Shown piece by piece: positions 1 to 64,000 of a DNA stretch of 64,000 nt. Position 1 is the stretch's first letter. Every line of letters starts with the position of its first letter. The DNA is from Bifidobacterium mellis (GTDB lineage: Bacteria; Actinomycetota; Actinomycetes; Actinomycetales; Bifidobacteriaceae). The stretch covers positions 186,001-250,000 of the forward strand of contig NZ_KQ033885.1 of NCBI RefSeq assembly GCF_000967265.1. The letters run 5' to 3'. Under the pieces are notes generated by a model. That model was given only the letters and a program-made list of their open reading frames with translations. It ran no database searches and was not told the origin of the DNA. A program made the translations under genes and the position numbers.

Positions 1-296
1 AGTAAAAATATAGGTGCTGAGTAGAGAAAAATCTGTATCCACAACTTCCACAGACGTTTGATAGGGCTAGTCGTTTTGGTGGCTACAAAATAGGCTGATA
101 TGAGTACAAACAGGGTGACGCCTACCTGTCCAAGGAAACTGAGAGCATTATGAGTCGCTCCCGCCCACGTTCCCGTTTGGGCCGGATCGGTATGTACTGC
201 CCAGTTGTCATCGGCGAAAAAGTGAGTCGTAACAATAAGCAGCATCGCTACGATTCTTAGGAACTCAAATTTCCAGTCTCGTTGCTTGTTCGGCAT
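1..296 (-). CDS. Acyltransferase-3 family membrane protein, N-terminal fragment
   Basis: An open frame runs leftward from an ATG at 296-294 and leaves the window, so only about 98 residues are visible. A clear ribosome site (GGAGG) sits 5-10 bases upstream of the ATG. The start reads MPNKQRDWKFEFLRIVAMLL and continues into a His-containing segment (TTHFF). This is the usual opening of the OafA/acyltransferase-3 family: first membrane helix, then the conserved His. A second hydrophobic helix follows (residues about 50-65). Such enzymes O-acylate surface polysaccharides, which fits the divergent polysaccharide export genes next door. Family assignment is good; the substrate is unknown. Confidence 0.7.
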   Translation of the reverse strand, partial: MPNKQRDWKFEFLRIVAMLLIVTTHFFADDNWAVHTDPAQTGTWAGATHNALSFLGQVGVTLFVLISAYFVATKTTSPIKRLWKLWIQIFLYSAPIFL

Positions 297-436
297 AAGG
301 CCTCCAGAACGTTTATCAAACTAGGTCGTGGATCGCTGCGACTCTTCCTTGATAGTACTCAAACCATTGTGTTAGTAATGAACAAAGGAAGTAGGAGAGC
401 TCTTGTCATTGGCGGGCTCTGGTAGTCTGTACGCTT

Positions 437-1276
437 GTGAGAAGCATCGTAGATAGATTACGCCAGCGATACCACTATTCATTGGTTATCCTGCGTGAGC
501 TTGTCAAGACCGATTTCAAGCTCAGGTATCAGGGATCCTTCCTTGGGGTTGCCTGGTCCGTTCTGCAGCCGCTGATGCTCTTCGTGGTTATGTATCTGGT
601 CTTCGCCAAATTCCTCAGGATGACCGATGGCACGCCGACCTATCCCGTCGTGCTGCTTCTGGGTATAAGCTCCTGGCAGTTCTTCAACGAGTCAACTTCC
701 ATAGGCCTGCGTTCCATTGTGGATCGTGGCGACCTCCTGCGTAAGGTGCATTTCCCCAATTACATCGTGGTTGTATCTGCTACCATGGGGGCGCTGATCA
801 GCTACGGTATCAACCTGATCGTGGTTCTCATCTTTGCCATCTTCTGCCGGGTGCATTTCACTTGGAGAGTCCTGTTGCTGCCCATCAGCGTATTCCAGCT
901 GTATATTCTGGCCTTGGGCTTCACTCTGATCATGGCTACCATGTACGTCTACTTCCGTGACGTCTCGCATATCTGGGATGTGTTGCAGCAGGTGATTTTC
1001 TATTCCATCCCTGTCATCTATCCTCTGACGGCGGTGTCGGGAATCCATCATTGGTGGGGCCCCGTCGTTGCCAAGCTGCTTCTGCTCAACCCTATAGCGC
1101 AGTCCATCCAGGATATCCGGCATTCATTCATCGCTCCGGAAACCACCCCCACGGTATGGAATCAGATCAGCAATCCCTTCGTGACCATGATCCCTATCCT
1201 GCTCACTGTGATCATGGTGGTGCTGGGTGTATGCGTATTCCGCAAGTACAATCACAAATTCGCCGAGGTGATGTGA
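437..1276 (+). CDS. ABC-2 type polysaccharide exporter, permease subunit (Wzm/TagG-like)
   Basis: A 279-residue membrane protein with an N-terminal amphipathic stretch and about six hydrophobic helices. It has the family-typical segment LVKTDFKLRYQGSFLGVAWS near residues 22-41. This is the pattern of ABC-2 permeases that export teichoic acids or O-antigen-like chains across the cytoplasmic membrane. The GTG start at 437 has no obvious ribosome site close by (an AGGAAGTAGGAG stretch lies about 40 bases upstream), so the start is tentative. Its stop overlaps the ATG of the ATPase gene (TGATG), showing translational coupling of the two exporter subunits. Confidence 0.85.
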   Translation: MRSIVDRLRQRYHYSLVILRELVKTDFKLRYQGSFLGVAWSVLQPLMLFVVMYLVFAKFLRMTDGTPTYPVVLLLGISSWQFFNESTSIGLRSIVDRGDLLRKVHFPNYIVVVSATMGALISYGINLIVVLIFAIFCRVHFTWRVLLLPISVFQLYILALGFTLIMATMYVYFRDVSHIWDVLQQVIFYSIPVIYPLTAVSGIHHWWGPVVAKLLLLNPIAQSIQDIRHSFIAPETTPTVWNQISNPFVTMIPILLTVIMVVLGVCVFRKYNHKFAEVM

Positions 1277-2553
1277 TGAGCAAGGCTGGGGAACCAATCC
1301 GTCAGAAAAAAGACGATCGGCCCGTGGTCCTGTCTGTGGAGCATGTGGATAAGGTCTTTCGTCTGCCCACCGAACAAGCCACAGGACTCAAGCAGGCCTT
1401 TATCAACTGGACACGAGGAATCAAGGGATACAAGGAGCAGCAGGTGCTGCAGGATGTGTCCTTCCAGGTGCATCGGGGTGACTTTTTCGGCATCGTTGGA
1501 CGCAACGGCAGCGGCAAATCAACCCTGCTCAAGCTGATTTCGGGCATCTACTATCCTGAACGCGGTCGCATCTCCTATACGGGCAAGCTGGTGCCTTTTA
1601 TCGAATTGGGCGTCGGCTTCAACCCGGAGCTGACAGGCCGTGAGAACGTCTACTTGAACGGAGCCCTGCTGGGATTCACCCGCAGCGAGGTCGATGCCAT
1701 GTACGATGACATCGTGGACTTCGCTGAACTGGGCGAGTTCATGGATCAGAAGCTGAAGAACTACTCCAGCGGCATGCAGGTGCGCCTGGCTTTTTCCGTG
1801 GCCATCAAGGCCCAAGGCGACATACTGATCCTGGATGAGGTACTGGCTGTCGGCGATGAGGCCTTCCAACGCAAATGCGATGATTACTTCACCGAGGTCA
1901 AGAAGGATCCCAACAAGACGGTCATCCTCGTCACCCACGACATGGGTGCCGTGAAGAAGTACTGCGACCGGGCGATTCTGATCAAGGACGGCCATGTGGT
2001 GATTAACGGCGACAAGGATGATGTCGCCAACCGGTACACCTTGGAAAATCTCAAGGCCCCCGACAAGCAATCCGATGGCAAGAAGCAAGGGGATGAATAT
2101 CCGACCGGTCTCAGCGCCCAGGTACCCCTCCTGCGCGCCTATCCGGTATCATCCTCGGTCTGCAAGAGCTCGGATACCTTCCGTTTTGACGTGGAATACG
2201 ACTGCGCTGAGTATGACAATCTCTATATGGCCATCGCCATGCACGACACTCGACGCGGCGGCATAGCCTATGACACAGGTTCCGATGTCATCCGTCTAAA
2301 AGCCTGTGGGCATCAGGTGGTGCATTGTTCGGTGCCCTTGAACATTTTCAACAATGGCGAATTTCGTCTCGTCGTATCCCTGCGCGTGCGGGATGCCGCG
2401 CAAGCGGACAAAAATGCCCCCACCAAAATGATTGCCTTCACCAATGACGAGAACTCCTGTGTCTTTGCCATCAGAGACAAGCGAAACAGGGAGTACGCCT
2501 TGTTGAGCGACCGTGGGCTGCAGATCAGTCTTTTGGGCGAGGAATCACTCTGA
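1276..2553 (+). CDS. ABC-type polysaccharide exporter, ATPase with Wzt-like C-terminal domain
   Basis: The frame is open further upstream, but the ATG at 1276 overlaps the permease stop and gives a normal 425-residue protein. The nucleotide-binding domain shows a Walker A (GRNGSGKST), a signature (YSSGMQVRL, the variant typical of polysaccharide exporters) and a Walker B (ILILDEVLAVGD). After about residue 270 comes an extra domain of roughly 150 residues, rich in beta-strand pattern, matching the place and size of the Wzt substrate-recognition domain that binds the end cap of the exported chain. With the preceding permease it forms the exporter. Confidence 0.85.
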   Translation: MSKAGEPIRQKKDDRPVVLSVEHVDKVFRLPTEQATGLKQAFINWTRGIKGYKEQQVLQDVSFQVHRGDFFGIVGRNGSGKSTLLKLISGIYYPERGRISYTGKLVPFIELGVGFNPELTGRENVYLNGALLGFTRSEVDAMYDDIVDFAELGEFMDQKLKNYSSGMQVRLAFSVAIKAQGDILILDEVLAVGDEAFQRKCDDYFTEVKKDPNKTVILVTHDMGAVKKYCDRAILIKDGHVVINGDKDDVANRYTLENLKAPDKQSDGKKQGDEYPTGLSAQVPLLRAYPVSSSVCKSSDTFRFDVEYDCAEYDNLYMAIAMHDTRRGGIAYDTGSDVIRLKACGHQVVHCSVPLNIFNNGEFRLVVSLRVRDAAQADKNAPTKMIAFTNDENSCVFAIRDKRNREYALLSDRGLQISLLGEESL

Positions 2554-2591
2554 CCTGTCTGTACCCGCAGCACTTTCGATAGAATCGGAAT

Positions 2592-3350
2592 ATGAGTCAC
2601 GAGAGTTGGGGAAAGAGGAGTATGGATTCCCCGGAGGAGCCCGCCGTCAGGGTCGTCGCCCTGGTATTGGCCGGTGGGGTTGGCGCCCGTATGCGCGGAC
2701 CGGTGCCCAAGCAGTTTCTGGTAGTTCGGAACAAGCCGGTACTGGTCTATACCCTGGAAGCTTTTCAACGAGCAGTGGCCGTCGAGGACATCATTGTCGT
2801 ATCCCTGCCCGAGTGGACAGGAATCGTTGAGCAGTATGTCAAAGATTGCGGGCTGACCAAGGTCCGAGCTGTTTTACCTGGAGGTGCCAGCGGTTTCGAA
2901 TCCATTCGTTGCGGTCTGCGTTATCTTGAGAAACAGTATTCGCCTGAGGACATCATTCTGATCCATGACGGTGTTCGCCCCTTGCTGACTGAAGAAGTGA
3001 TCAACGCCAACATCGCAGGTGTGGAGAAATACGGCAATGCCGTCACTGTAGTGCCGGCAACCGAGGCTTTGCTTCATACCGATGACGGCGAGTCCAGCAG
3101 CAGGGTGGTTGAACGTTCTCACGTCATGCGAACCCAGACCCCACAGAGCCTGCGTTTGCGCGATCTTTCACTAATCCATCGCCAGGCTGATGAGATGGGT
3201 ATTCATGATTCGGTAGCTACCTGCACGCTGCTGATCGAGACTGGTCATGTGGTTCATGCGGTAGCCGGTGACAATTCCAACTTCAAGCTCACCAGTCCCG
3301 AGGATGTGGCGCTCTTCGAGGCCTATCTCGATGCCAAGGGAATGTCCTGA
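2592..3350 (+). CDS. IspD/TarI-family cytidylyltransferase
   Basis: A 252-residue protein with the nucleotidyltransferase opening VALVLAGGVGARMRGPVPKQFL (residues about 21-42), the DGVRPL motif near residue 126 and a TQTPQ motif near residue 177. These are shared by IspD (methylerythritol-phosphate cytidylyltransferase) and TarI (ribitol-5-phosphate cytidylyltransferase). The neighbours are an epimerase, LicD and a polysaccharide exporter, so activation of a polyol phosphate with CTP for a wall polymer is more likely here than isoprenoid synthesis. That is inference from context. The ATG at 2592 is used; an ATG at 2622 follows a GAGGAG that lies too close to it. The gene overlaps the next one by the TGATG at 3348-3352. 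Confidence 0.75.
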   Translation: MSHESWGKRSMDSPEEPAVRVVALVLAGGVGARMRGPVPKQFLVVRNKPVLVYTLEAFQRAVAVEDIIVVSLPEWTGIVEQYVKDCGLTKVRAVLPGGASGFESIRCGLRYLEKQYSPEDIILIHDGVRPLLTEEVINANIAGVEKYGNAVTVVPATEALLHTDDGESSSRVVERSHVMRTQTPQSLRLRDLSLIHRQADEMGIHDSVATCTLLIETGHVVHAVAGDNSNFKLTSPEDVALFEAYLDAKGMS

Positions 3351-4480
3351 TGACGGGGAGAGGACGAGTCGATGCAGACATTCTGCAACAGGATGTGAAT
3401 GGTCTGGCCGACGCCCATCCGGACTTGTGGCGGGAGCTGGATGGCTGCAGGATACTGATTACCGGCGGAACAGGCTTTGTGGGTTCCTTCATTCTGCATC
3501 TGATAGCTGCTTTGCGTCGTCGCCATGGCCTGCATATCGATGTTCTTGCTGTGGTCAGGAGTCGGAAACGTCTGCGAGATGTTTTGGGCGACGACTGGGA
3601 GGACTCATGGCTGCAGGTCGTGGAACAGGATCTTCGCGCCCCCCTCTCGCTGCAAAACGAAGGTCCGATAGAGTATTGCATCCACGCCGCCAGCAATGCC
3701 GACCCCGTGGCCTACCAATCCGATCCCATGGGGACCATGATGACCAACGTGGTTGGGACTGAGCAGATTCTGCAATATCTGGCGGATCTGGACACCAAGC
3801 CCTTCCGAGTGGTTTATCTGTCCAGCGTTGAAGCCTATGGAGGTCATAGCCAGGAGGGGATCCTCAAGGAGGGGGATAGGGGAAGCTTTGACCCGGCAGT
3901 GGTCCGCAACTGCTACCCAATCAGCAAGCTAGCCGCTGAAAACCTTTGCGCAGGGGCACGTCTGCAGCTGGGCCTTCCTGTGACTGTGGCACGTATGGCC
4001 TACCTGTATGGCCCGGGTGACCGGCTGGACGATCCCAAGATCATTACGCTTTTTCTGCGGATGCTTCAAGAGGGCAGGGACATCGAAATGCACAGCCCGG
4101 GTCTGCAGCGACGTAGCTACTGCTATATCAAAGACGCGGTCTATGGCATCATGCTGCTTCTGCTGCGCGGCCAGGATTCGACTTACAACATCGCCAAGGG
4201 CAAGGAAGAAGTCACCATAGCCGGGGTGGCTCGGAAACTGACTCGGCTTTTTGGACGTCCGGGCGGTATGGTGCGGTATGAACAGCCTGATCAGGATGAG
4301 CTTGCGCGCTTCTCTCCTCCGGAGGACAATATTCTTGATACTTCCAAAATGCGGGCTCTGGGATTTGAGGCAGAGGTCGGACTGGCGCAAGGACTGGAAC
4401 GCACCGGTCGGTATTTTGGCATGCGGCCGTCAACATGGCAGACCGGCAATGTCGCAGGGAAAGGCATGGACAATGAATAG
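3350..4480 (+). CDS. NAD-dependent epimerase/dehydratase (extended SDR)
   Basis: A 376-residue extended short-chain dehydrogenase. The Rossmann glycine motif is ITGGTGFVG near residue 36. The strand ending in YLSSVEAYGG supplies the Ser, and YPISKLAAE near residue 188 is the YxxxK catalytic pair. Its N-terminus has about 30 extra residues before the Rossmann fold. It sits between the cytidylyltransferase and LicD with overlaps on both sides, so all three are probably translated together and act on the same activated sugar or polyol. The exact reaction cannot be read from the sequence. Confidence 0.75.
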   Translation: MTGRGRVDADILQQDVNGLADAHPDLWRELDGCRILITGGTGFVGSFILHLIAALRRRHGLHIDVLAVVRSRKRLRDVLGDDWEDSWLQVVEQDLRAPLSLQNEGPIEYCIHAASNADPVAYQSDPMGTMMTNVVGTEQILQYLADLDTKPFRVVYLSSVEAYGGHSQEGILKEGDRGSFDPAVVRNCYPISKLAAENLCAGARLQLGLPVTVARMAYLYGPGDRLDDPKIITLFLRMLQEGRDIEMHSPGLQRRSYCYIKDAVYGIMLLLLRGQDSTYNIAKGKEEVTIAGVARKLTRLFGRPGGMVRYEQPDQDELARFSPPEDNILDTSKMRALGFEAEVGLAQGLERTGRYFGMRPSTWQTGNVAGKGMDNE

Positions 4481-5621
4481 CCGTCTGATTGCCGGCATCA
4501 AGGGGCGCCTGCCCATCTCCTCCCGGTCTTTGCGGGACTTCCGGGCGCAGGATGATGCCAGATATGCTCGACTCCTTCAGGTGATCGATGATCAGCGGAA
4601 GGCCCTGGACAAGGCTCAGGAGAGTCTTGACCGCTTGGAGAGGCAATGCCGTGCGCTGAATGAGACCTTGGAATACGTCCATGATTCGAATAGCGTCATG
4701 TACTGGCAGCTGTTCCGGGGAGATCATGAGACCACTGAGCAGGCTCAACTCAGATTCTTCAGAGGGCTGCCCAAGGCCGAAGGCATCCATGCGCTCTTCC
4801 AGGATGCGGAGGCAAGGCTGTTCGAACTCTTTGATCAGTTTTGCCGGGATCATGAGATATCCTATTGGGGTACCGGCGGCACAGTGCTGGGCGCCTTCCG
4901 TCAGCAGGATTTCATCCCCTGGGATGACGATATTGACGTCTACATCACTCGCGAACAGTTGAGCAGGTTGGAAAAAGCCGTGCACGAGGATGGACGTTTC
5001 CGTGTCACGGTCGTCTGGGACTGGTATGTGCCTTGCAAGCAGATCAGATTCCGGTCAATAGATGAGGCCAACCCCTGTTTTGTCGATCTTTTCCCCCTGG
5101 ATTGGGTATCTGGCAATCCGGAAGATGCTTGGCAAATCTGCACGCAGGAACGTTTACAGTTTGTCCAGGAAATCCGCAAACAATACGCGAGCTCCTCTTG
5201 GAGCCGGGATATTTACATTTCCGGGGCGGATCCTCTGATACCCGCCCTGGAATCCGACCTGCAGGCACACCTGGCAGATCTGGCGACTCGCGTATCCATC
5301 CTGCCCACAGCTGATGGCGCTGCAGGATTGATCAGGGGCATTGAAAACATCGACGAGGTGCGCTCATCCGGTCCCTACTTGACCGGTGACTGGACCGGTT
5401 CGACGACTCTGCCCTTCCGCGGGATCTCTGTTCCAGTGCCCAGGAATTATCGCGAGTACCTGGGTAAGGCCTATGGCGACTACATGGCTTTGCCGCGCGA
5501 CATGCATTCCCATGAGCATGTCGCCGATGAGTACATTACCTCGCCGGAATCGGTACGAGCCATGCGCAGGATGCTTTCGGAGGATTGGGAACGGACTCCT
5601 GGTGATGAAGAACGGAAGTGA
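4473..5621 (+). CDS. LicD family phosphotransferase
   Basis: A 382-residue protein starting at the ATG 4473, which overlaps the end of the epimerase gene by 8 bases and has an AGGGAAAGG ribosome site about 9 bases upstream. The N-terminal 80 residues are heptad-like and charged (probable coiled coil). The LicD core is unmistakable: WGTGGTVLGAFR near residue 130, then FIPWDDDIDVY with the metal-binding acidic cluster. LicD proteins transfer phosphocholine or related phospho-groups from CDP-activated donors to surface glycans. A CDP-making enzyme two genes upstream supports such a donor. The actual group transferred is unknown. Confidence 0.85.
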   Translation: MNSRLIAGIKGRLPISSRSLRDFRAQDDARYARLLQVIDDQRKALDKAQESLDRLERQCRALNETLEYVHDSNSVMYWQLFRGDHETTEQAQLRFFRGLPKAEGIHALFQDAEARLFELFDQFCRDHEISYWGTGGTVLGAFRQQDFIPWDDDIDVYITREQLSRLEKAVHEDGRFRVTVVWDWYVPCKQIRFRSIDEANPCFVDLFPLDWVSGNPEDAWQICTQERLQFVQEIRKQYASSSWSRDIYISGADPLIPALESDLQAHLADLATRVSILPTADGAAGLIRGIENIDEVRSSGPYLTGDWTGSTTLPFRGISVPVPRNYREYLGKAYGDYMALPRDMHSHEHVADEYITSPESVRAMRRMLSEDWERTPGDEERK

Positions 5622-6678
5622 GACGTCTGGGCTTCGTTCGGGCAGCATGGAAGGCCATGAGTCGTCGGGGCCCTCATGCCTGATGGTGACGGGGGGTGCC
5701 GGGTTCATCGGCACGAATTTTGTGCGTTATGTGCTGGCCCACCATCCTGGCACGCACATCGTGGTTTACGATCTGCTCACCTATGCAGCCAAGATCGATA
5801 ACCTCCATGGCCTTATTCCCGATCGGATCGATATGGTCCATGCCGATATCTGCGACGCGGAATCTGTTGAACAGGCCATTCGCCGGTTTCGTGTCGATGC
5901 CATCGTCCATTTTGCGGCTGAGTCGCACAACGACAACTCCATCCAGGATCCAGCGCCCTTCATCAGGACCAATCTCTATGGCACCTATGTTCTGCTGGAG
6001 GCGGCCCGTCGCCACGGCCTTCGCTTCCATCAGGTGTCCACTGATGAGGTTTTCGGCGATATCGGCTTCGATGATCCGCACCGTTTCACCGAGGCCAGCC
6101 CTTACCGGCCCTCGAGTCCGTATTCGGCCACCAAGGCAGGAGCGGACCATTTAGCGCGAGCCTGGTGGCGCACCTATGGGACCCGGGTGACCATCTCGAA
6201 CTGCTCCAACAACTACGGTCCCTATCAGCACATTGAAAAATTCATTCCTCGGCAGATCACCAACATCCTGTCCGGAATCCGTCCACGAATCTATGGCCAA
6301 GGACGTGCGGTCCGGGATTGGATCCATGTGGAGGATGACTGCCGGGCCATTTGGAGCATCCTGGTTCATGGAGCGCCTGGATCAACCTACCTCATCGGCG
6401 CGGATGGCGAGTTGAGCAACATGGAGGTGCTCAGGATGATCCTGCGCCTCATGGGCCGTGGGCCGGACGAATTCGATTTGGTGGCAGATCGGCCTGGAGG
6501 GGATCGTAGATATGCCATCGATGCCGGAAAGATACGGCGAGATCTGGGTTGGCAGCCTTTGCACCGAGACTTCGAGCAGGGTCTGGCAGAGACGATTGAC
6601 TGGTATCGTTGTCACCGCAGGTGGTGGGTAGGTGATAAGCAGGCAGTCGAGGCTCGCTATCGGGAGCAGGGACACTGA
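5605..6678 (+). CDS. rfbB: dTDP-glucose 4,6-dehydratase-like protein (RmlB-like)
   Basis: An extended SDR close to RmlB. It shows TGGAGFIG at the nucleotide site, STDEVFGD with the catalytic Thr-Asp-Glu triad, and YSATKAGAD with the Tyr/Lys pair, followed by NNYGPYQHIEKFIP, which is also family typical. RmlB makes dTDP-4-keto-6-deoxyglucose, the second step toward dTDP-rhamnose. The start at 5605 overlaps licD; an ATG at 5647 would give 343 residues, nearer the usual length, so the true start is open. No rmlA, C or D is visible in the window. Cell-wall rhamnose or another deoxysugar is the likely product. Confidence 0.85.
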   Translation: MKNGSETSGLRSGSMEGHESSGPSCLMVTGGAGFIGTNFVRYVLAHHPGTHIVVYDLLTYAAKIDNLHGLIPDRIDMVHADICDAESVEQAIRRFRVDAIVHFAAESHNDNSIQDPAPFIRTNLYGTYVLLEAARRHGLRFHQVSTDEVFGDIGFDDPHRFTEASPYRPSSPYSATKAGADHLARAWWRTYGTRVTISNCSNNYGPYQHIEKFIPRQITNILSGIRPRIYGQGRAVRDWIHVEDDCRAIWSILVHGAPGSTYLIGADGELSNMEVLRMILRLMGRGPDEFDLVADRPGGDRRYAIDAGKIRRDLGWQPLHRDFEQGLAETIDWYRCHRRWWVGDKQAVEARYREQGH

Positions 6679-6681
6679 TAT

Positions 6682-6711
6682 TTGTAGCTGTACCACCCTT
6701 GGATGTAAACT
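6682..6711 (+). promoter_or_regulatory. Candidate sigma70-type promoter of the rpsF operon
   Basis: TTGTAG at 6682-6687 and TAAACT at 6706-6711 are separated by 18 bases. They lie directly after the polysaccharide locus and about 110 bases upstream of rpsF. Seen by eye; not tested. Confidence 0.45.
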
Positions 6712-6774
6712 AATCGGGTTCCCATCGTGGCCAGAGAACTGTTCTGCCGCGAATGGCGTGCAATACACCCTCCT

Positions 6775-6793
6775 GTCACGGAAGGTCCGTGAC
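6775..6793 (+). promoter_or_regulatory. Hairpin in the rpsF leader
   Basis: GTCACGGA at 6775-6782 and TCCGTGAC at 6786-6793 form a perfect 8-bp stem with a 3-base loop, ending 10 bases before the AAAGGAGGT ribosome site of rpsF. Many bacteria carry an S6:S18-binding leader in this position that shuts down the operon. Whether this hairpin is that element is inference. Confidence 0.4.
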
Positions 6794-6817
6794 CTGTAAG
6801 TCCAAAGGAGGTGGGTG

Positions 6818-7114
6818 ATGTCTGCGCATAAGTATGAATTGATGTTCATTGCCGATCCGGCCATGGATGAGCGCTCGCTGAAGAAGCTGACCGACCAGTA
6901 TCTCGAGGTGGTCACCAAGGAAGGCGGCTCCGTCGACAACATCGATGTCTGGGGCCGTCGCAAGCTGGCCTACGAGATCGACAAGCATAAGGAAGGCAAC
7001 TACGTGGTGGTCGAGTACACCTGCGAGCCTTCCGCCAGTGCTGAGCTCGATCGTGTGCTCAACCTGAACGAGTCCGTCATCCGCACCAAGATTCTTCGCA
7101 AGGATGACAAGTAA
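6818..7114 (+). CDS. rpsF: 30S ribosomal protein S6
   Basis: A 98-residue protein with the standard S6 features: an opening MSAHKYELMFIADP, the central WGRRKLAYEI and the C-terminal DRVLNLNESVIRTKILRK. The strong ribosome site AAAGGAGGT at 6804-6812 is well spaced for the ATG at 6818, which is preferred over the GTG at 6815. S6 binds 16S rRNA with S18 in the platform of the small subunit. It heads the conserved rpsF-ssb-rpsR-rplI operon, and the next gene begins after an 88-base spacer. Confidence 0.97.
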   Translation: MSAHKYELMFIADPAMDERSLKKLTDQYLEVVTKEGGSVDNIDVWGRRKLAYEIDKHKEGNYVVVEYTCEPSASAELDRVLNLNESVIRTKILRKDDK

Positions 7115-7202
7115 GCAAACAGTAAAAGGACATCGAAGCGTCGGCTGACATTCGCCCCAGCAGGCCCATTCCCAAGTCCTCATTCCGAGGAAAGGTCGTG
7201 AC

Positions 7203-7820
7203 ATGGCGGGAGATACATACATCACCGTGGTGGGTAATCTCACTGCGGATCCGGAGGTGCGTACGACCTCCAATGGAGGCACGGTGGCCAACCTGACCAT
7301 CGCGTCCACGCCCAGGCAGTTCAACAGGAACTCCGGGCAGTGGGAGGACGGCGACTCGCTCTTCATGCGCTGCTCGGCCTGGGATTCCACCTACAGTCCC
7401 ATGGCCTCCAACATTCAGGCCAGCCTGACCAAGGGCATGAGGGTGATCGCTCAGGGTCGTCTGGTGCAGCGCTCCTATCAGGATCGTGAGGGCAACAACC
7501 GCACGGTCGTGGAGCTGCGTCTGGACGAGATTGGACCCGCACTGACACGGAACACCGCCCAGGTCACCAGGAATGCCAACACTGGTGGCGGAGGATCCCG
7601 TGGTGGTTTCGCTGGCTCCAACAACGGCGGATACCAGGGTGGGGCTTCCTACCAGGGCGGCGCCGGCGCGGCATCGGCCCCCATGGGTCGTCAGCAGCCA
7701 GCGCAGAGCCAGCAGGCCCCTGCTCAGGATCCCTGGTCATCGACCGGGTCCGGCGATTCCTTCGGATCCTTCGGGTCCACCGGTGAGTTCGGTGGTTCCG
7801 GGGACGAACCCGAATTCTGA
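7203..7820 (+). CDS. ssb: Single-stranded DNA-binding protein
   Basis: A 205-residue SSB. Residues 1-115 are the OB fold (TYITVVGNLTADPEVRTTSN at the start; a DREGNNRTVVELRLDEIG strand pair near 95-110). A Gly/Gln/Ser-rich disordered linker follows, and the protein ends in the acidic GDEPEF, close to the usual partner-binding tip (DDDIPF in E. coli). SSB coats single-stranded DNA at forks and recruits helicases such as RecG. Location between rpsF and rpsR is the normal bacterial arrangement. Confidence 0.97.
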   Translation: MAGDTYITVVGNLTADPEVRTTSNGGTVANLTIASTPRQFNRNSGQWEDGDSLFMRCSAWDSTYSPMASNIQASLTKGMRVIAQGRLVQRSYQDREGNNRTVVELRLDEIGPALTRNTAQVTRNANTGGGGSRGGFAGSNNGGYQGGASYQGGAGAASAPMGRQQPAQSQQAPAQDPWSSTGSGDSFGSFGSTGEFGGSGDEPEF

Positions 7821-7856
7821 AGTTTCATAGCGTCATCATTCATTTAAGGAGTACCA

Positions 7857-8105
7857 ATGTCACGTAAAAGGCCGCAACCGCCGGTCAAGCCCTTCAAGAA
7901 GAAGCCGAATCCTCTGAGGGCCGCCAAGATTCATACCATCGATTACAAGGACGTGGCTCTGCTGCGCAAGTTCATCTCTGACCGCGGCAAGATTCGTTCC
8001 CGCCGCATCACCGGCGTCACCGTCCAGGAGCAGCGCGAGATCTCCAAGGCAATCAAGAACGCCCGTGAGATGGCCCTGCTGCCCTACGCCACCAACGGTC
8101 GCTGA
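7857..8105 (+). CDS. rpsR: 30S ribosomal protein S18
   Basis: An 82-residue basic protein starting [20 protein letters not shown], with the conserved [19 protein letters not shown] and RRITGV near residues 26-55. It ends LLPYATNGR. The ATG at 7857 follows a TAAGGAG ribosome site. S18 pairs with S6 in the 30S platform. It lies 36 bases after ssb and 14 bases before rplI, so one transcript is likely. Confidence 0.97.
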
Positions 8106-8119
8106 GGGAGGTCAGGATT

Positions 8120-8569
8120 ATGGCAAAGGAAACCAAGGTTATTCTGACCGATACCGTGACCGATCTGGGTCACAAGGGCGACGTCGTCGCAGTCAAGCCC
8201 GGCTATGCGCGCAACTTCCTGATTCCCCAGGGACTGGCTTTCGCCTGGTCCAAGGGCGCCGCCGCGCAGATCGAGTCCCTGCAGCGGGCCCGTCGCGCCA
8301 AGTCCATGGCCACCCGTGAGGATGCTGTGGCTGCCAAGACCGCCATCGATGGGCAGACCGTCGAGATCGCAGCCAAGGTGTCCGATTCGGGCAAGCTTTT
8401 CGGCGGCATCTCCAACGATGCCATCGCCCAGGCCCTTCGCCCCCTGGCCGACGTGGATCCCCGCGCCATCTCCGTGGAGACCATCAAGACCACTGGCGAG
8501 TTCCCGGCAACCGTAGCTCTGCACCCCGAGATCTCGGCTGCTTTCACGGTCAAGGTCGTCGCTGAGTAG
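8120..8569 (+). CDS. rplI: 50S ribosomal protein L9
   Basis: A 149-residue protein with the L9 N-terminal domain ([31 protein letters not shown], residues about 6-36), the long connecting helix ([20 protein letters not shown]) and the C-terminal domain. L9 binds 23S rRNA near the L1 stalk and helps hold reading frame. It is the last gene of the operon; a strong hairpin follows. Confidence 0.97.
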
Positions 8570-8622
8570 CAAATGCGACCTATCCCATAAGGATCCCTTG
8601 AAATAGGGATCTGGGCTTAAGC

Positions 8623-8664
8623 AGGAGGCCTTCCCGCAGCGGATTATGCGCGGGAAGGCCTCCT
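8623..8664. terminator. Bidirectional terminator hairpin after rplI
   Basis: Arms AGGAGGCCTTCCCGC (8623-8637) and GCGGGAAGGCCTCCT (8650-8664) pair perfectly over 15 bp with a 12-base loop. It separates the rightward rplI operon from the leftward tautomerase gene. T-tracts are short on both sides. A smaller 7-bp inverted repeat (GATCCCT / AGGGATC) lies just upstream at about 8592-8611. Confidence 0.75.
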
Positions 8665-8689
8665 TATGCGTTACAGGGCATTATCCGAT

Positions 8690-9037
8690 TTAGAAATTGC
8701 CGCCGTTCCAACCCCAGTCGGTGGTGGCCGTGTAGCGGATGTAGGTGCGGTCCTTGGGGATGGACAGCTCCGATTCCAACGTATCCATGATGGTCTTGGT
8801 CAGGCTTTCCCAAGCGGACTTGGGCACATCGCTGCCGAAGACGTTGACCTCAACATAGGCCGCGGGTTTGCTGTCATCACCACCGAAGTAGATGGGCATG
8901 TCCGACTCGAAGGGGCACATGAGCCAGCCCTCGGACTTGCCGGGGACAGCGGTGATGGCCTTGCCGTAGGCGGTCTTGATCCGCTCGCGCTGTTCGGCGG
9001 TAAGGGGCGTGCTTACGTGAGTGTGGATAACGGGCAT
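8690..9037 (-). CDS. MIF/phenylpyruvate tautomerase-family protein
   Basis: A 115-residue protein whose initiator Met is followed by Pro (MPVIHTHVSTPLTAEQRERI), the catalytic N-terminal proline of the tautomerase superfamily. Its length and the central KSEGWLMCPFESDMPIYFGG match the MIF branch, including macrophage migration inhibitory factor, rather than the short 4-oxalocrotonate tautomerases. These are cytoplasmic trimers that interconvert keto and enol forms of aromatic pyruvates; bacterial roles are poorly known. A GAAAGGAAG ribosome site supports the start. It lies alone between two hairpins or spacers and is probably transcribed by itself. Confidence 0.85.
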   Translation of the reverse strand: MPVIHTHVSTPLTAEQRERIKTAYGKAITAVPGKSEGWLMCPFESDMPIYFGGDDSKPAAYVEVNVFGSDVPKSAWESLTKTIMDTLESELSIPKDRTYIRYTATTDWGWNGGNF

Positions 9038-9145
9038 GGTGCTTCCTTTCGGGTCCGCCCGGCATGACCAATCAGGATGATTCGGTCCGCCCGGCGGATG
9101 GCTGACTATTCCCGTCCCATAGTAGCCTCGACCGGACGGGCTGGT

Positions 9146-9670
9146 TCAGTGCCAGCCGAAGGGCCGATGACTTAGGGACCAGGCCCCCAGACGGTGGGCC
9201 ACCGAACGCGGGTTGACCGGCTTGCCGGGGGCTGGCGCGTCCAGCAACCATTTGCGGATCAGGAAGTTCCAGATGGCCACCACCACGGTGGCTGTGATCT
9301 TGGCGATGTTGGCGTAGAGCAGGTAGCGGGCGTGCATGGTGGTGATGGCATCCGGGGGCAGCATGGCGGTGCCCATCCACAGGATCACCTCGTTGATTCC
9401 CAGACCGATGACCGAGGAGACCAGGAAGACCGCCATCTCCATCCACCGGGCCATGTCCTCCCGATGCTTGAAGACGTAGCGCATGCTGGCCAGATAGTTG
9501 AAAACCAGGGAGATCAGGAAGGAGATGGCTCCTGCCAGGACATTGTTCAGATGCGGACCCATGATCAGCAGGTTCATGATGCCGATGTCGATCAGGAAGG
9601 CGATGACGCCCACGATGCCGAACTTGAGCAACTGTCCGATTAATCTACGCACGGTAGCCCATTCAATCAT
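9146..9670 (-). CDS. GtrA-like membrane protein
   Basis: A small protein (174 residues from the ATG at 9670) with four hydrophobic helices and the GtrA signature opening LIGQLLKFGIVGVIAFLIDI. GtrA proteins are thought to flip or assist undecaprenyl-linked sugars in wall-glycan glycosylation. The start is uncertain: the AGGAGG lies only one base before this ATG, and a TTG at 9712 or a GTG at 9655 are alternatives. It follows the MFS gene on the same strand with a short spacer, so the two may share a transcript. No glycosyltransferase partner is adjacent. Confidence 0.8.
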   Translation of the reverse strand: MIEWATVRRLIGQLLKFGIVGVIAFLIDIGIMNLLIMGPHLNNVLAGAISFLISLVFNYLASMRYVFKHREDMARWMEMAVFLVSSVIGLGINEVILWMGTAMLPPDAITTMHARYLLYANIAKITATVVVAIWNFLIRKWLLDAPAPGKPVNPRSVAHRLGAWSLSHRPFGWH

Positions 9671-9730
9671 TCCTCCTGTGCTGGCGGGGTACCGGGAGCC
9701 GCTTGTGCGCAAAAGCCTTACGTTACGCCC

Positions 9731-11116
9731 TCAGGCGGGCAGCTCGGTCAGAATGGGCTCCTCGGTGCTGCTGCGAATCTGACGGAAGCCCACAAAGGCG
9801 ATGGCCAGCGAGGCCAGAGCCAGCGTAGTGACCACCCCGAACCCGCCCTGGGATCCGTAACGGTCTATGAACTGCCCTGCTACAGCCGAACCGGCCGAGG
9901 ACCCGATCGAATTCATGGCGCTCAACCAGGCCATGCCTTCGGTGAAGCGGATGGGCGGCACCAGGTGGAGCATGAGCTGGTTGCCGTTGATCCAGGTGGG
10001 TGCCTGGCAGACGCCGATGATCAGGTAGATGACCATGATGGTCCACAGATTCCTGGCGAACATGAAGGTTCCGATGCCCAGGTTGACCACCAGCAGGCAG
10101 AAGTAGAAACGCTTCCAGAGGGGGATGGTCCAGTTCTTGGCCCCGTAGAGCAGGGCGCCGACCAGGGAGCTGAAGGAGAAGCAGGCGAAGACAAACCCGG
10201 TCATCTGCTTCATCCCCTGCTCGGTGGCGAAGGCGATGATGGAGATGGAAGCCGCGCTCTGGAAGGCTCCCAGACCGAACCAGGTGGCACAGACGGCAAT
10301 CATGCCGGCGCTCCAGAAGGCGCCGCTGCGGCCGTTCCCGCCCTCCTGTGCCCGCAGACGAGCCACCTGCCGAGCCTGACGCTCCCGGTACTCCTTGCGG
10401 GTGATGCCCTGGGCGCGGGCCATGTCCGTCTGCGAGGGCGGCTCGGTTTCTCGGCAGGAGAGGAACATGAAGGCCCCGACCAGCACGCAGATCCCGGTGA
10501 AGGAGAAGGCCAACACGCCTGAAATGACCGCCAGTATGGAAGCCAGTGGGTTGCCGATCACCCACATGGCCTCATCGAAGACGCCTGACAGGGACAGGGC
10601 CTGGTTGGTGGCCCGATGGTCGCCACGCAGCAGATGTGTCCACCGGCTACGGCTCATGGCTCCCCAGGGTGGAATGGCCGCCATGAAGGGGGTGACCAGG
10701 TAGAGCACCCAGGTGGGAGCGTGGGCGGTGATGGCCGTAATCAGGACCGTGGCGGCCACGATCCAGACCAGAACCGTGGGGATGGAGACCTGCCGCTGGC
10801 CGAACTTGTCGACCATCTTGCCCAGCATGGGGCTTATCAGGGCGAGGGCCACGGCCTGGATGGCGGTCAGGGCGCCAGCCAGGGAATAGCTGCCGTAGTA
10901 GTGCTGCACCGAGATGGTGATGGTCATGCCCACCATGGGGAAGGGCATGGAGGCGATGACCGACCCCACTGCGAACCGAGCCGTGTGCGGCAGCCGCAGG
11001 AGCGCCGAGTAACCTCCGAAGACCCTGTGACCGGCTTCGATCAAAGCCGCCTTCAATTGCCGTGGCATGGGCTGTTCGTCTCGCTTTCCTTGGGTGTTTT
11101 CACGGTCCCGAAGCAT
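9731..11116 (-). CDS. MFS transporter
   Basis: About 461 residues with roughly twelve hydrophobic helices, a MFS loop motif GKMVDKFGQRQV after helix 2, and a charged central loop (residues about 225-260: ETEPPSQTDMARAQGITRK) between the two halves. The ATG at 11116 gives the longest form; an ATG at 11068 (MPRQLKAAL) is also plausible, as neither has a perfect ribosome site. The substrate cannot be deduced. The gene is divergent from the histidine phosphatase gene, with both promoters probably in the 165-base gap. Confidence 0.8.
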   Translation of the reverse strand: MLRDRENTQGKRDEQPMPRQLKAALIEAGHRVFGGYSALLRLPHTARFAVGSVIASMPFPMVGMTITISVQHYYGSYSLAGALTAIQAVALALISPMLGKMVDKFGQRQVSIPTVLVWIVAATVLITAITAHAPTWVLYLVTPFMAAIPPWGAMSRSRWTHLLRGDHRATNQALSLSGVFDEAMWVIGNPLASILAVISGVLAFSFTGICVLVGAFMFLSCRETEPPSQTDMARAQGITRKEYRERQARQVARLRAQEGGNGRSGAFWSAGMIAVCATWFGLGAFQSAASISIIAFATEQGMKQMTGFVFACFSFSSLVGALLYGAKNWTIPLWKRFYFCLLVVNLGIGTFMFARNLWTIMVIYLIIGVCQAPTWINGNQLMLHLVPPIRFTEGMAWLSAMNSIGSSAGSAVAGQFIDRYGSQGGFGVVTTLALASLAIAFVGFRQIRSSTEEPILTELPA

Positions 11117-11282
11117 GTTTTTCCACAGGACCTTCCAGACGCATGAAGGGATGTGGGGCTGCTGGGGGGACTGCTACAGTGGTAACCATATCGGCGCCTG
11201 ATCGGTGCCATTCGGATACTGATGATTCTACCCTCCGCCATGGTCACTTATGGGGCCTGTCGGGGAGTTTGGGAGGTGGGTC

Positions 11283-11939
11283 GTGCCTGCGACGACCATA
11301 CATTTCGTCCGTCATGGCCAGGTTGATAATCCCGATCATATTCTCTATGAGCGATTGCCGGGATTCCATTTGTCTGACAGAGGCAGGGCCATGGTCGAGG
11401 CGACGGCCCGCTTTTTGGCCGAGGCTCCCGGCATGCGCAATCTGGAAGCCGTCTACTCCTCTCCGCTGGACAGGACCCGGGAGACCACGGACATTCTGCT
11501 TGAGCAGATCAACCCCGCTCGTGTCCGGCACGGCTTGAAACCGTTGGAGCCTATCTACGACCGTCGTCTGATCGAGGCCGGCAACGAATTCCGGGGCAAA
11601 CGCATCGGTCACGGGCAGGGGGCCTTTTGGCGACCCTCCAACCTGCGGCTGATCCTGGATCTGCGCCGTCCCAGCTGGGGGGAGTCCTATCGGCAGATCG
11701 CCCGGCGAGTGGGGGATTTCGTCCGGCAGGTGGTTCATAACCATCCTGACGCCCAGGTCCTCGCCGTCTCGCATGAATCGCCCATCTGGTCGTATCGTCA
11801 TCTCCTGGAGACCGGTCATCCCGAGCACAACATGCTCCTTCGGGCCACTGCCCTGGCTTCTGTGACCTCCATCACCCTGGACTGTGAAACCGGCAAATTG
11901 CTGGGAATCGCCTATGCGGACCCGGCGGCAGGCGTGTAA
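11283..11939 (+). CDS. Histidine phosphatase (phosphoglycerate mutase-like) family protein
   Basis: The GTG at 11283 is chosen because GGGAGGTGG lies six bases upstream; it gives 218 residues. The catalytic RHG motif (HFVRHGQVD) is near residue 10, and the second acid/base His is in VSHESPI near residue 160. This is the branch of broad-specificity phosphatases and cofactor-dependent mutases; the substrate is unknown. The next gene starts 75 bases downstream on the same strand and may be co-transcribed. Confidence 0.85.
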   Translation: MPATTIHFVRHGQVDNPDHILYERLPGFHLSDRGRAMVEATARFLAEAPGMRNLEAVYSSPLDRTRETTDILLEQINPARVRHGLKPLEPIYDRRLIEAGNEFRGKRIGHGQGAFWRPSNLRLILDLRRPSWGESYRQIARRVGDFVRQVVHNHPDAQVLAVSHESPIWSYRHLLETGHPEHNMLLRATALASVTSITLDCETGKLLGIAYADPAAGV

Positions 11940-12014
11940 AGACCGCTCGAGCGGCCTAGGATGGCTGGGGATACTGTCGTGGATGACTGTCCGAGAACCC
12001 GATGAAGGAGCGTG

Positions 12015-12881
12015 ATGATCATGGTGGATGTACAGGCAAGCCTGGATGCGATAGCCGGACGGCCCGCCCTGGCTCAGGCAGCTGAGCAGGGGGCCAGGCT
12101 GGTGGACCTTTGGCCCTTGACGAATGCAGAGCATCTGGCCAACGACGCCAAATATGCGGAGGACCTGCAGGTGCGCATCAGCATGGTGCTGGCGCAACTG
12201 ATGACGGGAGAGGATGTGACCATCCCAGACGCTGAATACGTCTATGAGGGCGCTGAGGACATCCCCGGTCGTCCCCAGGATCTGGTGGATGCCCTCATGG
12301 CGGCCAACGATGCCATCGAGGCGGCTGCACAGGCGCAGGACGACCAGTCCAAGACGCTTGCGGATTTGGCCGAAACCCTGGGCAGCGGCTGGGACCAGGC
12401 TCGGCAGCAGGATGTGGCTGCCGGCGTGGCCAAGGCCGAGCAGTCTCTGGATGGTCAGAACAAATCCCCCGAATCCTCTCGGGGCAAGGAGGGAGTGACC
12501 CAGGCCCTGGCTACGAGTCTGGAGATCTGCCGTGATCTGCTTCAACGCGCCGGCGCCGACTCTGACCATGCTGCGGCCGCCGCGCCGGTCTTGGTCTATG
12601 TCAATGAGCTCAATGAGCGACTGGGCATCCCCCGGGCCTTCCTGTCTGCCGAGGACGTCATCCACGCCCTGGGGTTACTGGATGATCCTGAGGCTTTCGC
12701 CGACCTGCTGGCTCCTCTGGTGGGTGCTGAGTGGGACCACCATCGTCAGGAGGTGCTCTGGGACCCCGAGGAAGCCAAGCGCAAGGCCAAGGAGGATGAC
12801 GAACGCAAGAGCCGCGAAGCCCTGCAGGCCAAGTTCGCCCATGTGCCCGAGGACCCCAACAAGCCTCCTGTGGAGCTTTAA
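12015..12881 (+). CDS. Conserved-looking protein of unknown function
   Basis: A 288-residue acidic, Ala/Asp/Glu-rich, apparently soluble and helical protein that I do not recognise. It has no signal peptide, membrane helix or cysteine cluster. Features: a patterned N-terminal half (LTNAEHLANDAKYAEDLQVR near residues 35-54), an Ala/Gln-rich probable coiled coil at about 95-160, and a charged Lys/Glu-rich C-terminus. Codon use matches the neighbours and the AAGGAG ribosome site is well placed, so it is a real gene. ATG 12015 or 12021 could be the start. It follows the histidine phosphatase gene by 75 bases. Confidence 0.75.
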   Translation: MIMVDVQASLDAIAGRPALAQAAEQGARLVDLWPLTNAEHLANDAKYAEDLQVRISMVLAQLMTGEDVTIPDAEYVYEGAEDIPGRPQDLVDALMAANDAIEAAAQAQDDQSKTLADLAETLGSGWDQARQQDVAAGVAKAEQSLDGQNKSPESSRGKEGVTQALATSLEICRDLLQRAGADSDHAAAAAPVLVYVNELNERLGIPRAFLSAEDVIHALGLLDDPEAFADLLAPLVGAEWDHHRQEVLWDPEEAKRKAKEDDERKSREALQAKFAHVPEDPNKPPVEL

Positions 12882-12886
12882 GACCT

Positions 12887-12926
12887 CCTGCCCTTCGCCT
12901 TGGCATCGGTCAAGGCGAAGGGCAGG
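12887..12926. terminator. Bidirectional hairpin between convergent genes
   Basis: Arms CCTGCCCTTCGCCTTG (12887-12902) and CAAGGCGAAGGGCAGG (12911-12926) pair perfectly over 16 bp with an 8-base loop. It lies five bases after the unknown gene and six bases before the end of the leftward DUF805 gene, so it can serve both. Confidence 0.8.
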
Positions 12927-12932
12927 GTGGAT

Positions 12933-13985
12933 TCAGCGGTCGAAGCGTGCTCCACGTGGATCGCTGGGCCGGGCCAACAGAATGATCCCGGCGACGGTTC
13001 CGGCAATCATGATCAATACTCCCAAGCCAAGCAGGGAGAGCGAGGATTCTGGATGCCCGTCTACAATAGCCACGATGGCGAAGATCAGAGGGATGCTGCC
13101 CGCCAGTTCGCTTACGAAGGGCAGGAGTATCCAGAAGCCGGACATGTTGGTGTCATGAAGGCGTCGTATGCTCACGGCCAGATTGGGTATGAAAAGTCCT
13201 ATGGTGACCAGGAGGGACAGAATCCGTCCCACAAAGTTGGATCCTGAGCTGATGATCGAGATCGCAAGGTTGATGAGGAAGATCATTAGAAAAGCCCACC
13301 AGAATTCCCCACGGGAGGCCCTTCCGGAGAAGACGGAATATTTGACGAAGAACCGCTTGCAGGCGTTTACGAAGTCAATGCCGTACCAGGGTGCGTTCAG
13401 CGGCGGCTCGCCATTGTACCCGGCATCCGCATAGGGGTAGGCCGGATACTGCGGGACCTGAGGTCCGGGCTGGTACCCTGCCTGATACCCCGATTGGTAG
13501 CCTGCCTGCGACCAACCTTCAGGCGATTGATAAGAGTTGTCCGATGCATAGCCAGACGGCGGGGTTGTACCGTTGGGCTGGCCGTTGGACTGGCCGGGAT
13601 TCGGACCCTGACCGTAAGGCGCCTGCTGCTGTCCGTAGTACTGCTGTTCATTGGGCTGTTGACCATAGGGCTGTTGCTGGTTGTAGCCTGGCTGTTGACC
13701 CTGTGGCTGTTGACCGTATGGCTGCCCTTGGTATGGCTGTTCCCGGTGGTAATCGCCGGCAGGGCTTTGGGCTTCGCTCGTTGGATGGTAGATGTCGCTC
13801 TGGTCCGAAGCCGGCTGTGCATAGCCGGATTGTCCTGGTTGAGGCTGGTTCTGGTAGGCTGTGGTTTCTGAGCCGGTTCCGTCACTAGGGACCTTCGGGG
13901 ACCAGTCGTTGGCCGAACCCTGATCAGCCGAACCCTGGTCATTGGGGATCTGGTTCCCGTCGTTCGTATCATCTGGATGGCTCAT
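12933..13985 (-). CDS. DUF805 membrane protein with Gln/Pro/Tyr-rich N-terminal tail
   Basis: A 350-residue protein from the ATG at 13985 (AGAGGG about nine bases upstream). Residues 1-190 are low complexity, dominated by Q, P, G and Y with repeated PYGQQP and GYQ units; this part is surely disordered. From about residue 205 the DUF805 domain starts: YSVFSGRASRGEFWWAFLM, then several membrane helices and RRLHDTNMSGFW, the family hallmark. Its function is unknown; the tail probably stays in the cytoplasm. It appears as a single-gene unit. Confidence 0.8.
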   Translation of the reverse strand: MSHPDDTNDGNQIPNDQGSADQGSANDWSPKVPSDGTGSETTAYQNQPQPGQSGYAQPASDQSDIYHPTSEAQSPAGDYHREQPYQGQPYGQQPQGQQPGYNQQQPYGQQPNEQQYYGQQQAPYGQGPNPGQSNGQPNGTTPPSGYASDNSYQSPEGWSQAGYQSGYQAGYQPGPQVPQYPAYPYADAGYNGEPPLNAPWYGIDFVNACKRFFVKYSVFSGRASRGEFWWAFLMIFLINLAISIISSGSNFVGRILSLLVTIGLFIPNLAVSIRRLHDTNMSGFWILLPFVSELAGSIPLIFAIVAIVDGHPESSLSLLGLGVLIMIAGTVAGIILLARPSDPRGARFDR

Positions 13986-14164
13986 GGATATCGTCCCTCT
14001 CATCTTCTGTTGATAATCCTGAATCTGACTTTGCCGTATATTCCTATTATGGCAGGCCGGTTCTTCTATCTGCTAGTCATTGATAGTGCGGGGATGGGGG
14101 GACTCGTCACACTTACTCGGATCAGTCTGTCAGATTCGGTATTTGATTGCTGCTGCAGGATTCT

Positions 14165-14953
14165 TCACTCGTCGTCCGGATTGACCATATGATCATCGCC
14201 GGCATCGCCCAGAAGTAGCCTTTCAGTCAGGGTGATCAGGCCCAGCAGAAGGGCGGTCAGCAGGATGATGACCAGGGTTGCCGAGAAGATCAGCGGGGTT
14301 CTAAAGGAGTTGAAGGCCGATTGCAGCCATATGCCCAGACCGTTCCTGGCGCCCAGATACTCCGAGGTGGCCGCGGTGGCGAAGACATAGGCGGCGCTGA
14401 TGCGCAGACCGCCGAAGATCTGCCCGGAGGCCACTCGCAGCTTGACATGCCAGAGCGTCCAGGTTTCAGTCGCCCCGCAGTTCAGCGCAACGTCCTGGTA
14501 GAAGCGGGGCACTGATTTGAGGCCCCGGTAGGTCTGGACCACTATAGGGAAGAGGGCGAAGACGGCCACGATGACCACCTTGCCCAGGGGTTCGAATCCG
14601 AACCAAATCACGAACAGGGGGGCGATGGTGATCAGCGGGATCATCTGTGCTCCGGCGATCAGGGGATAGAGGGCGTCGTGCAGGGTACGCCAGCTGTAGA
14701 GGGCCAGGCCGATCACTATTCCCAGGACCGAGGCCAGGAGGAAGCCCAGAAGGCCCTCAAGGGCGGTGATGGCGGTGGCGGGCAGCAGGTCCTCCCGGGA
14801 TTGCACTGTGGCATCCAGGATTCGGCTGGGTGCCGGCAGAACCTGTTCGCTGACTCCGCCCAGGCGGGCGGCCAGCTCCCAGATGATCAGGAGTGCCAGC
14901 AGGGTGATGGTCGGAGGTAGCGCCCGGGTACCGCTCTGCTGCCGCACCCTCAT
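14165..14953 (-). CDS. ABC transporter permease (SsuC/ThiX/TauC type)
   Basis: A 262-residue membrane protein with about six helices and the EAA-like loop (ALNCGATETWTLWHVKLR near residues 165-185) that contacts an ATPase. The family moves sulfonates, taurine, nitrate or thiamine precursors. The ATG at 14953 overlaps the stop of the binding-protein gene (ATGA), so the two are translationally coupled. No ATPase gene follows; the next gene on this strand is the DUF805 gene, separated by about 180 bases. The ATPase must come from elsewhere or be shared. Confidence 0.85.
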   Translation of the reverse strand: MRVRQQSGTRALPPTITLLALLIIWELAARLGGVSEQVLPAPSRILDATVQSREDLLPATAITALEGLLGFLLASVLGIVIGLALYSWRTLHDALYPLIAGAQMIPLITIAPLFVIWFGFEPLGKVVIVAVFALFPIVVQTYRGLKSVPRFYQDVALNCGATETWTLWHVKLRVASGQIFGGLRISAAYVFATAATSEYLGARNGLGIWLQSAFNSFRTPLIFSATLVIILLTALLLGLITLTERLLLGDAGDDHMVNPDDE

Positions 14954-16053
14954 TGATCGGCTGCTTCCCGGACGTAGCGATCGGTCCACAGGTCCTTGGC
15001 CTGAGGGGCCTTGTCGGGGTCTGCCTTCTTGGCGTCCCGGTAGGTGCCTGCCTTGAACTGAAAGTCCAGATAATCCTGGGCATCCTTGACGTTGATCAGT
15101 CCGCTGATGCTCTTTTGCTCTGGACTGTCAACCCAGTACCCCTCCTTGACGATGCTCTCCATGGAGCGCTTGGCCAGGGTCGGGTCGATGGCCGATCCCT
15201 TGGTCTCCTTGACCAGGATGTCCGCCGCCTGGTCGGGGTGGCTCAGGGCGTAGTTGTATCCCTTCAGGCAGGCCTTGACGAATGCCGTCAGGGCGCGACG
15301 GTGGCCGGCCTGCTGCAGCCAGGAATTCTTGACCACGAAGCCCAGCTGGTCGGGGTTGCCGGGCACTCCCCAGTCGGCCTGGGTGAAGCAGTGCAGTGCC
15401 GGGCCCTTGAGCTCGCTCTCCACGCCCTCCCAATTGGCGTAGAAGCCAGCAAAGTCGCCCTTGCCGCTGGTCAAAGTGGCGAAGGTGTTGGTGCCGCTGG
15501 TCACCCGCTTGAAGTCGCCCTTGCCGCCCGCATAGCGGATCATCTGCTTGACCACGGCCGTCTGTTCGGCCGAGCCGAAGCTGACGAAGGTCTTGCCGTC
15601 GAAGTCCTTAGGGGTCTGGATGTCGGTGCGCGAGGCCAGCGAGCACCAACGTGCCACGGAATGCTGGCCTATGTTGAAGACCTGCCGCAGGTCGGCCCCC
15701 TGGGAGTTGAAGGTGGCCAAGTTGCTCAGCTTGGAGAAACCTACGTCGGCGACCCCGTTCTGGACTGAGGTCTCGGCTCCTGCCTGGGCCGTGGGCAGGA
15801 TGGTCAGCTTCAGGCCGGCCTTGTCGAAGTAGCCCAGATGCCGGGCCACGTAGATGCCCACATGATTGGTGTTGGGCGTCCAATCCAGCATGAAGGAGAG
15901 CTTGGAGCCGTCATCGGCCTTGTTCTCTGCACCCTTGGACCCGCAGGCTGCGCTCGTAGCTGCCATGCAGAGCGCCGCTGTCAGGGCAAGCGCCCGTACG
16001 ATCAATTTGCGGCCGGGAATTCTCCTGAAGCCACTGTTCTCCGACATGCTCAT
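14950..16053 (-). CDS. ABC transporter substrate-binding lipoprotein, NMT1/THI5-like
   Basis: A 367-residue lipoprotein with an N-terminal Arg/Lys stretch, a hydrophobic segment and a lipobox (ATSAAC) giving a lipid-anchored Cys near residue 37. The mature start carries LSFMLDWTPNTNHVGIYVA, the NMT1/THI5 signature seen in binding proteins for pyrimidine precursors of thiamine (ThiY) and relatives. Uptake of a thiamine precursor is plausible but unproven; other members bind sulfonates. The ATG at 16053 is preferred over the GTG at 16062 by spacing from AAGG. I saw no TPP riboswitch in the leader. Confidence 0.85.
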   Translation of the reverse strand: MSMSENSGFRRIPGRKLIVRALALTAALCMAATSAACGSKGAENKADDGSKLSFMLDWTPNTNHVGIYVARHLGYFDKAGLKLTILPTAQAGAETSVQNGVADVGFSKLSNLATFNSQGADLRQVFNIGQHSVARWCSLASRTDIQTPKDFDGKTFVSFGSAEQTAVVKQMIRYAGGKGDFKRVTSGTNTFATLTSGKGDFAGFYANWEGVESELKGPALHCFTQADWGVPGNPDQLGFVVKNSWLQQAGHRRALTAFVKACLKGYNYALSHPDQAADILVKETKGSAIDPTLAKRSMESIVKEGYWVDSPEQKSISGLINVKDAQDYLDFQFKAGTYRDAKKADPDKAPQAKDLWTDRYVREAADQ

Positions 16054-16142
16054 CACTGTCACCTTGCCTCTCCGACACCCCTGGTGCCCATCCGCATCGG
16101 GGCCGCTACGGGAAGGTGAGGAGCCCGCGCGACGATCCGATA

Positions 16143-16154
16143 CGGTCTTGACCG
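16143..16154. promoter_or_regulatory. Short inverted repeat in a divergent promoter region
   Basis: CGGTC-TT-GACCG forms a perfect 12-base inverted repeat in the 314-base gap between the binding-protein gene and the LacI-type gene. It lacks the central CG typical of LacI-family operators, so any link to that regulator is weak. Nothing else in this gap (16054-16367) is clearly supported. Confidence 0.25.
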
Positions 16155-16367
16155 ATGGAATTCTGCGATGTGTGCCACGGCTGCTGCCACCAGCCGCGCG
16201 AACAAGACCACTCTAGTCCAACCCGGCCGCTCCTGCCTCGCCGTGGTGAAAGGTTGCATCATATGCCCTTATACTGGAGACTCACGAGAGGTCCGTGCGG
16301 GCCGGCCGCTGTCGGTCCCGTCCGGAGCAAGACATCCGATTTCGGTAGGGTTCGACGGAGGGTTCCC

Positions 16368-17372
16368 ATGTCGGTGACCATCAGTGATGTGGCCAAGCAG
16401 GCGGGCATGTCCGTATCCACGGTCTCCCAGGCGCTCAACGACAAGGGGCGCATCTCCCCGCCCACCAAGGACAGGGTCCGCAGGGCGGCCATGGAGCTGG
16501 GCTACATCCCCGACAGCCGAGCCCGTTCCATGCGATCCTCGCGCTCGCATGCCGTAGGTCTGCTGGTCCCCGACATCCGCAACCCCTACTTCTCCGAGCT
16601 GGTCTACGCGGTTCAGGACCAGCTCTACTCGGCAGGCTACGCGCCCCTGATCGGCGTGTCCTCTTGCCGGGCCAGCAGGCAGGAGGACTATTACCGCATC
16701 CTTCTGTCCCGACATATGGACGGCGTGTTGGTCGTGCCTGACGGGCCCACGTCGCCCATGCTGCGCACCATGCTGGCAAGGGAATTCCCCGTGGTCTTCG
16801 TGGACCGTCCGGACCGGACCCTGCCCGGCGTCCCTCTGGTGGATTCCGACCCGGTACCCGGCATGGAGGCGGCCCTGGACGCGCTGGTAGCCAGGGGAAG
16901 CAGACGAGTGGCCTTCGTCCCGGGCCCAGAGAGCCGCTCCTATACCTTCCGCGAGCGCGAGCAGGCTTTCCTGGACGGCGTGGATGCCCGTCAGGGGTTG
17001 ACGGGGTTGGTGGTCCGCCAGGGGTTCGAGGACCGTCCCCGGGCGGCCGCGACCATGCGCCACCTGCTCGGCCAAGGGGTGGACGCGGTCATCTTCGGCT
17101 ACTCGGCCGATGCCATCAAGGCCGTCGCCATGGAGTGGGAGGGCGACCTGCGCTCACGTGTGCCCCTGGTCTCCTTCGACGACCTGGAGGTCTTTCAACT
17201 GATCAGTCCCCAGGTGTCGGTCATCTCCCAGCAGGTGGATCGCATGGGCCGCCAGGGCGTTGACATGCTCCTGTCCATGATTGAGCCGGGGCGGCAGGCT
17301 CCGGAGGGCATGGGCGTGGATCGCCGTCTGCGCACCCAAACCCTCTTCGTGCCAAGGGGCCTGCTGGCTTAG
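16368..17372 (+). CDS. LacI-family transcriptional regulator
   Basis: The frame is open far upstream, but the ATG at 16368 has GGAGGG six bases before it and starts directly with the DNA-binding domain: MSVTISDVAKQAGMSVSTVS is the LacI helix-turn-helix, followed by the hinge SRARSMRSSRSHAVGLLVPDI. The remaining 270 residues are the periplasmic-binding-protein-like effector domain. 334 residues is a typical length. It usually senses a sugar or nucleoside. It is divergent from the NMT1-type transporter genes, its most obvious target, although a sugar ligand would then be unexpected. Confidence 0.9.
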   Translation: MSVTISDVAKQAGMSVSTVSQALNDKGRISPPTKDRVRRAAMELGYIPDSRARSMRSSRSHAVGLLVPDIRNPYFSELVYAVQDQLYSAGYAPLIGVSSCRASRQEDYYRILLSRHMDGVLVVPDGPTSPMLRTMLAREFPVVFVDRPDRTLPGVPLVDSDPVPGMEAALDALVARGSRRVAFVPGPESRSYTFREREQAFLDGVDARQGLTGLVVRQGFEDRPRAAATMRHLLGQGVDAVIFGYSADAIKAVAMEWEGDLRSRVPLVSFDDLEVFQLISPQVSVISQQVDRMGRQGVDMLLSMIEPGRQAPEGMGVDRRLRTQTLFVPRGLLA

Positions 17373-17499
17373 GTCCGTTCCTGCTTGACGCAGGGGTCGG
17401 GGCTCGACAAATCATGTGCGTGTCGGGCGGCTGTGTCGTCCCTGTAAATGATTTTCAATGGCCTTTCGGCCATTTGCCGCCCTTGTCCATACCCTGCTA

Positions 17500-17519
17500 T
17501 TTGTGACTCAGCTCACAAA
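17500..17519. promoter_or_regulatory. Rex-type (or CRP/FNR-type) operator upstream of nrdD
   Basis: TTTGTGA-CTCAGC-TCACAAA is a perfect palindrome with seven-base arms. It fits the Rex operator (TTGTGA-N6-TCACAA) that senses NADH/NAD+, and also the generic CRP-family pattern TGTGA-N6-TCACA. Anaerobic nrdDG genes are known Rex targets in other Gram-positives, so Rex is preferred. The regulator gene is not in the window. Confidence 0.6.
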
Positions 17520-17528
17520 ACATGGGAA

Positions 17529-17544
17529 TAACTAAATGTAGGAA
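17529..17544. promoter_or_regulatory. NrdR box 1 upstream of nrdDG
   Basis: TAACTAAATGTAGGAA matches all fixed core positions of the NrdR box (C-W-A-N-A-T-N-T-W-G of acaCwAtATaTwGtgt). It stands exactly 31 bases (three helical turns) from the second box, the spacing typical of paired NrdR sites. NrdR represses ribonucleotide reductase genes when dATP is high. Confidence 0.6.
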
Positions 17545-17559
17545 ACGAATCATCCGCAG

Positions 17560-17575
17560 ACACTACATATGGTGG
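17560..17575. promoter_or_regulatory. NrdR box 2 upstream of nrdDG
   Basis: ACACTACATATGGTGG matches 13 of 16 positions of the NrdR consensus acaCwAtATaTwGtgt. Together with box 1 it forms a tandem site on one face of the helix, about 130 bases before the nrdD start. The rest of the 17373-17706 gap shows no gene. Confidence 0.65.
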
Positions 17576-17706
17576 TCACGACGTGATAGAGTGAGTCTTG
17601 TCATCAAGAATGACATCCATGTGATTCGCCGTTCCCGGCATGGAATTCAGGAACGCCAAAGCAAGAGCACATGAACAGTTATTAGAAGACCATATGAGGA
17701 GTGACG

Positions 17707-20118
17707 ATGGATACTGAGGTCATGACCGATAGCGTGAAGGAGCGTGGCATTTCGGATCGCGATGCTGTCGATGGCATTCTGGTCGAGAAGCGCGACGGCC
17801 GGATCGTCGATTTTGATCCCGTCAACATCATGAACGCCATCGAAGCCGCCTTCAAGGATGTCAAGCACGAGGTCAGCCCCGAGGATCGTCAGCAGATCCG
17901 GGGTATGGCCCTGACCGTTCAGTCCGAGATCACCGATCGCTACACCAACCCGGTCAAGATCGAGGACATCCAGACCCTGGTCGAGCACGCGCTGGTCAAT
18001 GCCCATCTTTACGAGATCGCTCGCTCCTATACCTCCTACCGCCTCGACCGTGACATTCAGCGGGCCAAGGCCACGGATGTCAACGAGGCCGTCCATCGTC
18101 TGACCAGCAAGGACGAGACCCTGGTGCGGGAGAACGCCAACAAGGACGCCAACGTCTACGCCACTCAGCGCGACCTGCTGGCTGGCGCGGTCTCCAAGGC
18201 CTCGGCCTTCGCCATGCTGCCCAAGGATGTCTCCAACGCCCATATGAAGGGCGACATCCACTTCCACGACGCGGACTACTCGCCCTTTACGGCCGAGACC
18301 AACTGCTCACTGCCTGATTTCGGCGACATGCTGGCCCATGGTTTCGAGCTGGGCAACGCCATGATGGACTCACCCAAGTCCATCGGTACGGCCGCCACGC
18401 AGATCACCCAGATCATCAAGGACATCGCCGGCTCCCAGTACGGCGGCCAGACGGTCAACCGTTGCGACGAGATGCTGGACAAGTACGCGCGTCTGGACTA
18501 CAAGAAGAACTATTCCATGGCTGAGGCCGTCCTGCCGGACGAAGAGCCCATCGACGTGGCCAAGGATGTCGTCCGGGGACTCAAGGCTCGGGAGGCTGAT
18601 TGGCTCCACCTGGACGATCGTGCCCCTATCGGCGAGGACGCCCCCTTCGACCTGGACGCTCCGCAGATTGTTCGGCTGCGCCAGGTCTATGCCAAGATCC
18701 TGACCCGCAAGAACATCTACGATGCCATGCAGACCATGGAGTACCAGATCAACTCCAACCGTGTCTCCAACGGCCAGACCCCCTTTGTCACCGTGGGCTT
18801 CGGGCTGGGCACCTCCTGGTTCGCCAGGGAGATCCAGCGGGCCATCTTCCTGATTCGTATCCGCGGACTGGGCAAGGACCGCCACACCGCCATCTTCCCC
18901 AAGCTGGTCTTCACCATCAAGCATGGTCTCAATGCGGACGAGGGCGATCCCAACTACGACATGAAGCAGCTGGCCCTGGAGTGCTCGACCAAGCGCATGT
19001 ACCCTGACGTGGTCTTCTACGAGAACCTGGTCAAGATTACGGGCTCCTTCAAGGCCCCCATGGGCTGCCGTTCCTTCCTGCAGGCCTGGACCAACCCCGA
19101 GACGGGCGAGGATGAGGAGGACGGACGCATGAACCTGGGCGTCGTCACCGTCAACATCCCCCGCATCGCCCTGGAATCCCGCGGCGACAAGGATCGTTTC
19201 TGGAAGATCTTCGATCAGCGTATGGAGGTGGCCCACCACGCCCTGCAGTTCCGTATCATGCGCTGCAAGCAGGCCACGCCCATCAACGCTCCCACCCTCT
19301 ACCAGTACGGCGCCTTCGGAAGGCTGAAGCCGACCGACAGCGTGGATACTCTCTTCCGCAACAGCCGCGCCACTGTTTCGCTTGGCTATATCGGCCTCTA
19401 CGAGGCCACCAGCGTCTTCTACGGCAAGGACTGGATGAAGGATCATTCCTGGGATCCGGAGGGCAAGGAATTCGCCCTGAGCATCGTTCGCCGGATGAAT
19501 CAGCTCTGCAAGCAGTGGGAGAAGGCTGAGGGATACCACTACTCGGTCTACTCCACCCCGGCCGAGTCGCTGACCGACCGCTTCGCCCGGATGGACAAGG
19601 AGAAGTTCGGCGTAGTCGACGGCGTGACCGACCATGACTTCTACACCAACAGCTTCCATTACCCGGTCTGGCTGCGGCCCACACCCATGGAGAAGCTCAG
19701 CTATGAACGGGACTTCCCCTATCTGGCCTCGGGCGGTTTCATCAACTACTGCGAGTTTCCCTCCATGCAGCAGAACCCCAAGGCCCTGGAGGCGGTCTGG
19801 GACTACGCCTACGACATCGGCATCGGCTACTTGGGCACCAACACGCCCATCGATCACTGCTTCGTCTGTGGATACGAGGGCGACTTCGAACCCACCGAGG
19901 AGGGCTTCAAGTGCCCCGAATGCGGCAACGACGACCCTGACAAGTGCAACGTGACCAAGCGCACCTGCGGCTACCTGGGCAACCCCGTCCAGCGGCCCAT
20001 GGTCCACGGCAGGCACGAGGAGATCGCCCACCGCGTCAAGCACATGGAGGGCGAGACCGGCCACGTGGTCCTCAAGGACGGATCCACCAAGGAGTGGTTC
20101 GACGACAAGGCCGAATAG
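17707..20118 (+). CDS. nrdD: Anaerobic ribonucleoside-triphosphate reductase
   Basis: An 803-residue class III reductase that makes dNTPs from NTPs without oxygen, using a glycyl radical. The ATP-cone regulatory domain is at the N-terminus (VEKRDGRIVDFDPVNIMNAI near residues 28-47). The C-terminus has the zinc cysteines (CFVCGYEG, then CPECGND) and the radical loop RTCGYLG, with the glycine at about residue 755. The ATG at 17707 follows GAGGAG by five bases. nrdG, its activase, follows after a hairpin. The upstream control region carries NrdR boxes and a Rex-like palindrome. Confidence 0.97.
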   Translation: MDTEVMTDSVKERGISDRDAVDGILVEKRDGRIVDFDPVNIMNAIEAAFKDVKHEVSPEDRQQIRGMALTVQSEITDRYTNPVKIEDIQTLVEHALVNAHLYEIARSYTSYRLDRDIQRAKATDVNEAVHRLTSKDETLVRENANKDANVYATQRDLLAGAVSKASAFAMLPKDVSNAHMKGDIHFHDADYSPFTAETNCSLPDFGDMLAHGFELGNAMMDSPKSIGTAATQITQIIKDIAGSQYGGQTVNRCDEMLDKYARLDYKKNYSMAEAVLPDEEPIDVAKDVVRGLKAREADWLHLDDRAPIGEDAPFDLDAPQIVRLRQVYAKILTRKNIYDAMQTMEYQINSNRVSNGQTPFVTVGFGLGTSWFAREIQRAIFLIRIRGLGKDRHTAIFPKLVFTIKHGLNADEGDPNYDMKQLALECSTKRMYPDVVFYENLVKITGSFKAPMGCRSFLQAWTNPETGEDEEDGRMNLGVVTVNIPRIALESRGDKDRFWKIFDQRMEVAHHALQFRIMRCKQATPINAPTLYQYGAFGRLKPTDSVDTLFRNSRATVSLGYIGLYEATSVFYGKDWMKDHSWDPEGKEFALSIVRRMNQLCKQWEKAEGYHYSVYSTPAESLTDRFARMDKEKFGVVDGVTDHDFYTNSFHYPVWLRPTPMEKLSYERDFPYLASGGFINYCEFPSMQQNPKALEAVWDYAYDIGIGYLGTNTPIDHCFVCGYEGDFEPTEEGFKCPECGNDDPDKCNVTKRTCGYLGNPVQRPMVHGRHEEIAHRVKHMEGETGHVVLKDGSTKEWFDDKAE

Positions 20119-20137
20119 GCTCTGAAAAGACGCAGTT

Positions 20138-20170
20138 AATGGCGGGCCGGGTAGTTTGCGGCCCGCCATT
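20138..20170 (+). terminator. Hairpin between nrdD and nrdG
   Basis: AATGGCGGGCCG (20138-20149) pairs perfectly with CGGCCCGCCATT (20159-20170) across a 9-base loop. It ends 18 bases before nrdG. There is no long T-tract, so it may only reduce read-through or stabilise the nrdD message, giving more NrdD than NrdG. Confidence 0.55.
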
Positions 20171-20187
20171 GTCATGAGGAGGACCAG

Positions 20188-20910
20188 ATGACGGACATAC
20201 AGGGAGCCATGAGGAAGACAGGCGGCCACCGTGATTTCGCTGCTGATGAGCAGGGGCGCGGTCCGGGGGTTCCCTCTGCGCTGACCAACAATCCCAAGGC
20301 CGGCCAGTGGGACGGTCGCCGGCTCAGTCGGGGAATCGTGGCGGACTACAAGCGTCTGGTCATGACCGACGGCGAGGGGATCCGCTGCTCCCTCTACGTC
20401 AGCGGCTGCCCCTTCCGCTGCCAGGGGTGCTACAACGCCTCCATATGGGACTTCGGCGCCGGACACCCCTATACCCAGCGGCTTGAGGACCGCATCATCA
20501 AGGACCTGTCGTTGTCCTATGTGCAGGGCATCACCTACCTGGGCGGGGAGCCTCTGCTCAACACCCCCATGTTGCTCGGCCTTTCGGAGCGAATCCGGCG
20601 CGAGTTCGGCCACGAGAAGGATATCTGGTGCTGGACCGGCTACACCTGGGAGGAGCTGAACCGGCCGGGGGAGACCCCGGACAAGGCCCAGCTGATCTCC
20701 TACCTTGACGTGCTGGTGGACGGACGCTACTTGGAGAATCGGAAGAACAGCCTGCTCCAGTTCCGAGGCTCGGACAACCAGCGGATCATCGATGTGCCAC
20801 GGTCCTTGGAGCAGGGCCAGGTGGTCATCTGGTCCAAGTTGCACGACCAGACCAGGTTCATTCCGGAGACCTACAGCAAGGACCGTCAGCAGGAGCAGCA
20901 GCGGGGCTGA
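20188..20910 (+). CDS. nrdG: Anaerobic ribonucleotide reductase activating protein (radical SAM)
   Basis: A 240-residue radical SAM enzyme. The cluster-binding motif CPFRCQGC is near residues 73-80 and YLGGEPLLN supplies the SAM-binding glycines. NrdG uses SAM to put the glycyl radical on NrdD. About 45 residues precede the usual start of the domain; this N-terminal extension looks disordered. The ATG at 20188 has a good ATGAGGAGG ribosome site. Confidence 0.95.
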
Positions 20911-20957
20911 TACCGGCTCCTGCCCTGAATTGGTCTACGTCGCCTTGCCGGGGCACA

Positions 20958-22493
20958 ATGGGTGTCATGACTGATGAGCATGATCACGACGCCAAACCCG
21001 ACCTGCCTAAGGACCTGAGGGTCCGTTTCTGCCCTTCGCCGACCGGCACCCCGCATGTGGGCATGGTTCGAACCGCACTCTTCAACTGGGCCCAGGCCCG
21101 GCACTCGCATGGCACCTTCGTCTTCCGCATCGAGGACACCGATGCCCAGCGCGACAGCGAGGAGAGCTACCAGCAGATTCTGGAGGCCCTCAAGTGGCTG
21201 GGGCTGGACTGGGACGAGGGTGTGGAGGTCGGCGGCCCGGATGGCCCCTACCGGCAGTCCGAGCGTGGCGACATATACCGCGATGTAGCCCGGCAGCTGC
21301 TGGATGCCGGCTACGCCTACGAGTCTTATTCCACCGCCGAGGAGATCAAGGAGCGCAACCTAGCCGCCGGTCGTCCTGCCGCTTTCGGCTACGACGGTTA
21401 CGACCGCGACCTGAGCGAGGAGCAGCGTCAGGCCTTCCGTGATCAGGGCCGGCGACCAGCCCTGCGCGTCCGCATGCCCGACGAGGACATCGCCTTTGAC
21501 GACCTGATTCGCGGACACATCGAGTTCAAGGCCGGGTCTGTGCCCGACTATGTGATTGTGCGCCCCAACGGCGATCCACTGTACACGCTGACCAACCCGG
21601 TGGATGACGCCCTGATGCGCATCAACGTGGTCCTGCGCGGCGAGGATCTGCTCAGCTCCACCCCCCGGCAGATCGTCCTCTACAGGTACCTGATGGAGCT
21701 GGGCATAGCCCGGGCCATGCCCCTGTTCGGGCACCTGCCCTACGTCATGGGCCAGGGCAAGAAGAAGCTGTCCAAGCGCGACCCCGAGTCCAACCTCTTC
21801 CTGCACCGGGAGCACGGCTTCATTCCCGAAGGCCTGCTCAACTATCTGGCCCTGCTTGGTTGGTCCATCGGCCCCGACCGGGATGTCTTCTCCATGGACG
21901 AGATGGTTGAGCACTTCGACATCCGGGACGTCAAGGCCAATCCGGCCCACTTCGATATCGACAAGGCCGTGGCCATAAACGCCGAGCACATCCGCATGCT
22001 GGAGCCACAGGACTTCCTGAACCGGTCCCTGCCCTACCTCAAGCGCGACGGGCTGGTGAGTGCCGAGCGCTGGCAGGACCTGAGCGATCGTGAGCAACGG
22101 ATTCTGAGTGCTGCCGCCCCACTGGTCCAGCCCCGCGTACGTCTGCTGGGCGAGGTCTCCGGCATGGTGGGCAGTCTGCTCAGCCAGGAGGATTACCTGG
22201 AGCCCGAGCCGGACGCCCGCAAACAACTCAAGGATTCCGCCGGACAGGTCCTGGACCTGGCTATCGCCGCCCTGCAGGGTGTGCCGGACCAGGACTGGAA
22301 GACCGATCACCTTCACGACCTGCTTACTCAGGCCTTGGTGGATGAGGGCGGCTATAAGCCCCGTCTGGCCTTCGGCCCGGTCAGGGTGGCGGTCTCGGGA
22401 AGGCGGGTCTCGCCGCCCCTGTTTGAGTCCCTGGAGATCCTGGGCAAGAGTACAACACTCCGAAGGATGTCCAACTTGCGCCAAAACCTCTGA
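20958..22493 (+). CDS. gltX: Glutamyl-tRNA synthetase
   Basis: A class I synthetase of about 510 residues. The HIGH-like motif is in [19 protein letters not shown] near residues 25-43, and the KMSKS equivalent is KKLSKRDPE near residues 272-280. FRIEDTD is also present. It charges tRNA-Glu; actinobacteria commonly use a non-discriminating enzyme that also loads Glu onto tRNA-Gln for later amidation by GatCAB. A tRNA-Glu and a tRNA-Gln gene follow directly, which suits that role. The start (ATG 20958 or 20967) lacks a clear ribosome site. Confidence 0.96.
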
Positions 22494-22561
22494 GCGGGTA
22501 TATTTCTTTTTTGTTGTGCTACTGACCTGCTGAACCGGGTTCGTACGCGGCGAAAAGTGAA

Positions 22562-22634
22562 GCCCCCGTCGTCTAGCGGTCTAGGACTACGCCCTCTCAC
22601 GGCGCCAACACCGGTCCAAATCCGGTCGGGGGTA
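22562..22634 (+). tRNA. tRNA-Glu (CTC), with unusual T-loop
   Basis: A 73-base cloverleaf: acceptor GCCCCCG / CGGGGGT, D-arm GTC...GAC, anticodon loop CTCTCAC with anticodon CTC, T-stem ACCGG / CCGGT, discriminator A. CCA is not encoded. The T-loop reads TCCAAAT, so position 55, almost always U (pseudouridine), is C. The top pair of the anticodon stem (27:43) is an A-C mismatch. The gene lies 68 bases after gltX. Confidence 0.9.
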
Positions 22635-22675
22635 CGACATGTGGCAATCGTCCAAGCGATTGTCGCACAGCCAAT

Positions 22676-22747
22676 TGGGGTATGGTGTAATTGGCAACAC
22701 AGGTGATTCTGGTTCATCCATTCTTGGTTCGAGTCCAGGTACCCCAG
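22676..22747 (+). tRNA. tRNA-Gln (CTG)
   Basis: A 72-base cloverleaf: acceptor TGGGGTA / TACCCCA, D-stem GTG / CAC, anticodon stem GGTGA / TCATC with loop TTCTGGT (anticodon CTG), T-arm CTTGG-TTCGAGT-CCAGG, discriminator G, no encoded CCA. It follows tRNA-Glu by 41 bases. A short hairpin (CAATCG / CGATTG) lies between the two genes. Confidence 0.95.
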
Positions 22748-22770
22748 CGGTAGAGACATTGAGTCCCAGG

Positions 22771-22799
22771 GAGCGGAACGCCGACACGGTGTTCCGCTC
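22771..22799 (+). terminator. Terminator after the tRNA pair
   Basis: GAGCGGAAC (22771-22779) pairs with GTTCCGCTC (22791-22799) across an 11-base loop and is followed by TTCTTGTTT, a fair T-rich tail. It probably ends the tRNA-Glu/tRNA-Gln transcript. Confidence 0.75.
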
Positions 22800-22930
22800 T
22801 TCTTGTTTACGCATTACCATGGAATCTAGGAATGCTTCTGGTTTGCAAAGCGGCGGCCAGTGGTATCCACGAGAGTTGCCCACGGTGTGAGCAAGCAAAC
22901 AAAAAGAGGAGGCCCGGCAGACTGCTATGT

Positions 22931-22954
22931 CAGAGTTTCCGATGACGGAATCTG
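22931..22954. promoter_or_regulatory. Inverted repeat upstream of the NADH dehydrogenase gene
   Basis: TTCCG-ATGA-CGGAA (22937-22950) is a perfect repeat, flanked by CAGA on the left and TCTG on the right. It lies about 110 bases before ndh in a 315-base gap (22748-23062) that is otherwise empty apart from the tRNA terminator. It may be an operator or a leader hairpin. Confidence 0.3.
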
Positions 22955-23062
22955 ATACTTTGAGCATAGAGGCTTGAGTGATGGACCCAATCATCGGCTG
23001 ATCGGGCAACATCACCCGGTATATGAATCATTGTACGATTTTTTCGGTAAAGGTGTGTGATT

Positions 23063-24238
23063 ATGACGACAATCATGGTGTTGGGAGCTGGTTATGCGGG
23101 TCTTCGCGCGGTCAAGAAGCTGGCTCATGCAAAGACTGATGCACATATAGTCCTGGTCAATCAGAATGAGTATCACTACGAGTCCACCCAGTTGCACCAG
23201 GTGGCGGCGGGGACCAAGGAGCCTGCGGACGTGGTCTTCGACCTGCGCAAGTCCCTGCCCGATTCGGTGGAGCTGATTGTCGACAAGGTGGTCGGCATCG
23301 ATCAGGACAACCGCCGGGTCAGCCTGGAGCATCACGATCCTCTGTCCTATGATTACCTGATCAATGCCCTGGGCTTCGAGTCCGAAACCTTCGGCATCAA
23401 GGGTGCCGATGAGTATGGATGGCCGCTCGTCGACGTGGACACCGCTCTGGCGGCCCGTAAGAAGCTGGAAGAGACGCTGGCCCGCTACAAGACCAGCCAC
23501 GATCCGCTGGATCTGAGCATCGTTGTCTGCGGCGCTGGCTTCACCAGCATCGAGTACCTGGGCGAACTGGTCTACCGTCTGCCTCAGCTCTCGAAGCGCC
23601 TGGGCTTCCCCATGGATCAGGTCAAGGTGGATTGCATTGAGGCCTCGCCCAAGATCCTGCCCATGTTCAGCAAGGACCTGGTCGACTGGGCTGTGGATTA
23701 TCTGCGCAAGCGCGGAGTCAACTTCCACACCTCCACCCCCATTACCGAGGTCAGGCAGGATGCCGTGGTCTCCAATGATCAGGAGTTCAAGGCCCATACG
23801 ATCATTTGGACAACGGGTGTGCGTGGTAGCCACGTTATTGCCGATTCCGGGTATAATCAGAAGCGTAACCGTGTAGTGGTCAGGGATGACCTGTCGGTGG
23901 AGCAGCATCCAGAGGAGTTTCTGGTGGGTGATGTCAGCGCCGTTCCCGATCCGCAGTCAGGTCGGCTCTACCCGACCACTGCACAGATTTCGATGGCCCA
24001 GGCTGATACCGCGGCCGCGAATGTCCTTGCCAGAATGCGGGGGCAGGAGCCCCAGCGGTTCACCTTCCGGAGCCTAGGGACCGTGTGCTCTCTTGGCCCC
24101 CACGCCGGGGTTGCCGAAATCGACCGAATGGGAACGCTGAAGCTCAAGGGCAAGATAGTCTCGGTCGTTAAGTGGATTGTCAACGAGCGGTCGGTCCTGG
24201 AGTTGGCCAACGTGCGTACCATGTTGGAGAGCAACTGA
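23063..24238 (+). CDS. ndh: Type II NADH dehydrogenase (NDH-2)
   Basis: A 391-residue flavoprotein with two Rossmann folds: GAGYAG at residue 8 (FAD) and CGAGFTSIEYLGEL near residue 158 (NADH), and EEFLVGDVSAV near residue 290 (FAD). It passes electrons from NADH to quinone on the inner membrane face without pumping protons. The ATG at 23063 has AAAGG nine bases upstream. It is the first gene of the respiratory block and lies just before the cyd genes, so it probably feeds cytochrome bd. Bifidobacterial NADH oxidases of the soluble type look different. Confidence 0.88.
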   Translation: MTTIMVLGAGYAGLRAVKKLAHAKTDAHIVLVNQNEYHYESTQLHQVAAGTKEPADVVFDLRKSLPDSVELIVDKVVGIDQDNRRVSLEHHDPLSYDYLINALGFESETFGIKGADEYGWPLVDVDTALAARKKLEETLARYKTSHDPLDLSIVVCGAGFTSIEYLGELVYRLPQLSKRLGFPMDQVKVDCIEASPKILPMFSKDLVDWAVDYLRKRGVNFHTSTPITEVRQDAVVSNDQEFKAHTIIWTTGVRGSHVIADSGYNQKRNRVVVRDDLSVEQHPEEFLVGDVSAVPDPQSGRLYPTTAQISMAQADTAAANVLARMRGQEPQRFTFRSLGTVCSLGPHAGVAEIDRMGTLKLKGKIVSVVKWIVNERSVLELANVRTMLESN

Positions 24239-24242
24239 ACCA

Positions 24243-24257
24243 GCGTCTTAAAGACGC
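24243..24257. promoter_or_regulatory. 15-base palindrome between ndh and the cyd genes
   Basis: GCGTCTT-A-AAGACGC is a perfect palindrome starting four bases after the ndh stop. As RNA it could fold as a 5-bp stem (GCGTC/GACGC) with a TTAAA loop, too short for a good terminator, so a protein-binding site or processing signal is possible. Confidence 0.35.
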
Positions 24258-24291
24258 CAGGGGCTAGAGGCGATGAGAGAGGAGGACGGAC

Positions 24292-24564
24292 ATGGTCAAT
24301 GCCATGAGGATGTCGCGACATTGTTCTTCGATGGGGAGCCTGTTCGTCCTGCCCTCGCCTCGCCCCGGTTCGTCCTTGCCGACGATGGCCGTCGACCATG
24401 TGTTCATTAAGATTATCGACTACCTCCTGCTCTTCCTCCTCCCGGTGGAAGACACGGTCTGCCGCTCCAGTGTGGCGGATATCTGGAGTGCTCACAGCCA
24501 GGGCGAAGATTCCCGGGCCTGTGCGCGGATTGGCAGGAGCGAGAGGAGAGTGGCATTAGCATGA
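24292..24564 (+). CDS. Small ORF translationally coupled to cydB
   Basis: A 90-codon frame with a strong, well-spaced ribosome site (GAGAGGAGG, seven bases before the ATG). Its TGA overlaps the cydB ATG (ATGA), the same coupling seen between other gene pairs here. Third positions are about 70 percent G or C, a little below neighbouring genes. The product has one hydrophobic stretch (IDYLLLFLLPV near residue 45) and is otherwise Ser/Arg-rich. I recognise no family; it is longer than CydX-type subunits. It could be a leader that sets cydB translation, a small accessory protein, or chance. Confidence 0.4.
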   Translation: MVNAMRMSRHCSSMGSLFVLPSPRPGSSLPTMAVDHVFIKIIDYLLLFLLPVEDTVCRSSVADIWSAHSQGEDSRACARIGRSERRVALA

Positions 24565-25613
24565 GTTTTCTACAAGGTTTGTGGTTCTTTGTCATCGGCC
24601 TGCTTTTTGCAGGATTCCTTCTGCTTGAAGGGTTCGACTTCGGCGTTGGCATGGCTACCAGGTTCGTGGCCCGTGACGGTGATGAGCGCGCCACCTTCAT
24701 GAGGGCCATCGGCCCCCACTGGGATGGCAACGAGGTCTGGCTGATTACCGCCGGTGGCGCTATGTTTGCTGCTTTCCCGCTCTGGTACGCCTCTCTCTTC
24801 TCTGGGTATTATCTTCTGCTCTTCCTGGTGCTCGTCTCCCTGATTCTGCGTGGCGTCTCTTTCGAGTTCGCCTCCCACGCGCTGACCAGCCGTGAGCGTG
24901 GCGTCTGGCAGTGGGCCAACTTCATCGGCTCGCTCTTCGCGCCACTCTTCCTGGGCATGATGCTGACCAGCCTGATCCAGGGCATTCCCATGGACAAGAA
25001 CGGCGATGCCTGGCCCGGGTTCTTCGACGTGTTCAACTGGCTGTCCGTGGTCGGCGGCATCGCTGTCGTCTTCTTCAGCTTCGTTCATGGCCTGCACTTC
25101 CTGAGCCTGAAGCTGGGCGCCATGGATTCCCGCCGGATGCTCAACGTCAGCGAGAAGGCTTACTGGATCGCCTATCCGGCCCTGATTGTCTTCGTGCTCC
25201 TGGCCATCTTCAACACCGACTTCTACAAGGCACGCCCCCTGTCTACCTGGCTGATCACCGTCATCATCCTGGCGTCGGTTATCGGAGGTCACGTTGCCGT
25301 CTTCAAGAAGCGCGGCGGCTACGCCTTCACCTGCTCGGGCATCACCCTGATGGCCATTATCGCCTTTATCTTCAACGGGCTCTTCCCGCGGGTGATGATC
25401 GCTGATGATCCGGCTCATAACCTGCTGATCCAGGATGCCTCGGCATCGCCGCTGACCATGAAGATCATGACCGTGGTGCTTTGCATCTTCCTGCCCATCA
25501 TGCTGGCCTACTTCATCTGGAGCTACTTCATCCAGCGCAAGCGGCTGGACACCGATGGTGCCCACCTGGCTTCGCCTGTGGCCCCTTCGGCCACCGTGGC
25601 TGAGACAGTCTGA
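24561..25613 (+). CDS. cydB: Cytochrome bd oxidase subunit II
   Basis: A 350-residue protein with about nine membrane helices. The family opening is clear: FAGFLLLEGFDFGVGM near residues 16-31, then IGPHWDGNEVWLITAGGAMFAAFP at about 52-75. CydB is the structural partner of CydA in the quinol oxidase that reduces O2 to water. Its ATG overlaps the upstream small ORF. cydD follows 61 bases downstream. CydA is encoded four kilobases away rather than directly before cydB, which is the usual order. Confidence 0.95.
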   Translation: MSFLQGLWFFVIGLLFAGFLLLEGFDFGVGMATRFVARDGDERATFMRAIGPHWDGNEVWLITAGGAMFAAFPLWYASLFSGYYLLLFLVLVSLILRGVSFEFASHALTSRERGVWQWANFIGSLFAPLFLGMMLTSLIQGIPMDKNGDAWPGFFDVFNWLSVVGGIAVVFFSFVHGLHFLSLKLGAMDSRRMLNVSEKAYWIAYPALIVFVLLAIFNTDFYKARPLSTWLITVIILASVIGGHVAVFKKRGGYAFTCSGITLMAIIAFIFNGLFPRVMIADDPAHNLLIQDASASPLTMKIMTVVLCIFLPIMLAYFIWSYFIQRKRLDTDGAHLASPVAPSATVAETV

Positions 25614-25674
25614 AAGTTGAAGGAGGCAGGGGGGCAGTGCTGACAGGACCGGAGCGCATCCGGAGGATAATGCA

Positions 25675-27618
25675 TTGATTGACAAAAATCTCTTCCGTTT
25701 CGACGGAGTCCGGTTCACCTTGGGCCTGCTGGCCGCACTGTCCCTGGTCCAGGGAATAGGCGTGGTGGTTCAGGCCTATGGGTTGACCCTGGCCCTGGTG
25801 CGTATCTGGCGCCTTAAGAATTTGAAGGTGCTGGTGGTGCCGGTACTGATTTTTTTGGCCGCCTACACCTGTCGACAGCTCTGTGACGTGGCCAAGGATC
25901 GTATCGCCACCGACCGTGCCGATGCCATCGTAGCCGAGCTGCGGCCCCGTATTCAGGACAAGGTCTTCTCCCTGGGGCCGTCGGCTCTGGCTCGGCGTGG
26001 CACGGGCTCGGCCGTCACCATGCTGGTGGATGGGCTTGACCAGGTGCGTACCTACGTGCTGACGGTTCTGCCCAAGATGATGGATCTCATCTTCATCCCA
26101 CTGATTGTCTTGGTGGTGGTCTGGACCCAGGATGCAGGTTCCGGCCTGATTCTCCTGCTCATGTTGCCCCTGCTCATCTTCTTCATGGTCATCCTGGGTC
26201 TGGCAGCCAGGGATCGCTCCAGCAGGCAGTACGCTCAGTTCCGAAAGCTCAACACCCGATTCATGGATACGGTCCTGGGCTTGCCGACATTGAAGATGCT
26301 GGGCATTGACAAGGAATACGAGGACGAGATCTATTCGGTCTCGGACCGCTTCCGCAAGAGGACCATGAGCGTTATCAGGGTGGCCATGACCTCCACCTTC
26401 GCTCTGGACTTCTTCGCCACCTTGGCCATCGCCATCATGGCCGTCTTCCTGGGCAACAATCTGATCAATGCCAAGGTGGAGCTCTTCCCAGCCCTGCTGG
26501 CCCTGATTCTGGCCCCTGAGTACTTCATGCCCATCCGGCAGTTCGGGGACGACTTCCACGCCACGCTGAACGGCAAGAACGCCTTGGACGACATCGCGGA
26601 CATGCTGGCGCAACCAGAGCCCAAACGTTTGGAGGAACTGGACTGGTCAGGATGGAAGGAAGACAGCCACCTGCGCCTGGAAGGAATCGACTTTGCCTAT
26701 CCTGGCCCCAAACCGGTGGAGAGTACTGCTTCAGCCGGGGCGCAGATGGATGCCATGGCCAAGTCCGAGAGCCAAAAGTCCGGCAAGAAGGGCAGCAAAC
26801 GCAAGGCAACCAAGGTTCATCACGGTAATGGGGGAGCGGTCTCGGCTGAGGTCGGTTCCGCGGCATCGCAGGGAACCGGAGCCGAGGCAGCCGTGGATTC
26901 TCAGGAGCAGCCTCTGGCCCTGAGCGGTCTGGACTTCAACCTGCACGGTTTTTCCAAGGTGGCCATTGTCGGTCGTTCCGGAGCCGGCAAGTCCACGCTG
27001 ATGGATCTGCTGGCCGGCTTTGACCAGCCCAAGGCAGGCACCATAGACCTGGATGGTCATCAGCTGGAGCACTGCAACGTGGCTGCCTGGCAGCGGCACA
27101 TCAGCTACATTCCGCAGAACCCCTTCATCTTCCACGGCACAGTGGCCGACAACATCCGCTTTTACAACCTGGAAGCAGACGATGCTCAAGTGGCCCGTGC
27201 AGCCGATCGGGCTGGACTGACCGACTGGCTGAACACATTGCCCGACGGTTTGAACACCCAAATCGGGGAGGGCAACCGCGGCATCAGCGGTGGCCAGGCA
27301 CAGCGAATCGCCCTGGCCAGGGGCATCCTGGATCCCTCGCGCGAGATTCTGTTTTTTGACGAGCCCACAGCCCACCTGGACATCGAGACCGAATACGACC
27401 TGAAACAGACCCTGCTGCCCATTATGGACGGGCATCTGGTCGTCCTGGCCACCCACCGGCTGCACTGGCTGGCCAACATGGACTGGGTGATCATGTTGGA
27501 GCATGGACGAATTGTGGCCCAGGGCAATCCGCAAGAGCTGATTGGTCAGGGCGGACCCCTGGATGCATTGATCGATGAGATGGGAGGGAACCAGATTGCC
27601 GACTACCAGCAGGACTGA
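25675..27618 (+). CDS. cydD: ABC transporter for cytochrome bd assembly, CydD-like
   Basis: A 647-residue fused membrane/ATPase protein. Six helices occupy residues 1-300. The ATPase domain has Walker A GRSGAGKST at 433-441, signature ISGGQAQR and Walker B ILFFDEPTAHLD. CydDC is a heterodimer needed for bd oxidase maturation (thiol or heme export across the membrane). The TTG start at 25675 has GGAGG eight bases upstream. A Lys/Ser/Ala-rich insertion of about 68 residues (345-412) splits the front of the ATPase domain between FAYPGPKP and LALSGLDF; it looks disordered and is unusual. Confidence 0.9.
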   Translation: MIDKNLFRFDGVRFTLGLLAALSLVQGIGVVVQAYGLTLALVRIWRLKNLKVLVVPVLIFLAAYTCRQLCDVAKDRIATDRADAIVAELRPRIQDKVFSLGPSALARRGTGSAVTMLVDGLDQVRTYVLTVLPKMMDLIFIPLIVLVVVWTQDAGSGLILLLMLPLLIFFMVILGLAARDRSSRQYAQFRKLNTRFMDTVLGLPTLKMLGIDKEYEDEIYSVSDRFRKRTMSVIRVAMTSTFALDFFATLAIAIMAVFLGNNLINAKVELFPALLALILAPEYFMPIRQFGDDFHATLNGKNALDDIADMLAQPEPKRLEELDWSGWKEDSHLRLEGIDFAYPGPKPVESTASAGAQMDAMAKSESQKSGKKGSKRKATKVHHGNGGAVSAEVGSAASQGTGAEAAVDSQEQPLALSGLDFNLHGFSKVAIVGRSGAGKSTLMDLLAGFDQPKAGTIDLDGHQLEHCNVAAWQRHISYIPQNPFIFHGTVADNIRFYNLEADDAQVARAADRAGLTDWLNTLPDGLNTQIGEGNRGISGGQAQRIALARGILDPSREILFFDEPTAHLDIETEYDLKQTLLPIMDGHLVVLATHRLHWLANMDWVIMLEHGRIVAQGNPQELIGQGGPLDALIDEMGGNQIADYQQD

Positions 27619-27637
27619 AACCGCCGGAAGAGGTGGC

Positions 27638-29497
27638 ATGGGATCGTCGAAGACCTCCCGCCGCGGCCGTGGGCTGTCAGGCTACATGCATATCTGGCAC
27701 CGGGACCATTGGTTCTGGCCCTACCTGCGTCAGGACAAGGGTCTGCTTGCCCTGATCTTCTTCCTGGGGACCATCACCTTCGTGTGCGCGGCCGGACTGA
27801 TGTTCACATCGGGATTCCTGATCAGCAGGTCGGCCCGTCATCCCTTCAACATCTTCGCCGTTTATGTGCCGGTGGTCCTGACCAGGGCCTTCGGTATCGG
27901 ACGACCCACATTCAAGTACCTGGAGCGCATCAAGAGCCATGACTGGGTGCTCCGAGTGGTTTCCAAGCTGCGGGTTCAGCTCTACCGCACCCTCTCGCAG
28001 GACGCGGCCTTCCTGAACGAGCATGAGCGCACAGGCACGGTCCTGGGCATGCTCTCGGACGACCTGGACCATCTGGAGAACTTCTACCTGCGCACCATCT
28101 TCCCCACGGTCGTGGCCTACATGATGTGGGTGGTGGTCACCATCGCCGTGGGTGTCTTCTCCTGGCTGACCTCGCTCCTGCTCTTCCTGCTTTTCGCCCT
28201 GATTCTGATTCTGGTCCCGCTGGTCTCGCTGGCTTATTCAGACGGGCGTTACGACATGGAGAAGGCACGGCGGCAGGACCAGTACACAGCGGTGACCGAG
28301 AGCTACATGGGCCTGGGGGATTGGGTGATTACCCGCCGTCGGCACCGCTTCGTCGATACAGCCTCCGGTGATTTCAACGACATCGCCACCGGCCGCAGAG
28401 AGCAGAAGCGGTTTGAACGCTGGCGCAACTGCGGCATCCAGATGATTTTCGCCCTCATGGTGGTGGCTCTGATTGTTGGGGCGGATCTGCGTATGACCAG
28501 CTCCACCTCCATTGCTGACTTTGCGGCAGCCGTGGTCCTGGCGGTTTTCCCCCTGGTCGATTGCTTCATCGTGGTTTCCCAGGCTGTGGCTGAGGTCCCC
28601 CTCTACACGGACTCGCTGGACCATCTGAACGGTCTGACCGAGCGCGTCGAGTCCCGGCGAATCGAGCCGAGTGCACAGACCAGGTTGGAGGGGCCGATCA
28701 AGTCAATCGTCTTCGACCATGTCAGCTTCTCCTACGGCCCCGATGACCCCCTGCTGCTGGACGACTTCAGCCTGCGAATCGAAGGCGGGCAGCGGGTGGC
28801 CCTGCTCGGTCCCAGCGGCGAGGGCAAGACGACGGTCCTTCAGCTGCTCCTGGGAGACCTGCGTCCTACCAGCGGCCGCATCCTGATCAATGGAATACCG
28901 GTCGATGCCTTACAGGATCAGCGTCCCCAACTCTTTGGCTACCTGAACCAGCAGGCCTTCCTCTTCAACACCACCATCGCCTCCAACGTGCGACTGGGCG
29001 CTCCCCAGGCCGATGACGATCAGGTTCGCCAGGCCTTGAAGGCTGTACAGCTGGATCAGGTGGTGGATGACATGCCCCAGGGAATCGACACGCCGGTGGA
29101 TGAGGCCGGCGGACGACTCTCAGGCGGACAGCGTCAGCGCCTGGCCCTGGCCAGGATCGTGCTCAAGCGCACCCCGATCATCCTTCTGGACGAACCCACC
29201 ATCGGTCTGGATCCCATAACCGAGCGGCGGCTCATGGCCATGATCTTCAAGGTCAGCCAGAATCGCACCCTTCTTTGGGTGACCCACCACCTGCAGGGGC
29301 TGGAGGAGGCCGACCAGGTCATCTTTATGCAGGACGGGCACATCGCCATGCAGGGTCGTCCGGTCGATCTGTACCGTGAAAACGCCCGTTTCCGTGAACT
29401 TTATCGCATGGACGTCTCGGACGTGGACAAGGGTGCCGGTCAAGGGATATACTTACAGAAGCAGTCAGATTCAGATGGACGGAACCCTGTTGAATGA
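27638..29497 (+). CDS. cydC: ABC transporter for cytochrome bd assembly, CydC-like
   Basis: A 619-residue partner of CydD: six membrane helices, then an ATPase domain with Walker A GPSGEGKTT, signature LSGGQRQR and Walker B IILLDEPT. The SRSARHPFNIFAVYVPVVLTRAFGIGRP segment near residues 55-85 is typical of CydC. The frame is open earlier, but the ATG at 27638 has AGAGGTGG in front and lies 19 bases after cydD, giving a normal N-terminus. It is the last gene of this run before a 261-base gap that precedes cydA. Confidence 0.9.
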   Translation: MGSSKTSRRGRGLSGYMHIWHRDHWFWPYLRQDKGLLALIFFLGTITFVCAAGLMFTSGFLISRSARHPFNIFAVYVPVVLTRAFGIGRPTFKYLERIKSHDWVLRVVSKLRVQLYRTLSQDAAFLNEHERTGTVLGMLSDDLDHLENFYLRTIFPTVVAYMMWVVVTIAVGVFSWLTSLLLFLLFALILILVPLVSLAYSDGRYDMEKARRQDQYTAVTESYMGLGDWVITRRRHRFVDTASGDFNDIATGRREQKRFERWRNCGIQMIFALMVVALIVGADLRMTSSTSIADFAAAVVLAVFPLVDCFIVVSQAVAEVPLYTDSLDHLNGLTERVESRRIEPSAQTRLEGPIKSIVFDHVSFSYGPDDPLLLDDFSLRIEGGQRVALLGPSGEGKTTVLQLLLGDLRPTSGRILINGIPVDALQDQRPQLFGYLNQQAFLFNTTIASNVRLGAPQADDDQVRQALKAVQLDQVVDDMPQGIDTPVDEAGGRLSGGQRQRLALARIVLKRTPIILLDEPTIGLDPITERRLMAMIFKVSQNRTLLWVTHHLQGLEEADQVIFMQDGHIAMQGRPVDLYRENARFRELYRMDVSDVDKGAGQGIYLQKQSDSDGRNPVE

Positions 29498-29694
29498 CCA
29501 TCAGGCTGTTTCCCGAGCAATGAATTTTGCACGGTTGTCGGGTTGCCGATCTTTGCGGATGGCTTCCCGGCGGGTCACCGTGCGCCGTCGGTTCATGGAC
29601 AGGACGACATGGAAACCGGAGCCCGCGGAAGCGACCAGGTCGCGAAGTCGGGGAGAGCTGAGAGGTTCTCGTAGGCATAAGCCCGGTCATATCT

Positions 29695-29710
29695 GAATCC
29701 GTCCGGATTC
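29695..29710. promoter_or_regulatory. Perfect inverted repeat upstream of cydA
   Basis: GAATCCG-TC-CGGATTC lies about 50 bases before the cydA start in the 261-base cydC-cydA gap. It is a candidate operator giving cydA its own control. It shares the TCCG/CGGA half-sites of the repeat upstream of ndh, with a different spacer (2 rather than 4 bases). No gene is seen in the gap. Confidence 0.35.
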
Positions 29711-29758
29711 GACCCGTGTACCCGCGCCCGACGAACCCTGCAGAGATTGGGAGGAACG

Positions 29759-31252
29759 ATGTTCACTGTATTGGGATTGTCTAGATTCCAGTTCGCCATG
29801 ACGACGATATTCCACTTCTTCTATGTCCCTATGACCATCGGTCTGGCCCTGGCGGTCGCCATCATGGAGACCACCTATGTGGTGACCAAGAAGGATGTCT
29901 ACAAGAAGATGACCATGTTCTGGTCCAAGATCTTCCTGCTCTCCTTTGCGGTAGGCGTGGTCACCGGCATCATTCAGGAGTTCCAGTTCGGCATGAACTG
30001 GTCCAACTACTCCAGGTTCATGGGTGACATCTTCGGTGCCCCCCTGGCCATCGAGGCCCTGCTGGCCTTCTTCCTGGAGTCCACTTTCATCGGCGTGTGG
30101 ATGTTCACCTGGAATAGGTTCAAGCCGGCCGTGCATGCGGTCTTCATCTGGCTGACCTTCCTGGGTTCCTCCATGTCGGCAATCTGGATTCTGGCTGCCA
30201 ACAGCTTCATGCAGCACCCGGTTGGTTTCGAGATCAACCAGACTACCGGCCATGTACGGCTGCGCAATTTTGGTGACGTCATGTTCAATCCCCAGCTGTG
30301 GATCGAGTTCCCCCACGTCTTCTTCGCCGCCGTCTGCACAGGGGCCTTCGTGGTCATGGGCTGCAGTGCCTTCAGTCTGCTGAGGATGCACATGGGGAAC
30401 AAGGACCAGGCCGTGGCTGCTGTCGAGGCCGACTCCGAGAAGCAGGCCAAGGTCAACCTGTTCACCAAGTCAATCCGTCTGGCCGCCCTGCTCGGTCTTA
30501 TCGGTTCCATCTGCGTGATCACCTACGGTGATTTGCAGGGCAAGTACATCGTGACCGATCAGCCCATGAAGCTGGCCGCCACCGAGGGCATCTACGAGGA
30601 CACCGGTGATCCCGCTCCTTGGAATGCCGTGGCTCTGATCAATGAGAAGGACCATAAGATTGAGGGGTCCGTCGAGATTCCCGGAGCCATGTCGCAGCTG
30701 GCTTACGGCAAGAAAACAGGCGCCGTCAAGGGCATGAACACCGTGAACAAGGAACTGCACGAGAAGTACGATGCCAAGTATGGCAAGGACATGAACTACT
30801 ACGTGCCGGTCACCACCCTATTCTGGGTCTTCCGCCTGATGGTCGCAATCGGGTTTGCCTTTGCCCTGATATCCGCATTGGTGCTCTGGTTCACACGTAA
30901 GAAGAAGAACACACTGTTCACCACGCGCTGGAAGCTCTGGATCATGGGTATCTTCACCTTTGCTCCATTTGCTGCGACGACCAGCGGCTGGCTGGTGACC
31001 GAGCTAGGGCGCTATCCGTGGCTGGTATATGGTTATCAGACCATCGCCGATGGGGTTTCGCCCACCAGCACGGTGCCGAACCTGCTCTTCACCTGCATTG
31101 TCTACTTCCTGCTCTTCCTGGTTCTGGGCGGAGTCATGGTCTTCTATACCAGGAGGACCCTGCACCAGGGACCCTTCTATAAGCCGGATGACGGCAATGG
31201 GCCGCAGCCTGCCAAGGTGCATGGTGCGCCGGCTCGGGTGGCCCTGGCCTGA
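29759..31252 (+). CDS. cydA: Cytochrome bd oxidase subunit I
   Basis: A 497-residue heme-bearing subunit. Key positions fit E. coli numbering closely: His19 and His186 as heme ligands, Glu99 and Glu107 in the proton path, and QPMKLAATE at 268-276 holding the Gln/Lys/Glu of the quinol-binding Q-loop. Met361 is the likely third axial ligand. The usual GRQPW motif reads GRYPW (417-421). The Q-loop is short to medium in length. GGGAGGA five bases before the ATG fixes the start. Its promoter is probably separate from cydBDC. Confidence 0.95.
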   Translation: MFTVLGLSRFQFAMTTIFHFFYVPMTIGLALAVAIMETTYVVTKKDVYKKMTMFWSKIFLLSFAVGVVTGIIQEFQFGMNWSNYSRFMGDIFGAPLAIEALLAFFLESTFIGVWMFTWNRFKPAVHAVFIWLTFLGSSMSAIWILAANSFMQHPVGFEINQTTGHVRLRNFGDVMFNPQLWIEFPHVFFAAVCTGAFVVMGCSAFSLLRMHMGNKDQAVAAVEADSEKQAKVNLFTKSIRLAALLGLIGSICVITYGDLQGKYIVTDQPMKLAATEGIYEDTGDPAPWNAVALINEKDHKIEGSVEIPGAMSQLAYGKKTGAVKGMNTVNKELHEKYDAKYGKDMNYYVPVTTLFWVFRLMVAIGFAFALISALVLWFTRKKKNTLFTTRWKLWIMGIFTFAPFAATTSGWLVTELGRYPWLVYGYQTIADGVSPTSTVPNLLFTCIVYFLLFLVLGGVMVFYTRRTLHQGPFYKPDDGNGPQPAKVHGAPARVALA

Positions 31253-31289
31253 TGGTCGACTGATTTCAAACCTTTCCTTCCCCTTCGGT

Positions 31290-31331
31290 AAATCCCCCGC
31301 TTCGGACCGCATGGTTCGGAGCGGGGGATTT
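31290..31331 (+). terminator. Terminator after cydA
   Basis: AAATCCCCCGCT (31290-31301) pairs perfectly with AGCGGGGGATTT (31320-31331); the stem continues inward through mixed G-T pairs to a GCAT loop. It closes the respiratory run and may also serve the leftward prenyl synthase gene. Confidence 0.75.
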
Positions 31332-31497
31332 GCTGTCATAGGGTGTTTGCCATCAGCGGTGGATGTGGGTGAGATTCAGAAAAGAGAGCGATGCCCGCAT
31401 GAAGCGACAGATAAGATGCATGTTCGACTTCTGCTTGATGCCAGACCGGCTTTACTCGCTCAGGTTCGTTCGAGCTGGTTCTGTCGTGCCGGTCCAG

Positions 31498-32457
31498 TCA
31501 GACCTGTGCGGTCAGCTTGACCGTAATCCTCTGCAACAGGTCACGCACGTCTTTGTTCATGGGGGAATCCTCCAGGCTGTCTGAAGCCCGCCGCAGACAG
31601 TCTTTGGCGGTTTGACGGCTGCTTTCCATCAACTGGGGATGTGCTCTGAGGTAGTCGACCACCAGGTTGGGATCATCCTGCTGGACCAAGGTTCTGAAGT
31701 TCTCATCCTCCTGGAATCCCAGCAGAACCGGCAGAGTGTAGATTCCGTCGCGAATGTCCTCCAGTTTGGGCTTGCCGGTGTCACGGTCCAGATCAAAATC
31801 GTTGATGTCATCGATGATCTGGAAGGCCATGCCCAGATTCCCGCCGAAGTCTCTGGCGGTCCGCTCCAAGGCTGGGTCAGTTGGCTGGTCATCGAGGCGG
31901 ATCCCGGTCAGACAGGCCAGTCGGAAGAGGGCTGCGGTCTTGCCGGAGATGGCTCGGTCGTAATCGTCAATGGTGATATGGGTATGGTGGCGTTCGGACT
32001 CCTGGTAGAGTTCGCCGCCCACAATCTCGCAGACCGTGCCGGCCTGCTCGCGGATAAAGCCTGTGTCAGGGGCGATGGAGGCCATGATCTCCATGTAGCG
32101 CGAAAGGATCAGATCACCCAGATAGATGGCTGCCTTATTGCCCCGGATGGTGTGGACCGTGGGCTTGTTGCGGCGAATGGGGGCATTGTCGAGAACGTCG
32201 TCGTGGACCAGGGTGGCCAGATGAAGCATCTCGATGGCGGCGGCGCCGGTGATGACGGTGTCGTCCAGGTGTCCTTCTGTCCGTGCTCCGGCCCGGGCAA
32301 AGAGGACCACCATGGCGGCGCGAATCATCTTGCCGTGGTTATCCAGCAGTCGACGGTAATCCTCCTGATAGGGGGCCACATGGGTACGCTCCTGGTGCAG
32401 GCGATCAATGACCCGCTCAAGATCCTTGCGCAACAGGAGCCCTTGTCCTTCTGCCAT
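31498..32457 (-). CDS. Polyprenyl diphosphate synthase
   Basis: A 319-residue trans-prenyltransferase. The first aspartate-rich motif is LVHDDVLDNAPIRRNKPT near residues 83-100 and the second is FQIIDDINDFD near residues 215-225; GKTAALF lies between them. These enzymes chain isopentenyl diphosphate onto an allylic primer to make long prenyl tails, commonly for menaquinone. Location convergent to the cytochrome bd genes suggests quinone side-chain supply, but a role in another prenyl product is possible. Confidence 0.88.
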   Translation of the reverse strand: MAEGQGLLLRKDLERVIDRLHQERTHVAPYQEDYRRLLDNHGKMIRAAMVVLFARAGARTEGHLDDTVITGAAAIEMLHLATLVHDDVLDNAPIRRNKPTVHTIRGNKAAIYLGDLILSRYMEIMASIAPDTGFIREQAGTVCEIVGGELYQESERHHTHITIDDYDRAISGKTAALFRLACLTGIRLDDQPTDPALERTARDFGGNLGMAFQIIDDINDFDLDRDTGKPKLEDIRDGIYTLPVLLGFQEDENFRTLVQQDDPNLVVDYLRAHPQLMESSRQTAKDCLRRASDSLEDSPMNKDVRDLLQRITVKLTAQV

Positions 32458-32685
32458 GGAGGTACGCTCCCTCTATCTCGTTAAGAACCGCAACGTATCC
32501 AATATACCAAGACCGGGGCCAGGCCTGAAGATTGGTGGCCCGGTCCTGGCTGTCATCGTAATCACTGTGGCCAAGCTGACATCAGGGTGCCGGCCGGCTG
32601 CGGTGACGCTCCGGCCTGGATTCCATTCGTAAGGGGGCTGCATAGATTGGCCTGGAGGCGAAGACGGGTGAAGTAGGCTAGATGT

Positions 32686-34155
32686 ATGAGTCAGCATTAC
32701 CACGCGGATCAGGTCTCCCCACAAGGCGGCGAGGGAGAGCATGATCGACCGCTGTCCGTTTCGGCCCGGCTGGGGCGACTCCAGTTCCATTACTCGGGCA
32801 AGTTCAGACTTCTGCAGCTGGCCGACGTCCAGGAGGGCCCCAAGGTCTCTGCGGACACAATCAGGCTGATAGGCGCGGCTTGTGATGCGGCAAAGCCCGA
32901 TCTGGTGGTCTTTTCGGGCAACCAGGTGGCCGGGTACGACACGGCCTACGAGCACACCTTCCGCAAGAGGCGTTGGAGCACCCCCTTGGACGGCATCTAT
33001 TCCGCTGGTCTGAGCATGGGCAGCGCCTTGGGGCTTGGGGGGGCCTCCCTGAAGCGCTCTGCCAAGTCCCAGGATGGTCAGGCTGCTGCTGACCGCCGGG
33101 AACCGGGTAGTAGGGATGCCGAGCGTGTACGTCAGCAGAACATCAAGCACACCGAGGATCTGGTCCGCAGAACCGTCGGCCTGATCACCGGCCCGCTGGT
33201 TGAACGTGGGATTCCCTTCGTCGTCACCTATGGCAACCACGACTTCCAGTGCGGCCTGGACACCGATCAGATGGACGCCATCTATCGGGAGGTGCCCGGC
33301 TGCCTGAATCCGGAGGCCACGGTCGCCCATCCTGATAGGGTCCATGCGCTGATCGGGTCGGCCCTGCCCTCCCAGACGGCCTTCGTCTGCGCTCCGGGCA
33401 CCTTCGCGCTGCCTGTGGCGGATTGTGACGGTCACGGGGTGGTCATGGGCCTGGTCCTGGTGGACTCCGGCGACTATGCCCGTGCAGGCGGCTATGGCTC
33501 ACCTTCGGCCCAGGCTCTGGATTTCCTGGCGGCCGCTCCTGACCTTCTGGGCAACCGATCCATAGTCTTTCAGCACATGCCCATCCCCCAGTTCTATGAT
33601 CTGCTCAAGCCGGTGCCGGCCACCACAGCCTATGCGGTCCAGGGCTACCGAAGCTTCGACTCCCGTTGCTATATCCTGGACGAGTCGCGCACCTGCCCGG
33701 GCTCCTACCTGGGCGAAGGCGTCTCCTGTCCGGACGAGGACAGCGGCGAGTATGACCTGCTGACCCGGAACCGGGGCTACTTCGCCCTCTTCGCCGGGCA
33801 TGACCATCGCAATGGCTTCGTCGGACGCAGCGGGGATCTGACGCTGGGGGCCACGCCCACATGTGGATTCGGTTCCTACGGTCCGGTGCCCAGCAAGCGG
33901 GCGGCACGGCTCTTCGAGTTCGACATCCGCCATCCCCATCATCCCCGCACCCAGCTCCTGGAGTTCGGGCAATTGGTGGGGCGGCCAGGATCCCACAAGG
34001 TCTACACCTTCGCCATGAGCCATGTACCCACCTCCACCGGAGACGCGGTCAACCTCTTGCGTCGGCCCGGGGTCTTGGCAGGCGGCCTGACGGCCCTGGC
34101 CGGGTTGATTGCCTCCTGGGGTTCCTCCCGGCGGCGATCAGGGCCAAGGGGTTAG
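32686..34155 (+). CDS. Calcineurin-like metallophosphoesterase
   Basis: A 489-residue protein with the ordered phosphoesterase motifs: LLQLADVQEG near residue 43, VVFSGNQVAG near residue 73, TYGNHDFQ near residue 185, FQHMPIP near residue 290 and AGHDHRNGF near residue 368. The normal motif II is GD; here it is GN, changing the metal-bridging Asp to Asn. A low-complexity insert lies at about residues 100-155. It resembles the yeast DCR2-type branch. Substrate unknown; activity may be altered. It is convergent to the IclR gene, 10 bases away. Confidence 0.8.
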   Translation: MSQHYHADQVSPQGGEGEHDRPLSVSARLGRLQFHYSGKFRLLQLADVQEGPKVSADTIRLIGAACDAAKPDLVVFSGNQVAGYDTAYEHTFRKRRWSTPLDGIYSAGLSMGSALGLGGASLKRSAKSQDGQAAADRREPGSRDAERVRQQNIKHTEDLVRRTVGLITGPLVERGIPFVVTYGNHDFQCGLDTDQMDAIYREVPGCLNPEATVAHPDRVHALIGSALPSQTAFVCAPGTFALPVADCDGHGVVMGLVLVDSGDYARAGGYGSPSAQALDFLAAAPDLLGNRSIVFQHMPIPQFYDLLKPVPATTAYAVQGYRSFDSRCYILDESRTCPGSYLGEGVSCPDEDSGEYDLLTRNRGYFALFAGHDHRNGFVGRSGDLTLGATPTCGFGSYGPVPSKRAARLFEFDIRHPHHPRTQLLEFGQLVGRPGSHKVYTFAMSHVPTSTGDAVNLLRRPGVLAGGLTALAGLIASWGSSRRRSGPRG

Positions 34156-34165
34156 GAATTCCGGC

Positions 34166-34969
34166 TCAGACCCTACGACGGGCGGGAGATGAGGCTCGCA
34201 GCAGGGCTTCGGTCAGATATTTGCCGGCGGCCATGACCAGGGGGGCGTAGCGCCTTCCCGGCGTGGTCGACATGCGGTTGACCGGACCGGAGATGGATAT
34301 GGCGGCCATGACCTGTCCGGATCCGTTGCGGATGGGGGCCGAGATGGAGCAGACGCCTTCTTCCCGCTCGTTGATGGATTCGGCCCAGCCGCGCTTGCGG
34401 ACCGTGGCCAGGGTCGCTGCGTTGAACTTGGCGTGTCGCAGACCCTGATGGAGGCGCTCAGGTTCCTCCCAGGCCAGCAGAATCTGTGCTGCCGACCCGG
34501 CCTCCATGGACAGCAGGGCGCCTACGGGGATGGAGTCGCGCAGGCCCGATGCGCGTTCCACTGCGGCGATGCAGACACGGACTTCGCCCTGACGGCGGAA
34601 AATCTGGGCCGACTCGCCCGAACGGTTGAGCAGTGTGTGCAGGATGGGCCCCGAGGCGGTCAGCAGTCGATCCTCGCCGGCGGCGGCGGCCAGCTCGGCG
34701 AAGCGGGAGCCCAGGACGAAGCGGCCATGCGCGTCCCGCAGCACGAAGCGGTGGCGCTCCAAGGCGATGGCCAACCGGTGGGCTGTGGGTCGAGCCAATC
34801 CGGTGGCGTTGACCAGCTGGCCCAGGGTCATGGGTCCGGTCTCCAGGGTGTCCAGAATTCGCACCGTCTTGTCCAGAACGCCGACGCCCGAATGAATCTC
34901 CTCCTGATGCATGTTCCGATCGTTTACGGAGGGGTATCTGTCGTCGTCGTTCATAGAAGGTGTGTCCAT
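34166..34969 (-). CDS. IclR-family regulator, NdgR/LtbR-like
   Basis: A protein of up to 267 residues: winged helix-turn-helix (TLGQLVNATGLARPTAHRLAIALERHRFV, residues about 48-76) and a C-terminal effector domain (VCSISAPIRNGSGQVMAAISISGP). Divergent placement from leuCD is the hallmark of NdgR/LtbR, the actinobacterial regulator of leucine and other amino-acid genes. The start is unclear; ATG 34912 (MHQEEIHSGVGVLDKT) would match the usual N-terminus better than 34969, and no strong ribosome site decides it. Confidence 0.85.
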   Translation of the reverse strand: MDTPSMNDDDRYPSVNDRNMHQEEIHSGVGVLDKTVRILDTLETGPMTLGQLVNATGLARPTAHRLAIALERHRFVLRDAHGRFVLGSRFAELAAAAGEDRLLTASGPILHTLLNRSGESAQIFRRQGEVRVCIAAVERASGLRDSIPVGALLSMEAGSAAQILLAWEEPERLHQGLRHAKFNAATLATVRKRGWAESINEREEGVCSISAPIRNGSGQVMAAISISGPVNRMSTTPGRRYAPLVMAAGKYLTEALLRASSPARRRV

Positions 34970-34992
34970 GGTTGAATTATGCCATCTCAGTA

Positions 34993-35013
34993 TATGAAAT
35001 GCAAAAGTTCATA
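34993..35013. promoter_or_regulatory. Inverted repeat between the IclR gene and leuC
   Basis: TATGAA-N9-TTCATA is a perfect inverted repeat in the 137-base divergent gap. The right arm overlaps where a -35 box would lie for a CATACT -10 element at about 35029-35034 driving leuC. It is a candidate operator for the IclR-family protein. Confidence 0.45.
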
Positions 35014-35106
35014 ACGGTTGGGCAGTTCCATACTCGGTGGTAGGAGGCCGGCGGGGGTGCCGATGAGATTGGTGCCCTGGCCGGTCGTAGGCTTTCAGGA
35101 GGCGAT

Positions 35107-36510
35107 ATGGGACGCACAATGGCGGAAAAGGTCTGGACCGATCATTTGGTCAGAAAGGGCCAAGGCGGCGAGCCCGATCTGATCTACATCGATCTGCAGC
35201 TCATGCACGAGGTGACCAGTCCTCAGGCTTTCGAGGGTCTGCGCCTGGCAGGCCGGGAGATTCGTCACGTGGACCAGGTCATCGCCACCGAGGATCACAA
35301 CACCCCCACCATCGACATCGATCGGCCCATCGCCGACAAGGTTTCGGCCCTGCAGATCTCCACCCTGGAGCGCAACTGCCGTGAGTTTGGCGTCCGTCTG
35401 CTTCCATTGGGGAATGCCGACCAGGGCATCGTGCATGCTTTTGCACCCGTCCTGGGACTGACCCAGCCCGGCATGACCATCGTCTGCGGCGATTCGCATA
35501 CCTCGACCCACGGGGCCTTCGGGGCCCTGGCTTTCGGCATCGGCACCTCCGAGGTGGAGCATGTCCTGGCCACTCAGACTCTGAGCCTGAAGCCCTTCAA
35601 GACCATGGCCATCACCGTCCGCGGGCAGCTCAAGCCGGGCGTAGGCGCCAAGGACGTCATCCTGGCTGTCATCGCCAAAATCGGCACGGGCGGCGGCCAA
35701 GGGCACGTTCTGGAGTACCGGGGCGAGGCCATTCGGCGGATGTCCATGGACGCACGCATGACCATCTGCAACATGTCCATCGAGGCCGGGGCCAGGGCCG
35801 GGATGATTGCGCCCGACGAGACCACCTTCGCCTACCTGGAGGGCCGGCCGCATGCCCCCAAGGGGGCCATGTGGGATCAGGCCCTGGACTACTGGCGAAC
35901 TTTGCCCACCGATCCGGATGCGGTCTTTGACAAGGAGGTCATTCTGGATGCCGACCAGCTGACCCCCTACGTGACCTGGGGCACCAATCCCGGACAGGGC
36001 CTGCCCATAGCTGCTGATGTGCCTGTGCCCGAAAAGATCGCCGATCCGGCCAAGCGCCAGGCAGCCCAGGAGGCCATCGACTATATGGGTCTGAAGCCGG
36101 GGATGCCCATCCGGGACATCGCCGTGGACACCGTATTCATCGGCTCCTGCACCAATGGGCGCATCGAGGATCTGCGCGCGGCAGCGGCCATCATGAAGGG
36201 GCATCACAAGGCCAAGAACCTGCATCGCGTCCTGGTGGTTCCGGCTTCTTCGCGCGTTCGCATTCAGGCCGAAAAGGAGGGGCTGGACCGCATCTTCGAG
36301 GACTTCGGAGCCGAATGGCGCAACGCCGGCTGCTCCATGTGCCTGGGAATGAATCCCGACCAGCTGGTGCCGGGGGAGCGTTCCATCTCCACATCCAACC
36401 GCAACTTCCAGGGTCGTCAGGGCAAGGGCGGCAGGACGCATCTGGCCTCGCCCGAGGTGGCTGCTGCGACGGCCATCAAGGGAACCATTTGCTCCCCGGC
36501 CGATCTGTAA
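35107..36510 (+). CDS. leuC: 3-isopropylmalate dehydratase, large subunit
   Basis: A 467-residue aconitase-family subunit. The three 4Fe-4S ligands are visible in FIGSCTNGR (near residue 346) and [10 protein letters not shown] (near residue 410); [30 protein letters not shown] is also conserved. With LeuD it isomerises 2-isopropylmalate to 3-isopropylmalate in leucine synthesis. The ATG at 35107 follows AGGAGG; an in-frame ATG at 35119 is possible. leuD follows after 52 bases. Confidence 0.97.
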
Positions 36511-36562
36511 GCCCATCAATCATTCGTCATCATCATCGCCATCCAGCAGGCAGGAGGTCATC

Positions 36563-37249
36563 ATGGAGCCACTTTCCGTTGTAACCGGGGTCGGGGTGCC
36601 CTTGCGCCGCTCCAACGTCGACACTGACCAAATCATCCCCGCCGTATTCCTGAAGCGGGTGAAGAAGACAGGCTTCGAGGATGCGCTCTTCTACGCCTGG
36701 CGAAGGGATCCGAATTTCGTGCTCAACAGGCCCGAATATTCAGGTGCCCGCATCCTGGTGGCCGGGCCGGACTTCGGCATCGGCTCCTCGCGGGAGCATG
36801 CGGTCTGGGCTCTGCGGGACTACGGCTTCCGCGTGGTTATCGCCCCCCGCTTCGCTGACATCTTCTATGGGAACACAGCCAAGAACGGGGTCCTGGCCGC
36901 CATCATGCCCCAGGAATCAGTGGAGTTGCTCTGGAAGCTCCTGGAGGAGGACCCCGGCACCGAGATGACCGTGGACCTGGGTACTCGCACAGTCACCTGC
37001 GCGGATGTGACCCTGCCCTTCCAAGTGGACGATTACGTGCGATGGCGGCTCATGAACGGCTACGACGACATTGATCTGACCCTGCAGCATGAGGATGACA
37101 TTCGTGCCTATGAGCGCATTCGGGCCGAGCGTTTCCCCTTCAAGCCGCGCACCCTGCCGGCCCGGCATATGCCGGAAGAGCCGGTCACTTCAGCCAGGGA
37201 GGGTCAAATCGACTGGCCCGGGCCCCTGGCTGACCGCGGCATCATCTGA
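36563..37249 (+). CDS. leuD: 3-isopropylmalate dehydratase, small subunit
   Basis: A 228-residue subunit with the expected opening ([22 protein letters not shown]) and the swivelling-domain motif [17 protein letters not shown] near residues 72-88. It completes the active site of LeuC. AGGAGGTCATC precedes the ATG. The leuCD pair forms a short operon controlled from the divergent region. Confidence 0.97.
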
Positions 37250-37363
37250 CCGACGGGCCGTGTGCCCTTATATGAAAGTCATTCGCCCCTTCTTCGCCTA
37301 CCATGGAATGTGACAGTCATTGGTCGACTGTGACCGGTTGGCAAGCTAAGAGGGGCGATTATC

Positions 37364-38323
37364 ATGAGGCACAGCAGCGGCGATGTGCACAACTGGGGCG
37401 TTAGACAGGCAGTGAATGCCCTCAGTGCTTTTGCTTTCATCTATGTGGCCATCGAGACCCTGGCGGGTCTTTTGGGAAGCAAGGTGGTTCTGCCTGCTCT
37501 TTTCCCGCATGCTTCCAAGGAGCAATACAATGGTCCTTTAGGTGACTGGACAGTGGTTGTCTCCGTGGTGCTGGCCCTGATGTTTGCCTTGATCAGTCAA
37601 TGGCCGGTCATCGTCGGCCATGAACGGCATGGCCAGGACCAGGTGCGTTGGGTCACTGCGCGCCGATTCAGCCTGCTGGCGTTGATCATCGCCCTGGCCT
37701 GCTTCTTCCTCAGTCAGCTGGTGGCCGGTGCTGCCAACTCTGGACTGAGCGCCATTCTGTCCGGTACTGGTCTGCATCCGCCGACCGCATCCGACGACGG
37801 CGGCATGGAAACGCCGATCATGCTCTTCTATGGCATTCTTCTGGGGCCCTTTGCCGAGGAGCTGGTCTTCCGAGGGGTCATCATGAATGGCTTGCGCCGC
37901 TTTGGCCGAGTCTTCGCCATCATTACCTCTTCTTTGCTTTTCGGCTTCATGCATGGCTCCTTGGTCCAGGGTCTGTTCGGTTTCATTTCCGGCCTGGTTC
38001 TGGGCTATCTGGCCATGGAGTACGGGCTGGTCTGGTCCCTGCTGGTGCACATGCTCAACAATGCCTTCTCTTCAGGTCTGCTGGCCAAGTACATGCCCCT
38101 GGCACCCGAGGTTGTTCGCATCGGCCTAGGCCTGCTCATGATCCTGGTGCTGCTGACCGGAGTCGTCGGACTGCTGTTCAAGCTGGGGACTCTTCGTGAT
38201 TACTGCCGGAGCAATCGCGCTCCCAAGGGGATATACGCTTCCTGGAGGGCGCCTTGGTTCCTGCTCTTCTGCATGGCATGCCTGCTGATGGCCCTGAGCG
38301 AATTCGTGCCGGGGCTGTCCTGA
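37364..38323 (+). CDS. CPBP-family intramembrane metalloprotease (first of three)
   Basis: A 319-residue polytopic protein with the full CPBP/Abi active-site set: EELVFRG (Glu-Glu-x3-Arg), FGFMHG and HMLNNAF with the catalytic His residues. Bacterial members include bacteriocin self-immunity and protein-processing proteases; none is assigned here. It begins a run of three related genes and shares long patches with the second (NGLRRFGRVFAI; RAPKG-Y-SWR-PWFLL near the C-terminus), so they arose by duplication. Confidence 0.88.
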   Translation: MRHSSGDVHNWGVRQAVNALSAFAFIYVAIETLAGLLGSKVVLPALFPHASKEQYNGPLGDWTVVVSVVLALMFALISQWPVIVGHERHGQDQVRWVTARRFSLLALIIALACFFLSQLVAGAANSGLSAILSGTGLHPPTASDDGGMETPIMLFYGILLGPFAEELVFRGVIMNGLRRFGRVFAIITSSLLFGFMHGSLVQGLFGFISGLVLGYLAMEYGLVWSLLVHMLNNAFSSGLLAKYMPLAPEVVRIGLGLLMILVLLTGVVGLLFKLGTLRDYCRSNRAPKGIYASWRAPWFLLFCMACLLMALSEFVPGLS

Positions 38324-38490
38324 GCAGACAGTCGATGGCACTGGCCCATTGTCGGGATTCTGTCGAGGGAAGGGCGGGGTCGGGCTAGACTCGGACATGT
38401 AGTGTTGATATGAACGTGGGGAAAGGTTCGTGTCGCTGGACGCCCTTGGCGGTCGTACGGTAGTGCATGAAGGGGAAGGATCATCGACGG

Positions 38491-41079
38491 ATGAGGGATG
38501 ATGAGGATCGCGACAGCGGCAGTGAGTCTGCCGATGCCCAAAGCGATCAGGGGCGCTTGAAGGTGTCGCGCTCCTCTATTGCCCTCATGACTGCAAGCCA
38601 CAGTGCCAGCAAGGACTACGCACGCCACTGGGACTATGAGGAAGGGTCCATCAGCCTGCCACCCTTGAGCCTGCCGGGGGAGGCGGTGGATGATGGCTTG
38701 GCCTACCCGGGGCGGATAGCCCATAGGAAGACCGCTCTTCTGGGTGATGACGGAGCTGGTGGCAAGGGGCACAAGGGTGCCATGCCAGTTGGTGAACGAC
38801 CCTCGGTGCTTCCCGGATCCTATGATTTTTTGAACTCGGTCACCATGGCCAGTCAACCGGAAGTTCCCGCATTTCCTCCGGCAGACCTGCCGGTTGACGG
38901 GCAGGGCGTAAAGGATTCCGGCCAAGAGCCATCCCCGCGACGTGTGGTGGTACGCCGAGAGCTGGAGGCTTCCAAGGCCACCGGGACGGTCTCAGGGACC
39001 TCGGCACAGCAGGAGCAGCCTGCAGTCAAGGTCGTTTGGTCCTGGACCAAGCCCGAGACGAACAAAGGCCCGGTCTTCTCTTGGAATATGCCCAAGCGTC
39101 GTAAGCCGTCCACAAGCACCCGCGCAGGCAAACCTGCAGCTTCCGCATCGTCTGCCAATGCTGTCGATTCCGCTGTCCTGGCACCTTCCAAGGTTGAGCA
39201 GGAGTCATCAAAAGCTTCCGCTCCCGCTCCTTCCGGAGTCAAAACAGCCGAACCCAAGTCGGTGACTACAGCCGAGGCGCCCTCGGCCTCCGGCCCTCAG
39301 GCTTCGATGTCTGCGAAACCGAGTCCGGAGGTCTCTGTGCCTGCGACCCCCGTGGTATTCGCCGACCGGCCAGTCGTTGTCCGTCGTTCGGATGCGGACT
39401 GGAATTCCCTGGTCACCGGTTCCTCGGCTCCAGGACAGAGCGATGCCGCTGCACAATCCGTGGCCAGCGAGGCCGAACATCAGGGGCGTCGTGTCTGTTC
39501 GACTCCACGGGTAGTTGCCCAGCCTGCTGCAGTCGCCAGTGACGGCACCGGTGGTCGGGTCGTTTCCTCAAAGGCTATCGGGGGACAGGGGCCGGCGCTC
39601 GCGCAGAAGGATCATGCCGGTCAGCCCGTGCAGACCGGCCAAGAAGGCATTGCCGTTCAGCCTGCCGTTTCTGAATCTTCCGATGCTGCGAATGCAGCTT
39701 CAGGGACGCAGTCGGTCGTTCAGTTTGCATCTTCACCGACGTCCGTATCTTCTCCAGGTGCTTCGGTGGCTCTCGCCGCCAAGGCTGCCGAGGCTGCTGC
39801 AGCTGCTGTGGCTGCCAAGGCCGCAACGACGGACGCAACCAAGCCGTCCGGCTCTTCGCATGGTCCTCATCTGGGCCTTTCCACCAGAGGTCGTAAAAGG
39901 AGTGGAGGAGCCCGTCGGTTGTCCAAGCGGCGGTCTGTTCGTAACCGCACCCGTCCTTCAGTCGAGTCGGCAGCCCCCAGGGTCGTTTCCAACTCTTCTG
40001 CAGAACCCGTCGCAGGAGCAAGCCGACCGGTGCCGGCCAATTCGCAGCCGATTGTTGTTCCAAGGGAACTTGATACTGCCACGCCAGCTGCTGCAGTTGC
40101 GGGCAAACCCGCCGCCAAAAAGTCCGCCACCTACACAGCCAGTTCGGGGGTCCTCCATGCCGTCAATGGCCAGGCCGCCTTCGCCTTCGTCTACCTGGCC
40201 ATATCGGTTCTGGTGCTCATGGTCGGTTCAGGGATGATCCTGCCTGTCATCATGGAGCAGGTCAAAGACCCCGGATCCATAGCCTTCCTGTCCGATGGAA
40301 TTACCCTACTGTCGGTCCTGCTGGCGCTGACCTATGCCTGTATTTCAGAGTGGAGCGTTATTCGAGGCGAGGATCAGCGGGGACAGGACGCCGTCCACTG
40401 GCGCACAGATAGAAGAATGACGGTGGCAGCTCTGCTGGCCCTTGTGGCGGTGCTCCTGCTGGGCCAGGGGATGGTCCATGAACTGAACAAGTTCTTCAAC
40501 CACTTCTGCCTGCTTCTGCACATCCCCTCCCTGGCTTCGCGCAGTCTGCTGGTCACGGGCGCCTCCTCGCCGATGATGGCCCTGTACGCGCTATTGGCTG
40601 TTCCCTTGGCTGAGGAGCTGGTGTTCCGTGGCATCATCCTTAACGGACTGCGTCGGTTTGGTCGAGTCTTTGCCATCCTGACCGCATCCCTGCTCTGCGC
40701 CCTGCTCCAGTGTGATCCGGTCTCTGGGCTTTGGATCTTCCTGCTGGGGCTGGCCTTGGGATACTGCTCCCTGGAGTATGGTCTGATCTGGGCCATCGGA
40801 GCCCGTGTGGTCGGCGATCTGCTCTTCAGTGGCCTGCCCAACCGTTATCTGATGAGCGCCCCGCGAACCGCCCGTCTGTCGATTTTGGCAGTGGCACTCG
40901 TCTTGGTTCTGGCTGGGTTGGTCATGTTCTTTCTGCGCCGCGCCAGCCTCTTGGACTACCGGCGGCGCTATCGGGCACCTAAGGGAACGTACGTTTCCTG
41001 GAGGCAGCCCTGGTTCCTGCTCTATCTGCTGCTCTGCCTGCTGCTGACGGTCTTCAAGTTTGTGCCCGGTCTGCTCTAG
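38491..41079 (+). CDS. CPBP-like membrane protein with long disordered N-terminus and degenerate active site
   Basis: About 862 residues from ATG 38491 (GGGGAAGGA 10 bases upstream; ATG 38467 is an alternative). Residues 1-545 are Ala/Ser/Pro/Val-rich low complexity with no predicted fold. The last 315 residues align by eye with the first CPBP protein. Here EELVFRG is kept (near residue 708), but the motif that should read FGFxHG is CALLQCD and the HxxNN motif is ARVVGD: both catalytic histidines are gone. It is probably a pseudoprotease, perhaps binding the substrate or the active paralogues. The tail's charge and position suggest a cytoplasmic location. Confidence 0.8.
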   Translation: MRDDEDRDSGSESADAQSDQGRLKVSRSSIALMTASHSASKDYARHWDYEEGSISLPPLSLPGEAVDDGLAYPGRIAHRKTALLGDDGAGGKGHKGAMPVGERPSVLPGSYDFLNSVTMASQPEVPAFPPADLPVDGQGVKDSGQEPSPRRVVVRRELEASKATGTVSGTSAQQEQPAVKVVWSWTKPETNKGPVFSWNMPKRRKPSTSTRAGKPAASASSANAVDSAVLAPSKVEQESSKASAPAPSGVKTAEPKSVTTAEAPSASGPQASMSAKPSPEVSVPATPVVFADRPVVVRRSDADWNSLVTGSSAPGQSDAAAQSVASEAEHQGRRVCSTPRVVAQPAAVASDGTGGRVVSSKAIGGQGPALAQKDHAGQPVQTGQEGIAVQPAVSESSDAANAASGTQSVVQFASSPTSVSSPGASVALAAKAAEAAAAAVAAKAATTDATKPSGSSHGPHLGLSTRGRKRSGGARRLSKRRSVRNRTRPSVESAAPRVVSNSSAEPVAGASRPVPANSQPIVVPRELDTATPAAAVAGKPAAKKSATYTASSGVLHAVNGQAAFAFVYLAISVLVLMVGSGMILPVIMEQVKDPGSIAFLSDGITLLSVLLALTYACISEWSVIRGEDQRGQDAVHWRTDRRMTVAALLALVAVLLLGQGMVHELNKFFNHFCLLLHIPSLASRSLLVTGASSPMMALYALLAVPLAEELVFRGIILNGLRRFGRVFAILTASLLCALLQCDPVSGLWIFLLGLALGYCSLEYGLIWAIGARVVGDLLFSGLPNRYLMSAPRTARLSILAVALVLVLAGLVMFFLRRASLLDYRRRYRAPKGTYVSWRQPWFLLYLLLCLLLTVFKFVPGLL

Positions 41080-41182
41080 CGCGTGACGTATAGGTGCTGT
41101 CGGTGGTGGCGTAGACTTGGACCAGCTGGAGGTCAATGCCGGATGGCCAAACCTGCAGAGGATCGTGAAAGGGCATGGTGAC

Positions 41183-42235
41183 ATGGGGCAGACAGCGACG
41201 GCGGCCGACGCGTCAGGGACTGGGCAGACTCAGAAGCCCAGACGAGGCACGGCGGATCGCGCATGGATGAGTGCGGCCAGGGGCATGCTCAACCGTCAGG
41301 CCGCCCTGCTGCTGGTCTACCTGCTTATCATCAACAGCGTCGGCCTTCTGTTCGGTGTCCTGGCTCAGATGGAGTGGAATGCCGTGTTCGATCCGGTGCC
41401 TGCCCACTCGGGATTTATATATGTGATGAGCCATGCCGACAAGGAGTATGGGGGCATCATCAATCTGATCGCCGCCTGCACAGGCCTCTGCTTCCTGGTT
41501 TTCACACGACGCCGGCAGATCTGCGATTCCGGCCCTACGGGCATTTTCCACACTGATCTGCATCCCATGACATGGCAGGTTCTGCTGGGATGCTTTGCAC
41601 TGACGCTGACCGGGCAGACCCTGGCCGACTGGTATCAGTCAGGCATGGATTGGACCGCGGCGCGGTTGGGAGTGCAGCAGTCCTGGACCACGACCGAGCA
41701 GATTCAGCAGGCCTCGGGTACCATTCCCATGTTTATATACGTCAGCCTGCTGGCCCCGGTCATCGAGGAGCTGGTCTTCAGAGGTGCCATCCTGCACGCG
41801 CTGAAGCCCTACGGCCACGTCTTCGCCATCGTCACATCCGCCGTCATGTTCGGCTTCTTCCATGGCGACCTTGGCCAAGGGTTCTTCGCTTTCATCATGG
41901 GTTTGCTCCTGGGCTATCTGGCCTGCGAATACTCCATCTTCTGGTCAATAGCTCTGCACGTGTTCAACAATCTGGTCGTCAGCGACGGGCTGGAACTCCT
42001 TCTCGGGTTTATGAGCGACAATATGTCCTCCTACATCAACGTGCTCATGATGCTGGCAGGTATGCTGGCAGCCGTCCTGGTCCTTTACCTGGGTCGCCAT
42101 CGGATTGTCGCTTTTCTGCGGGAAAACCGCACCTATACGAACGTCTATGGCGCCTGGGCCTGCCCATTCTTCATCATGCTGCTGCTGATCATGGGCTTCA
42201 CCATGCTGACCCCCTTCGGTTCAGCCGGCGCCTGA
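41183..42235 (+). CDS. CPBP-family intramembrane metalloprotease (third of three)
   Basis: A 350-residue polytopic protein from the ATG at 41183 (AAAGG about 10 bases upstream). The active-site motifs are intact: EELVFRG, FGFFHGD and HVFNN. A short disordered N-terminus of about 30 residues carries Lys/Arg. It is more distant from the other two than they are from each other. The three genes run in the same direction with gaps of roughly 100-170 bases, so each may have its own promoter. Confidence 0.87.
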   Translation: MGQTATAADASGTGQTQKPRRGTADRAWMSAARGMLNRQAALLLVYLLIINSVGLLFGVLAQMEWNAVFDPVPAHSGFIYVMSHADKEYGGIINLIAACTGLCFLVFTRRRQICDSGPTGIFHTDLHPMTWQVLLGCFALTLTGQTLADWYQSGMDWTAARLGVQQSWTTTEQIQQASGTIPMFIYVSLLAPVIEELVFRGAILHALKPYGHVFAIVTSAVMFGFFHGDLGQGFFAFIMGLLLGYLACEYSIFWSIALHVFNNLVVSDGLELLLGFMSDNMSSYINVLMMLAGMLAAVLVLYLGRHRIVAFLRENRTYTNVYGAWACPFFIMLLLIMGFTMLTPFGSAGA

Positions 42236-42374
42236 CCGGTATCTGACAGGGTGGACGCTCTATGCCTGAGGCGACAATTCACGGTGTCCCCACACCCCCT
42301 GTGGCAGACTTGCAATAAGGGCCGATGATGTGCCAAAGCCCGGCTCTGAGCGGATACGAGAAAGAAGCCGATAA

Positions 42375-43706
42375 ATGCCCAAGGTGAATACTCAGGATGA
42401 TGTGCTGCATGTGGTGGGCGGCAGGCCCCTGCATGGCACCATACAGGTCCGCGGGGCCAAGAACTTCGTCAGCAAGGCCATGGTGGCCGCCCTTTTGGCT
42501 CCGGGTGTCTCGGTACTCAAGAATGTGCCTGTAATCCGCGATGTCCAGGTGGTTTCGGATCTGCTGAGGCTTCACGGTGTCAAGGTGGACGTTCGTCCTC
42601 AGGAGGGCGTGGTCACCATCGATGCCAGCCATGTGGAGCTGGCTGATGTGGCCGATGTGGATACCTTGTCGGGTTCTTCCCGCATACCCATCCTCTTCTC
42701 CGGACCGCTCCTGCACCGGATGGGGGAGGCGTTCATCCCCGTTCTTGGTGGCTGCCGCATCGGCAGCAGGCCCATCGACTTCCATCTGGAGACCCTGCGC
42801 AAGCTGGGGGCCAATGTCGACAAGGAGCATGAGTCCGGCATCCACATCACAGCGCCAGACGGCCTGCATGGAGCCAAGATCCACCTGCCCTACCCCTCGG
42901 TGGGCGCGACGGAGCAGACCCTGTTGGCGGCAGTCCTGGCCGAGGGGCGTACCGAGCTGTCAGGGGCGGCTACCGAGCCCGAAATCATGGACCTGGTGGC
43001 GGTCCTGCAGAAGATGGGCGCGCAGATTTCCGTGGACGTGGACAGGACCATCCGCATCGAGGGTGTGCCCTCCCTGAAGGGGTTCACCCATACCTCCCTG
43101 CCCGACCGGATCGAAGCCGCCTCCTGGGCTTCTGCCGCCCTGGCCACCCATGGCGACATCATGGTCAAGGGCGCCCACCAGCCCGACATGATGACCTACC
43201 TGAACGTCTTCCGCAAGATCGGCGGCCAGTTCGACGTGCGCGACGACGGCATCCGCTTCTGGCATCCGGGCGGCGACCTGCGGCCCGTGGCCATCGAGAC
43301 CGACGTGCACCCCGGATTCATGACAGACTGGCAGCAGCCCCTGGTGGTGGCTCTCACCCAGGCCAAGGGTCTTTCCATCGTTCACGAGACCGTCTACGAG
43401 AATCGCTTCGGCTTCACCAAGCCGCTTATTCAGATGGGCGCCACCATCCAGCTCTACAAGGAGTGCCTAGGATCCCTGCCCTGCCGCTTCCAGCAGCGCA
43501 ACTTCAACCACTCGGCGGTCATCTTCGGGCCCACCCCGCTGACCGGCCAGGACATCGATGTGCCCGACCTGCGTGGCGGCTTCAGCCACCTGATCGCCGC
43601 ACTGACGGCCTCCGGCCCCTCCACCGTCCACGGCATCTCCCTGATCGACCGCGGTTACGAGGACTTCCGCGACAAGCTGCTGGCCCTGGACGCGCAGATC
43701 GACTGA
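42375..43706 (+). CDS. murA: UDP-N-acetylglucosamine 1-carboxyvinyltransferase
   Basis: A 443-residue EPSP-synthase-fold enzyme. The N-terminal RGAKNFVSKAMVAALLAPG and the loop GGCRIGSRPIDFHL with the catalytic Cys (also the fosfomycin target) identify MurA. It transfers enolpyruvate to UDP-GlcNAc, the first committed step of peptidoglycan synthesis in the cytoplasm. The catalytic Cys is retained, so fosfomycin sensitivity is not excluded. The plsC-like gene follows 14 bases later. Confidence 0.95.
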   Translation: MPKVNTQDDVLHVVGGRPLHGTIQVRGAKNFVSKAMVAALLAPGVSVLKNVPVIRDVQVVSDLLRLHGVKVDVRPQEGVVTIDASHVELADVADVDTLSGSSRIPILFSGPLLHRMGEAFIPVLGGCRIGSRPIDFHLETLRKLGANVDKEHESGIHITAPDGLHGAKIHLPYPSVGATEQTLLAAVLAEGRTELSGAATEPEIMDLVAVLQKMGAQISVDVDRTIRIEGVPSLKGFTHTSLPDRIEAASWASAALATHGDIMVKGAHQPDMMTYLNVFRKIGGQFDVRDDGIRFWHPGGDLRPVAIETDVHPGFMTDWQQPLVVALTQAKGLSIVHETVYENRFGFTKPLIQMGATIQLYKECLGSLPCRFQQRNFNHSAVIFGPTPLTGQDIDVPDLRGGFSHLIAALTASGPSTVHGISLIDRGYEDFRDKLLALDAQID

Positions 43707-43720
43707 TCCGGCAGACATAG

Positions 43721-44614
43721 ATGGCTTCCAAAGGCAAACCCTCCCCCCGGTCTGCGGTGCCTGCCCTGTCCGACCGACAGGTGGCCCTGCTGGCCCAACG
43801 GCACAGTCTGGTGGATCCGACCCGCTACTATCCCACTGGACATCGCACGCCGGCCCTGGACGAGATAGACGGTCAGCACCCTGTGGGGACCACCCGTCTA
43901 TTGCGCGGGGTCTCCCAGGTGGTGCGTGACTCCTGCCGGGTCTATGCCTGGGGGCTGGAGCGGGTTCCGGAGACCGGGCCCTTTATCACCGCAGCCACCC
44001 ATGTGACCCAGTTCGACGTTTTCATCCCCATGATGGCCCTCTTCCACCTGGGTCGTCGTCCCCGCTATATGGCCAAGGCCGAGATGGCCCATTGGCCCCT
44101 TATCGGCAGCTGGTTTCGCATGGTGGGCATGCAGCCGGTGGAGCGCAAGTCCGGCAAGGCCAGGTCGATCGAGGAGGAGTCGATCAGCATCATCACCTCG
44201 GGCAGGCCGCTGACCATCTGGCCCGAGGGGACCGTGACCCGTGACCCCCTGAAGTGGCCCATGTCGCTCAAGCCCGGGGTCGGATTCATCGCCTTGGAGG
44301 CTTCGCGGCAGTTGGGTCGCATGGTCCCTCTTTATCCCAGCATCACCTGGGGGGCGGCTTCGATCAATCACAAGTGGCCCTGGCCTCGGAAGAACGTGGT
44401 CATGTGCTATGACCGGCTCCTTGACTATTCCGACCTTCTGGAAGACGTGGGTCAGTGGGGTGCTGAACCTCCCAAGCAGTCCGTGCATCTCCTTTGCGTC
44501 CGCCTGCGCAACAGGATGGAGGAGGTCATGGCCGAGATCCGTGGCGAGGAACCTCCGGCGGCTGGATACTTCGATTACGTGACCATGACCCGTCGGCCCA
44601 GAAGCGAGCAATAA
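43721..44614 (+). CDS. 1-acylglycerol-3-phosphate acyltransferase family protein (PlsC-like)
   Basis: A 297-residue acyltransferase with the HX4D motif (THVTQFDVF near residues 90-98) and WPEGTVTRD near residue 167. These match lysophosphatidate acyltransferases, which add the second acyl chain in phospholipid synthesis at the membrane. An N-terminal extension of roughly 60 residues precedes the domain. The next gene, gpsA, makes the glycerol-3-phosphate backbone, a sensible pairing. Confidence 0.87.
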   Translation: MASKGKPSPRSAVPALSDRQVALLAQRHSLVDPTRYYPTGHRTPALDEIDGQHPVGTTRLLRGVSQVVRDSCRVYAWGLERVPETGPFITAATHVTQFDVFIPMMALFHLGRRPRYMAKAEMAHWPLIGSWFRMVGMQPVERKSGKARSIEEESISIITSGRPLTIWPEGTVTRDPLKWPMSLKPGVGFIALEASRQLGRMVPLYPSITWGAASINHKWPWPRKNVVMCYDRLLDYSDLLEDVGQWGAEPPKQSVHLLCVRLRNRMEEVMAEIRGEEPPAAGYFDYVTMTRRPRSEQ

Positions 44615-44730
44615 GGCTGGAACCCACCTCCAATTCCCACTGTCCGGCGGCGGTGTCATAGGATGGTAGAGACAAGAATGAGGCTGCTGGTCGGCGTTCC
44701 CGTGCGCACGGCATTATGCAAAGGAGAATG

Positions 44731-45729
44731 ATGACGAAGATCGCGGTATTGGGAGCAGGCGCATGGGGAACCGCTTTTGCCCAGGTATTGGCTGATGCAG
44801 GCAATCAGGTGGTCATGTGGGACATCGACCCGGATGTCGTAGGCGAAATCAACAGTCAACATTCGAATACTCGCCGTCTGCCGAACGCGAAGAGGCTGCC
44901 TGACGCCATCATCGCTGAGGGTGACCGGGCCGGGGCCGTCTCGGGGGCGGAAATCGTGGTCGTTGCCATAGCCGCTCAGCATGCCTGTGAGGCCTTGACG
45001 CAATTCAAGGGTCTGCTGGGTCATGATGCCATCGCAGTTTCCCTGATGAAGGGGATCGAACGGGGCACCGACAGGCGGATGGATCAGGTGGTTTGCCAGA
45101 CGCTTGATCTGGACCCTGTCAGATTTGCGGCCGTTTCCGGCCCCAATCTGAGCAAGGAGGTGGCTGCCCGCGAACCGAGCGCCACTGTGGTCGCCAGCGC
45201 GGATGCCGATACCGCCATGAAAGTAGCCCGTGCCTGCACGACCGACTATTTCAAGGCCTTCGTCTCGGACGATGTGATTGGCCTGGAAATGTGCGGGTCG
45301 CTGAAGAACGTCACTGCGCTGGCCGTCGGGATGTCACGGGGGGCTGGGTTCGGGGAGAATACGGCCGCCATGATCCAGGCCAGGGGTCTGGCTGAGCTCA
45401 CTGCCTTGGGGGAGGCTTGCGGTGCCAAGTCCAAGACCTTCGCTGGCCTTGCCGGGGTCGGCGACCTGGTGGCCACCTGCGGGTCGTCCCTGAGCAGGAA
45501 CTATACTTTTGGCTTCAATCTGGGCCAGGGCAAGAGCATTGAGGAAGCCACCCGAGTCAGCAAGGGTGTCGCCGAGGGCGTGCCCACCACCGATGCTGTC
45601 GTCGCCCTGGGCAGGCGCTACCGGGTGGAGACCCCGCTGGCTACGGCCATGAGTCATGTACTCGATCAGGGTCTGAGCTGCCGGGGCATGATCGACGAGC
45701 TGTTCGGTGGGCAGATCACTGCAGAATGA
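44731..45729 (+). CDS. gpsA: Glycerol-3-phosphate dehydrogenase [NAD(P)+]
   Basis: A 332-residue enzyme from the ATG at 44731, four bases after AAAGGAG (the ATG at 44728 would be too close). It starts MTKIAVLGAGAWGTAFAQVL, the NAD(P) site; AVSGPNLSKEVA and LAGVGDLVATCGSSLSRNY complete the family pattern. It reduces dihydroxyacetone phosphate to sn-glycerol-3-phosphate for phospholipids. Confidence 0.96.
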   Translation: MTKIAVLGAGAWGTAFAQVLADAGNQVVMWDIDPDVVGEINSQHSNTRRLPNAKRLPDAIIAEGDRAGAVSGAEIVVVAIAAQHACEALTQFKGLLGHDAIAVSLMKGIERGTDRRMDQVVCQTLDLDPVRFAAVSGPNLSKEVAAREPSATVVASADADTAMKVARACTTDYFKAFVSDDVIGLEMCGSLKNVTALAVGMSRGAGFGENTAAMIQARGLAELTALGEACGAKSKTFAGLAGVGDLVATCGSSLSRNYTFGFNLGQGKSIEEATRVSKGVAEGVPTTDAVVALGRRYRVETPLATAMSHVLDQGLSCRGMIDELFGGQITAE

Positions 45730-46036
45730 GTCTGACGACCATCAGAATGGTGTCCATCAGAAAATCCTGAGGGTTATAGAGGGTCTACGAAGGCTGTGAA
45801 GCGTGCGCTATCAACCTATTGATCGGCGATGAATGGTTTCCGGATCAGGATGTGCGCCTGGCTTGTCTGACTGCTGTATCGGCCCTGTTATGCCTGTTCG
45901 TGCCAAGCTTGTGGATGAGCGACTGTGTCCGGGCCTTTCCGCCTGGCAAGGGGATATTCTGCTGTCTTGAATGATGTATCTGCCTGGGCAGGTGCATGAG
46001 GTTGAAAATCATGTCCAGGATGAGGAAAGCCGAGGG
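45730..46036. other. Intergenic region between gpsA and ddl
   Basis: No gene, hairpin terminator or convincing promoter pair is visible in these 307 bases. A short direct repeat (CCATCAGAA, twice) occurs near 45740-45760. The leftward frame here is a shadow of the ddl sequence. Confidence 0.5.
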
Positions 46037-47188
46037 ATGATGGTCAGGAAACGTGTTGTGGTGCTCTATGGCGGACGTGCCGACGAACATTCCATATCCT
46101 GCGTGTCGGCGGCCGGCGTGCTCAATGCCATCGATACCGACCGATATGAGCCCATCCCCATCGGCATCACCAAGGATGGCCGATGGACCATCGGCGGCCA
46201 GGATCCCAGGCAGTGGGGTCTGGGCGATGCCAGTCTGCCAACCGTGCAGATAACCGAAGGCAGCCGTCCGATCATCCTCGACATGGCCCGTGGCAGGGAT
46301 GGGTTTCTGATCGGCGACCATGACGACCTGGTCTCTGGAGTTGAACCATCCAAGGCCTTCGGTTCCCTGGAGCCTTTGGGGCATGTGGACGCGGTTTTCC
46401 CGGTGCTCCACGGCCCTTACGGTGAGGACGGCACCCTGCAGGGCCTGCTTGAAATGATGGGTCTGCCCTATGTAGGATGCGGGGTCTTCGCCTCTGCCGC
46501 ATGCATGGACAAGCACTACACCAAGATTCTGCTCAGTCAGGCCGGCATACCTGTGGCTCCGGGCATCACCATTGACTCCCGTGAACAGCGATCCGGAGCA
46601 GACCTGTTGGCCGCTGTGCAGAAGGCGGAGCTGCATTACCCGCTCTTCGTCAAGCCCTCCCGTGCGGGATCCAGCTTTGGCGTGGTCAAGGTGGAAGAGC
46701 CTCAAGCCGAAGCCCTGGCTGCTGCGGTCGCCGAGGCTGCAAGGCACGACTGGCGGGTCCTGATAGAGGAGGGCATTGAGGGGCGGGAGATCGAGTGCGC
46801 CGTGCTCGCCTCCAGCAAGGACAGAAAGCCCCGCACAGCCTGGCCTGGCGAGGTGGTGCTGGACAAGGCTGACCAGGACGAGGCTTTCTACGACTTCGAC
46901 AGCAAGTATGTGGACTCCTCCGCCTCCCACGTTGAGGTCCCCGCGAACCTGCCGGAGGAGACTCTTCAGAAGGTTCGCGACCTGGCTGCCAAGGCCTTCA
47001 GAACCGTGGACGGCGCCGGTCTGAGCCGTGTCGACTGCTTTGTGACGTCCGAGGGTAGGGTCATCGTCAACGAGATCAACACCATGCCTGGTTTCACGCC
47101 TATCTCCATGTATGCCAAGGCCTGGGAGGCCACCGGGATCACATACACCGATCTGATCACCGAACTGATTGAGAGCGTATCTGCCTGA
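46037..47188 (+). CDS. ddl: D-alanine--D-alanine ligase
   Basis: A 383-residue ATP-grasp ligase starting at the ATG 46037 (GAGGA 10 bases upstream), directly before VVVLYGGRADEHSISCVSA. HGPYGEDGTLQGLLEMMGLPYVG, KPSRAGSSFGV and NEINTMPGFT mark the ATP and D-Ala sites. It makes the D-Ala-D-Ala end of the peptidoglycan stem. Residue pattern is the ordinary D-Ala type (no sign of the D-Lac or D-Ser variant, which would need alignment to exclude). It stands alone, with MscS convergent to it. Confidence 0.95.
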   Translation: MMVRKRVVVLYGGRADEHSISCVSAAGVLNAIDTDRYEPIPIGITKDGRWTIGGQDPRQWGLGDASLPTVQITEGSRPIILDMARGRDGFLIGDHDDLVSGVEPSKAFGSLEPLGHVDAVFPVLHGPYGEDGTLQGLLEMMGLPYVGCGVFASAACMDKHYTKILLSQAGIPVAPGITIDSREQRSGADLLAAVQKAELHYPLFVKPSRAGSSFGVVKVEEPQAEALAAAVAEAARHDWRVLIEEGIEGREIECAVLASSKDRKPRTAWPGEVVLDKADQDEAFYDFDSKYVDSSASHVEVPANLPEETLQKVRDLAAKAFRTVDGAGLSRVDCFVTSEGRVIVNEINTMPGFTPISMYAKAWEATGITYTDLITELIESVSA

Positions 47189-47277
47189 CGCTGGAGCTGC
47201 TTGCGGAATTTGACGCTTCTGACAAGAGGGGGGATGCCGCTTTTGCATTTCTCCCGAAGGATGAGAAGATCATCTGG

Positions 47278-48153
47278 CTAATGCTCAATGTCTTTTGTTT
47301 GGAGCTCCGCCTCCTGGACCAGGTAGTCCTGGCCGGCCAGAGCGCGGGTGGCGGCATCCTGCATATCGGCGGCGATTACACCCTGCTTGGCGAACATGAC
47401 CACCTGCCCCTTGATGCCATAGGGGGTGAAGCCCTGAAGTTGGACAATGGGCGGGTTGGCAGGCATGGCCATGCCCTTGGTTGCCTGGGCAACCACCTGT
47501 GCAATGGAACGGGAGGACTTGGCTATATCGGCATCCCCTCGCAGGGTGAAGGGAACGGTGGTGGCGGCCTCGCCGGCCTCGGTGATTTTCTCAAGCGCCG
47601 TGGTGTTGAGGATGGAGTTGGGGATCAGCAGCTGGTTGCCGGTCCTGTCGATGACGATGGTATGGCGCCAGGTCACGTCGCGGACGGTTCCGGTGGTGCC
47701 TTGGATGGTGATGATGTCGCCGGGCTGGACCACTTTGCTGACCATCAGTCCGAAGCCGCCGACGATGTTGGCGATCGTATCCTTCAATCCGAAGGAGAGG
47801 GCCAGGCCGCTGACGCCCAGGGCGGCGACCACAGTGGATGGGTTGATTCCGAAGACAGGTTGCAGGACTGTGGCAGCGGCGAAGATCCAGATCAGGGCGC
47901 GGACGATGTTGACGAAGATGGAGGCACTGGGCAGGTTGGTCCGCTCCAGGGCACGCCGCATGGCCGCCGCTACGATCTTGGAGATCAAGGCAGCGCAGAC
48001 AGCCACGACAATTATTAGGATGATTTTTCCGAAATTCTGGCGGAACCAGTAGATGACGGCATCGCTGAAGCTGGAGATGGCCTGTTCGGACCTTCCCATG
48101 GGATCCTTATTCGTAGCGATGCTTGTGCTGGCAGAATCGACGGTCGGATTCAT
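47278..48153 (-). CDS. Mechanosensitive ion channel (MscS family)
   Basis: A 291-residue membrane protein from the ATG at 48153, with GGAGG nine bases upstream and its ATGA overlapping the stop of the GNAT gene. About three helices occupy residues 35-130; the pore helix region and VVAALGVSGLALSFGLKDTIANIVGGFGLM near 115-145 are characteristic, followed by the beta domain (VQPGDIITIQGTTGTVRDV). It opens under membrane tension to release solutes in osmotic downshock. Confidence 0.9.
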   Translation of the reverse strand: MNPTVDSASTSIATNKDPMGRSEQAISSFSDAVIYWFRQNFGKIILIIVVAVCAALISKIVAAAMRRALERTNLPSASIFVNIVRALIWIFAAATVLQPVFGINPSTVVAALGVSGLALSFGLKDTIANIVGGFGLMVSKVVQPGDIITIQGTTGTVRDVTWRHTIVIDRTGNQLLIPNSILNTTALEKITEAGEAATTVPFTLRGDADIAKSSRSIAQVVAQATKGMAMPANPPIVQLQGFTPYGIKGQVVMFAKQGVIAADMQDAATRALAGQDYLVQEAELQTKDIEH

Positions 48154-48602
48154 GAGGCCTTGTCCTCCGGCTCGTTTCCATCGCTGTCCGTTAGCGGCTT
48201 GTCCATCCACATGTGCGGGCATCCCTCGTCCTGGTCGTGAATGCCCATGTCCCTATATCCTAAAGACCTATAGAAGCCCGCCACCCGTTCCTGGGCGTGG
48301 AGCGTGAGCCGGTCGGCGCCGTGGCTCCGAGCGGTTTCCTCGGCCCTGCCTACCAAATCGGCACCCAGATGCTGGCCGCGGTAGGGCTTCAGAACCGCCA
48401 ACCGGCCAAGGGTCCATGTCTTGCCACCGTCGAGGAAGATCCGACACACCCCGACTGGTTCATCCCCGTCATAGGCCACGATATGGAGGCTGGCATCGTC
48501 GGTTTGGTCGAACTCATTGTGAAAGCCCTGCTCCTCCACGAATACGGTCGTACGGATGGCTTTGGCATCCTCGGGAATGGCCTCGCTCACCTCATACCGC
48601 AT
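48150..48602 (-). CDS. GNAT-family N-acetyltransferase (ElaA-like)
   Basis: A 150-residue acetyltransferase. RTTVFVEEQGF near residues 17-27 is typical of the ElaA/YjcF group, and LGRLAVLKPYRGQHLGADLV near residues 66-85 is the acetyl-CoA loop (R/Q-x-x-G-x-G/A-like). The substrate is unknown. It is translationally coupled to mscS, and both appear to come from a promoter upstream of 48602. Confidence 0.85.
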   Translation of the reverse strand: MRYEVSEAIPEDAKAIRTTVFVEEQGFHNEFDQTDDASLHIVAYDGDEPVGVCRIFLDGGKTWTLGRLAVLKPYRGQHLGADLVGRAEETARSHGADRLTLHAQERVAGFYRSLGYRDMGIHDQDEGCPHMWMDKPLTDSDGNEPEDKAS

Positions 48603-48796
48603 GCTTCCTCCTCGCCATGGTCCTCAGCTGCCTCCAATCTACCAAGCTTGACCCGGGGAGTGAACGTATGTCCGCAACCGGATGACGAATGTACGTGTGG
48701 CTGTCGGCTGTCTGACCCAGACGATTACATGGATAGGGCATCTGCAAGCAGTACAAACTTATAGCAGTGACAGTGAAGTGACGCGGGAATGATTGG

Positions 48797-49474
48797 ATGA
48801 CTATGGACAAAGATTCAAAACTGACAGATTCGGCTGGCGGAGCCGGTAAAGGGACTTGGCGCTCGCAGAGGGAGCGGATGCTTGCCGGCGAGCTCTATGA
48901 TGCCTCGGACCCCGAACTGGGCCAGCTGCGGGTCAAGGCCCACGAACTTTGCCGTCTTTTCAACGCGTCTTCTGAGCAGGAGCTGGATCTGCGCAGCCGG
49001 CTTCTGGACGATCTGGTGCCCGAGCATGGCCAGGACGTCGACTTCATGGGGCCTATCTACTTCGACTATGGGTGCTTCACCAAGCTTGGCTCGCGCATCT
49101 TCGCCAATTTCAACTTCACTGTTCTGGATACCTGCCCGGTGCAGATCGGCGACGATGTGATGATCGGCCCCAATGTCACCCTGGCCACCCCCCTGCATCC
49201 CATGCGGTGGCAGGAACGGAACCTGAGGCGCCATGAGGATGGCTCCCTCTATGACTACGAGTTGGGTGCTCCGATCACCATAGGATCCAACTGCTGGCTG
49301 GCGTCAAACGTGACTGTGGCCGGGGGAGTGACCATCGGCGATGGTGCGGTCATCGGTGCCGGATCCGTGGTCACCCATGACATTGCCCCTAACTCCCTGG
49401 CTGTGGGTGTGCCCTGCCGGGTAATTCGTACCATCACCGAGGCTGATCGGATGGAACTGCCAGAGGAGGGCTGA
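48797..49474 (+). CDS. Maltose/galactoside-type O-acetyltransferase
   Basis: A 225-residue left-handed beta-helix protein of the LacA/Maa/NodL group. The N-terminal Mac domain (RERMLAGELYDASDPEL) is followed by hexapeptide repeats (VQIGDDVMIGPNVTLATPLHP with the catalytic His, then ITIGSNCWLASNVTVAGGVTIGDGAVIGAGSVVTHDI). It acetylates a sugar hydroxyl from acetyl-CoA in the cytoplasm. The acceptor is unknown. Its 3' end overlaps the ABC ATPase gene on the other strand by 41 bases. Confidence 0.92.
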   Translation: MTMDKDSKLTDSAGGAGKGTWRSQRERMLAGELYDASDPELGQLRVKAHELCRLFNASSEQELDLRSRLLDDLVPEHGQDVDFMGPIYFDYGCFTKLGSRIFANFNFTVLDTCPVQIGDDVMIGPNVTLATPLHPMRWQERNLRRHEDGSLYDYELGAPITIGSNCWLASNVTVAGGVTIGDGAVIGAGSVVTHDIAPNSLAVGVPCRVIRTITEADRMELPEEG

Positions 49475-50246
49475 AGGCCTCCTCGTTTGGGACAGCATCC
49501 ATGCTGGCCAGCTGCTGGGCTATGGTCTGTGGGTCTCCGCCCGGGCATACTGCCTGAATGCGTCCGTCCTGGAGGAAGATGACGCGGTGGGCCCGGGCGG
49601 CGACGTTGGGGTCGTGGGTCACCATGAGGATGGTCTGGCCGCTTCGGACGGCCAGGTCGAAGAGGTCCATGACCTCCCGTGAACTATGGGTATCCAGGGC
49701 GCCGGTGGGCTCGTCGGCCATGATGATTTCCGGACTTGCGGCCAGGGACCTGGCGATGGCCACGCGCTGCTGCTGGCCTCCGCTCATGTCTGCCGGATAG
49801 GTGTTGGCATATCCCTCCAATCCGACGTTGGACAGGGCGGACAGGGCCGCTTGGGTGGAGATTTTCCTGCCGCCGAAGAGGCTGGACAGCATGGTGTTTT
49901 GCAGGCAGGTGAAGGCGTTCACCAGGTTGTAGTCCTGGAAGACGAAGCCGATATGGTCGCGCCGGAGTCGGGTCAGCGCCCTCTCTTTCATTCGCGTCAG
50001 GTCCTCCCCGGCGATGGCCACTCTGCCCTGTCTGACCTGGAGCAGGCCCGCGGCGCAATAGAGGAGGGTCGATTTGCCGGCGCCTGAAGGACCCATGATG
50101 GCCGTCCAGGTCCCCGCCTGACATTCCAGGCTGATCTCGTCCAGCACTCGGGCGCCCTGCTTCTGCCGCCTTCCGTAGTCGTAGGAGATCTTGTCCAGAA
50201 TGAGTGGGGTCTGCGCGTATGGATCCTTTGTCGCCTGATGCCGCAT
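49434..50246 (-). CDS. ABC transporter ATPase (MacB/LolD/BceA type), orphan
   Basis: A 270-residue ATPase with Walker A GPSGAGKST, a Q-loop FVFQDYNLVNAFT, signature SGGQQQRVAIARSL and Walker B IIMADEPTGALD. This is the type that partners FtsX/MacB-like permeases in bacitracin-type resistance or lipoprotein release. No permease gene is next to it: a sugar O-acetyltransferase gene lies at its 3' end and a 394-base gap upstream. GAAAGGAAG lies near the ATG. An array of 11-bp repeats upstream points to control by a response regulator. Confidence 0.9.
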   Translation of the reverse strand: MRHQATKDPYAQTPLILDKISYDYGRRQKQGARVLDEISLECQAGTWTAIMGPSGAGKSTLLYCAAGLLQVRQGRVAIAGEDLTRMKERALTRLRRDHIGFVFQDYNLVNAFTCLQNTMLSSLFGGRKISTQAALSALSNVGLEGYANTYPADMSGGQQQRVAIARSLAASPEIIMADEPTGALDTHSSREVMDLFDLAVRSGQTILMVTHDPNVAARAHRVIFLQDGRIQAVCPGGDPQTIAQQLASMDAVPNEEAFSPPLAVPSDQPR

Positions 50247-50286
50247 CCTTGCCTTCCTTTCGGTCGTCGCCTGTCTGGTCTCTTCT

Positions 50287-50292
50287 TCTATA
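50287..50292 (-). promoter_or_regulatory. Candidate -10 box of the orphan ATPase gene
   Basis: Reading leftward, TATAGA stands 40 bases before the ATG. No good -35 box is found 17 bases further upstream; the first TCAGGGT repeat occupies that place, as expected for an activator-dependent promoter. Confidence 0.35.
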
Positions 50293-50313
50293 AGACCATG
50301 GTGAGAGCTCCTG

Positions 50314-50353
50314 TCAGGGTGTTTTCAGGGTTGAATCGGGGACGGTTCAGGGT
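50314..50353. repeat. Four 11-bp direct repeats, probable response-regulator operator
   Basis: TCAGGGT begins at 50314, 50325 and 50347, and TCGGGGA at 50336: four units in exact 11-bp register. Such direct repeats are the usual binding sites of OmpR/PhoB-type response regulators. They lie immediately upstream of the TATAGA box on the leftward strand. The rest of the 50247-50640 gap shows no gene. Confidence 0.55.
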
Positions 50354-50640
50354 GGAATCCACAGAATTCGCCTTTGCTTCTGAAAGATATGTATCGTAAA
50401 CGTAGGGGGTCGTATCTCTTGCCAGAAGGGGGATTTATGGGCGGGTCGTCATCAGGATGACAGGGATTCGGTGATTGCTTATTTCCTTGGAATTGCAAGG
50501 ATGCAACCGTCGGTTGACGGAAAATATCGGTGTCTTCGCCGGGTGCAACCCAAAGCTGGTGGCGGTCGGAGCCCCGCACGTTTCATCATGGCCTCGTTGC
50601 TGGTTGAATAGGCAATCTGCCGATCGGGAGAAAGAACAAT

Positions 50641-51669
50641 ATGAGTTTCAGAACCAACGTGCAGTATCTGCGTTCGCAGCGCAACATGACTCAGGAGCAG
50701 CTGGCCATGCTGGTGGGGGTGTCCCGTCAGGCGGTGTCCAAGTGGGAGTCGGACAAGGCATATCCTGAGATGGACAAGCTCCTGGCCATCTGTGACCTCT
50801 TCGGCTGTACCCTTGATGATCTGGTCCTGGGCGATGTGCGGCATCCAGGTTCCGGGCAGCGTGCATCCAAGCCGGACCATCAGGAAACCACCCAGACGAA
50901 TCCGCCAACCCATGCGACTATGCCGCCTGTCCAATCTGCTATGGAAGACGTGACCGGCTACGCATCCTTCAGCAATGCCTACAGTCTGCGCATGGCTTTC
51001 GGCATCGCCCTCATTATGCTGGGACTGGCTTTCGGCGGTCTCTTCGCCGGAGCCAACCAGCCGACCGACACGCAGAATGGTCTGGCCTTCCTTGCTCTGA
51101 TGATTGGCATCGTCCTGGGTCTGGCCTGTCTTATACCGGCGGTTTCCGCCAGGAAGGACTTTCGCCGCAGGCATCCTTATGTGGCGGATTTCTATACCGA
51201 TGAGGAGCGCTCGCGAGTTTATCGGCAGACTACCTGGGAGTTGGTCTGCGGTTTGGCTGTCGTGCTTCTGGATGTGGGGATCAACTCTGCAGGATACCTG
51301 ATCTGGGACTGGTCCGATCAAGTCAGAGGGTTTGTCTTCTTCCTTCTTCTGGCTCTGGGGGTCTTTCTGCTGGTCCATGCGGGAACAAGCCACAGGATGA
51401 TGAATCTACGCGCCTACAACAGACAGACCGATTCCGTCGACGATGCTCACGCAGATGCCTATCGTTACGAACACCGGATAAGCAATGCCATCAGCGGAAC
51501 CATCATGGGCCTTTGCACGCTGGTGGCCCTGATCATGCTCTTCTCGGGCAATTACGACAATCTCTTCGGTTGGCGCATCCCATTCTGGGCCATCTGGATC
51601 ATCGGCGGGGTGTTCTGCGGGGTGCTCCAGTCACTGATCGGCATCTTCCGCAAGCCTCCTCGTGCCTGA
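50641..51669 (+). CDS. XRE-family regulator with membrane domain
   Basis: A 342-residue protein. Residues 1-62 are an HTH_3 domain ([30 protein letters not shown]). A Pro/Thr-rich linker (about 70-100) leads to about six hydrophobic helices filling the rest. Such membrane-linked XRE regulators often govern nearby ABC transporters or sense envelope stress. It is divergent from the orphan ABC ATPase gene. The ATG at 50641 follows GGGAGAAAG. Confidence 0.87.
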
Positions 51670-51674
51670 GACTG

Positions 51675-51703
51675 TTGATTTGCCTTCCCTGGTGGAATGT
51701 AGT
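51675..51703 (+). promoter_or_regulatory. Candidate promoter of rpmB
   Basis: TTGATT (51675-51680) and TGTAGT (51698-51703) are 17 bases apart, starting just after the XRE gene and about 90 bases before the rpmB start. Moderate match to sigma70 boxes. Confidence 0.4.
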
Positions 51704-51793
51704 AGTCTAACAAAGTTGTGTGTTCATCCGTGGCCTTGTGCTGCGGGTCGGAACACCTGGGACGACTTGGAAAACAACGTAAAGGAAGTCATC

Positions 51794-51988
51794 ATGGCAG
51801 CTCGTTGCGCGGTGTGCGGCAAGGGCCCGCAGACCGGTTACAGTGTTTCTCATTCGCATATCCGGAACAAGCGCATCTTCCGCCCCAACCTGCAGTCGGT
51901 GCACACCACCGTTGATGGTCAGAACGTGCGTCTGCGCGTCTGCGTCAAGTGCCTCAAGGCCGGCAAGGTGCAGCGCATCGCCGCCTGA
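51794..51988 (+). CDS. rpmB: 50S ribosomal protein L28
   Basis: A 64-residue protein; the frame is open upstream but AAAGGAAG and the family start ([22 protein letters not shown]) place the ATG at 51794. Two CxxC pairs (CAVC and CVKC) suggest the zinc-binding form. [11 protein letters not shown] is the conserved core. L28 helps join the 50S subunit with 16S contacts. Short single-gene transcript followed by a terminator. Confidence 0.96.
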
Positions 51989-52012
51989 GTGCGGTTCGTC
52001 GGTCGTATTTGG

Positions 52013-52040
52013 ACCCCCGGGGGCATAAGCTCCGGGGGTT
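52013..52040 (+). terminator. Terminator after rpmB
   Basis: ACCCCCGG (52013-52020) pairs with CCGGGGGT (52032-52039), loop of 11 bases, followed by TTCTTGTC. It separates rpmB from recG. Confidence 0.7.
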
Positions 52041-52089
52041 CTTGTCATCCTGAGGGATGATGGTCGGCGCTTGCGGGAGGTGATCGGGT

Positions 52090-54567
52090 ATGTCGGCAGT
52101 GGCTCGTGTAGGTCTGCACAGCACCGTGGCCTCGCTGGTGGCCAACAGGCGTCGGGTGAGCGCTCTCAAGGCTCTGGGCGTGGTCACGGTCGGGGATGCG
52201 CTGACCTATTATCCTTTCCGCATTACCGATCCCATGCAGATCACCACTATTGCCGGCATTCGGCTGGGTGAGCCCTGCGCCTTCGCCGCCCGGGTTGATC
52301 AGGTGCGTCTGGTGCCGCTGAGCGGGCACCGGGGTTTTCGGCTGGACGTGATGGTGGACGATGCTGCCTTCGTCAGCGGTCGGGGCGGTACTCCGCTTGC
52401 GGTCAGGCTGGTCTTCTTCTCTCATAAGAAGCCCTATATGGACTGGATGGTCCGTCGGCTGCAGGTAGGGGCGGATCTGGTCGTGGCCGGTGAGCCCGGT
52501 GTCTACATGGACCAGCTCCAGTTCACCCATCCTGAGACCCTGGTTGTTGCTAATGCCGATCAGGAGGTTTATGCGGACGCATCTCGGCCCGATGCGGCCA
52601 GCCTTGCCGAGGCTCTGGAGCGGGTCCGTCGACCGCGGCCGGTCTATCACGCCAGCTCCCGCATCTCCTCAGACCATATTCACGATGTCATTCTGGGTTT
52701 TCTGCGTCTGCTGGCGCAGGCCGATGATGCATCTGGACCCATATCCCCAGCCGGCGCCGCCGAGGAGGAGCAGGCCAGTGCCGAGGTTCGCATCAATCCG
52801 GAAGCGCTGAGCCAGGCCATACCTGATGTGTTGCCCGAGCAGGTCCGTGTCGACCAAGGGCTGATGCATCGTGCCCGTGCCCTCTTGGGCATGCATGCGC
52901 CCGACAGCCCTGACGACTTCGCTGCGGCCCGTAAGACCCTGCGCTACGAGGAGGCCTTCGTCTCGCAGACGGCGCTTCTGCAGACCCGTCGCCAGACCCA
53001 AGAGCAGCCCACATACCCATGCGCGAATTCGGGTGCCGACCGTCCGGATACCCTGCCCGCCCGTTTCATCGACTCCCTGCCATTCCAACTGACCGATGGC
53101 CAGCGTCAGGTCATCAAGGATATCGGCGTCGACATGGCCAAGGATCAGCCCATGCAGCGACTTCTGCAGGGCGAGGTTGGCTCCGGCAAGACCGTGGTGG
53201 CTCTGGCGGCCATGCTCCAGGCGGTCCAGGCTGGTCATCAGGCTGTCTTGGTGGCTCCTACCCAGGTGCTGGCCGAGCAGCACTATGCTTCCATCGGCGC
53301 CATGCTCAAGGCCATGGGCACCGATGTGACCGCCACTGCCGTAGCGGGCCGCCATAAGCCTGTGGACAACGTCACCATGATCCGTATGACGGACCAGCTG
53401 GTCCTGCCTCTGGTGTTGCTGACCGGAGGCATGAGACTGGCCCAGCGCCGCTCTGCCCTGGCTGTCTCGGCCTCGGGCCGTCCCTGCATCGTCATTGCCA
53501 CCCATGCGGCCTTCTCCAAGACCTTCCAGGCTCCCAATCTGGCTCTCACCGTCATCGACGAGCAGCATCGTTTCGGGGTCGAGCAGCGCGAGGAGCTGCG
53601 TCGCAAATCCGAGCGGGTTCCCCACCTGCTGATCATGACCGCTACGCCCATCCCGCGCACAGCCGCCATGACCTGGTTCGGAGATCTGGACATCTCCGCC
53701 CTGACCGAGCTGCCCAGCAACCGAAAGCCGGTCCGCACGCACGTCATCGCTGAATCGGATGGGGCGACCATGGGCGCCATGTTCTTGCATCTGCGCCGAC
53801 GGATCGAGGCTGGGGAGCGGGCCTATGTCATCTGCGCCCACATCGATGAGGAGGACGACCCCTCGTCTGTCTCTGACCGGCCGAGCCAATCTGGCGGTTC
53901 CGATGCTCAGCCTGAGCTTCTTGTTGAGGAGGGCCAAAGTGATGGCCAGCGTCCGCCTCTGCACTCGGTGGTCGAAATGAGCCAGCGCCTGGCCGCCCTG
54001 CCGCAGTTCCAGGGCATTGCCATGGCCACGTTGACCGGACGAGATGACGATGCCACCAAGAATGCCGTCATGGGGGACTTCGCCTCGGGTCGCACCCCCC
54101 TGCTGGTGGCCACCACGGTTGTGGAAGTGGGGGTGGATGTGCCCCAAGCCTCCTGCATTGTCATCTTCGATGCCGATCGGTTCGGACTCTCCCAGCTTCA
54201 TCAGCTGCGCGGCAGGGTGGGGCGCGGCGGCACAGACTCCTGGGCCTTCCTGATCTCACGCGCCCCTGCGGATTCCCCGGCTGCAGAGCGGCTTAATGTC
54301 ATCCGCGACACCACTGACGGGGCCAAAATCGCCGAGGAGGACATCCGCATCAGGGGAGCCGGCGACGTGCTGGGCGATGCCCAGTCCGGCGGTCATTCCT
54401 CGTTGAAACTTCTGCAGGTGGTCACCGACGCACCCATGATCGCCCGTGCTCGAACCCAGGCGGGCCAACTCCTGGAGTCCGATCCCACCCTGACCGGGCA
54501 GCCCGAGCTGGCTGGCGCCGTCCTGGACTTCATGAGTGGCAACGAAGGTTTCCTGGTCTCCAGCTGA
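52090..54567 (+). CDS. recG: ATP-dependent DNA helicase RecG
   Basis: An 825-residue superfamily 2 helicase. The N-terminal wedge domain occupies residues 1-200. Then come LLQGEVGSGKTVVA (Walker A), a DEQHRFG box (DEAH variant), TATPIPRT and, near the C-terminus, QLRGRVGRGG. RecG drives fork regression and branch migration of Holliday junctions. A low-complexity insert appears at about residues 595-630 between helicase motifs, giving a slightly long protein. rsmD follows 16 bases later. Confidence 0.96.
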   Translation: MSAVARVGLHSTVASLVANRRRVSALKALGVVTVGDALTYYPFRITDPMQITTIAGIRLGEPCAFAARVDQVRLVPLSGHRGFRLDVMVDDAAFVSGRGGTPLAVRLVFFSHKKPYMDWMVRRLQVGADLVVAGEPGVYMDQLQFTHPETLVVANADQEVYADASRPDAASLAEALERVRRPRPVYHASSRISSDHIHDVILGFLRLLAQADDASGPISPAGAAEEEQASAEVRINPEALSQAIPDVLPEQVRVDQGLMHRARALLGMHAPDSPDDFAAARKTLRYEEAFVSQTALLQTRRQTQEQPTYPCANSGADRPDTLPARFIDSLPFQLTDGQRQVIKDIGVDMAKDQPMQRLLQGEVGSGKTVVALAAMLQAVQAGHQAVLVAPTQVLAEQHYASIGAMLKAMGTDVTATAVAGRHKPVDNVTMIRMTDQLVLPLVLLTGGMRLAQRRSALAVSASGRPCIVIATHAAFSKTFQAPNLALTVIDEQHRFGVEQREELRRKSERVPHLLIMTATPIPRTAAMTWFGDLDISALTELPSNRKPVRTHVIAESDGATMGAMFLHLRRRIEAGERAYVICAHIDEEDDPSSVSDRPSQSGGSDAQPELLVEEGQSDGQRPPLHSVVEMSQRLAALPQFQGIAMATLTGRDDDATKNAVMGDFASGRTPLLVATTVVEVGVDVPQASCIVIFDADRFGLSQLHQLRGRVGRGGTDSWAFLISRAPADSPAAERLNVIRDTTDGAKIAEEDIRIRGAGDVLGDAQSGGHSSLKLLQVVTDAPMIARARTQAGQLLESDPTLTGQPELAGAVLDFMSGNEGFLVSS

Positions 54568-54583
54568 AAGGACAACAGACCCT

Positions 54584-55183
54584 ATGCACATCATCGCCGG
54601 CCGCTTCAAGGGATTCCCCATCCCCGCAGCCCTCAAGGGTACCCGGCCCACTACCGATCGGACCAAGGAGGCCATCTTCTCCCATCTGGAGTCCGAAGGC
54701 CTGCTGTCCGGTGCTCGGGTCCTGGATCTGTTCGCCGGCACCGGGGCTTTGGGATTCGAGGCCCTGTCCCGCGGTGCCCAGAGCCTGGTGGCTGTGGAGT
54801 CTTCCGGTCGTGTCGCCGGACTGCTGTCACGCTCAGCCGCCGGGCTGCGTCACCATCCGGCCTGGGATTCAGCCATGGATATTCGCGTCAGCAGAAACCG
54901 TGCCGAGCGCTTTGTTCGTCCCCTCTCCTCCGGTCATGAGGATGCAGGTCTGTCCGAGGCCTGCTTCGACCTGGTCTTCATGGACCCGCCTTATGACTTT
55001 TCGACTGCGGATTGCCAAAGCATTATGACCGGTCTGACTGGTCAAGGAATGGTGGACGATGGAGGCATGATCGTTCTGGAGCGATCGACACGCACCCCGT
55101 CTCCCACGGCTCCTGACGGATGGGCCATTGATCAGGCTCGCACTTACGGCGAGACAGCAGTCTACTATCTGACGGCCCGCTGA
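54584..55183 (+). CDS. rsmD: 16S rRNA (guanine(966)-N2)-methyltransferase
   Basis: A 199-residue methyltransferase. The frame is open earlier, but the ATG at 54584 gives the expected start MHIIAGRFKGFPI. RPTTDRTKEAIFSHL, the SAM site VLDLFAGTGALGFEALSRGA and the catalytic MDPPYDF are all present. It methylates G966 of 16S rRNA. It is probably co-transcribed with recG; its 3' end overlaps the convergent trmD by 19 bases. Confidence 0.94.
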   Translation: MHIIAGRFKGFPIPAALKGTRPTTDRTKEAIFSHLESEGLLSGARVLDLFAGTGALGFEALSRGAQSLVAVESSGRVAGLLSRSAAGLRHHPAWDSAMDIRVSRNRAERFVRPLSSGHEDAGLSEACFDLVFMDPPYDFSTADCQSIMTGLTGQGMVDDGGMIVLERSTRTPSPTAPDGWAIDQARTYGETAVYYLTAR

Positions 55184-56157
55184 TTATCGCTGCGTTTTAG
55201 GGTTGATCGACCAGATGGTTGATCCAGAGGTCTCGGATGGGTTTCCTGCATGTCCCAGCCCAGGTCCTCCAAGAGACGACGGTCTTGCTTATCAAGGGCG
55301 GAGCAGTCCAATCGGGCAATCAGATCGGGACGGATTCGACTGGTTCGCCTGATGGCCTCGTCGCGCCGGAAACGGTCCACCTTTCCGTGGTCACCGCTGG
55401 TCAGTATCTCGGGCACGGCCATGCCACGCCAGGTGGTGGGACGCGTGTACTGGCGATATTCCAGCAGCGGCTCATCCCCGGTGTAGGACTCCTGCACGAT
55501 GGATTCAGGATTGCCCATGAAGCCGGGCAGGAGCCGGGTTATGGCCTCCAGCATGACCGAGACGGCCACCTCGCCCCCATTGAGCACGTAGTCGCCGATG
55601 GAATACTCTCTGACGTCGACCCCCTGATTCCGGTAGTAGACGGGGATGCGTGCGTCATACCCTTCGTAGCGGCCGCAGCCGAATACCAGCCTCTTCGCCC
55701 GTGACAGCTCTGTTGCGTCGGCCTGGGTGAACAGGGGAGCGGATGGGTTGGGGAAGATCAGGACTTGTTTGGCCGCGCCGGCCTCGTGGTTGTCTGCAGA
55801 TGAATCTGCCTCGGATGCTATGCCGTAGCTTTCGTCGCCGGAACTCTTCCTTGCTTCTTTTCGTTCTTCGGCATCGGCAGTGTCGGCTGTTTGGTCGGTG
55901 GTGGGTTGTTGCAGAGCCGATCCGTCTGTAACGTTCAATAAATCGTCCAGGCATCGGCCCCAGACTTCGGGTTTCATCACCATGCCCGCTCCGCCGCCCA
56001 CCGGAGTGTCATCCACCGAGTGATGCACGTCATGGGTCCAATCGCGCAGATTGTGGGCACGTATGGTCACCAGGCCCTTTTCCTGGGCCTTGCCCAGCAG
56101 ACTGAGTCCGGTTACGTCAAAATATTCGGGGAAGACGGAAACGATATCGATTTGCAT
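55165..56157 (-). CDS. trmD: tRNA (guanine(37)-N1)-methyltransferase with acidic insertion
   Basis: A 330-residue SPOUT methyltransferase from the ATG at 56157. Conserved parts are MQIDIVSVFPEYF, DDTPVGGGAGMVMKP, FGCGRYEGYDARI and SIGDYVLNGGEVA with the knot that binds SAM. It methylates G37 next to the anticodon and prevents frameshifting. Compared with the usual 240-280 residues it carries an extra 50 or so Asp/Glu/Ser/Ala-rich residues (about 78-130), placed after the MVMKPEVW helix. The insert looks disordered. Confidence 0.93.
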   Translation of the reverse strand: MQIDIVSVFPEYFDVTGLSLLGKAQEKGLVTIRAHNLRDWTHDVHHSVDDTPVGGGAGMVMKPEVWGRCLDDLLNVTDGSALQQPTTDQTADTADAEERKEARKSSGDESYGIASEADSSADNHEAGAAKQVLIFPNPSAPLFTQADATELSRAKRLVFGCGRYEGYDARIPVYYRNQGVDVREYSIGDYVLNGGEVAVSVMLEAITRLLPGFMGNPESIVQESYTGDEPLLEYRQYTRPTTWRGMAVPEILTSGDHGKVDRFRRDEAIRRTSRIRPDLIARLDCSALDKQDRRLLEDLGWDMQETHPRPLDQPSGRSTLKRSDNQRAVR

Positions 56158-56409
56158 GTGACCAACTCTACCCAAGCTTGTTCGGGTCGGGATCGGGCAG
56201 AGATTGGCACATCTTTAAGTTCGCCTAAAGGTTGATTACGATGGCGAGCTTCGTTTCCAACGAGTCTGTCAGATTAATGGCTGCTGCGTAGCAACTGTTC
56301 GGATATGGTCGGCTCAGTGGGGCTATATCGTCGTCTTGTGTTTGTCGTCATGAGGATTCGTGACAGCGTTGACGGTGAAAAGACAAGGTAAATCTGCATT
56401 TATTCTGAC

Positions 56410-56438
56410 TTGATAGATTAATTTTGTGGCAGTAAACT
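56410..56438 (+). promoter_or_regulatory. Promoter of the XRE-peptidase module
   Basis: TTGATA (56410-56415) and TAAACT (56433-56438) with a 17-base spacer form one of the best sigma70-like pairs in the window, in an AT-rich patch 70 bases before the first gene of the module. The rest of the 56158-56507 gap holds no gene. Confidence 0.6.
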
Positions 56439-56483
56439 CAAACTCAGATAGTAAAATAAAATAATGCTCCAAATATCAAACAC

Positions 56484-56495
56484 AAACGCGCGTTT
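56484..56495. promoter_or_regulatory. Perfect palindrome before the module's first ribosome site
   Basis: AAACGCGCGTTT is a perfect 12-base palindrome directly before the AAGGAG of the first gene and about 45 bases after the -10 box. It is a natural candidate for autorepression by the XRE domain encoded downstream. Confidence 0.45.
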
Positions 56496-56507
56496 TAAGG
56501 AGACTCC

Positions 56508-57131
56508 TTGGAAAAACTTGAGCTCATCCGTCAGAGCCTCATGCCAATCAATGATGCCCTTCCAACATTGTTACCGCAGGCTAGGCTTCGCTCACTGTCG
56601 GCCATGAACACGCTTGGCACTCCTCGAATTAAGTATCCGAAGCTCTATGCAGACAACTTCAATGCAACGCTCCGCGCAGAAATCGCAGATGAGCCAATCG
56701 ACGGCTGGAAACTTACGAAGTCCACCTCTTGTCTTCATCTGCGCAATATCAGTTCAGGCCTCAAGCTTCGATTCCTCAAGAAGTTCAAATTCGAGGGAAG
56801 TGTTCCTCCAGCCGGAACGAACTTACGGCGTAGGGAGGCATGGGTGCAACCAGCCATGTTCGACCAGGAGCTTTCCGGCAAGAAGCCGCTGAGCAACTCA
56901 GAAATTGTCTTGGTTTGGACTGAAGCAAACGGCATTTTTCATTGTTCCGCCTACCAACCTACTGGAACCGGCCGGTTTCCTAAGGGCGCTCCCTGTATCG
57001 CTCTCATGGTTCTTCAGATGGGTGAGGGTTTCAACGGTATGGCATTTAACGGTGATGACGAAGAAAACGAGCTGTTGGTCCCACGCTCAAATACAATTGT
57101 CCAAGAAGAAAAGGAAGAGACGAACGGATGA
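56508..57131 (+). CDS. Unknown protein, first gene of an XRE-peptidase module
   Basis: A 207-residue soluble protein that I do not recognise. It starts at a TTG with AAGGAG five bases upstream. It is Lys/Arg-rich with alternating hydrophobic patterns (LVWTEANGIFHCSAYQPTG, IALMVLQMGEGFNGM), so a folded alpha/beta domain is likely, with an acidic tail (DDEENELL). Its codon use and base content are more AT-rich than the neighbours. The stop overlaps the next gene (ATGA). By position it could be the toxin partner of a two-gene toxin-antitoxin unit. Confidence 0.7.
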   Translation: MEKLELIRQSLMPINDALPTLLPQARLRSLSAMNTLGTPRIKYPKLYADNFNATLRAEIADEPIDGWKLTKSTSCLHLRNISSGLKLRFLKKFKFEGSVPPAGTNLRRREAWVQPAMFDQELSGKKPLSNSEIVLVWTEANGIFHCSAYQPTGTGRFPKGAPCIALMVLQMGEGFNGMAFNGDDEENELLVPRSNTIVQEEKEETNG

Positions 57132-58237
57132 ATGAGTTCAACCCCACGCGCATTGAGCTTGCTCGGAAGTATCGGGGTTGGACCAAAAAAGAGCTTGCCG
57201 AGCATTCTGGCATGACCCCGACCTACATTGGCATTCTGGTTGGCAATCCGACTGCGAATCTTACGGAATCAAGCATTGAAAAGATAGCCTATGCGACAAG
57301 CCTTCCATTGTCTTTCTTTATGCTGCGCGAGCCAGGTCTTGACTGGAATCGTCTAGCCTTTCGCCGCAAGAAAAGAATCACACTGAATCTCAGTAACCGC
57401 ATCTGCGCGGAGTTCGAAATGTTGACGGACATGGTCTCCAGGGTGAGTTCGATGTCAAATGTGCCGGATGATACTGCCTCCTGGCTTGATGAGATTGCGC
57501 CTACCTTGGACCCGCGGGCACAGGGAGTCCGCGACATCGCGGCCAACACGCGTGCGATACTGGGTCTGCCTTCCACGGGAGCGGTGCGCAACATGATTCG
57601 AATCGTGGAACGTAAAGGAGTGATCATTGCGCCGCTGACGACGAAGGTGGCTGATTCAGTCAGTGATGGAGTTACTTACCCAGGCAAGGCTCTTATAGGC
57701 TATTTTCCAGAAAACAAGCCTGGCGACCGGCTCAGATTTACTATTGCTCATGAGCTGGGTCATCTGGTGCTGCACCGGTACCGCCGTCCCAAGGATGTGT
57801 CCTTGATGGAGAGGGAGGCTAACGAGTTCGCTGGTGAATTCCTTCTTCCTGAGTCTGACGCACGAGCGGTCATCAGCCCGAGCATGATGCTCGAGGACTA
57901 CCTGTACGTAAAGTCCGGGTGGGGAATTTCCGTTGGTGCGGCTGTGCGCAGAGCTTTCGATTTGGGCCTGATCGATGGGGACAAATACAAATCCCTATAC
58001 GTTCGCATGGCACAGCGTCACTGGATAAAGCATGAGCCCGTAGAGGTCAAGACGGAGCATCCGGTGCGTCTTGCTCAAATGCTCGGCCGTGCGTTTGGCG
58101 GACTGGACGATACCGGTCGTTCTACGGTGCCCAGGGATGGGATTGAGGGATTCCTTGGCATTCCTTTTGAACTGGCGAACGATTGGTGTGACAACAGGCT
58201 GACGGAAAAGGCGGCGAGCTGGACGATCATGAGATAG
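57128..58237 (+). CDS. XRE regulator fused to ImmA/IrrE-type metallopeptidase
   Basis: A 369-residue two-domain protein. Residues 1-60 are an XRE helix-turn-helix (ARKYRGWTKKELAEHSGMTPTYIGILVGN). Residues about 160-265 are the peptidase domain with the zinc-binding HExxH of IAHELGHLVLH (near 205) and EREANEFAGEFLLPES downstream. This layout occurs in phage-repressor proteases and in antitoxins of the XRE-COG2856 type, including the RosmerTA defence system. Translation is coupled to the upstream unknown gene. The base content points to transfer. Confidence 0.85.
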   Translation: MNEFNPTRIELARKYRGWTKKELAEHSGMTPTYIGILVGNPTANLTESSIEKIAYATSLPLSFFMLREPGLDWNRLAFRRKKRITLNLSNRICAEFEMLTDMVSRVSSMSNVPDDTASWLDEIAPTLDPRAQGVRDIAANTRAILGLPSTGAVRNMIRIVERKGVIIAPLTTKVADSVSDGVTYPGKALIGYFPENKPGDRLRFTIAHELGHLVLHRYRRPKDVSLMEREANEFAGEFLLPESDARAVISPSMMLEDYLYVKSGWGISVGAAVRRAFDLGLIDGDKYKSLYVRMAQRHWIKHEPVEVKTEHPVRLAQMLGRAFGGLDDTGRSTVPRDGIEGFLGIPFELANDWCDNRLTEKAASWTIMR

Positions 58238-58264
58238 GTTAAACCAGCTACTAGGAACATCTCC

Positions 58265-58692
58265 ATGAAGACCACATTTGTCAGCGAGATATTCGGAAAG
58301 AACTTTCATACGGGTAGTGTCAAGTCGAAAAGAATCTCAACGGGTCCTTTGTCGCCGGAACAGACAAAGTATGACTGGAACCGCGAGGGCTAGATTCGTC
58401 CAGAATTATTGCAGGCGCGGCGAAGTTTGGAAAATCAACGGACGGGTTGCTTAGTCTGGTCGATAATGAATGTAAGTTGTTCGAAACCGCGTCAGTGCAA
58501 ACAGCAAATCTCAATGCTATCAACTTTCCCAAACCTGTTCGGGTAAGGCGTGCGCGCCAGGAGAGGTACGCCTGCTGGTGCTACACTGTCTGGGTCTACA
58601 AGTCGCGTATGAATCCGGCTTGGAAGATGTCATCAACGCAGCCAGAGAGCTATAACCGTTGCGTAAACAGCAATGAGAGCGGCATCGGATGA
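58265..58692 (+). pseudogene. Decayed reading frame after the XRE-peptidase gene
   Basis: A 42-codon frame (58265-58393; MKTTFVSEIFGKNFHTGSVK at its start) has an AGGA eight bases upstream. It stops at TAG 58391-58393, and a second frame then runs on from about 58375 to 58692 (GLDSSRIIAGAAKFGKSTDG). Joined by one frameshift the two would make a protein of about 145 residues. AT-richer content continues to about 58550. It may be the wreck of a third module gene, or unrelated frames. I recognise no family. Confidence 0.25.
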
Positions 58693-58759
58693 TGCCATGC
58701 CGTACGGATCCGTGGTGATGGCTATGCGAACAGTCTGATGTGTGAGGAGCGGACGGTCC

Positions 58760-60163
58760 ATGGTCGACCATGTTGATAAGAAAACAAAACTGCTGATTAC
58801 CGGCACTGCCGGGCTCGCCTTCTGCGGGGTCCTCTTGGAGACCTCGCTCAACGTCACCTTTCCGGAGATGACCCGGTACTTCAAAACCGGACTGGGCACG
58901 GTCCAATGGCTGACCACCGGCTATCTGCTGGTGGTGGCCTTGACGGTTCTGGCGGCCGCCTGGCTGGAACATTCATTCACTACCCGCGCATTGATTCTGA
59001 CCAGCGTGGGAATATTCCTGGGCAGCGATCTGATGTGCATTCTCGCCCCATGCTTTCCCGTTCTTATGGCGGGGCGCCTCCTGCAGGGCATCAGCACCGG
59101 TATCGCTCTTCCCTTGGTCTTTTCCCTGATTATGAAAAAGGTTCCTCTTCACATCCAGGGCCGCTACGTGGGCAGCGCCGGCATGGCGGTGGCTCTGGCG
59201 CCCTCCCTGGGCCCGACCTTCGGCGGAGCCGTTATCCAAGCCTCTTCCTGGCGGGCCATCTTCCTGATCGTGCTGCCCATCGAGCTGGTCTTCGGGCTCA
59301 TCGCCCTCATCTCGGTTGACAGGGAGAGCGCCCACGTCAGTCCCTTCGCCTGGCTCCAGTTCCTTCTTCTGGGTATTTTCCTGACCGGTCTGACCATGGG
59401 TCTGAGCACCTTGGATGTGCATGGTCCTATAACCTGGCTGTCCTTGTTTATCGGGGCCCTGGCCCTTGTTGCAGGGGTCTGGGCTCTTGCCCACCAGAGC
59501 ACCAGGCTGATCGACATCGCGGTCTTTCGGAACCGTACCTTCACCCTGGCCCTGATCCTCTACTTCCTGGTCCAGTTCGTTCAGATTGGCCTGACATTCG
59601 TCCTGCCCAACATGGCCCAGTCCGTCCTGGGGGAGACCTCCACCGTGGCCGGCCTGCTTCTGCTGCCGGGAAGCCTGCTCTCGGCCCTCTGCCAGCCCAT
59701 CACAGGCGGCTATCTGGATGGTCATGGCCTGCGTGGACTGCTCGCGGTGGGAAGCACGGCCTTCTTCCTTTCGGCTTTAGGTTTCCTGGTCCTCAGCAGG
59801 CACTTATCCGTTCCGCTGATGGTCCTTCTCTATGCCTGCTACATGGTCGGTCAGGCTTGCGTCTTCAACAACCTGCTCACGGTCGGACTGCAGCATATCC
59901 CAGCCAAACTGGTGCCTGACGGTAATGCCCTCTTCAACACCCTTCAGCAGTATTCAGGTGCCGCCTCGACCGGCGTTCTGGCCGCCATCATCACGGGTAT
60001 GCCCAAGGCCAGTGGAATTCATGCCGGCGCTCAGGCCTTCCAGTTCGGAGCAGTCTGGGCCTTCGTATTCGTCTTTCTGATCGTCCTGGGCATCCTCCTG
60101 GTGGCCTGGTTCCTGGAGCGCAGCCTGGCCTGTCAGGATAAAGGCGAGGTTCAGGTTGCATGA
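58760..60163 (+). CDS. MFS drug/proton antiporter (DHA2-like)
   Basis: A 467-residue protein with 13-14 hydrophobic helices. Helix 1 region reads GVLLETSLNVTFPEMTRYF and is followed by VQWLTTGYLLVVALTVL, the typical DHA2/EmrB start, though the usual D of LDxTIVNVAL is E (LLETSLNV). GRLLQGISTGIALPLVFSLI is motif C-like. Such pumps export drugs or toxic metabolites. The ATG at 58760 is chosen with GAGGAG 10 bases upstream. Base content returns to the high-GC norm here, so it is probably native. Confidence 0.88.
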   Translation: MVDHVDKKTKLLITGTAGLAFCGVLLETSLNVTFPEMTRYFKTGLGTVQWLTTGYLLVVALTVLAAAWLEHSFTTRALILTSVGIFLGSDLMCILAPCFPVLMAGRLLQGISTGIALPLVFSLIMKKVPLHIQGRYVGSAGMAVALAPSLGPTFGGAVIQASSWRAIFLIVLPIELVFGLIALISVDRESAHVSPFAWLQFLLLGIFLTGLTMGLSTLDVHGPITWLSLFIGALALVAGVWALAHQSTRLIDIAVFRNRTFTLALILYFLVQFVQIGLTFVLPNMAQSVLGETSTVAGLLLLPGSLLSALCQPITGGYLDGHGLRGLLAVGSTAFFLSALGFLVLSRHLSVPLMVLLYACYMVGQACVFNNLLTVGLQHIPAKLVPDGNALFNTLQQYSGAASTGVLAAIITGMPKASGIHAGAQAFQFGAVWAFVFVFLIVLGILLVAWFLERSLACQDKGEVQVA

Positions 60164-60192
60164 CCTCTGATTGCTTCCGAAAGGCAATGGTT

Positions 60193-61209
60193 TCAATTCA
60201 GGAATGAGATGCCGGCCCAGACGGCCCAGCCTATTGCAAGGACCAGGTAGGGCCACCAGTGCATGCGGGTGATGGCCACGAACTCCCTGATGAAGGCGGT
60301 CGGCCAATAGTAGCCCTTGGTGTGTGAGCCGATTCCGTCGGCATTCAGCCCGACCTTGCTGGCATATTCGCTGGCTCGGAAGACGTGGTAGTCACTGGTG
60401 ACCAGGGCCACCCGGTAATGCTCTGGCCCGGTGCCCATCTCGTAGCGGTCATCCAGAATCTGCTTGGAATAGCGTAGGTTCTCCAGGGTCGTGGTCGACC
60501 TGTCCTCCATGATGATGGCCTCGGACGGCACCCCACAGGAGTTGCGCAGATACTGAGCCATGGCCCTGGCCTCGCTGATGGCCTCGTCCGGGCCCTGTCC
60601 GCCTGAGACCACGAAGCGCCCGTTTCGTCCCTGCCGCTTCCAGAGGTCTACGGCCTTGTCCAACCGTCCCCGGAGCAGGGGTGTGGGCTCTTCGCCGCGC
60701 AGACCGGCTCCATGGATGATGATGTAGTCGTAGCGACGCTTGCGGGGCAGCATCCTGTAAAAGTTGGAATAGAGTAGCAGGGCCAGGAAGGAGAAGAAGA
60801 ACCAGGTGGCTTCCAGGTCGATCAGCCCGGCCAGTTTCTGCAGCCATGAGGGGGCGCCAAACCCGGCCAGGAGGGGCGAAAGAATCATGTAGGCCACCAC
60901 GGCCAGCGCCAGCAGTCCGGGCAGCAGAGTGGTCAGGGAGACCCCCTCGTGCCGGATGACGATGACCGTGTTGGCCAGCAGGAAGCAGATCACCAGCAGG
61001 GGGGAGAGGATGAGCAGGATGACCAGGGGCAGGATCAGCCAGCGCATCCCGAACTGCAGAAGAAGCGCTCCCCCCAGGGTCAGCAGGAGGAGCAGGAGCC
61101 AGATGGCATTGCGGAACTGCCGTGGCTCCTTGTGCAGGTCCCAGAGGAAGAGCAGGCCGAAGATGATGGCGGGTGCATAGAGCAGGAGGAGTTGCAGGTG
61201 GTTGGACAT
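60193..61209 (-). CDS. YdcF/ElyC-like DUF218 membrane protein
   Basis: A 338-residue protein with about six helices in residues 1-155 and the DUF218 domain after that: YIIIHGAGLRGEEPTPLLRGRLDKAVDLW, VVSGGQGPDEAISEARAMAQYL and LVTSDYHVFRA. The family (YdcF, SanA, ElyC) binds SAM or affects envelope polysaccharides; no reaction is settled. The gene is convergent with the MFS gene. Its promoter region also faces the lut leader. Confidence 0.85.
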   Translation of the reverse strand: MSNHLQLLLLYAPAIIFGLLFLWDLHKEPRQFRNAIWLLLLLLTLGGALLLQFGMRWLILPLVILLILSPLLVICFLLANTVIVIRHEGVSLTTLLPGLLALAVVAYMILSPLLAGFGAPSWLQKLAGLIDLEATWFFFSFLALLLYSNFYRMLPRKRRYDYIIIHGAGLRGEEPTPLLRGRLDKAVDLWKRQGRNGRFVVSGGQGPDEAISEARAMAQYLRNSCGVPSEAIIMEDRSTTTLENLRYSKQILDDRYEMGTGPEHYRVALVTSDYHVFRASEYASKVGLNADGIGSHTKGYYWPTAFIREFVAITRMHWWPYLVLAIGWAVWAGISFLN

Positions 61210-61329
61210 GCGCCGATTGCCCCTTTCACGAGAATGGCCGCGCAGGGTCTGACTCCACTGTAGCGAATCGGCCAGTCACCTCCCATCCTTGACATGCCCA
61301 GGATTCCCAGACCGCCGTGGTAACATATA

Positions 61330-61345
61330 TGTGGTAAATCTCACA
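61330..61345. promoter_or_regulatory. Rex-like operator upstream of lutABC
   Basis: TGTGG-TAAATC-TCACA matches TGTGA-N6-TCACA at nine of ten arm positions. It lies 224 bases before lutA in a 359-base gap (61210-61568) with no gene. It resembles the stronger site before nrdD, and lactate genes are known Rex targets elsewhere. Confidence 0.4.
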
Positions 61346-61568
61346 CGTTCGGAAGCTGAGTGTGGGCGATTCCCGACGGTGCGAATTCCAGGTCGAGACC
61401 ATGATAATGATGGGTCCTTTCAAGGATTGCGCATCGGTGTCCGCATGGACGTGGTCGGTCGCAAGGCAGCGATGCGTTGGAAGGATTAGGGGTTCAAGTG
61501 ATGTTGGGTTTCTCCGCGATCCGGATATGGTTCGGACCTGGCGTGCAAGGTTGTAGAGAGGTGCGGTA

Positions 61569-62387
61569 ATGAAAGTAGTGATATTCTCCACCTGCGTGGT
61601 GGACCTCATGTTTCCGAACGTGGGGAAGGCCATGGTGGAGGTACTGGAGCGGTTCGGCTGCGACACCTACCTTCCCAAGGAGCAGATTTGCTGCGCCCAA
61701 CCCACCTTCAACAGCGGGTATGTCAAGGAGAGCATGCAGGTTATGCGCAATGAGGTCGATGCCCTGCTGAGCGTGGATGCCGACTATATCGTGGGTCCGG
61801 CAGGCTCCTGCGTGAATATGCTCAAGGAGCTGCCCTTCCATCTGAGGAACGACCCGGTCTATGCGGCCAAGGCCCAGACCATGGCTGACAAGACCTATGA
61901 GTTCTCGCAGTTCCTCTATCGGGTGCTGGGTGTGCTGGATGCCGGCGCCGAACTCGACGCCGTGGCCACCTACCACCGCTCCTGCCACATGACCCGGCTG
62001 CTGGGGGAGCGGACCAGCCCCTTCGTTCTGTTGGATCACGTCAAGGGCCTGACCATGGTCCCCCTGCCCCATATCGAGAACTGCTGTGGGTTCGGCGGCA
62101 TGTTCTCCATGAAGGAGCCTGAGATCTCCAAGCAGATGGTGGATGAGAAGGTAAACGACGTGCTCAGCACCAAGGCCAGCGTCCTCATCTCCTGCGATCC
62201 GGGCTGCCTGATGAACATCGGCGGCCGCTTCAACCGGCGCGGCGAGAAGATCACCATCATGCATCTGGCTGAGGTGCTCAATCACAAGGTGGACATGAGC
62301 CGCGTCAAGTATGTGGAAGGCCGCTCTGCCGGCGATGGGGCTGTGGGTTCCGTCAGGGCCGCCAAGGAAGAGGGGGCTCTGGTATGA
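61569..62387 (+). CDS. lutA: L-lactate oxidation complex subunit LutA
   Basis: A 272-residue protein with two CCG-type cysteine domains: QICCAQPTFNSGY near residues 40-52 and NCCGFGGMFS near residues 175-184, plus SCVN and SCDPGC segments. This is the LutA (YvfV/YkgE) family, one of three subunits of the iron-sulfur complex that oxidises L-lactate to pyruvate. GAGGTGCGGTA before the ATG is a fair ribosome site. lutB starts within an ATGA overlap. Confidence 0.92.
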   Translation: MKVVIFSTCVVDLMFPNVGKAMVEVLERFGCDTYLPKEQICCAQPTFNSGYVKESMQVMRNEVDALLSVDADYIVGPAGSCVNMLKELPFHLRNDPVYAAKAQTMADKTYEFSQFLYRVLGVLDAGAELDAVATYHRSCHMTRLLGERTSPFVLLDHVKGLTMVPLPHIENCCGFGGMFSMKEPEISKQMVDEKVNDVLSTKASVLISCDPGCLMNIGGRFNRRGEKITIMHLAEVLNHKVDMSRVKYVEGRSAGDGAVGSVRAAKEEGALV

Positions 62388-63889
62388 GCAGCATGGTCAA
62401 TGGCAAGAAGGCCGCGCAGTATCTGCGGACCAGCAAGGCTCCCTTCCTGACCAGGGTCAAGGAGTCCGAACAGGATAAATTCGCCCAGCAGGCCGTGGCC
62501 AAGGCCCAGGATGCCCAGTGGGTCAAGCGTGAGGCCGCCCGCCAGGAACTGGGCAACTGGGAACAGTGGCGCGACCTGGGCGAGCAGATCCGCCAGCATG
62601 TCATCCGCTACCTGCCTGACTACCTGGAGGAGTTCTCCGACAACGTGGAGAAGCGCGGCGGCCATGTCTTCTTCGCCCAGACCGACGATGAGGCTGCCCA
62701 GTACATCAAGCAGATCGCCATCGAAAAGAAGGCCAAGCACGTCGTCAAGAGCAAGTCCATGGTGACCAGCGAGATCAACCTGGACCCCACGCTGATGACT
62801 GTGCCCGGCCTGGAGGTGCTGGAGACCGACCTGGCCGAGTTCATCCTGGAGGAGGACGACTGGGACCAGCCCACGCATCTGGTCTTCCCGGCCCTGCACA
62901 AGAACCGCGAGCAGGTTCGCCAGGTTTTTGAGAAGAAGCTGGGTTACAAGGGCGACAACGACCCCCAGCACATGGCTCGGTTCTCGCGCAAGGTTCTGCG
63001 CAAGCACTTCCTTGAGGCGGACATGGGCATCACCGGCTGCAACTTCGCCGTGGCCGACACGGGCATGATCAACCTGGTGACCAACGAGGGCAACGCCGAC
63101 CTGGCCATGTGCATCCCCAAGACCCAGGTGGTGGTCATGGGCATGGAGCGTCTTGTGCCGACCATGAAGGAGGCCGAGACCATGGACAACATGCTGGCCC
63201 GGTCCGCTGTCGGCCAGAAGCTGACCTCCTACCTGACCTACACTGCGCCACGCACAGACCAGGAGTCGGATGGACCGGACGATGTCTATGTGGTCATCCT
63301 GGACAACGGCCGTTCAAACGCGCTGGGAACGGTCTTCGAGCCCATCCTCCAGTGCATCCGCTGCGCCTCCTGTCTGAACGTCTGCCCCATCTACCGGCAC
63401 ATCGGCGGCCACGGCTATGGATCCATCTATCCGGGCCCTGTTGGCTCGGTGCTCTCGCCGGTGTTGGACGGGGGTTACGACGACTTCGGGGACCTGCCCT
63501 ACGCCTGTAGCCTGTGTGCGGCATGCACGGCCACCTGCCCGGTCAAGATTCCCCTGCATCAGCTCATGATCGAGCACAGGCGGATCATGATGGATGACCA
63601 GTCCCAGGCCAATCTGATCGACGACACGGTCATGAGGGTCATGGGTCTGGGAACCGGTCACTCCTCGCTCTTCCGCACTGCCCTGGGTGTGGATCACACC
63701 ATGCTGACCCCCATATCCAAGAAGCAGCCGGAGACGGCCAAGAACCTCTTCGCCAGTGATCGGCATGTGGAATGGATGCCCTTCGTCTTCGGCGGATGGA
63801 CCAAGGTACGTGATCTGCCGGATCCGCCCAAGCACGGGGAGAACTTCCGCAGTTGGTTCGCTCATCACAAGAAGGAGCAGCAGGCATGA
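62384..63889 (+). CDS. lutB: L-lactate oxidation complex subunit LutB
   Basis: A 501-residue iron-sulfur protein. The N-terminal 300 residues form the LUD domain (SKSMVTSEI, GITGCNFAVADTGMINLVTNEGNADL). Two ferredoxin-type 4Fe-4S motifs follow: CIRCASCLNVCP near residue 325 and CSLCAACTATCP near residue 370. Electrons from lactate pass through these clusters, probably toward quinone. Coupled to lutA and lutC by ATGA overlaps, so the three subunits are made together. Confidence 0.93.
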   Translation: MSSMVNGKKAAQYLRTSKAPFLTRVKESEQDKFAQQAVAKAQDAQWVKREAARQELGNWEQWRDLGEQIRQHVIRYLPDYLEEFSDNVEKRGGHVFFAQTDDEAAQYIKQIAIEKKAKHVVKSKSMVTSEINLDPTLMTVPGLEVLETDLAEFILEEDDWDQPTHLVFPALHKNREQVRQVFEKKLGYKGDNDPQHMARFSRKVLRKHFLEADMGITGCNFAVADTGMINLVTNEGNADLAMCIPKTQVVVMGMERLVPTMKEAETMDNMLARSAVGQKLTSYLTYTAPRTDQESDGPDDVYVVILDNGRSNALGTVFEPILQCIRCASCLNVCPIYRHIGGHGYGSIYPGPVGSVLSPVLDGGYDDFGDLPYACSLCAACTATCPVKIPLHQLMIEHRRIMMDDQSQANLIDDTVMRVMGLGTGHSSLFRTALGVDHTMLTPISKKQPETAKNLFASDRHVEWMPFVFGGWTKVRDLPDPPKHGENFRSWFAHHKKEQQA

Positions 63890-64000
63890 CCGATCGTGAG
63901 GTATTCCTGGATTACCTGGCCAAGAAGAGCGGTCGGCCCCGCCACCAGCTCAAGGATCATCCTCTGGTGCCGGTCAACGATTTGCCGGAGACCACCCTGT
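63886..64000 (+). CDS. lutC: L-lactate oxidation complex subunit LutC, N-terminal fragment
   Basis: An open frame of 38 codons from an ATG overlapping the lutB stop, running past the window edge. It starts MTDREVFLDYLAKKSGRPRH; a short helix ending in GRPR is typical of LutC. LutC carries the third LUD domain of the lactate complex. Position after lutAB makes the call firm although little is seen. Confidence 0.8.
   Translation, partial: MTDREVFLDYLAKKSGRPRHQLKDHPLVPVNDLPETTL

Follow-up and report, generated by a model that had tools for sequence, protein, structure and literature searches.

The gene pair at positions 56508 to 58237 of the window, the stretch of 64,000 nucleotides of Bifidobacterium mellis DNA that was analysed here, is on sequence grounds almost certainly a RosmerTA toxin-antitoxin/defence operon. 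In bifidobacteria a single fixed site either carries this defence pair or lacks it, and the pair has apparently been swapped between species. We propose, with a probability of roughly 60% for the explanation as a whole, that the operon is carried on a small mobile insert, that its toxin RmrT targets the sliding clamp DnaN and that RmrA restrains RmrT. An ordinary assignment to the RosmerTA family is thereby combined with a specific target proposal that may apply to a large part of the family. The two genes and the zinc motif of the second one are the following:

56508..57131, + strand: rmrT, toxin candidate; TTG start, 207 aa; match to PADLOC RmrT model PDLC03939 (E 7.6e-13, residues 3-200)
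57128..58237, + strand: rmrA, antitoxin/regulator candidate; ATG start, 369 aa; XRE HTH and M78 (ImmA/IrrE) peptidase domain
57749..57763, + strand: codons of the zinc motif HELGH, RmrA residues 208-212; H208, E209 and H212 are the same in all 16 aligned RmrA proteins

The preliminary description of this DNA had proposed a RosmerTA-type unit in which the 207-residue protein is the effector and the XRE-peptidase its controller, and both proposals are supported by matches to PADLOC models. The 207-residue protein gave a modest match to PDLC03939 (46.6 bits) and nothing in Pfam, NCBIfam or PHROGs at E ≤ 1, so no housekeeping family was found for it. The 369-residue protein matched 14 PADLOC RmrA models (best PDLC03953, E 3.4e-71) as well as Pfam Peptidase_M78 above its cut-off (E 1.6e-16); Pfam HTH matches to its N-terminal region all stayed below their cut-offs. 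The pair shares with described RosmerTA systems, which have also been treated in Streptococcus thermophilus (PMC12322248, accessible part), the toxin-first two-gene operon, the XRE-M78 antitoxin, a toxin recognised by an RmrT model and the stop/start overlap; it differs in the modest RmrT score and in being known here from its sequence. By analogy with published relatives, RmrT of the window would be toxic, RmrA would neutralise it and the pair would defend against phages.

Model PDLC03939 matched in only one of 396 genomes of the phylum, the window's own, and in none of 14 control genomes. Searches with the single protein found no relative in phage or plasmid records (tblastn, E ≤ 0.01) or in viral contigs, and distant relatives in these three sets were reached only via the neighbouring RmrA gene. 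A profile search of the PDB found no relative of RmrT, and with Foldseek no match in PDB or BFVD reached E ≤ 0.001. An iterative profile search stopped growing at 20 upstream genes, near-copies included, which constitute the subfamily of the window protein; its profile matched no shuffled sequence and, beyond this subfamily, only additional copies of the four Bifidobacterium genes and the upstream neighbour at L062. A Hyphomonas locus (L008) was rejected as a relative, with a match of 20 residues and an unrelated neighbourhood. Comparison by hhalign did not join the window family to the RmrT families A9 (3.2%) or A10 (1.7%). The other upstream partners are often recognisable as RmrT, since nine PADLOC RmrT models matched members of a 36-protein set and nine matched members of the 56 new partners described below. 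In family A9 (e.g., L111, L096, L070) the C-terminal tail tends to D-x-E-x-x-I-x-R-K, a consensus that is not invariant; RmrA could bind or cleave this tail, or the tail could mark the protein for degradation.

The NCBIfam model of spr1629 (RipB; NF052239) aligned to residues 7-319 of RmrA (E 3.8e-27), with a score of 95.4 bits far under the equivalog cut-off of 335 bits. No PDB entry was found with the single protein at E ≤ 0.001, whereas a profile search retrieved 9vzy_A (393 residues, E 8.5e-18), which matches profile positions 6-283, from the HTH into the M78 domain, and could serve as a template; no literature naming entry 9vzy was found. Relatives of RmrA occur in 343 plasmid records and 34 phage records (tblastn, E ≤ 0.001). 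Several plasmid relatives adjoin genes annotated in their records with defence-like functions: a nucleotidyltransferase and SAVED (L052), a nucleotidyltransferase and ThiF-type genes (L049), an anti-phage dCTP deaminase (L053) and Abi family genes (L045, L047).

The preliminary description had also asked whether the two genes are conserved together, and they are. Both rmrT and rmrA are found in the same four of 27 genomes of the genus. Among 80 viral-contig loci, 71 of the 75 testable RmrA ORFs have a partner ORF of 180-290 aa directly upstream, compared with two of 38 other ORFs of at least 300 aa in the same loci; under a looser rule, 76 of the 80 have upstream an ORF that is 140 aa or longer. 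In a second set of loci, 146 of 158 RmrA ORFs have a partner. Thirteen of 15 plasmid and phage neighbourhoods carry directly upstream a gene or ORF of about 200-265 aa, "hypothetical" if annotated; L049 lacks such a partner and that of L046 looks broken. Of the 29 class-level loci (L015-L043), eight show no RmrT-like neighbour on our reading (L024, L031, L035, L038, L040-L043). The RmrA-like genes without an RmrT-sized gene directly upstream at L049 and at 12 loci of the second set may be lone regulators or have their partners in another order.

RipA, the Rosmer toxin of S. pneumoniae, has the sliding clamp DnaN as its target, and mutations in the hydrophobic pocket of DnaN suppress it, as described in the accessible part of a report of December 2025 (PMC12795458). 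According to the accessible part of PMC9690074, bacterial clamp-binding peptides follow the motif QL(S/D)LF, with variation. For this reason clamp-binding peptides were sought in RmrT, and one candidate was found:

56847..56861, + strand: codons of QPAMF (Q114-P-A-M-F118), candidate sliding-clamp-binding motif, supported by motif counts and the structure model

In the predicted model QPAMF is part of a coil that follows helix 106-112 and precedes strand 132-140 (residues 111-120 have a mean pLDDT of 72), and in two models of different RmrT families the motif directly follows the corresponding helix, ahead of the second sheet. The motif was counted as the QxxLF type, Q..[LMI]F, and as a wider pattern that adds Q..[LIMF].[LIF], in the zone from 45 to 75% of the chain. 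Before counting in the first set, nine upstream ORFs were excluded on visual inspection. Four were in the wrong frame (L016, L027, L030, L032; for L016 alone the other ORF stays in the set), and five did not resemble RmrT (L024, L031, L035, L038, L041). No partner had been chosen for L010, L040, L042, L043 and L049, and the two pieces of the frameshifted-looking neighbour at L046 were kept separate and then set aside before the zone count of 82. Over whole proteins, Q..[LMI]F occurred in 20 of 84 non-redundant upstream proteins (shuffle mean 4.0, maximum 12, n=500). Within the zone, the QxxLF type was present in 16 of 82 proteins (mean 1.6, maximum 8 in 1000 zone shuffles) and in 40 of 82 with the wider pattern included (mean 9.6, maximum 21), compared with 4/82 in an N-terminal stretch of equal size and 9/82 in the reversed zone. 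Whole RmrT proteins contained 19 QxxLF sites per 18,629 residues, RmrA proteins nine per 47,592 residues (in 8 of 125 proteins). Other ORFs gave one QxxLF in 285, but as many of these ORFs are not genes, the control is a poor one; reliance was therefore placed on the shuffles, the N-terminal stretch, the reversed zone, the RmrA proteins and a second set.

Because the pattern had been picked after seeing the first set, 160 more loci were fetched and the unchanged test was repeated. RmrA was found in 158 of them, 12 of which had no partner by the rule used; 57 of the 146 partners were removed because their identity to the first set was 50% or higher, and thinning of the other 89 left 56. The QxxLF type was found in the zone of 16 of these 56 proteins (shuffle mean 1.3, maximum 6) and, with the wider pattern included, in 29 (mean 7.4, maximum 15), the controls giving 4/56 for the N-terminal stretch and 7/56 for the reversed zone. 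Examples are QLSLF, QISLF, QFDLF and QPTLF. A plain MAFFT alignment of the 56 proteins yielded the majority consensus NxxQxxLF; its Q is present in 32, its L in 34 and its F in 42 of the rows, and these positions are among the 14 most conserved columns. Pattern-free motif discovery in the zone returned Q-x-x-[LF]-[FD] in third place at width 5 and in fourth at width 6; at width 7 the clamp motif was not among the four motifs shown, and over whole RmrT proteins the structural motifs RFKK and ELSxP appeared and no clamp motif. About half of the RmrT-position proteins (42/82 and 27/56) fit neither pattern.

These counts suggest that a clamp mechanism for the toxin is likely, with a weaker case for the window's own subfamily than for the family. 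That most RosmerTA toxins, although too diverged to align, belong to one structural family with a sliding-clamp-binding peptide as the central loop, the toxin of the window included, we hold at about even odds. In the mechanism proposed, the operon would move between related species on the small insert. RmrT, a soluble toxin with a helix pair and a two-sheet fold in the predicted model, would dock its central-loop QxxLF-type peptide QPAMF in the protein-binding pocket of DnaN, and replication would stop. RmrA would restrain RmrT, and its HTH would repress the operon at a palindrome near the start site, the putative operator. Phage infection or loss of RmrA would free RmrT and bring DNA copying to a halt; the M78 domain may act on RmrT, on RmrA or on something else. 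If true, phage-defence and prophage toxins that occupy the DnaN pocket and so halt replication would form a widespread class, and a short motif would predict the target for a large share of RosmerTA toxins, a prediction testable by a few residue replacements.

The strongest competitor, tentative and clearly less probable than the clamp proposal, keeps the RosmerTA operon and lets the toxin act elsewhere, on membranes as the RmrT of phage Kita or through an enzyme activity, so that QPAMF would be a chance match. RosmerTA toxins are diverse. In the Gordonia phage Kita, whose RosmerTA has likewise an RmrA-type antitoxin and was tested for anti-phage activity, the toxin depolarises membranes, and its C-terminal region is predicted to lie at the membrane (PMC10440598, accessible part). 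The clamp motif is only loosely kept within the window's own subfamily: in its alignment (A4, 11 rows) the motif column holds Q in six and N in four rows, with QxxLF in the window alone, and the four Bifidobacterium loci have QPAMF (window, L005, L006) or QPAML (L007). Against this reading, the window RmrT has no transmembrane-like stretch (highest 19-residue Kyte-Doolittle mean 1.07), which sets it apart from the Kita toxin as described, and a QxxLF would be expected by chance in the zone of about 2% of single proteins, as the first-set shuffles give, whereas the family has it about ten times as often. An improbable variant makes RmrT a PD-(D/E)XK-like nuclease or DNA binder that the clamp would recruit to replicating DNA, with DNA damage beyond the clamp block; no catalytic D and (D/E)xK were spotted by eye among the conserved columns of alignments A1, A4, A9 and A11. 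It is very improbable that the genes are a plain regulator pair, with RmrA as repressor and RmrT as a small co-regulator that is no toxic effector: some phage relatives of RmrA are annotated as cI-like repressors or regulators, but the PADLOC RmrT match, the conserved neighbourhood and the published relatives, which are toxin-antitoxin pairs in the accessible parts of PMC10440598 and PMC12795458, count against it.

For the preferred reading, in which RmrT acts on the clamp, two published systems are the closest comparisons. RipAB of Streptococcus pneumoniae (Spr1630-Spr1629; PMC12795458, accessible part) likewise combines an XRE-ImmA type antitoxin with a separate toxin, and its target DnaN is the one proposed here, RipA being compared by its description. 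It differs in that the window RmrA falls well short of the spr1629 equivalog cut-off, and the best five of 14 records scanned for spr1629 adjoin toxins of family A10, to which the window RmrT has no profile link. In SocAB of Caulobacter crescentus the toxin SocB binds the sliding clamp via the usual clamp-binding motif (PMC9690074, accessible part); its likeness to the window RmrT is one of description, and SocB is stated in the accessible part of PMC12795458 to have no sequence or structure similarity to RipA. As far as we found, a mode of action has been published for two RosmerTA toxins, one clamp-directed and one acting on the membrane. Searches of open PMC papers found no link between RosmerTA toxins and the clamp-binding motif, and the words "motif" and "consensus" occur 0 times in the main text of PMC12795458.

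The region upstream of rmrT contains three short elements:

56410..56438, + strand: sigma-70-like promoter TTGATA-17-TAAACT from a promoter scan; kept in three of four loci
56484..56495, no strand: palindrome AAACGCGCGTTT, a putative RmrA operator (XRE domain)
56497..56509, no strand: inverted repeat AAGGAG-A-CTCCTT, a second perfect repeat, which spans the ribosome site and the start codon

Most of what had been described for this region and its surroundings held: the two coupled ORFs, a 207-residue one starting at TTG and a 369-residue XRE/HExxH one, overlap as ATGA at the rmrT stop and rmrA start, the perfect palindrome near the ribosome site is at its place, the module is AT-richer (GC 50-54% in the three 1-kb bins that cover it, about 60% around), and it is flanked by trmD on one side and an MFS gene on the other. 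The "good promoter" survived only as a string, since the scan found two promoter-like sites where shuffles gave 2.0; its -10 box is changed in one of the four aligned loci (L005). Exact copies of AAACGCGCGTTT within the window are limited to 56484-56495; the core AACGCGCGTT is unchanged in all four aligned loci, and the first A is replaced by G in one. Of 500 mononucleotide shuffles of 56410-56520, four had at least two such inverted repeats and 39 at least one.

The module is located on a 2.36-kb insert, the limits of which were defined by comparison with an empty site:

56163..56211, no strand: left direct-repeat copy, trmD side; imperfect, ends approximate (comparison with the G011 empty site)
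58238..58520, no strand: insert tail with no intact gene recognised; 58240-58520 found only in the same four of 27 genomes as the module
58521..58569, no strand: right direct-repeat copy, MFS side; imperfect, ends approximate (comparison with the G011 empty site)

Among the 27 genomes of the genus, 13 keep trmD beside a close MFS homolog, and the site is filled in four of them and empty in nine, with a spacing between match ends of about 2.6 kb and 225-263 bp, respectively. The reference empty site is that of G011, the closest genome by protein identity (TrmD 95%, MFS 99%), to which homology extends up to 56211 and resumes from 58521. The matches of both insert edges cover the same 49 bp of the G011 site (L201:5793-5841), and the two copies of this direct repeat of about 49 bp in the window are identical at 21 of 25 core positions. 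The tail contains a 42-aa piece and an 81-aa ORF running beyond the insert, without a Pfam match, and is perhaps the remnant of a third gene. No recombinase gene was seen in the insert.

The other three carriers correspond by coordinates to Bifidobacterium asteroides VRA_9sq, Bifidobacterium sp. 7101 and B. polysaccharolyticum W8117, whose RmrT proteins are 98, 98 and 95% identical to that of the window. In 250-bp bins from 56500 to 58500 the nucleotide identity was 98.0-100% to L005 and 94.8-99.6% to L006, whereas bins of the left flank fell to 83.6 and 84.4%, respectively; to L007 it was 76.8-97.2%, no better than in the L007 flanks. A module 98-100% identical to that of another species, between flanks that fall to 84%, suggests a recent exchange between species, stronger constraint on the module being the alternative. 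The pair has probably been swapped between some species at this fixed site, via recombination in the flanks or by a recombinase since lost. The neighbouring TrmD (55165-56157, - strand) has in its middle an insertion some 60 residues long in which acidic and small residues abound; 280 of its residues align to a 221-position model, and its matches to several genomes of the genus break at this insertion.
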